This document shows positions 1-23,925 of a stretch of DNA of 23,925 nucleotides, one piece after another. Position 1 is the first letter of the stretch. Every line of letters begins with the position of its first letter. The notes beneath the pieces are model-generated. The model saw only the letters and a list, made by a program, of their open reading frames with translations, did no database searches and was not told where the DNA came from. Source of the DNA: a virus; the IMG/VR virus record IMGVR_UViG_3300034106_003716, positions 1 to 23,925 of that record; one strand, written 5' to 3'. The translations under genes were made by a program, and so were the position numbers.

Positions 1-405
1 TACTTGTTGAAGGTTTTGCGAACCGCCACCGCCTGTTGCACTTATAACATAAGGATTTGCTTCCGTTCCATCTCCAGTAATAGTTACTCCTGTTCCAGCA
101 TCGATTAAATTAGCAATAGAAGTAATCTGCCCATCGTATTGAAAAGCGGGGTAATTTAATTCTTCAAGTCTTAATGATAATTGAGTTATAGTAGTAAATG
201 TTTCAGCAGTTCCACCACTCGGCAAAGCATATAAAGTAATATCTGTTATATAATAAATTACTCGTTTACTTTGCCCTTGTTCGACTATTTGAAAAGAAAC
301 ATTATCAGTACTAAAATAGAATTTTGAAATGATAAAATCACCTAAAATGCTATCTGTATGCAACCAAGTCTTTAAACTCTTTTTTCTTATTGTTAATGTA
401 CTCAT
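1..405 (-). CDS. Tail fibre or baseplate-associated protein, partial (C-terminus outside window)
   Basis: An open frame starts at ATG 405-403 and runs off the left edge without a stop, giving at least 135 residues. It begins MSTLTIRKKSLKTW. Near residues 112-135 it carries GDGTEANPYVIS, a Gly-rich linker (GGGGS) and SQNLQQV. Such GDGT..NPY linkers are common in fibre proteins of Bacteroidota phages, which is family knowledge rather than something proven here. Its ATG overlaps the stop of the upstream gene as ATGA (405-402), so the two are probably translationally coupled. It is the most distal visible gene of the late operon, where fibres and receptor-binding proteins usually lie. A tail-fibre or adaptor role is inferred from position and the linker; receptor and fold are unknown. 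Confidence 0.6.
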   Translation of the reverse strand, partial: MSTLTIRKKSLKTWLHTDSILGDFIISKFYFSTDNVSFQIVEQGQSKRVIYYITDITLYALPSGGTAETFTTITQLSLRLEELNYPAFQYDGQITSIANLIDAGTGVTITGDGTEANPYVISATGGGGSQNLQQV

Positions 406-1256
406 TTTACTATTTTAAAAATATAACTGCCACTTGCTGGATTTACCGAAGCACCACTATGATTGTGTAAAATCATTTTTACAGTATCGGTTGCTGTAAC
501 TATTGGAACTCCTACTATAATCCCTAAAGTTATTAATTCTGCTGGATATGTAGTTTGAACGTAATCTCCAACACTTGCTCCAGTTAATGTAACTTCAACA
601 ACGTAATTACTATTACTTGAAATACTTGGCACGTCAATAGTTTGAGAAGTTGTTAATAATATATCTTTTGGATATAAATAAGGTTGAAATCCTAAGCTAT
701 TTTGATTTAATCTTTGAATACAAAAACCATCAATATAAATTGTTCTACTTGTAGGAACGCTTGCAGCATCTTTTTGTAATGTCCATCTAAAAGTATAAAC
801 AAAACCGCTGTCTAAAAATATATTTTGACCTATTCTACTCCATTCGTTATCGTCAGGAAGTGTAGTACTATTTAAAGGAAAAAAATAAACATTAGTAGGA
901 CTTCCATCCATAAATACCTCTAACTTGATATTAGTATTAATAGCTGTTACTATTGGATTTAAAACATAGAGAGATATAAAAGCATTTGTTGGAGCATCAA
1001 CTTGAACTTTATCTAAACCGCTAGGACTTGAAAATACTAAGTCCGTAACTTTGTAATTTGTATTTGTTACCTTTAAGGAATTAACACCTTTAAAAACGTT
1101 AACATCGGATGTATAATTCTCAATGTTTTGTAATTCTACTAATCCACTTCCTGAATTTACAGTATAATCTACACCATAATCAAAAGATGCTTTTTTACTT
1201 AGTATATTTTCGCTAAAATCATTTGCACTTATTCGTACACAGTTAATATTTGCCAT
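402..1256 (-). CDS. Putative beta-sandwich tail or receptor-binding protein
   Basis: This 284-residue protein has no cysteine-rich or enzymatic motif. Residues about 45-185 resemble a carbohydrate-binding-module type beta-sandwich: FKGVNSLKVTNT near the start, a hydrophobic strand around FISLYVLN, and a closing strand RTIYIDGFCIQRLN. That pattern (lead-in, long loop, then an IYIDGF-like strand) is typical of CBM-like jelly rolls. The C-terminal 90 residues look like a separate beta domain with VVEVTLTGASVGDYVQ. The gene lies 2 nt downstream of 1259-1702 and overlaps the next gene by 4 nt. Position after the tail-tip gene suggests a baseplate or host-recognition role. The fold assignment is by eye only. 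Confidence 0.6.
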   Translation of the reverse strand: MANINCVRISANDFSENILSKKASFDYGVDYTVNSGSGLVELQNIENYTSDVNVFKGVNSLKVTNTNYKVTDLVFSSPSGLDKVQVDAPTNAFISLYVLNPIVTAINTNIKLEVFMDGSPTNVYFFPLNSTTLPDDNEWSRIGQNIFLDSGFVYTFRWTLQKDAASVPTSRTIYIDGFCIQRLNQNSLGFQPYLYPKDILLTTSQTIDVPSISSNSNYVVEVTLTGASVGDYVQTTYPAELITLGIIVGVPIVTATDTVKMILHNHSGASVNPASGSYIFKIVK

Positions 1257-1258
1257 AA

Positions 1259-1702
1259 TTAATCGTTTGTTTGATAGTGAGCATTAATAAATATTGTTTG
1301 GTTTTGACTTATTGAACCGTTTAGTTTTATTTTGTCATTTTCAAAATATATAAATCGAAAATCTTGAGCAATACTACTAGTATATGTAACTAATCCTATT
1401 GATGCTGTGAGTTGTAATGACTTTGCAAAAAATAAACTATTAGGAATAGTTATCAAATCCAAATTCTCAACTGCTTGAGTATATTTAGAAGTTATTGACC
1501 CATCTATAAAAACAATGTTGCCAATTTTTTTATATCTTAAACTACACCAAAAAACATCTGTACCAGTTGTAATTGTTTGAATAGTGGTTGTTTGAAACAA
1601 CTCATTAACTAACTCTAACATAGAATTTCTATGCTTTGTAATATTTACAACAGATGTTATAAATCCGTTTATTGCGCTTATTAAACCCGCTTTTGTTGCC
1701 AT
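1259..1702 (-). CDS. Small tail fibre-like structural protein
   Basis: The protein has 147 residues. Residues 1-37 look helical (MATKAGLISAINGFITSVV, then HRNSMLELVNELF). The remainder is beta-rich, with alternating hydrophobic residues (FWCSLRYKKIGNIVFIDGSI) ending in IFINAHYQTND. A short helical N-terminus followed by a beta domain with a KIGNIVFIDGSI strand resembles C-terminal tip domains of phage fibres, where a similar strand recurs. It is tightly packed between two other tail genes, with gaps of 2-3 nt. No enzymatic motif is visible. Fibre-tip or baseplate function is inferred from context. Confidence 0.5.
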   Translation of the reverse strand: MATKAGLISAINGFITSVVNITKHRNSMLELVNELFQTTTIQTITTGTDVFWCSLRYKKIGNIVFIDGSITSKYTQAVENLDLITIPNSLFFAKSLQLTASIGLVTYTSSIAQDFRFIYFENDKIKLNGSISQNQTIFINAHYQTND

Positions 1703-1705
1703 ATC

Positions 1706-2842
1706 TTAATTTATTAAATATTCGTTATTGTAATCTGTATTACTGTATTCTCCACTTGAAACTACAAACGCCCAATCAGTTGTATTTGAAATACCTTGAT
1801 ATACTTCTCCCAAACTGCTTTTAAACAATCCGTTATCAATATTCAAATAATAACTTCCATTTGCCACAACAACACCAGTTAATGGTAAAGTAAAGTTAAC
1901 TCCCGAAACAGTTATATTTGCTAAATTGTAAGTATTTAGTAAAGTGTTATCTTTATAAAGTTTTATTGTGCCGATTTCTTTTGTGAATAATCTGTTAAAA
2001 GTTCCTGTAAAAACACTCGGCAAAGAAGCTAAAGTATAACTTCCAAAAGGTTGTTTATTAATCAAATCAAAAACACCAAATATCTGTAATTCACTTAAAT
2101 AATTTTCATTATAATCAATAGCTACTTTAAAATCAATATTGAAAATATTACTATCTGCAATTCTATCTTTACTTGGTATAGTTTGTTTGTCCGTAACTCG
2201 ATTACCATTTATGTAAATGACATTTCTGCTCAATAGATTATTTAACCTTCTATAAGTGAAATTATCAATTTTATCAAAAATGTATTTTTCTAAATCGGTT
2301 GTAATTAATCTTGAAGTAAGTTTTTTACCCTCATAAGTAACATATTCGCTTGATTGACTTTCTGCATCGGGTACAGTAAAATAAGTCTTTAAGCGGATTG
2401 ATTGGTAAAATGTATCGGTAGCGTTTTTATAATCAAAACGGGAGCTTTCATTTATAAAGTAATTGGTAATATTTAAAGGGTTGGAATACCAAACGTAATT
2501 TGATACAGTATGCCTAAATTTTAAAAATACAGTTTTAGCGTAGTAATCAGAATTAATATTAACAATCTCAAAATCTATTTGAGGAAGTCCATTAATAGTT
2601 CTTTCGTTTATAGCTACTTTTGAAGTAATGTCTTGTAATTGTAAACCATCGCAATTAATAATAGTAACTTGATAGTTACCATCAAAAGCAATTCCAAGTT
2701 TTGTATTTGTAGTTTGTAAATAAGTTTCATTCGGGCTTAAACAAATTTGACCATTAAAGAATATTGAAGCCATATTACTTTGCCCTGTGTTCTTCGCATC
2801 TTGGAAGTTTGGCTCAAGCCGAATAAAACTCAAATCTTGCAT
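1706..2842 (-). CDS. Tail/baseplate structural protein with C-terminal Ig-like (Big_5-type) domain
   Basis: This is a 378-residue, mostly beta protein. Residues about 1-260 are not recognisable. Residues about 275-365 match the layout of SbsA-type bacterial Ig-like domains (Big_5): a FNRLFTKEIGTIKLYKD strand pair, ITVSGVNFTLPL, then GSYYLNIDNGLFKSSLGE and a closing TDWAFVV strand. In that family these correspond to the 'F...G.I.L', 'Y.V.I..G.F.D..G' and 'W.F' signatures. Such domains often serve as spacers or glycan-contact modules on virion surfaces. The gene follows the large tail-tip gene after 36 nt, a gap that holds a small hairpin. A virion role is likely from position; the exact function is unknown. 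Confidence 0.6.
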   Translation of the reverse strand: MQDLSFIRLEPNFQDAKNTGQSNMASIFFNGQICLSPNETYLQTTNTKLGIAFDGNYQVTIINCDGLQLQDITSKVAINERTINGLPQIDFEIVNINSDYYAKTVFLKFRHTVSNYVWYSNPLNITNYFINESSRFDYKNATDTFYQSIRLKTYFTVPDAESQSSEYVTYEGKKLTSRLITTDLEKYIFDKIDNFTYRRLNNLLSRNVIYINGNRVTDKQTIPSKDRIADSNIFNIDFKVAIDYNENYLSELQIFGVFDLINKQPFGSYTLASLPSVFTGTFNRLFTKEIGTIKLYKDNTLLNTYNLANITVSGVNFTLPLTGVVVANGSYYLNIDNGLFKSSLGEVYQGISNTTDWAFVVSSGEYSNTDYNNEYLIN

Positions 2843-2878
2843 AAATAAAATCTCTGTCTCACGACAGTAATTGTGTTG

Positions 2879-5605
2879 TTATCCTATCAATGTAGTCAAA
2901 GCATCTGTAAACGCTGTTAAATCTGTAAATTGCACTCCGTTAATCTTTATTTTTGTAAATCTTACAGGTGGATATAACTGATTTTCATTTTCATCAAACA
3001 AAACTACAAAATTATTATTAATTTGGAATGAATTTAAATTATTTTTATTTGGATATTGTGGAAACGTAATTCCAGCACTTGTAATTTCCATAAAATCGCC
3101 CTCAAATTTTTCCTCAATATCTAAATCTAACTCCTCTTTTATGTAACTATAATCTAATTCTTTTACGTACCCTTTTACAGTTCTACCATCATTTAAGTTC
3201 ACTTTAACATATCCTTTTTTATTTTGTATGTCATCTATTAATTCTGTTACTTCATCAAAAGGTGCATAAACTTTTACCGAGTGAATGTTAGGATTTAATA
3301 TTTTTTGTATTGAAATAACGCTATTTGTAATATCGCCACTATCTGATAAACTTTGACTTTCTCCAAACTTTTGAGTAATTAAATTGCCATTTGTCTTAAA
3401 AGAAGCTGTTTTAATTATTCCGTTTGGTTTAAACTTTGTTGCTGTTGCTAAATATGGAAACCAACGTTGTATATTTCTTGCCCAGCTATAATCTAAATTT
3501 GAGTAATCCGTAGGATTTGCAACTCCTTCTATTAAAGTATATCCCTCGTTTGTTTGATTGGTATATACTACATCGGTAAAATACCATCTTAGCTTTATAA
3601 ACTCTTCTCCTGTAAATGTAGCCACTCCAACAACTTTATCTAATTCCAATATTGTTGAAGTAATCGATATTACTGTATAAACTCCTGCATTTGTGCCTAA
3701 GTCAATATAAAAAGCATCTCCAACTTTGAAACCTAATAAAATCCAGTTAAAATCAATTCCATCTCCATCAATGTTATTGTTTAATATTTTTAGATTATTA
3801 GTTGTAGTGTCAACTTGCTGTAGCAACACCGCACTAAAACCACCCTCGCTACTTGGTGCGAGTGGAACGCATTTTAATAAAAACAAATTGTCATCATTCT
3901 GTAATGATGTCGTTTGTTGATTATCAAACGCCCTTTGTCGAGCTTGTTCAATCAAAAACGCACTTCTAATATGATTAATTTCTACTTTTAAATTGCTATC
4001 AACTGTATCTGTTATAAACTTTTGAGTTTCAGTATGTACATCATCAATAGAGTTTTGTCCGTTTGTTTCTCTTTCGGAACTTGAACGCTTATACTTAAAA
4101 TCAGCAGTTTTAAGAGTATATCTTTTGTTATACTTAGTGTTTGTGCTAAAACTTGGTAACTCTTCAAATTCAGCCAATAATTCATCGGTATAAAAGTCAT
4201 TGTAAGGCAGTATTTCAACTGTATTTGGATTGACTTGATAATCGCTACAAGTTTCATCAGTAAATCCGATTAACTCTTTAAATTTGTTGTTAAATGGTTT
4301 ATCTGTTATTTGTCCTAATAATAATCCATTAAAAGCAAAATTGTCGTAGTGTTCTCCGTTTACATCATAATCGGGTGCAATTACTTCTACATCGGCTAAA
4401 CTTTTAACATTGTGCTTAACTAAATCAATTAATCGAACTCCTTTTACTACTGTATCAATAGCAATAGCAGTAGCCGTTATGCTTAACTTTGTTTTTATTT
4501 GTGTGTTTTTTAATATAGTCAAAGTTTGATTTGATGAACAGGCAAAAACAAACCATAGCTGACTTCCAACATCTAAATCTCCTATATCTACATTAAAAAC
4601 AGTATTTACTTCACTTGAAATTGAAATTGTTTGACCAGCTGGTGGTGTTCCAGTTCCTACTAATCCACTTTGATAAAAATTATAAGTGTTTGCTTGTACT
4701 CCTGTTCCTGTTCCTGCATTGTAAAAATTATCTAAAAAAGTAGTTCCAAAAGCACCTTTTACTATATAACCAAATACTCTGCTTATAGATGGGAAACCTT
4801 GCTCAGTTAAAACTTCCGTTTTAAAATGTAGTTCTATTGTTGCTTTTACATTTTTTAAAGAATTTATTGTTTTTATAATTCTAAAATTATCTAAACTTGG
4901 CGACCAATTATTTGAAACTCTTTGTGAAAATAAATCAAAATTTGTTAATGTGTTTCTTATTTCGCTTTTTTCTATTTGTCTAACGTTATTAAACCAAAAA
5001 GATGCAAGTAACCCAGTAACAGTGTCAACACATTGCGATAAAACAAAATCATTCGTAGGAGCACTCCAAACACTTTCTTGAATTATCGGTTTTGCTTTTA
5101 AAAGTATATTAGTAGTTTCACAAGAAGTTATAGTTCTACCATCTAAAGCCGTATCATTAAAAGCATTTATATCAGTATCTTCTAAACGCTTAATAATTTC
5201 TCTATTGGTATTTTGAATTATCTTAACTTTAATATTATCAAACTCAACACTTGCAGTCGAATAGCTGAAAATCCCAGTACTAAAAGTAATATTGTCTTTT
5301 TGTATAATATACTCTACTTTACCCTCAAAACCATCATTATTGAAAATGTCAATCAAATAATCAAAACCTAAAGAAGCATTATTAAAAATGTTTCCATTAG
5401 GTAATATTTGACTTATTGTCATTTGCTCAAAAAAATCCCGAGTAAAAGTTAGTTCAGTATCTTCATTTGCGATTATAATATCACGACCAAAACGTTTGTC
5501 ATCTTGTTTTACTTTGTAACTAGCTTTGTCAAAGCCAATCGGCTCACCTATTTCAATAGTGCCAATATCGGGTAAACTAATAAAATTTAAAAAATGCTTA
5601 AACAT
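2879..5605 (-). CDS. Large tail-tip / baseplate hub-position protein
   Basis: This 908-residue protein is encoded directly after the tape measure gene, overlapping it by 8 nt (5598-5605). In siphophages this slot holds the distal tail protein and the tail-associated hub. The N-terminus (residues about 1-150) is a beta-rich block with GTIEIGEPIGFDKASY and ELTFTRDFFEQM. The middle contains long beta stretches. Residues about 770-830 have a short beta barrel-like segment with DGRTVKGYVKELDYSY, the look of an OB or split-barrel module. No peptidase or lysozyme motif was found. A likely single-gene replacement for distal tail plus hub proteins is inferred from length and order; sequence alone does not prove it. 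Confidence 0.65.
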   Translation of the reverse strand: MFKHFLNFISLPDIGTIEIGEPIGFDKASYKVKQDDKRFGRDIIIANEDTELTFTRDFFEQMTISQILPNGNIFNNASLGFDYLIDIFNNDGFEGKVEYIIQKDNITFSTGIFSYSTASVEFDNIKVKIIQNTNREIIKRLEDTDINAFNDTALDGRTITSCETTNILLKAKPIIQESVWSAPTNDFVLSQCVDTVTGLLASFWFNNVRQIEKSEIRNTLTNFDLFSQRVSNNWSPSLDNFRIIKTINSLKNVKATIELHFKTEVLTEQGFPSISRVFGYIVKGAFGTTFLDNFYNAGTGTGVQANTYNFYQSGLVGTGTPPAGQTISISSEVNTVFNVDIGDLDVGSQLWFVFACSSNQTLTILKNTQIKTKLSITATAIAIDTVVKGVRLIDLVKHNVKSLADVEVIAPDYDVNGEHYDNFAFNGLLLGQITDKPFNNKFKELIGFTDETCSDYQVNPNTVEILPYNDFYTDELLAEFEELPSFSTNTKYNKRYTLKTADFKYKRSSSERETNGQNSIDDVHTETQKFITDTVDSNLKVEINHIRSAFLIEQARQRAFDNQQTTSLQNDDNLFLLKCVPLAPSSEGGFSAVLLQQVDTTTNNLKILNNNIDGDGIDFNWILLGFKVGDAFYIDLGTNAGVYTVISITSTILELDKVVGVATFTGEEFIKLRWYFTDVVYTNQTNEGYTLIEGVANPTDYSNLDYSWARNIQRWFPYLATATKFKPNGIIKTASFKTNGNLITQKFGESQSLSDSGDITNSVISIQKILNPNIHSVKVYAPFDEVTELIDDIQNKKGYVKVNLNDGRTVKGYVKELDYSYIKEELDLDIEEKFEGDFMEITSAGITFPQYPNKNNLNSFQINNNFVVLFDENENQLYPPVRFTKIKINGVQFTDLTAFTDALTTLIG

Positions 5606-8600
5606 CTATTCCTTTATATGTTAAAACGTTATTCAATAACTCCTTTGTTTCAGCTTGTTTGCGTAAAAATTTACGCTCTCCACGTTCATCTCTTACAATA
5701 GTTAAACCTTCTTTATTTGCAATAATATTAGCTAACGCCTTAATTTCATTAGTTATCTTTTCAGCATCCATAGATACTTCAATCTTTGGCATAACTATTC
5801 CGTTGTTTAATAACATACTATTTAAGCTATTATCAAACATCATGGCTGACTTTTCGGCAGTAAAGACTTTATCTCCTTTAGAAAGCATTGTTAATTTAGC
5901 TCCTTTATCGCTACCTGTTGATTTTACTCTACCTTGACTGTCGGTAATTATCTCACGCCCTTTTTCTTGTGTCCATGCCAAACCACCTTCTGCATTATCA
6001 GTACCTTTCCAATATTGAGGTATTTGTTGCGATGAAACCATAGCTATTTGCGCAGCTCCAATAGCAGCAACTATTGCACTCCAAGGCAACCCGCCTGTTA
6101 GTGGTGATTTCATTACAGCAGCCATTATACCTTGTGCGGTGTCAATAGCAATATTAAATATAGCTTGTTTTTGCTTTGCCTTTGCTTCTCTATTAGCAAT
6201 AGCTTTTTTTCTTTCTTCATATTCTCTTTCGATTTCCGCTTTTGCACTTGCGCTTTCTCCAGCAAATAATAACGCTATATTCTTTTGCTCTTCTAGTCGT
6301 GCATATTCCTCATCAAAGTTTTCCTGTGAAGCGTTGGATATAAAATTAAATGCCTCTTGTGCGGTTTCTGATATTGCTTGGAATGTAGCGGCGAATTTTT
6401 CAACTGAACCATCAGCTAATTTACCAAGTTTGTCAAACATAGTTTTGCCATTTTCATCCATTCTTAAAAAGAAGTCAAATGTTTCTCCAAAACCTGCATT
6501 GCTAAAAAAATCTTGTCCAAAACTTTGAATGTAATTTCTAAATTCGTCTTGTAATCTTTTTTGTATTTCAGCTATTTTTTTAGCATCTTCTTCTGCTTGT
6601 TTTATTTGTTCAGGCGTCCACATAGTTGGCGTTTTAGAACTCCAATCCGCAGGCACAGATTCTTGCATAGACTTGAAATAATCTTTGTTAATCTTATCCA
6701 TTCTATTGGTAAAATTTTCAGCAATATTAACTGATTCTGTTGCATATTCATTTTGCGCAACAATATCTCCGCCAGTAATAGAAGCAATACCAAGAGCTTT
6801 GTTGCCTTTTGCTAATCTTATTTTTTCATCAGCAACCTTTTGAGCTAATTTTAACTCTAATATTGCTAAATCCATTGATAACTTCATTTTTTTAGCAATA
6901 CCATTTTCAAAATAACCTAATTCATTTTTATTTAATTCCTCTACAATATTAAATTTATCTTTAGATCTTTCTATTTCTCTTTTAATATTTGAAACTTCTA
7001 AATCATATTCGTCTTTTCTGCGTTTTTCAGCTAATTGAGCAGCATCTTTTGCTATTTTTTCTCTCTCTTTAATTTGCTCTTTTGTTTCTGTTTTAGGAAC
7101 TAATGGTTTTTTAAAATCTTTTTTCTTTAAGAAATTTTCATAAGCATTTAAATACCCTTCTGCTTGAGCAATATCATTTCTTAATTTTTCAATTTCTTCT
7201 TTTTTATCATTTCTACTTTTACCAAAAGGGTTAGTTAAAGAAAAGGCACTTTCTTCTCTTAGTTCTTTTTCTAAAGTAGCCACTTTTCGCATTGCTTTTC
7301 TCATTTCAAACTGCATTACAGCAGATTGTTCTTCCATAGTTTTAGATATTTCCTCTTTTGATTTTCCTTTAGCAAATTTTTCAAATAACTTTTCCCCAAA
7401 CTCGAAGCCCACTTGCTCCGCTTGTTGATATAAATCGTTCCAAGACGTATTAAGTCTTATTAAAATATTCATTGCGTTTGTAGCAGCTGTTATTAAATAT
7501 TTAAAAAACTTACTTATACCACCTGTTTCACTTTCGTTCATAGACCTCACCATGGCTGTCCAACTATTACCCATTCTTTCTTGAGCAGCTTGTAATGTTT
7601 CAGCACGTTTTATTGTTTCAATACCATATAATTTCTCGTATGCTTTAGCTAATTCAGGCAATAATTCAGCGGATAATATTTTACCCGCTTTCATATGCCT
7701 CATAAACAAATCTTCCGTCACTTTCATTTCAGGGTGTAACGCTTGGTAAGCCATTGTTGCAGCTTTAACTGCTCCTGGCAATGCGTTACCTAATTGTTTT
7801 TTCAACTCTTCCGCTTGTACAGTACCTTTGGACATCATTTGTTGTAATGCAAGGAAAGCACTATCTTGTTGCTCAACGGATAATCCCATTATAGCAACAG
7901 ATTTAGAAATACTTGTAAATATTGCTTTTATTTGTTCAGCTTCAAGTTTACCTTTAGATGCAACCCAAAATTCGGTAAAGTTTTTAGTTAAACCCTTAAT
8001 CTCAATACCATATTGTTCAGCTAAGTTGGTTAAGAAAACTTGATTTGTTGTAAATTCTTCTTGAGTACCGCTAACCATTTTCAATGCTAAGTCCATTGAT
8101 TGTAATTGTTTAGTGGTTTGGTATATATTTTTAGCAATATCAGCAGCTAAGTATAATCCAGTAGCTACTCCAAAAGCACCCATTAAATTACTTACTCCAC
8201 CCACAGCGGACTTGTAGTTACCCACACTTTTAGAAAAGTCACCTACTGCTTTATCGGCACGTCTTACTTTTTTATCTAATATGTCAAATTCTCTTTGTGC
8301 TTTTCGGATTTCTGCGTTTGATGCGCTTTCAGAAGCTATTAAATCTCTTAAAGTGTTTTTTGCTTTTGCTCTTGCTGAATTAAGTTGATTATAAGCAGAA
8401 TTTAACCGTTGATTAGCTAATGCTTCACGATTAGTAGCTTGTTCTTGTGCTATTGTCGCTTTTCTTTGTTGTTCTGATAATATTATATCAGACTTTTTTA
8501 CTTGATTTGCTTTTATTTGAGCGTTTGCAGCGTTGTCAGTTTCTTGTTTAAGTAATTTTAAAGCATTTACTTGTTCTCTATAAGCAGCGTTCATGGCTTT

Positions 8601-8753
8601 TATAGAGTTATCAGCACCACTTGGAGAAGTAGATGCTTTAAATTTATTAATAGAAGCTATTTGAGTAGCTAATTTATCAACTAATACACTTGCCTCTTTA
8701 AGCTCGGTTAAAGCCGAAGGGCTTAAAAACTCAATAAAACCATCATTTGCCAT
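5598..8753 (-). CDS. Tail tape measure protein
   Basis: At 1051 residues this is the longest gene in the window. Residues about 10-185 form a helical, coiled-coil region rich in Ala, Lys, Gln and Asn. A hydrophobic stretch follows near residues 188-210 (LMGAFGVATGLYLAADIA). Residues about 220-390 match the phage tape-measure core domain, with AEELKKQLGNALPGAVKAA and AGKILSAELLPELAKAYEK as clear signatures. Another helical, charged region follows. Near the C-terminus is a hydrophobic segment (WSAIVAAIGAAQIAMVSS) and a Gly-rich GTDNAEGGLAWTQEKGREII block, also usual in this family. At about 1.5 Å per residue the protein would set a tail of very roughly 160 nm. It overlaps both neighbours by 8-11 nt. 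Confidence 0.93.
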   Translation of the reverse strand: MANDGFIEFLSPSALTELKEASVLVDKLATQIASINKFKASTSPSGADNSIKAMNAAYREQVNALKLLKQETDNAANAQIKANQVKKSDIILSEQQRKATIAQEQATNREALANQRLNSAYNQLNSARAKAKNTLRDLIASESASNAEIRKAQREFDILDKKVRRADKAVGDFSKSVGNYKSAVGGVSNLMGAFGVATGLYLAADIAKNIYQTTKQLQSMDLALKMVSGTQEEFTTNQVFLTNLAEQYGIEIKGLTKNFTEFWVASKGKLEAEQIKAIFTSISKSVAIMGLSVEQQDSAFLALQQMMSKGTVQAEELKKQLGNALPGAVKAATMAYQALHPEMKVTEDLFMRHMKAGKILSAELLPELAKAYEKLYGIETIKRAETLQAAQERMGNSWTAMVRSMNESETGGISKFFKYLITAATNAMNILIRLNTSWNDLYQQAEQVGFEFGEKLFEKFAKGKSKEEISKTMEEQSAVMQFEMRKAMRKVATLEKELREESAFSLTNPFGKSRNDKKEEIEKLRNDIAQAEGYLNAYENFLKKKDFKKPLVPKTETKEQIKEREKIAKDAAQLAEKRRKDEYDLEVSNIKREIERSKDKFNIVEELNKNELGYFENGIAKKMKLSMDLAILELKLAQKVADEKIRLAKGNKALGIASITGGDIVAQNEYATESVNIAENFTNRMDKINKDYFKSMQESVPADWSSKTPTMWTPEQIKQAEEDAKKIAEIQKRLQDEFRNYIQSFGQDFFSNAGFGETFDFFLRMDENGKTMFDKLGKLADGSVEKFAATFQAISETAQEAFNFISNASQENFDEEYARLEEQKNIALLFAGESASAKAEIEREYEERKKAIANREAKAKQKQAIFNIAIDTAQGIMAAVMKSPLTGGLPWSAIVAAIGAAQIAMVSSQQIPQYWKGTDNAEGGLAWTQEKGREIITDSQGRVKSTGSDKGAKLTMLSKGDKVFTAEKSAMMFDNSLNSMLLNNGIVMPKIEVSMDAEKITNEIKALANIIANKEGLTIVRDERGERKFLRKQAETKELLNNVLTYKGIDV

Positions 8754-9333
8754 TGTTCTGTTTTTTTATTTTTTGTTTTGCTGATTTGTCAATAGCAATA
8801 TACATCGCTAATGTAATACTTTCATCTATATTTCTTTCGTGAATATTACTCAAAGAAACAATATTATCGTAAAAATTAAATGCTTTATCAATACTTTTTT
8901 TACTCATATTATCTAACTCCAATTTTTCAAAAGTTAAATCATTTTCAATAATTCCAGTTTCAACTTGCATTACCCTTTTTACTTCATCTGTAAAGTCCGC
9001 ATCTTTGTCAATATAAATACCACACCCTACTTCCAAAGCATTTAATAATTTAACCCTCATTTCCTCTGTAATTTGAGAAAAATAGGCAAACCCCATTACT
9101 TGCTTTATCGTTGCTAATTTGTACTCTAAAAACGCTATATTGGTCGTTAAACTTAAATATCTTTTTGCTTCGGGGTTGTCCGACTTTATAAAAAAATCAT
9201 CGTATATCAAAGTAAATACCGATTGTAAATCTTCTCCCTCGTTTTTGGGTTGCAATAAACTATAATCTTTGCTATTTAAAATATCAAAGAATAATTTTGC
9301 TGGTATGTTTTCTATTGAGTTATACTTTGCCAT
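8743..9333 (-). CDS. Putative tail assembly chaperone-position protein
   Basis: The protein has 196 residues, is largely helical and acidic, and ends in a Lys-rich tail (KQKIKKQNNGK). It is not recognisable from motifs. It lies immediately upstream of the tape measure gene, overlapping it by 11 nt, the place where tail assembly chaperones normally sit. Its ATG (9333-9331) overlaps the preceding stop by one base as TAATG, pointing to coupled translation. No slippery sequence was seen at its own 3' end. A chaperone role rests on gene order alone. Confidence 0.5.
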   Translation of the reverse strand: MAKYNSIENIPAKLFFDILNSKDYSLLQPKNEGEDLQSVFTLIYDDFFIKSDNPEAKRYLSLTTNIAFLEYKLATIKQVMGFAYFSQITEEMRVKLLNALEVGCGIYIDKDADFTDEVKRVMQVETGIIENDLTFEKLELDNMSKKSIDKAFNFYDNIVSLSNIHERNIDESITLAMYIAIDKSAKQKIKKQNNGK

Positions 9334-9785
9334 TACTGACCTAATTGTTTTTTTATTTCTTTTACAAAATCTTCTTTAACGTAACTTTCTAAAAATCTAT
9401 TAAACTTCTTTTGGTTCATACTCATTATACCTTTTCCGTATTGGGTAATTAATTTTTCTTTTTTAGGATTTGTGGCATCAAATAGATATTTTCCATCAGT
9501 ACTATACAATAAATAAAAACTATCAATAAACCTACCTGTTAAAATTAAATCGACATTACCTTCCGCTTGTGGGTTTAATAATCTCTTTTCATCTTCATAA
9601 TCTTTCCAAGCATAGTTTCTTTTTGCTCCAGTACCATAAATATCGCCATCTAATAAATCGCCTTTTTTATACTGAACTAAATCCTTTTCATTTTTTATTA
9701 CTTCTGCCTCTACTAACTTTTCGAGTTTCTGAAGGTTCAACAACGGTTTCAACCTCTTCTGAAATTCTTTGGCTGATATTCCCAT
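9333..9785 (-). CDS. Tail completion / morphogenesis-like protein
   Basis: This 150-residue protein is basic and helical at the N-terminus (MGISAKEFQKRLKPLLNLQK). The second half has the pattern VDLILTGRFIDSF, then a short beta segment, then an Ile-Thr-Gln-Tyr-Gly-Lys-Gly turn and NQKKFNRFLESYV. This arrangement (an 'LTG.L..S' strand, then a turn before a conserved Arg-Phe helix) resembles the phage virion morphogenesis and gpG-like tail completion families. The first 98 nt overlap the end of the upstream gene (9688-10002) in another frame, which is unusually long. Its own ATG at 9785-9783 gives a sensible N-terminus and no later start is convenient. Function is moderately supported. Confidence 0.55.
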   Translation of the reverse strand: MGISAKEFQKRLKPLLNLQKLEKLVEAEVIKNEKDLVQYKKGDLLDGDIYGTGAKRNYAWKDYEDEKRLLNPQAEGNVDLILTGRFIDSFYLLYSTDGKYLFDATNPKKEKLITQYGKGIMSMNQKKFNRFLESYVKEDFVKEIKKQLGQ

Positions 9786-10002
9786 TTTCTATAATTTTAG
9801 CGATTGATATTTTTTCTTTGTTACCTCTACAAGTGTAGCAGTAATCCTCTCGGTTATGCAATGAATTTGATAAAAACTCATTTATTAAAGTATCGTCTAA
9901 TTGGTTGGCATTGTTTTTTATCCAATCAATTTGTTCTGTTACTGTTAAATTACAAAACCATTCTTTATCTTCTCCGAATATTTCAATATTAAAAATTCTC
10001 AT
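9688..10002 (-). CDS. Small CxxC protein between major tail protein and tape measure
   Basis: The protein has 104 residues, unrecognised, acidic at first (IFGEDKEWFCNLTVTEQIDW) and basic at the end (SETRKVSRGRSNKK). It has a CYTC pair at residues 55-58 and a lone Cys17, too few for a clear zinc site. It is the first gene after the major tail protein terminator. Its last 98 nt overlap the next gene, which reads in the +1 (equivalently -2) frame relative to it. Its final codons are AAT AAA AAA TGA, so an A-run lies at the stop. Position and overlap recall the G/GT chaperone pair of siphophages, but the second protein also has its own plausible ATG. Confidence 0.55.
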   Translation of the reverse strand: MRIFNIEIFGEDKEWFCNLTVTEQIDWIKNNANQLDDTLINEFLSNSLHNREDYCYTCRGNKEKISIAKIIENGNISQRISEEVETVVEPSETRKVSRGRSNKK

Positions 10003-10020
10003 AATTTATTTTTTTTCAAA

Positions 10021-10056
10021 GTTAAAAAAAAGGCGTAACAATTATGTAACGCCTTT
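10021..10056 (-). terminator. Intrinsic terminator after major tail protein gene
   Basis: On the minus strand the arms pair AAAGGCGT (10056-10049) with ACGCCTTT (10036-10029). A single A-A mismatch follows, then three more pairs around a 4-base loop. A run of eight T (10031-10024) closes it. It begins 21 bp beyond the major tail protein stop and 19 bp before the next gene's start. There is no room for a new promoter, so tail genes must be reached by read-through. Partial termination would fit the high copy number needed for the tail tube subunit. Confidence 0.85.
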
Positions 10057-10077
10057 AATAAATTAATAATTTAAAGG

Positions 10078-11001
10078 TTATGCTACTGTTACAACGTTTC
10101 CAGTAGTTCCTTTGTAAAATTTGTTACCTACTTTGGCAGTAACTACTCCAGCAACACTATCGTATAACTCTACAACAACCACATTGGCAGCAACCAAAGT
10201 AGCTGTTGGCGTTATTGTGTATTCTTTTGTAGTTGAATTATAAGTAATTGCTCCCACAATAGTATTTGCAGCTCCATTTACATAAAGTTTTAAGTTAGCA
10301 GCAGCTAATCCTGTAATTGTAAACAAATCATTCCATTTCCAAGTTGGTTTAATGTAAACTTTATTGTCTGAAGCATCAGCGCGACCTACAATATTTACAT
10401 CTGTAATACCAAAAATATCTGTTGTAGGGTCAAAATCTAAATCGGTCAATAAATTAACATACTGATTGTACTCAAATGGGTTTGTAATCTGAAATTTCAA
10501 AATAGTAGAAGCTGAGTTCGTACCATTGTTTTCTGTATAACCATTTGTGTTCAACATACCTGTTGTTAAACCTTTGATTGATAAACCATCAACACTTTCA
10601 GCGCATTTGATAAACCCAGTTTCGTAAGTAATCAATGTATCGTATTGTTGGTACGAATTATAAGAGTAAGCAATCTTTTGGAACGCTAATCCTTGCTTGT
10701 AAGTTGCAGTAAAAGTTGGTTTCCCTTGTCTTACTACTTCCATTAACCCTGATTGACTTTCTTGCGTAGTCGCATCTGGAGTTTCTGAAACCATTTCAAA
10801 ACAACCAACCAAAGGAATGAAATTCCCTAATTGACATTGAGTTTGAACATACGTTTTGTTAAACGTATCTGTCGCTTTGTTTAACGACCATCCTTTCGGA
10901 ACTAAGATTACCCCGTTTGGTAATCCCTCAATAGCTTGACACGCTTCAAGTCCGCTACCGTATCTGCTTGTGGTGCAATCTACACCTGTTATAATTGCCA
11001 T
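10078..11001 (-). CDS. Major tail (tube) protein
   Basis: The protein has 307 residues. It lies after the tail completion gene and upstream of the tape measure region, as expected for a tail-tube protein. The N-terminal two thirds (MAIITGVDCTTSRYGSG onwards) contain alternating beta strands such as KPTFTATYKQGLAF and ILKFQITNPFEYNQY. Residues about 225-307 form a separate beta domain (LKLYVNGAAN, EYTITPTATLVAANVVVVEL) with an Ig-like look, a common decoration on tube proteins. An intrinsic terminator follows the stop. Assignment rests on order, size, beta content and the terminator, not on a diagnostic motif. Confidence 0.75.
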   Translation of the reverse strand: MAIITGVDCTTSRYGSGLEACQAIEGLPNGVILVPKGWSLNKATDTFNKTYVQTQCQLGNFIPLVGCFEMVSETPDATTQESQSGLMEVVRQGKPTFTATYKQGLAFQKIAYSYNSYQQYDTLITYETGFIKCAESVDGLSIKGLTTGMLNTNGYTENNGTNSASTILKFQITNPFEYNQYVNLLTDLDFDPTTDIFGITDVNIVGRADASDNKVYIKPTWKWNDLFTITGLAAANLKLYVNGAANTIVGAITYNSTTKEYTITPTATLVAANVVVVELYDSVAGVVTAKVGNKFYKGTTGNVVTVA

Positions 11002-11016
11002 AATTTCTATTTTTTT

Positions 11017-11490
11017 TTAATTACACGTTTGTACGTTTGTTATTTTAATTGTTGTTTCTAAAAGGATAGCATCCCATTTGTCAATTGTGAAATTCTCTTC
11101 TCCGTTTCCATAATTTGGGAACTCGGTTATAGAATAACTATTTGTCCACGTTACACTACCGCTACTTCTAAAAATGTTTTCAATGTTTTCTACTAAAGGA
11201 TATAAAACTTTATCGTAACTCATTGCCCATCTTTGCTCATTCGTTAAATTAACGTTTAAGTTTTGACAAGCTAATACGAAACTTAATTTTGTTTCACATT
11301 CTCCTTTACCTTGAGTACTTGAGTTTGATGTTTGATATATTAGCGGATATATTGTTTTGGCTTCTTTTGAATATAATTCAAGTTGTTTAAGTAGATGTAA
11401 TTTGTTCCCCCATTTGTAAACAGTCTTATAACCATCTATCAAAGGCAAATCATCAAATAAGTCGTTTAAAAACTTCTCTACAACTATCAT
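11017..11490 (-). CDS. Tail completion / tail terminator-like protein
   Basis: The protein has 157 residues: an N-terminal helix (MIVVEKFLNDLFDDLPL), a strand with YPLIYQTS, a long strand LSFVLACQNLN, a helix (YPLVENIENIFRSSG) and a final strand WDAILLETTIKITN. That helix-strand-strand-helix-strand order is that of tail terminator and neck proteins in siphophages. It overlaps the connector gene by 4 nt (ATGA) and precedes the major tail protein gene by 15 nt. Order and predicted fold agree, but no residue motif clinches it. Confidence 0.6.
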   Translation of the reverse strand: MIVVEKFLNDLFDDLPLIDGYKTVYKWGNKLHLLKQLELYSKEAKTIYPLIYQTSNSSTQGKGECETKLSFVLACQNLNVNLTNEQRWAMSYDKVLYPLVENIENIFRSSGSVTWTNSYSITEFPNYGNGEENFTIDKWDAILLETTIKITNVQTCN

Positions 11491-12122
11491 AATCTATAGT
11501 GATTTAAAGGCGTTTTGTTAGTGAAGTATTTAATTTCGTAAACATCCCGATTATTACTCAAGAATTTATACAAAGTTACTTCATTACCAATCTTTGTATC
11601 ACCAAAACTGATATAGCTTCCATTCCAATTATTTGAAATATCGCCATTATCATACATTCCGTTTCCTACATACATCTGCACAAATTTATTCCAAACAGTT
11701 ACTTGTTTTACACTTGGATCATTTACTGTTGAATTTTCAGCTTTTGGTATTTGCATACCAGTAGTAGAATAAGTATGAAAGTCCATTCCTAAGTAATAAA
11801 AGAACACATAATAAGCTATTAAACTTATTTTCTTTGTTCCAATAGTATATCTTAGACCTTTCCAATCATCTTTACCATCAACTAAATCTTTCCATTTCTG
11901 CAAAGCACCTGTTTTCCAATTTCCGTTAGTTTCAAACTGCGCATTTAACTCTTGTAGTTGCTCGTAGCCAAGAATATCAAGTAATAATGATTGCTCAATA
12001 CTTTCAATTTCCTCGTTTAACTGCGTCGTAGCAGACGGTGATACACTCCCGATGCTCGGTTGTGCAACTGAATTAGGGATGTATAATTCCTTTGTTTGAA
12101 AGTATTGAGCATTTATTATCAT
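11487..12122 (-). CDS. Head-tail connector (gp6-like adaptor)
   Basis: The protein has 211 residues. The N-terminus MIINAQYFQTKELYIPN is followed by a helical segment with IEQSLLLDILGYEQLQEL, then LVDGKDDWKGLRYTIGTKKISLIAYYVFFYYL, a Trp/Tyr-rich helix pair. This pattern (a short loop, helices with DILGYEQ and an aromatic helix) is shared by head-tail connector proteins of Bacteroidota phages. It lies after the capsid and small protein genes and before the tail completion gene. Its ATG overlaps the upstream stop by one base (TAATG). It probably docks the portal to the tail. No enzymatic motif is visible. Confidence 0.7.
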   Translation of the reverse strand: MIINAQYFQTKELYIPNSVAQPSIGSVSPSATTQLNEEIESIEQSLLLDILGYEQLQELNAQFETNGNWKTGALQKWKDLVDGKDDWKGLRYTIGTKKISLIAYYVFFYYLGMDFHTYSTTGMQIPKAENSTVNDPSVKQVTVWNKFVQMYVGNGMYDNGDISNNWNGSYISFGDTKIGNEVTLYKFLSNNRDVYEIKYFTNKTPLNHYRL

Positions 12123-12352
12123 TATTTCTTAACTTTACCTAAAACAGTTTCTTGTATAGGGGCTTCTCCCATTTCAATCGCTTGGTTTTTTGCTAATTTA
12201 GCTACTCCTTTTGCAATTAATTTGTCTGCCATAATCTTATGTTCGCAGTATAAAATACCGCCCATTTCGATTACCTTGTAGTCAGTTTCCTTGTGAAAGG
12301 TTGCTGTTCCTACTACATTCTGTTCTTTGTTCTCTACACTAAAATTTGACAT
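12122..12352 (-). CDS. Small unknown protein between capsid and connector
   Basis: This 76-residue protein has a mix of strands and helices, with GGILYCEHKIMADKLIAKGVAKLAKN in the middle (a strand and then an Ala/Lys-rich helix). It is not recognised. Its place just after the major capsid gene suggests a head-completion or capsid-associated role, but nothing in the sequence shows this. The stop overlaps the connector's start by one base, so it is likely translated with it. Confidence 0.6.
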   Translation of the reverse strand: MSNFSVENKEQNVVGTATFHKETDYKVIEMGGILYCEHKIMADKLIAKGVAKLAKNQAIEMGEAPIQETVLGKVKK

Positions 12353-12371
12353 ATCTAAATATTTAAAATTA

Positions 12372-13622
12372 CTACGGTTTTAATAAAGCAGCTTTTACAG
12401 TTGCTAATGTGATAGCCATAACGCCTGGTTTTTGGTTTTTCGCTACTGTTAAGATAGAGAATACTTCACCAATTGCTGATTTCTCATTTTTAATGAATTG
12501 GTCATTGTAAGTACCAAATCTTAAAATAAATCCTCCGTGTTGCTCTTTATAAATTGAGCTATCCATTACAACAGCCGTACCTTGAGTTACACCATTATTA
12601 GCGTAAACATTCATTCCATTTATTTTTCCATCCATTAAGTATGGTTTAATTCTGAAATTACCATCAACGTCTTGAGTGAAAGCAGTAGTTACTAAATCTG
12701 ATGGGTGCATATACACAGTATCAGCATTAAAGTTCATTCCGTTGATTACAGATTGAGCAGCAATAGCAGCTAAAGCATTGTCAGGGACTACCAAAGTATC
12801 ATCCATTACAGAAGTTGTATAAGCAGTACCGTTAGCAACGATGTCAGCTAACAAACCAGCGTTCCAAGCACGTAGTACTTGTTTTTCAAACATATCAAGA
12901 ATGTCATTAAACAATCTTTCGTTATCCATTTCAAACTCTTCTGTCCACTCAATACGACCTGCGTATTTTTTACGAACTGTAAGCGTTCTTAGGAAGGTGT
13001 CTGAAATAAGTGGTTTTGTTCCACCCTCTGCAACAACCGCAACAGCTCCTTCTTGAGTAGCTTGTTCGTTTTTGATAATTTGTTGAGGCACTTTGCTTAC
13101 CATTCTATTAGAAATACTTTCCAATACAAAGTTTGCAGGGTATCTCAATCTAACTACTCCTTCTTCAAATTCGTAGTTCTCGTTCAAAGGAAGTAAAACC
13201 CCTGTGTCATTTGCCACCGCAGTTGCAGCAGTAAATTTAGCCGCGGCTCTGAACTCTAACTCTAAATCTGTACCATTTTTGATTGCAGAACGGATGTTAG
13301 TAGCGTTATCCTCGATTAATTTTCTTAATTGGAATTTCTCTGTACTATCCATTTTACGGATTTGGCTTTTTTCCGTTCTCTCTAATGCTTCAGCAAGATT
13401 TCTGATTTGAGTAGCGATATTCACTACATTGCCATTTTCGTCTTTTTGCTCTGTACCAATTACTGAACGTAATGCTTCTTGCATAGAAACAGAATATGCT
13501 TCGTCTTGAGCTTTTGCTCTTTCATTAAGTGCGTTTTCAAATGCCGAAACGAACTTAATTTGATTTTCGTCTAAAGTCGCACCTGTTTTTTCTAATGCGC
13601 TTCTTAAATTAAAATTTTCCAT
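12372..13622 (-). CDS. Major capsid protein, HK97 fold
   Basis: The protein has 416 residues. Residues 1 to about 120 are helical and charged (a delta-domain scaffold, removed by the protease in this family). The shell begins around VANDTGVLLPLNENYEFEEG. Recognisable HK97-type features follow: LRYPANFVLESISNRM, VAVVAEGGTKPLISD with TLTVRKKYAGRIEWTEE (the E-loop to spine-helix run), and a spine helix LFNDILDMFEKQVLRAWNAG. The C-terminal part has KPYLMDGKINGMNVYANNGV, a typical A-domain piece. It sits directly downstream of the portal and protease genes. Size and order match the family well. Confidence 0.93.
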   Translation of the reverse strand: MENFNLRSALEKTGATLDENQIKFVSAFENALNERAKAQDEAYSVSMQEALRSVIGTEQKDENGNVVNIATQIRNLAEALERTEKSQIRKMDSTEKFQLRKLIEDNATNIRSAIKNGTDLELEFRAAAKFTAATAVANDTGVLLPLNENYEFEEGVVRLRYPANFVLESISNRMVSKVPQQIIKNEQATQEGAVAVVAEGGTKPLISDTFLRTLTVRKKYAGRIEWTEEFEMDNERLFNDILDMFEKQVLRAWNAGLLADIVANGTAYTTSVMDDTLVVPDNALAAIAAQSVINGMNFNADTVYMHPSDLVTTAFTQDVDGNFRIKPYLMDGKINGMNVYANNGVTQGTAVVMDSSIYKEQHGGFILRFGTYNDQFIKNEKSAIGEVFSILTVAKNQKPGVMAITLATVKAALLKP

Positions 13623-13634
13623 TTTTTTGTTTTT

Positions 13635-14312
13635 TTAAAAAATTGTTACTCTACTCTTGTCGATTTCTATAATCTCTTTTTCTTTTGGAGTGTTCGTCGC
13701 GGCTCTTGTTTCTAAAAGGTTATATAAATCGTTTATTTGCTCTGGACTGAATTTAGCCAGTATTGCATCTTCTTGTAATTGTTTAAAACTTCTTAATTGT
13801 GCTTTTTCGTCACTTGAAAAAGTAACTAATGAAATTTCCCCTAACTTAATTTCTTTTAATATATAAGCATCTTCTACATCGTCATATACCATTTTATCCC
13901 ACACATAGTTAAAACCATAAGAAACTTGCTTTACAACGCCTTGTCTTACTTGTTCTACTACATCGTTTGCATATCCTACACTTTCAATTATATCACCCTC
14001 AAAGTACAAGCCATAATCATCCTCAAACAATACAGTTGGTCGGCATAAAGGTTGCTCTTGGTTATGTTGGTTTAATATTAAAATAGGATTTCCACCAGTA
14101 CTTCCTACGCCTCTTGCATTTAAACTATTTAAAGTAGCACCACGAATAACTATTTCTTTATAGTCGTTTTTACTACCCCACACAATAGCATAACCTTTTA
14201 CCTTTCTATCGGTAGTGATTTCTAATTTTGCACGAACAGCATCTAATTCTAACGATACAGGATTTTTATATAAATCCCTTTGTGCCTTAAATTCTAATAA
14301 TTTATTTTCCAT
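13635..14312 (-). CDS. HK97-type prohead protease
   Basis: This 225-residue protein is a serine protease of the HK97 prohead class, which cleaves the capsid scaffold during maturation. The core runs from about residue 28 to 175: KVKGYAIVWGSKNDY, ILILNQHNQEQPLCRP with His83 as the catalytic base, VVKQVSYGFNYVW with Ser131 as nucleophile, and a later GEISLVTFSSDEKA block. These are the H...S...E landmarks of the family. The last 50 residues are variable. It overlaps the portal gene by 11 nt and lies 12 nt upstream of the capsid gene, the standard order. Confidence 0.92.
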   Translation of the reverse strand: MENKLLEFKAQRDLYKNPVSLELDAVRAKLEITTDRKVKGYAIVWGSKNDYKEIVIRGATLNSLNARGVGSTGGNPILILNQHNQEQPLCRPTVLFEDDYGLYFEGDIIESVGYANDVVEQVRQGVVKQVSYGFNYVWDKMVYDDVEDAYILKEIKLGEISLVTFSSDEKAQLRSFKQLQEDAILAKFSPEQINDLYNLLETRAATNTPKEKEIIEIDKSRVTIF

Positions 14313-15564
14313 TGTATTTAGCTTCTATGTTAGTAAATGCTTGTGTCATATCGTAACCACTTGCTGTTAATTTGTCTAAATTGTCAATATATAACCCATC
14401 CGCTTCTAATCCTGCCTTTTTATCTTCTTGTAACGCTTCTATTCCGCTAAAATTAGGTTTAAACTCCCATTCTTTTGGCAAATAATAAATCTTATTTAAG
14501 TCCTCAGCTACTTGCTCACAAGTCGATTTTATAACATTTTGCCAAAAACTTTTTTCCGCTATCATTTGATTACTAAAAGTAGCATTATCTTTTTTAGGAA
14601 TAAGCTCTTTATTAACCCCAAAAACCCCTGCAATCTTGATAGCGTTTTCTAAAGTTTCATCAAACGGCTCTAATTCCTTAATAGTTCCAAGCGTTTTAAT
14701 GAATTGCATCGGAACGCTTGATAATCCTATAAAATTTTTATCTCCTATCAATCCGTTTCTATCTTGTAAATCCTTTAGCATTGTGTCCCTTGTTATTGGA
14801 TCAATAGCTTCTTGTAAACTTGCTCCGCCTCCGCCCACTGGTGCTTTAGCTAAAATTCCTGCATTACCATTTTTAGCATAAACATTATACCTTGCTTGAT
14901 AGACTGCTAATATGTTATTTATGTTCTTACTACACGCAAATAAAGGGCTTTTACCCATTCCGCTTTCTGTTATTCCAAGTGGCGTTCTGTGTAAAACATA
15001 TTTAGGAGAAATATTCTGCTCATAAAAAAAGAACGTTTTGTAATAATCAATCAAATCTGAAATGTTTTTCATTAAAAAAGGATTTGAAATACTCTTTTTT
15101 AATATTGCTTTTGTAACGTTTGGTTTTAACACCCAAATATTACTGATATTATCAATTGTTGGATTAACAATACTTTCAGCGGTTTTTGTATAAGTATAAC
15201 TATTACCATCAGCTAACTTAGAAAAAATCATTTGATAAATAATGTCCTCAAATGTATCTATCGGATTTGGCTTTTCTAATTTTTCTTTTAGATTCCCCGA
15301 TGGAATAATTACCTCTTGCGTTGCCTTATTTACAATATTATACTTTACACTACTTGTTCTTTCCGCAATAGCATCTATTGGTATAAAAACTTCGGCAATA
15401 GTATTAGCTAATTCAAATGCGTTGTCTTGTTGAAATTTTATAAGTTTATCCCCGTTGGCATTTTGTAGATACTGATTAAAATAACTTAACCATGCACCAT
15501 CATTTTGCAATTCTGCAAATCCTTGAGGAGAACTCTTTTTTTTACCAAATAAAGACCAAGCCAT
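14302..15564 (-). CDS. Portal protein, HK97 family
   Basis: The protein has 420 residues, beginning MAWSLFGKKKSSPQGF, typical of this portal class. It has FIPIDAIAERTSSVKYNIV, DGNSYTYTK, the long stem and crown helices, VLHRTPLGITESGMGKSPL (a well-kept portal loop) and LEPFDETLENAIKIAGVFGVNKELI with a helical C-terminus. The portal ring is the DNA gate to which terminase docks. The gene starts 17 bp after the hairpin of an intrinsic terminator, so no promoter can lie directly in front of it. It is followed by the protease with an 11-nt overlap. Confidence 0.92.
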   Translation of the reverse strand: MAWSLFGKKKSSPQGFAELQNDGAWLSYFNQYLQNANGDKLIKFQQDNAFELANTIAEVFIPIDAIAERTSSVKYNIVNKATQEVIIPSGNLKEKLEKPNPIDTFEDIIYQMIFSKLADGNSYTYTKTAESIVNPTIDNISNIWVLKPNVTKAILKKSISNPFLMKNISDLIDYYKTFFFYEQNISPKYVLHRTPLGITESGMGKSPLFACSKNINNILAVYQARYNVYAKNGNAGILAKAPVGGGGASLQEAIDPITRDTMLKDLQDRNGLIGDKNFIGLSSVPMQFIKTLGTIKELEPFDETLENAIKIAGVFGVNKELIPKKDNATFSNQMIAEKSFWQNVIKSTCEQVAEDLNKIYYLPKEWEFKPNFSGIEALQEDKKAGLEADGLYIDNLDKLTASGYDMTQAFTNIEAKYNGK

Positions 15565-15578
15565 TAATTATATATAAA

Positions 15579-15614
15579 AAAAGTCCTAATCGAAATTAAT
15601 CGACTAAGACTTTT
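15579..15614 (-). terminator. Intrinsic terminator (possibly bidirectional) just upstream of portal gene
   Basis: Minus-strand arms AAGTCTTAGTCGA (15612-15600) and TCGATTAGGACTT (15593-15581) form 13 pairs with two G-U wobbles, closed by a 6-base loop. A T-run follows (15582-15576). On the plus strand the same stem is followed by TTTTGTTTTT, so it could work in both directions. It ends about a dozen bases before the portal ATG. This is unusual because it would block the rest of the late operon unless read through. Confidence 0.82.
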
Positions 15615-15683
15615 GTTTTTAAAAAATTAGTTTTTACGTTCATTTTAAATATCATTATGCAACTTCACACAAATTTATTGCAA

Positions 15684-15691
15684 CAAATATA
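15684..15691 (-). promoter_or_regulatory. Bacteroidota-type -7 promoter element upstream of portal leader
   Basis: The minus strand reads TATATTTG (15691-15684), an exact match to the Bacteroidota -7 consensus TAnnTTTG. The nearest upstream TTG (15709-15707) is 15 nt away, shorter than the usual gap of about 19-21, so the -33 part is weak. Transcription from here would cross a short leader and then the terminator at 15579-15614 before the portal gene. Confidence 0.45.
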
Positions 15692-15720
15692 TAAAAAATT
15701 TAATAACAATAACTTTTTTT

Positions 15721-15930
15721 TTAATTTTCTACACATCCCATATACCAAACATCGCCACCCTCTTGATTATCTATCGGATATTGTGTTTCGCAATCAATAG
15801 GTGTGTTGGATACATAATACGATGTATTGTTTGCAACATTCGTATATTTAGCAGTACATTTACAATCATTGTTTTTTTCTTCGCTACAACCGAATAAAAC
15901 AAATCCTAAAAATAAAAATAACTTTTTCAT
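15721..15930 (-). CDS. Small surface lipoprotein, possible superinfection exclusion factor
   Basis: The protein has 69 residues. The N-terminus MKKLFLFLGFVLFGC is a short signal peptide with a lipobox-like LFGC, so Cys15 would be lipidated after cleavage. The residues after it, Ser-Glu-Glu-Lys, are acidic, like the export signals that carry Bacteroidota lipoproteins to the cell surface. Four more Cys (23, 25, 47, 66) could form two disulfides. The 54-residue mature part is small and Tyr/Asn-rich. It is not recognised as a spanin and no partner inner-membrane protein is adjacent. Sitting between terminase and portal is odd for a lipoprotein. A surface role such as blocking a receptor is inference. 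Confidence 0.75.
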   Translation of the reverse strand: MKKLFLFLGFVLFGCSEEKNNDCKCTAKYTNVANNTSYYVSNTPIDCETQYPIDNQEGGDVWYMGCVEN

Positions 15931-16118
15931 ATTAACTTTTTTTTAAATTGACTAAATCCTTTTTGAAAACTTATGTAGGCAAATCCTTTTTGCCCTTTGA
16001 AATTTAACCACTTTCCGTATTCCATGTCTAACATTTGGACAAATTCTCCAAACTCGTTTAACTTCACAACTTCCACAATAGTTTTTTGGTTTAAAAGTGA
16101 TAATGATTTCTTATCCAT
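15927..16118 (-). CDS. Small unknown protein after large terminase
   Basis: This 63-residue basic protein is not recognised. It contains a beta-like LNEFGEFVQMLDMEYGKW followed by KGFAYISFQKGFSQFKKK, a small alpha/beta mix. Its start overlaps the end of the large terminase gene by 8 nt and its stop overlaps the lipoprotein's ATG by 4 nt (ATGA), so all three are coupled in translation. No signal peptide or metal site is visible. Confidence 0.6.
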   Translation of the reverse strand: MDKKSLSLLNQKTIVEVVKLNEFGEFVQMLDMEYGKWLNFKGQKGFAYISFQKGFSQFKKKLI

Positions 16119-17565
16119 ACAACAAATTTTTATATTTTATCTTTAAGATGTTAGCGGCACTTGCCAAACTATCAATAGCATCTTTTTTATGCGTATTACT
16201 ACTTTCCCTATCGTAGCTTGTAATATGGTTTATAAATCTTGCATATTCAACATCCTCTTTATACCTTTCATCAAATACAAAGTGATTCTTTATAAATTCA
16301 GAGTTTGACAATATCCTAGCTTCTTTTGGAATTGTTACCGTAAATGGCTTAACAGTCGTTGTATTGCTTAAATCCCTCTTTAAAAGCATAAAAGCAGCTG
16401 CACCTATTCCATTAACCTCCAAAAAAACTTCTTCAATAAAATGTTCCCTAGTTTTATCAATCATTCTATCATTTACTATCTCTATTCCCTCTTTACTATG
16501 AACAACACCCTTAACAAAGCATAGTAATTTATTTTCAATTATTGCAACGTGCATAAATGGTATCGAGTAATAATCCCCACCTACATTAGCAGGGTCGCCA
16601 ACTGCAAACTTAAATACAATACTACTCGACGGTATATTACATAAATTCCAAAACTTTAAACTTTGTAATGGTAATAGCTTACCTTTTAAATCCTGTGGGT
16701 TTTGTTGATATTGCGTTTCAAATACATTTTCATCTATTTGTCTAATGTTATTCAATTCTTCTAATGTTTGCTTAAATTCCCATAAAGCGTGTTCATTTCC
16801 AAAATCATCAGTTGTTATGCAAGGAATATCTATAAATTCCCATTTATCTTCTTCTGTTTCTTTTAAATAACCAATTAAGTCGTTACTATGCAACCTTTGA
16901 CCAATTACAATAATCGGAGTATTTCTACTGTTTGTCCTTGATCTAATCGTATTCTCAAACCTTTCGTTTACTCTTTGTCTTTTCAAGTCACTCAAAGCAT
17001 CATCAGGTTTCAAAGCATCGTCTATTATAATTGCGCCAGCAAATCTTTTAGTATCATTTTGATTAGGCAAAGCATCATTTAAATCCCTATCAACCTCTCC
17101 AGCACCAAAACCTGTAATTTGTCCACCAGTAGCCGTAGCATAAACTCCACCGCCTCTCGTAGTAGCCCACTTACTCTTACTTGCGCTACTCTTACTTAAT
17201 TCTACATAAGGAAATACTTGTCTATAATCTTCACTATCTACAAAATCCCTAACGCTTTCACTATTATCCTCAGCCAAACTACCAGAATAACTCAAGTGTA
17301 TAAACTTTGCACTCGGATTATGCGCTAAACCTAATGCTATAAAGTTTTTTACCGCTAATTCAGTCTTGCCGTATCTCGGCGCTATACTAATACAAACCCT
17401 CGTTAAATCCCCACGGATTATCCTATCCAACGCCTTGCATATAGTTTCATGATGACTATTAACCACAAAACCACGATTAAACCTCTTTTGAAAGAAGTAC
17501 TTTGTAAACAATAAACTACTACCCATCAATTTAGCTTGTAGTATCTGTGTAGGTGTTAAATTCAT
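16111..17565 (-). CDS. terL: Terminase large subunit (packaging ATPase-nuclease)
   Basis: The protein has 484 residues. The ATPase half shows a Walker A-like IAPRYGKTELAV (residues 61-72), a Walker B AIIIDDAL (178-185) with the acidic pair, and a coupling motif VIGQRLHSNDLIGYL (220-234). The C-terminal nuclease half shows the RNase H-like acidic residues: Asp324 in AVGDPANVGGDYYS, Glu383 in FLEVNGIGAAAF and the Asp pair in HKKDAIDSLASA (462 and 465). It powers DNA into the prohead and cuts the concatemer. It overlaps the upstream winged-helix gene by 4 nt and the small gene downstream by 8 nt. Length and motif order are standard. Confidence 0.96.
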   Translation of the reverse strand: MNLTPTQILQAKLMGSSLLFTKYFFQKRFNRGFVVNSHHETICKALDRIIRGDLTRVCISIAPRYGKTELAVKNFIALGLAHNPSAKFIHLSYSGSLAEDNSESVRDFVDSEDYRQVFPYVELSKSSASKSKWATTRGGGVYATATGGQITGFGAGEVDRDLNDALPNQNDTKRFAGAIIIDDALKPDDALSDLKRQRVNERFENTIRSRTNSRNTPIIVIGQRLHSNDLIGYLKETEEDKWEFIDIPCITTDDFGNEHALWEFKQTLEELNNIRQIDENVFETQYQQNPQDLKGKLLPLQSLKFWNLCNIPSSSIVFKFAVGDPANVGGDYYSIPFMHVAIIENKLLCFVKGVVHSKEGIEIVNDRMIDKTREHFIEEVFLEVNGIGAAAFMLLKRDLSNTTTVKPFTVTIPKEARILSNSEFIKNHFVFDERYKEDVEYARFINHITSYDRESSNTHKKDAIDSLASAANILKIKYKNLLYG

Positions 17566-18083
17566 AAATTAGCGTAATATGTTCTATCAAATAAAGTAAC
17601 AACATCTTTTTTTATCCCCCTACCATTAAAACTCAAATATGGATTAAAAACCCAATAATTGTGATGTACCTCAAACCTATCGTAAACCTCAAACTTTCCT
17701 ATAACTCCTAGCTTAAATAACTTATCTACAATAGCAAAAACCTTACGCCTATCAATATTTAATTCAGTAGATAAGTAAACCATAGTGCTTTCAGGTTTTA
17801 TTGGCTCTAATGAATTTGTATATGCTTTTGCACGTTGCCCTAATTGTTGAGCAACACTATACTCTAAATCATTTGTTTGAGTTCTTAATAACCCCCAAGC
17901 ATTAGTGAAAAATCTTTGATAAGGTTGGTTACTCCTAAAATATTCCATTGTCTTATCTCGCATTTCTTTTTTAACACCAACACCCACAAACTCCCTTATC
18001 TCACCAGTGTCTAAATTTATTACAGCAGGAATTTCATTATGATTATATCTTATTATACTCTCGCAATCCTTTCTTAAACTCAT
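17562..18083 (-). CDS. RepL-like winged-helix DNA-binding protein in terminase module
   Basis: The protein has 173 residues. Residues 1-60 are a mixed region (NLDTGEIREFVGVGVKKEMR), 60-95 helical. Residues about 98-150 look like a winged helix: MVYLSTELNIDRRKVFAIVD (helix-turn-helix), KLFKLGVIGKFEVY, then a wing ending YWVFNPYLSFNGRG. The WVFNPYLSFNG turn is characteristic of the plasmid replication RepL and related families. It lies between the two terminase subunit genes and overlaps terL by 4 nt (ATGA). A promoter element lies 25-32 bp upstream and four direct repeats just beyond, so autoregulation is plausible. Replication initiator, late regulator or packaging cofactor are all possible. 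Confidence 0.72.
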   Translation of the reverse strand: MSLRKDCESIIRYNHNEIPAVINLDTGEIREFVGVGVKKEMRDKTMEYFRSNQPYQRFFTNAWGLLRTQTNDLEYSVAQQLGQRAKAYTNSLEPIKPESTMVYLSTELNIDRRKVFAIVDKLFKLGVIGKFEVYDRFEVHHNYWVFNPYLSFNGRGIKKDVVTLFDRTYYANL

Positions 18084-18107
18084 CTTTAAATCATAAAATT
18101 AACACTA

Positions 18108-18115
18108 CAAATATA
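18108..18115 (-). promoter_or_regulatory. Promoter element for winged-helix/terL operon
   Basis: The minus strand reads TATATTTG (18115-18108), an exact Bacteroidota -7 box, 25 nt ahead of the ATG at 18083. That spacing gives a leader of roughly 20 nt. No good -33 TTG is found at the usual distance; the repeats 1 and 2 at 18122-18140 lie there instead, so a regulator may occupy this site or replace the -33 contact. Confidence 0.6.
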
Positions 18116-18121
18116 GACAAT

Positions 18122-18171
18122 TTTGCGCATATTTGTACATTTATACACAAACTTTGTACATTTTTGCACAT
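18122..18171. repeat. Four helically phased TTTGYRCAT direct repeats
   Basis: Copies on the plus strand are TTTGCGCAT (18122-18130), TTTGTACAT (18132-18140), TTTGTACAT (18153-18161) and TTTGCACAT (18163-18171). Starts are spaced 10, 21 and 10 bp, and a poor fifth copy sits in the gap at 18142. Three of the four cores are TGCGCA or TGTACA, perfect 6-bp palindromes. One-turn spacing puts all copies on one DNA face. They sit next to the promoter of the RepL-like gene, fitting operators or replication iterons. Confidence 0.75.
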
Positions 18172-18390
18172 TCAACCCTTGTTAAGTACTGATTTTATTG
18201 ACCTCTTAACGACTATCTTCTTTATTTATTTATACATATCAACCAAAAATACTTTTTTACAGACAAAAAATTGCAAAAATATTTTTTTTAACTTCCATTC
18301 CTTAATCCAAAAAAAAAACATACAGCGAATTTTATAAAAAAATTATTTTACGAGTATTATACCCCTCCCCCTCTTTCAATCAAAAGTTTA

Positions 18391-18921
18391 TCATTCGTTG
18401 TCCTCCGTGTGCGTTATATCTATCGTGTTGAGTATCTCGTTAACTTGCTCCAAAGATAGTGGCTGCGTTGTGTTTACATTTGCTTCTATCGTTGCCTTAG
18501 TTCCGTACTTCTTGTTGTTCATTATAGATAACGACTTAAAGATCGTGTCATTTATTAGCCTTGCACGTTGTACCGCTACAGGGTTTGGTTTCCTGTTGCC
18601 ATTTTCATCGATATAGAAATCGTTTGAAGTGTCTCTTGCAACATCTAAGGCGCTGTTAAATAACACCACTTCGCGTTCTTCGCAGGCGCGCGCGTAATTT
18701 GTTTTGAGTGTTTCGTTTGTATACACTATCTGAGTGAACGTTGACTGGCTTATCGTTTGTAGTTTGTCTATTGCTTTTGTTACGCTGTTTCCTTTGCTCA
18801 CTTCATTTAGTATTTGCGTTATTGCTTGTATTTGTTGTGTCGTTGGGTTCGAGTAATCAATAGCTTTTGGGAGTGTATAAACTTTCCGTTTGGTGTACTT
18901 TCTTTTCTTAGGATTTTCCAT
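18391..18921 (-). CDS. terS: Terminase small subunit, Sf6-type
   Basis: The protein has 176 residues from ATG 18921-18919. A longer frame to 18963 exists, but a promoter-like TAAGTTTG at 18950-18943 lies inside it, so the inner start is preferred. The N-terminus is highly basic (MENPKKRKYTKRK). Residues about 38-80 form helices with an HTH look (NSVTKAIDKLQTISQSTF). Residues 80-142 match the Sf6-type small terminase pattern: YARACEEREVVLFNSALDVA, DENGNRKPNPVAVQRARL, then MNNKKYGTK. It recognises the packaging site and loads the large subunit. GC is somewhat higher here than in neighbours, including a GCGCGCGCG run near 18687. Confidence 0.85.
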   Translation of the reverse strand: MENPKKRKYTKRKVYTLPKAIDYSNPTTQQIQAITQILNEVSKGNSVTKAIDKLQTISQSTFTQIVYTNETLKTNYARACEEREVVLFNSALDVARDTSNDFYIDENGNRKPNPVAVQRARLINDTIFKSLSIMNNKKYGTKATIEANVNTTQPLSLEQVNEILNTIDITHTEDNE

Positions 18922-18942
18922 TGTTTTATATTTTAATATTGA

Positions 18943-18950
18943 CAAACTTA
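18943..18950 (-). promoter_or_regulatory. Promoter element for small terminase gene
   Basis: The minus strand reads TAAGTTTG (18950-18943), matching TAnnTTTG. It would start RNA near 18938, about 17 nt ahead of the chosen ATG at 18921. The region upstream is a T-run with no proper -33 TTG at the normal distance. It decides the start of the small terminase gene. Confidence 0.5.
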
Positions 18951-18963
18951 AAAAAAAAATCAA

Positions 18964-19112
18964 TAGGTTGTATATATGTAAGATAATACATATTTAATAC
19001 TTATAATATGTTAAATTTATGTTAAAATATATAATATATTAGCTAAATAGATAAATATAAACTACTTTTATATAGTGATACAAAAACAAATATTAATTTA
19101 ATCCTATTTATT
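18964..19112. promoter_or_regulatory. Divergent control region between late and early genes
   Basis: These bases, upstream of the late operon (minus) and the early block (plus), are extremely AT-rich with several TATA-like runs, for instance near 18972-19045. No gene fits. I see no perfect TAnnTTTG box in the plus direction, so the early promoter is not located; a phage or variant promoter is possible. Confidence 0.5.
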
Positions 19113-19334
19113 ATGAAACCTAAAATCGTGAAATTACATTTGTATTCAAAGAACAACATTAAAACAGGACGTTATTTATATAGCCCAGTTGCATTTTTTG
19201 ACGGCAAATATTTTTATTGTGATTCTTTGATAAAAACAAGCGTTACAAAAATTTCAGATATAAAAGACAATGAAATTGTCTTAACTCGTGAAATACCTCA
19301 ACAATTTTTAAAAGCAAACGGAATTAATATTTAA
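19113..19334 (+). CDS. Small unknown early protein
   Basis: This 73-residue basic protein is probably beta-rich (KIVKLHLYSKNNIKTGRYLY, then FFDGKYFYCDSL). It is not recognised. It is the first plus-strand gene of the early block, 191 bp from the divergent small terminase start. The intergenic DNA is extremely AT-rich and I found no perfect TAnnTTTG box for it. The gene is followed at 12 bp by a small membrane-protein gene. Confidence 0.6.
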   Translation: MKPKIVKLHLYSKNNIKTGRYLYSPVAFFDGKYFYCDSLIKTSVTKISDIKDNEIVLTREIPQQFLKANGINI

Positions 19335-19345
19335 TACTTTACACT

Positions 19346-19519
19346 ATGAAAACATTAAACTTTTTAGTAAACTTTATTTTTTCTTTTGCCTTTGTTGTTC
19401 TGGTGCTTGTGCTTTGCCTTTATAATTGGCGAATTGACCAAATTTTATGCTTGACTTATTTATTAATCCTTTGCGCATTTGCGCTATTTATAAACCTTTA
19501 TTTTAACTTTAAATTTTAA
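19346..19519 (+). CDS. Small two-helix membrane protein
   Basis: A 57-residue frame from ATG 19346 to TAA 19519. It has two hydrophobic segments, about residues 6-26 (FLVNFIFSFAFVVLVLVLCL) and 34-53 (LCLTYLLILCAFALFINLYF), joined by a short NWRIDQ turn. That is a helical hairpin in the inner membrane. It could be a holin-like or superinfection-related protein, but no lysis enzyme is adjacent and neither is proven. Its length and position between two close genes argue that it is real. Confidence 0.6.
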   Translation: MKTLNFLVNFIFSFAFVVLVLVLCLYNWRIDQILCLTYLLILCAFALFINLYFNFKF

Positions 19520-19559
19520 TAATCAACGGGAACAGGTTTAAAACTGAACACTAAAAAAT

Positions 19560-20261
19560 ATGAAAAATTTATCCAAACTTTTAACTACTGAAGTATTAAA
19601 AAGAAAAAATGAAACTTTATTAAGTATTCGCAAAATTGAAACAAACGAGGCAAAAAATTTAGAATGGTATTTATCGCAACTTTTACCAGCTACTAAAAAA
19701 AATCACGTTTTTAAAAATGTTACTGAATTAAAAAGCTATTTAATTGACAGACTAGAAAAGCAGACTGTTAAAAAAATTGAATCATTGCAAAATCAATTAG
19801 TTTTTAATGAAAATTTACAACCTATTGACGAATTAACTATTACAGTTGAATGGAAAAAATCCTCTATGTGGGGAAGTAATCCAACAGCGGAAACTCGTGT
19901 TTTTGATTTAGGTTTTATTTCAAGCGGTTCAATTGGCGGGTGTGGTTACGACAAATGTAGTACAGCCGTTGCAAAAGTTTTAAACCAAATCCCGCAATTT
20001 TTACAATTAATGTATGAACTAAAAAACAAAAAACATAAATTAACAAATCGTGAATTATTTGGCTATGGTTCTGGTTATGGAATTTTACCAAATTTTGAAG
20101 GCGGTGTCGGTGTATCGTGTTATGATAGAATTTTTAACGCTATTGGGTACGAATTTAAAACCGTTTCAAGCGGAAAGACATTTGATGTTTACAGAATATC
20201 TAAAGTCACTAAAAAAGAACAAAAACGCAAAGCAATTAAATTATATAATTATGCAAATTAA
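19560..20261 (+). CDS. Unknown protein with GGCGYDK and GYGSGYGI motifs
   Basis: The protein has 233 residues and is the largest in the early block. Residues 1-90 are helical and Lys-rich. Residues about 90-230 look like a globular domain: TITVEWKKSSMWGSNP, SGSIGGCGYDKCSTAVAK with Cys128 and Cys132 in a Gly-rich turn, FGYGSGYGILPNFEGGVGVS followed by Cys, and SSGKTFDVYRIS. I recall similar Gly/Cys motifs in uncharacterised phage proteins of several phyla, but know no function. A 14-bp near-palindrome (19533-19546) lies just upstream. The Gly-rich motifs with conserved-looking Cys suggest an enzyme or ligand-binding fold. Confidence 0.65.
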   Translation: MKNLSKLLTTEVLKRKNETLLSIRKIETNEAKNLEWYLSQLLPATKKNHVFKNVTELKSYLIDRLEKQTVKKIESLQNQLVFNENLQPIDELTITVEWKKSSMWGSNPTAETRVFDLGFISSGSIGGCGYDKCSTAVAKVLNQIPQFLQLMYELKNKKHKLTNRELFGYGSGYGILPNFEGGVGVSCYDRIFNAIGYEFKTVSSGKTFDVYRISKVTKKEQKRKAIKLYNYAN

Positions 20262-20493
20262 TATAGTTTTAATCAACGAAAAAAAGTTTTTAAGCATTGA
20301 GGGCAATCCGCAAATAACATCTAACAAGCAAAGCATTAAAATACTCCATATTTGCGGATGCGAACTTAATCAACATTTTTTAATTGGAACTAAAGATAAG
20401 TTTCCAAAAGAACAAAACAACAGGCATTTAAATATAAAATTTTGTAAAAATCATTTTCAAACATCTTTAAAAAAAATTAACCCTAAAAAATAA
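20251..20493 (+). CDS. Small zinc-finger-like protein
   Basis: The protein has 80 residues from ATG 20251, which overlaps the preceding stop (20259-20261). A longer frame starts at 20050 but its first 67 codons lie inside the 233-residue gene and look like out-of-frame sequence. The body carries ILHICGCELNQHF and, 30 residues on, KFCKNHFQ, giving a CxC...CxxH set that could bind one zinc. It is basic overall. A nucleic-acid-binding role is possible but unproven. Confidence 0.6.
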   Translation: MQINIVLINEKKFLSIEGNPQITSNKQSIKILHICGCELNQHFLIGTKDKFPKEQNNRHLNIKFCKNHFQTSLKKINPKK

Positions 20494-20498
20494 AAATC

Positions 20499-20687
20499 AT
20501 GACACCAGAAAAAAAACTAATCAAACTACAGGCAAAAGCTAATAAATTTAATGAAAAAATGAAACAGGAAATTTATGCACTTTGCGAAAAAATGCAATAT
20601 CAAGATAGTTCTCGATTTTCTTATAATATAGACCGTCTGGAGTCATTTACAAGGGAGTTAAACGAGTTTAAAATCTTAAACAAATGA
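20499..20687 (+). CDS. Small helical, probably coiled-coil protein
   Basis: This 62-residue protein is highly charged and almost certainly helical: KKLIKLQAKANKFNEKMKQE and LESFTRELNEFKILNK. No motif identifies it. It begins 5 bp after the previous stop, and its TGA overlaps the next ATG as ATGA (20684-20687), so it is co-translated with a tiny membrane protein. Confidence 0.55.
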   Translation: MTPEKKLIKLQAKANKFNEKMKQEIYALCEKMQYQDSSRFSYNIDRLESFTRELNEFKILNK

Positions 20688-20797
20688 AAACACAAATAAA
20701 AATCATTAAATTTTGGTTAACTGTCAATTTTAACCAAATATTTATAATCCTTACTATTTTATATATAGCAGGACAAATGATAAGATTATTAATTTAA
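20684..20797 (+). CDS. Single-helix mini membrane protein
   Basis: A 37-residue frame from ATG 20684 to TAA 20797, beginning MKTQIKIIKFW. One hydrophobic segment spans about residues 18-31 (QIFIILTILYIAG). The N-terminus is basic, so the end is probably inside. The ATGA overlap with the previous gene supports translation. Function is unknown. Confidence 0.45.
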   Translation: MKTQIKIIKFWLTVNFNQIFIILTILYIAGQMIRLLI

Positions 20798-20810
20798 AAA
20801 AATAGAAAAC

Positions 20811-21038
20811 ATGGCAAAATATCAAATTATCTACAGAGAAACGAATAGAGGTGTAAACATCTGCGAAATTGAAAAAATAGACAAATATACACAATTAAGA
20901 GAATCAGGCGAAAACCGATTTGATTTAAAGGTACAAATAGAAACGAGCAAAAAAAACGTTATAGATTTTGTGTATAGAAAAAAATTATATATCGGGATGG
21001 ATGCAGCAAAAGAAATAGTAAACGAATTTTTAAATTAA
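20811..21038 (+). CDS. Small unknown early protein
   Basis: The protein has 75 residues, MAKYQIIYRETNRGVNICEI at the start. Its composition is mixed, with beta strands first and a helix at the C-terminus (MDAAKEIVNEFL). No recognisable motif. It begins 13 bp after the mini membrane protein gene and is followed at 17 bp by the next gene. Its ATG sits in the AAAACATGGC context common here. Confidence 0.55.
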   Translation: MAKYQIIYRETNRGVNICEIEKIDKYTQLRESGENRFDLKVQIETSKKNVIDFVYRKKLYIGMDAAKEIVNEFLN

Positions 21039-21055
21039 CATTAAAAACTATAATT

Positions 21056-21247
21056 ATGAAACCACTACTTTATAAAAAAGACAAAAAAATAATTTGCTAC
21101 ATAAAACAAAATTCAAACGGTTTTATAGTTTGCACAGGTAAACCTTCAGATGCTACTTGTGTATCTTGGCAGTATGATAATTTAAAAGATGCTGAATTTA
21201 CGGCAAATGAATATTTTAATAATAGAACTAACTTTTTTAAAAATTAG
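21056..21247 (+). CDS. Small unknown early protein
   Basis: The protein has 63 residues, with strands KKIICYIKQNSNGFIVCTGK and a helix KDAEFTANEYF. Three Cys are present but not in a metal pattern. The stop is TAG, which shows that amber is used as a normal terminator in this genome. The next gene starts 5 bp later. Confidence 0.55.
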   Translation: MKPLLYKKDKKIICYIKQNSNGFIVCTGKPSDATCVSWQYDNLKDAEFTANEYFNNRTNFFKN

Positions 21248-21252
21248 AAATC

Positions 21253-21474
21253 ATGGCAAACAAAACAAAAGCACAAAGGTACAACGAAAATTTAGAAAAA
21301 TTATTCGCACCTGAAATAGCACGATTAAGAAAAGTAGAAGCTGTTGCAAGTGAAATACTAACATCGCTTGAAAAAATTGCTGACATTGATCCGTGCGGAC
21401 TTGACTGCTGTCATTTAATTAATGCAATTCAAAAAGTATTAAGTCAAAAAACAATTTTAAAACCAAATCCATGA
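21253..21474 (+). CDS. Small helical early protein with CGLDCC motif
   Basis: This 73-residue basic helical protein has MANKTKAQRYNENLEKLFAP, then EIARLRKVEAVASEILTSLE and a compact DPCGLDCCHLINAI block near residues 46-60. Three Cys and a His there could bind a metal, though the spacing is not a known finger. The TGA overlaps the next ATG as ATGA (21471-21474). Confidence 0.55.
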   Translation: MANKTKAQRYNENLEKLFAPEIARLRKVEAVASEILTSLEKIADIDPCGLDCCHLINAIQKVLSQKTILKPNP

Positions 21475-21614
21475 AATCAACACCCGAAAAAGAAAGAATA
21501 AAGGAAGACATCAAAAACCTAAAAAACTAGCTTAGGAATGACAAAAACGCTATATTAAAGCATAGCATTAAAGACCAAATCAAAAAACAAAAACAACTTT
21601 TAAAAAATTTGTAA
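21471..21614 (+). pseudogene. Small gene interrupted by in-frame amber codon
   Basis: ATG 21471 overlaps the previous stop by 4 nt. The frame codes for MKSTPEKERIKEDIKNLKN and hits TAG at 21528-21530. Reading on in the same frame gives 27 more codons, LRNDKNAILKHSIKDQIK, KKQ and so on, to TAA 21612-21614, one base before the next ATG at 21616. Both halves are Lys-rich and helical, and the second half fills the gap to the next gene exactly. A single point change (CAG or AAG to TAG) explains it. Neighbouring genes end normally at TAG, so phage-wide amber recoding is unlikely. Confidence 0.55.
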
Positions 21615-21615
21615 C

Positions 21616-21942
21616 ATGAAAACACTTTCAATACAACAATTTAATAATTTGCCAATTGGTTTTCAAGAAAGCATTTTGGAACGTTCAAAAATACAATGCG
21701 CAATTACAAACGCAAATACTTTTTTGACTTACTTCAGAAAATGTCAAAAATACGAAAAAGAAAACCCAAATGATGGATGGATTGAGTGCGGACAAAATGC
21801 GCTAAGACCTTACTATAATGAATTGTTAGCAATTGAATTTTTGGCTAATAAATATCATTTATTATGGCAGGAACAATTTTCAAAAACTAAGCATTTATGC
21901 GAAAAAGCATTAAACATTAACTTGATAAATAAAAAATTATGA
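21616..21942 (+). CDS. Unknown helical early protein
   Basis: The protein has 108 residues and appears all-helical: MKTLSIQQFNNLPIGFQESI, ANTFLTYFRKCQKYEKEN, a turn NPNDGWIECGQNALR, then helices to the end. Cys are scattered. No motif identifies it. Its stop overlaps the next start by 4 nt (ATGA, 21939-21942). Confidence 0.55.
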   Translation: MKTLSIQQFNNLPIGFQESILERSKIQCAITNANTFLTYFRKCQKYEKENPNDGWIECGQNALRPYYNELLAIEFLANKYHLLWQEQFSKTKHLCEKALNINLINKKL

Positions 21943-22271
21943 AAACTAGAGTAACAAACACAATCAACGGAAATGTTCAATTATTTGACAATTCAGAATT
22001 AGCAAATGCTCACGTTCAATCAGAAATCACTTGGTTTAATTCGCCAAATGAAAATAAAAACGGAAACGGATATGATGAAAGTGATTTTATTGTAGAGAAA
22101 GTAAGATATGTTATTTGTGATAAAACAGAAAATACAGGAAAACCGTATATCGCAGAAGATTTAAGTAACACAGGAGATTACGATAGTGCTTGGATTTTCA
22201 ATACACAAGAAGATGCTCAAAAAGTGATTGACGCTTCTAATTGGGATTGGGCTTATGCAGAAGAAATATAA
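21939..22271 (+). CDS. Unknown acidic early protein
   Basis: This 110-residue protein is markedly acidic, rich in Asp, Glu and Asn with Trp-containing segments (EITWFNSPNENK, GDYDSAWIFNTQEDAQ, NWDWAYAEEI). Small acidic phage proteins are often DNA mimics or host-protein inhibitors, but that is family-level suggestion only. It is coupled by 4 nt to the preceding gene. Confidence 0.55.
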   Translation: MKTRVTNTINGNVQLFDNSELANAHVQSEITWFNSPNENKNGNGYDESDFIVEKVRYVICDKTENTGKPYIAEDLSNTGDYDSAWIFNTQEDAQKVIDASNWDWAYAEEI

Positions 22272-22292
22272 AAATCTTAAAAACAGAAACCG

Positions 22293-22355
22293 ATGAACAC
22301 AAATAAATTACCTCGTAAAAACATAAAAGCTAAAATAAAGTTTCATTTTCAGTAA
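22293..22355 (+). CDS. Possible 20-residue peptide
   Basis: The frame ATG 22293 to TAA 22355 codes MNTNKLPRKNIKAKIKFHFQ, very basic. It fills part of a 113-bp gap between two genes and has the usual A-rich start context. It may equally be chance. Confidence 0.25.
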   Translation: MNTNKLPRKNIKAKIKFHFQ

Positions 22356-22384
22356 TAACAACCTTAAATTAAAACATCATAATC

Positions 22385-22630
22385 ATGCGAACATTTACAC
22401 CAATAGTAAAAAACGGCAAAGAAAATATTTGCTATCCTGAAATATCAATTAACAAAATTGAAAATTCTGAATTAAAGTATTTTCAATTTATGGAAATTAC
22501 AGAAGCGTATTGTACAAATACACATCGTGGAATTGTTGCAAAGAAATGGAAATGGGTAACTTTTGAAAATAAAAGTGAAGTTTTAGAACTGATTGAAAAA
22601 AATATAAACATTTTAAAAAAAGGGAATTAA
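22385..22630 (+). CDS. Small unknown early protein
   Basis: The protein has 81 residues, a beta-like start (MRTFTPIVKNGKENICYPEI), then RGIVAKKWKWVTFENKSEVL and a C-terminal helix. Not recognised. It begins in the context AATCATGCG, like its neighbours, and is followed at 2 bp by the HTH gene, so they share a transcript. Confidence 0.55.
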   Translation: MRTFTPIVKNGKENICYPEISINKIENSELKYFQFMEITEAYCTNTHRGIVAKKWKWVTFENKSEVLELIEKNINILKKGN

Positions 22631-22632
22631 AA

Positions 22633-22875
22633 ATGGAAAACGAATTTACAGCAAGAGATTTTAAATTAATGAAACGTGATTTAGATCTAAATAACAAAGA
22701 TGTAGCCGATATAATCGGAACCTCAGAAGCTAATGTAAAAATACAAACCAACGAAAAAAAACCTTTAGGCACTTGGGCAAAATCTATGATTTATGTTTGG
22801 CAGCATTACAAAAAAGCAAGAGAAAACGAATTGAAGAAAATTATTGATGATTATTTTAAAGAACAAAAGAAATAA
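22633..22875 (+). CDS. Small helix-turn-helix (Cro/XRE-like) regulator
   Basis: The protein has 80 residues. Residues about 6-40 match the XRE-type HTH pattern: FKLMKRDLDLNNKDVADIIG followed by TSEANVKI, where helix 2 ends at Ala-Asp-Ile-Ile-Gly and helix 3 starts at Thr-Ser-Glu. The C-terminal half is a charged helix (HYKKARENELKKIIDDYF). It could control early or lysogeny genes; its operator is not obvious. It is the last gene before the terminator at 22925. Confidence 0.65.
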   Translation: MENEFTARDFKLMKRDLDLNNKDVADIIGTSEANVKIQTNEKKPLGTWAKSMIYVWQHYKKARENELKKIIDDYFKEQKK

Positions 22876-22924
22876 TTTTATACATTTACACTTTCATATA
22901 ATAAGTTTTGATTTTGGTTAATTA

Positions 22925-22950
22925 CCCTCGCAGAAATGCGGGGGTTTTTT
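22925..22950 (+). terminator. Strong intrinsic terminator with GAAA loop
   Basis: The arms CCCTCGCA (22925-22932) and TGCGGGGG (22937-22944) pair over 8 bp with one T-G wobble around a GAAA tetraloop. Six T follow (22945-22950). It lies 50 bp after the HTH gene's stop and separates two blocks of early genes. It is the most stable hairpin I see in the window. Confidence 0.92.
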
Positions 22951-23024
22951 ATTTATAATCAATATAAATAATAAAATATTTATAAAATAATCATTAAATA
23001 ATTTTTTTATTAGAAAATTAGTTT

Positions 23025-23032
23025 TATCTTTG
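23025..23032 (+). promoter_or_regulatory. Promoter element for second early block
   Basis: The plus strand reads TATCTTTG (23025-23032), fitting the Bacteroidota -7 consensus TAnnTTTG. A -33 TTG is not evident; a T-run lies there. RNA would start near 23037-23040. That excludes an ATG at 23034 as the start of the next gene and favours 23061. Confidence 0.6.
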
Positions 23033-23060
23033 TATGGTAATAATAAAAAAAATAGAAATT

Positions 23061-23222
23061 ATGAAAACTTTAGTAAACAAATTTTTAGCATTAGGCATGA
23101 ATTTAGAAACTTCTACAAAATTAGCAAACGAACAAATGAAAAGAGAAGAGTTGAAATTTAATCAAAAATTTAATAAAGAAGAAAATCACTTTACTAAATT
23201 TGATGGAACACAAGTAAGGTAA
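23061..23222 (+). CDS. Small charged protein, first gene of second early block
   Basis: The protein has 53 residues from ATG 23061 (MKTLVNKFLALGMNLETSTK). A longer frame to 23034 exists, but that ATG lies 2 nt after the promoter -7 box and cannot be in the RNA with a useful leader. The protein is helical and rich in Lys, Glu and Asn. Unknown function. Its stop overlaps the next ATG by one base. Confidence 0.6.
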   Translation: MKTLVNKFLALGMNLETSTKLANEQMKREELKFNQKFNKEENHFTKFDGTQVR

Positions 23223-23419
23223 TGGCAAAGCGAGGCAGAAAGCAAATCGACCCTAACGACAAACAAACGTTGGTTAGGGTTTACACCAAAAAGTCAACTA
23301 TTGACTTGATTGGTGAGGATAATATCCAAAAGAAATGTAGTGAATTTATTAATCAGCTTCAAGCGGATGCACTCACAAAGTGCGCAAATGAGGCATTAAA
23401 AAGTAGAACTAATGACTAG
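23222..23419 (+). CDS. Small basic protein, possibly DNA-binding
   Basis: The protein has 65 residues. It begins MAKRGRKQIDPNDKQTLVRV, with an AT-hook-like Arg-Gly-Arg followed by a strand (TLVRVYT) and two helices. A short strand plus two helices recalls ribbon-helix-helix regulators, but this is only a resemblance. It overlaps both neighbours (1 nt and 8 nt). Confidence 0.55.
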   Translation: MAKRGRKQIDPNDKQTLVRVYTKKSTIDLIGEDNIQKKCSEFINQLQADALTKCANEALKSRTND

Positions 23420-23636
23420 ATTAGAAACATTGCACAACCGATATGAAAGGATAGTTGCTAAAGACTATATTCATACAGATAAAGCGGGTAGATACCTTGT
23501 AGTGCTTTTCACTATCAAAGATGAAATGACAAAGGTACAAGCTGAAAACAGACGTAAAAATGCGGAGTTTTCAAACTTCTTAAAATCAACTAAAGGTTTA
23601 AATGGTTCTCAAATATTAATGGCTTTAAATAAGTAG
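23412..23636 (+). CDS. Small unknown protein
   Basis: The protein has 74 residues, helical and basic: MTRLETLHNRYERIVAKDYI, AGRYLVVLFTIKDEMTKVQA and a helical end. Not recognised. It overlaps the previous gene by 8 nt and ends in TAG two bases before the next ATG, so it belongs to the same transcript. Confidence 0.55.
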   Translation: MTRLETLHNRYERIVAKDYIHTDKAGRYLVVLFTIKDEMTKVQAENRRKNAEFSNFLKSTKGLNGSQILMALNK

Positions 23637-23638
23637 TT

Positions 23639-23806
23639 ATGAATGATACAGTAATCAAAACTAATGTAGTTTCAAGATTGAAACAGTTAGTGCGTGAAAT
23701 CGAAGAGTTACAAGATTGTAGCGTTGCTTTCGGGTTATTATTTGAACAGGAAGTACAACTGGAAAAGTTGCAGATTGAAGTTAACCAAATAATTAAAGAG
23801 TTATGA
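23639..23806 (+). CDS. Small coiled-coil-like protein
   Basis: The frame ATG 23639 to TGA 23806 gives 55 residues: MNDTVIKTNVVSRLKQLVRE, IEELQDCSVAFGLLFEQEVQ, then LEKLQIEVNQIIKEL. Regular Leu/Ile spacing suggests a coiled coil. It follows the previous stop by 2 bp and overlaps the next ATG by 4 nt. Function unknown. Confidence 0.5.
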   Translation: MNDTVIKTNVVSRLKQLVREIEELQDCSVAFGLLFEQEVQLEKLQIEVNQIIKEL

Positions 23807-23925
23807 CAGCACAAGAAAAGCAAATAGTTATTGAGGTTTTAGATTGGTATAAAAAAATAAGTCCTATTTTGGATAAAAAATATATAGGCAAGTCTTCAAA
23901 AGAACTTTTAGAAATTTATAAAGAA
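23803..23925 (+). CDS. Small helical protein, partial at right edge
   Basis: The frame opens at ATG 23803, overlapping the previous stop as ATGA, and runs 41 codons (MTAQEKQIVIEVLDWYKKIS, then LDKKYIGKSSKELLEIYKE) to the end of the window. It is charged and helical. Not recognised; the rest lies outside. Confidence 0.5.
   Translation, partial: MTAQEKQIVIEVLDWYKKISPILDKKYIGKSSKELLEIYKE

Follow-up and report, generated by a model that had tools for sequence, protein, structure and literature searches.

Five helically phased direct repeats overlap a putative promoter between the terminase genes of a tailed phage and may form a multi-site operator

Five short direct repeats, spaced in phase with the DNA helix, overlap the putative promoter of a gene for a winged-helix DNA-binding protein (WH) in a tailed phage. 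We propose, with a probability of about one half, that this array is a multi-site operator that was acquired with the WH protein and is probably bound by it. This reading is favoured because of the promoter overlap, the phasing and the joint occurrence with a DNA-binding gene. The array is ordinary in kind; its placement is unusual. The window, i.e. the whole stretch of DNA analysed (23,925 nucleotides), is a 23.9-kb fragment in a virus record, and the phage genome is incomplete. The minus strand encodes the head and tail genes, read leftward in the order small terminase subunit (TerS), WH, large terminase subunit (TerL), portal and tape measure, and small genes run rightward starting at 19113. 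Within the TerS-TerL interval, the array sits shortly before the WH gene, in an intergenic region with 25% GC. The features of the locus are:

16111..17565, minus strand: TerL, downstream in the operon with WH (PHROG 38, 8.6e-81)
17562..18083, minus strand: WH gene, 173 aa, no curated family
18108..18115, minus strand: -7 box TATATTTG (TAnnTTTG), putative Bacteroidota sigmaA-type promoter for WH and TerL
18121..18170, plus strand: five phased direct 9-mers, consensus TTWTNYRCA, putative protein-binding sites, shuffle-tested
18121-18129, plus strand: array copy 1, TTTTGCGCA
18131-18139, plus strand: array copy 2, ATTTGTACA
18141-18149, plus strand: array copy 3, TTATACACA
18152-18160, plus strand: array copy 4, CTTTGTACA
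18162-18170, plus strand: array copy 5, TTTTGCACA
18325..18388, minus strand: element that directly follows the TerS stop, AAACTTTTGA..GGGGAGGGGTATAATACTCGTAAAATAATTTTTTT, shared with the TerS-TerL gap of sibling phages
18391..18963, minus strand: TerS, Sf6-like, upstream of the array (PF20901, 5.8e-16)

A preliminary description of this DNA had reported four TTTGYRCAT copies spaced by 10, 21 and 10 bp. Exact matches are indeed found on the plus strand at 18122, 18132, 18153 and 18163, with these steps, and the palindromy described for the cores TGTACA and TGCGCA is confirmed, but it does not extend to the fourth core, TGCACA. The repeats are real but number five, not four, the unit TTATACACA at 18141 having been missed. 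The starts of the five TTWTNYRCA units are spaced by 10, 10, 11 and 10 bp. A motif-free search recovered the same units on the minus strand (offsets 0, 10, 21, 31 and 41), and Tandem Repeats Finder reported 18117-18172 with a period of 10 and 5.5 copies. Scored as summed pairwise identity over five units at 10/11-bp steps, the array reaches 68, a value attained in 0 of 600 window shuffles (mean maximum 51.0 +/- 2.3, highest 60). Five copies of any 9-mer with at least three G/C within 60 bp were likewise found in none of 150 whole-window shuffles. Single TTTGYRCAT copies are not enriched in the window, with 46 matches at one mismatch or fewer vs 45 expected. The significance therefore lies in the clustering and phasing of the copies, not in the motif as such. 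Positions 2, 4, 8 and 9 are invariant, which looks like a conserved core, and the copies vary mainly at positions 1, 3, 5, 6 and 7.

The location at a promoter given in the preliminary description held up, as the -7 box TATATTTG matches an octamer that precedes TerL in related phages and the repeats overlap the promoter. TAnnTTTG is the -7 box of Flavobacterium sigmaA promoters (PMC9723704), and in the window it lies 25 nt from the WH ATG. Among 23 sibling loci, 21 carry the octamer, nearly always as TATATTTG, 32-118 nt before TerL; one of the other two has TACATTTG ~300 nt upstream and one has no octamer. Nothing comparable stands directly before TerL in the window, where the sole other match (TAGGTTTG at 17672) is within the WH gene. 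The WH gene overlaps the TerL start by 4 bp (ATGA), which places both genes in one operon. Since the WH gene lies between the octamer and TerL and is joined to TerL by this overlap, the predicted promoter should drive WH, TerL and genes beyond; we infer that it is active. The array overlaps this putative promoter and reaches upstream of it. Copy 1 falls in the spacer between -33 and -7, and the -33 position has no good TTG and is occupied by copy 2 (ATGTACAAA on the minus strand). A sigma-70 scan of the window was uninformative (12 found vs 10.2 expected).

This arrangement suggests how the operator would work. A DNA-binding protein, most likely WH, would bind at all five adjacent sites along the same face of the helix. 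Since the promoter contains copies 1 and 2, in the spacer and the -33 region, their occupancy should block RNA polymerase, and the upstream copies would contribute cooperativity. The operator would serve the single promoter of the WH gene and the downstream TerL and head genes, so that blocking would result in negative autoregulation and also determine when or how strongly the packaging genes are expressed. We infer both the binding of WH and its repressive effect. Autoregulatory operators have their sites over or beside the promoter of the regulator gene, and copies 1 and 2 here lie between -7 and -33 of the WH promoter. The tandem operators of phage and plasmid autoregulators similarly have short phased copies over and upstream of the promoter of a DNA-binding gene. 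The array differs from them in that its repeats are direct, not inverted, its promoter also feeds the terminase and head operon, and its binder is putative. The direct 10-bp repeats count against an operator, since dimeric winged-helix repressors usually have palindromic ones, and so does the exact match of two copies to the DnaA-box consensus. If the operator reading is true, a transferred regulator takes over a conserved late/packaging promoter and brings its own binding sites, which bears on late-gene control, a poorly known subject in this phage group. The locus would also allow binding to be assayed specifically for a winged-helix family that is uncharacterised and also occurs in crAss-like phages.

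The preliminary description had placed a winged-helix gene next to the repeats, and structure prediction agrees. In the AlphaFold2 model of WH (mean pLDDT 67.7, with the first 39 residues unreliable) the core is a winged helix, and Foldseek matched the model to MarR-, TFE-, PadR- and DnaD-type winged helices, all at E > 0.001. Its MarR-, TFE- and PadR-type neighbours, like the octamer before TerL in the siblings, count for an operator. Entries for a viral 'replisome organizer' and DnaD are also among the fold matches, and among viral models an uncharacterised protein and one from crAssphage matched best. Pfam gave only a sub-threshold winged-helix match for WH, and no match was found in PHROGs or NCBIfam. 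The same description had called the gene RepL-like, which is not established. The Pfam RepL model (PF05732), which does hit in control genomes, had no match at E<=10 in eight WH-carrying records. An hhalign comparison with eight real RepL proteins was collinear over 119 columns with an E of 0.0024, at a probability of only 12%, and two WH proteins were among the best non-RepL ORFs in hmmsearch with a RepL profile (E 0.09-0.18). WH shares with RepL a TGE motif near the N-terminus, the central winged helix and a C-terminal NP..G in collinear order, and differs in its extra N-terminal helices and in these weak profile scores. Kinship of WH with RepL is possible.

In the sibling contigs, whose TerL is 80-91% identical, the loci read over their full length have a TerS-TerL gap of ~350-430 bp. 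The loci examined contain neither a WH gene (by tblastn) nor the repeat array, and four larger sibling records have no such repeat cluster anywhere. No WH homolog was found elsewhere in the sibling records in a search run without a positive control. Conservation in related phages had been proposed as a check on the repeats, and they are absent from the siblings; as the siblings also lack the WH gene, this does not refute a link between WH and the operator. The joint absence instead points to a common arrival of gene and operator. In the simplest scenario, the WH gene entered the space between the TerL promoter and TerL, and the array was acquired with it or after it. The only other array-bearing contig, L015, is the same phage (99.95% identical; seven differences, all at 23266-23353). 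The array and WH thus occur together in one phage only, and their association is a single observation, which counts against an operator. A different 122-aa gene fills the TerS-TerL gap in one locus (L028 2376-2744), suggesting that this gap accepts insertions. Two siblings, G009 and G010, carry a gene for a DnaA domain IV protein (114 aa, PF08299 5e-19, RDHATV retained) at L133 7028-7372 and G010:29376-29576, respectively.

All WH homologs found (~60% identity) are on large contigs with a crAss-like look. One of these has a family A DNA polymerase and, at the TerL position, a protein 33.8% identical to the TerL of Cellulophaga phage phi14:2 (Crassvirales). Searches of named phages and of bacterial and archaeal genomes found no WH relative. 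The recognition-helix region of the crAss-like homologs is nearly identical to that of WH. They have no array upstream of the gene, which again counts against an operator, and three crAss-like records of 106-140 kb contain no TTTGYRCAT cluster. In the crAss-like records G001, G002 and G003 the homolog is in the block leading to TerL; it also lies ~1-4 kb from the cumulative GC-skew minimum. When viral contigs were searched with the four-copy pattern, the same phage was the sole match, whereas over 119 contigs matched a looser two-copy pattern. The ten among these, apart from this phage, with at least four approximate copies were rejected; a WH-like gene is missing next to their arrays, and several look like tRNA/integrase-end or simple tandem repeats.

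The sites could instead be DnaA boxes, five in tandem, bound by host DnaA or by a phage DnaA domain IV protein, and binding as on closely spaced weak oriC sites in the same orientation would control the promoter or local unwinding. Low-affinity DnaA arrays in oriC have the same orientation and 10-11 bp steps, and the relaxed DnaA box, TTWTNCACA, closely resembles the core TTWTNYRCA. The fit of the individual copies is uneven: copies 3 and 5 match TTWTNCACA exactly and copy 1 has one mismatch, but copies 2 and 4 have TA instead of the CA of the box and are two positions off. TTWTNCACA is also not enriched in the window (5 found vs 5.2 expected). The stand-alone Bac_DnaA_C proteins of G009 and G010 speak for this explanation, but neither of these siblings has a DnaA-box cluster anywhere, and no DnaA domain is known for the window phage, whose genome is incomplete. 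We consider DnaA binding unlikely, though it is the strongest competitor of the operator.

The preliminary description had offered two readings, an operator at the promoter and an iteron-type origin. Location supports the former; for the latter, the positive evidence consists of phasing and AT-richness. As an origin, the array would be bound by WH acting as a RepL-like initiator that opens the AT-rich DNA at 18200-18360, making a plasmid-like replicon inside the terminase module. Several helix-phased direct repeats are present here, and iterons are typically direct repeats with helical phasing (PMC5043065). RepL genes have been reported in crAss phages (PMC10136315, PMC11652158). The collinear alignment of the WH and RepL profiles, the 'replisome organizer' and DnaD fold matches and the position of the crAss-like homologs near the skew minimum all point the same way. 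The negative Pfam search and the low hhalign probability argue against a RepL-like initiator, and GC skew was rejected as origin evidence, since its minimum tracks the divergence of transcription even in siblings that lack WH. The array resembles the iteron origins of plasmids P1, F and RK2 and the lambda ori in having phased direct repeats beside a DNA-binding gene and AT-rich DNA. It differs from them in its promoter overlap, in an initiator homology that is not established and in its short units, 9-10 bp vs ~19-22 bp. Iterons are 19 bp in lambda and ~20 bp in plasmids. The array is also not kept in related replicons: the crAss-like WH carriers lack it, and complete-sized siblings replicate with neither array nor WH, having their own replication genes (ERF, DUF3127 and a replisome-organizer-like gene) in another part of the genome. 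An origin at this site is therefore quite improbable. Still more doubtful is a crAss-type initiator and iteron cassette captured between the terminase promoter and TerL, which would couple a plasmid-like replication start with packaging-gene expression.

The remaining explanations are weaker. Lack of conservation in relatives and the low GC content would fit a functionless local duplication, due to chance or short-lived, in intergenic DNA rich in AT, but the shuffle statistics, the overlap with a promoter shared with siblings and the core-like invariant positions make this very improbable. Least probable by our estimate is a cosB/pac-like element recognised by terminase with WH as an accessory, for which the repeats are suitably placed between TerS and TerL, adjoining a gap element common to siblings, and lambda offers a repeat-binding winged-helix protein, gpNu1, but the TerS here is Sf6-like and siblings with 80-91% identical TerL lack the repeats.

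The gap element at 18325-18388 is itself a candidate cos/pac or leader element. It is common to the TerS-TerL gap of many sibling loci in the form AAACTTTTGa..GGG.GTATaAATACaCCaAAATAATTTTTaCC (L016, L019, L022, L025, L026, L030, L031, L038, L040, L047, L052 and L054). A further 9-mer cluster, at 18975-19036, has a very high AT content, and its status as a family of direct repeats was not confirmed. The very AT-rich intergenic region at 18964-19112 separates the divergent gene blocks and holds a 25-nt imperfect inverted repeat (18971-18995 / 19025-19049, 76%).
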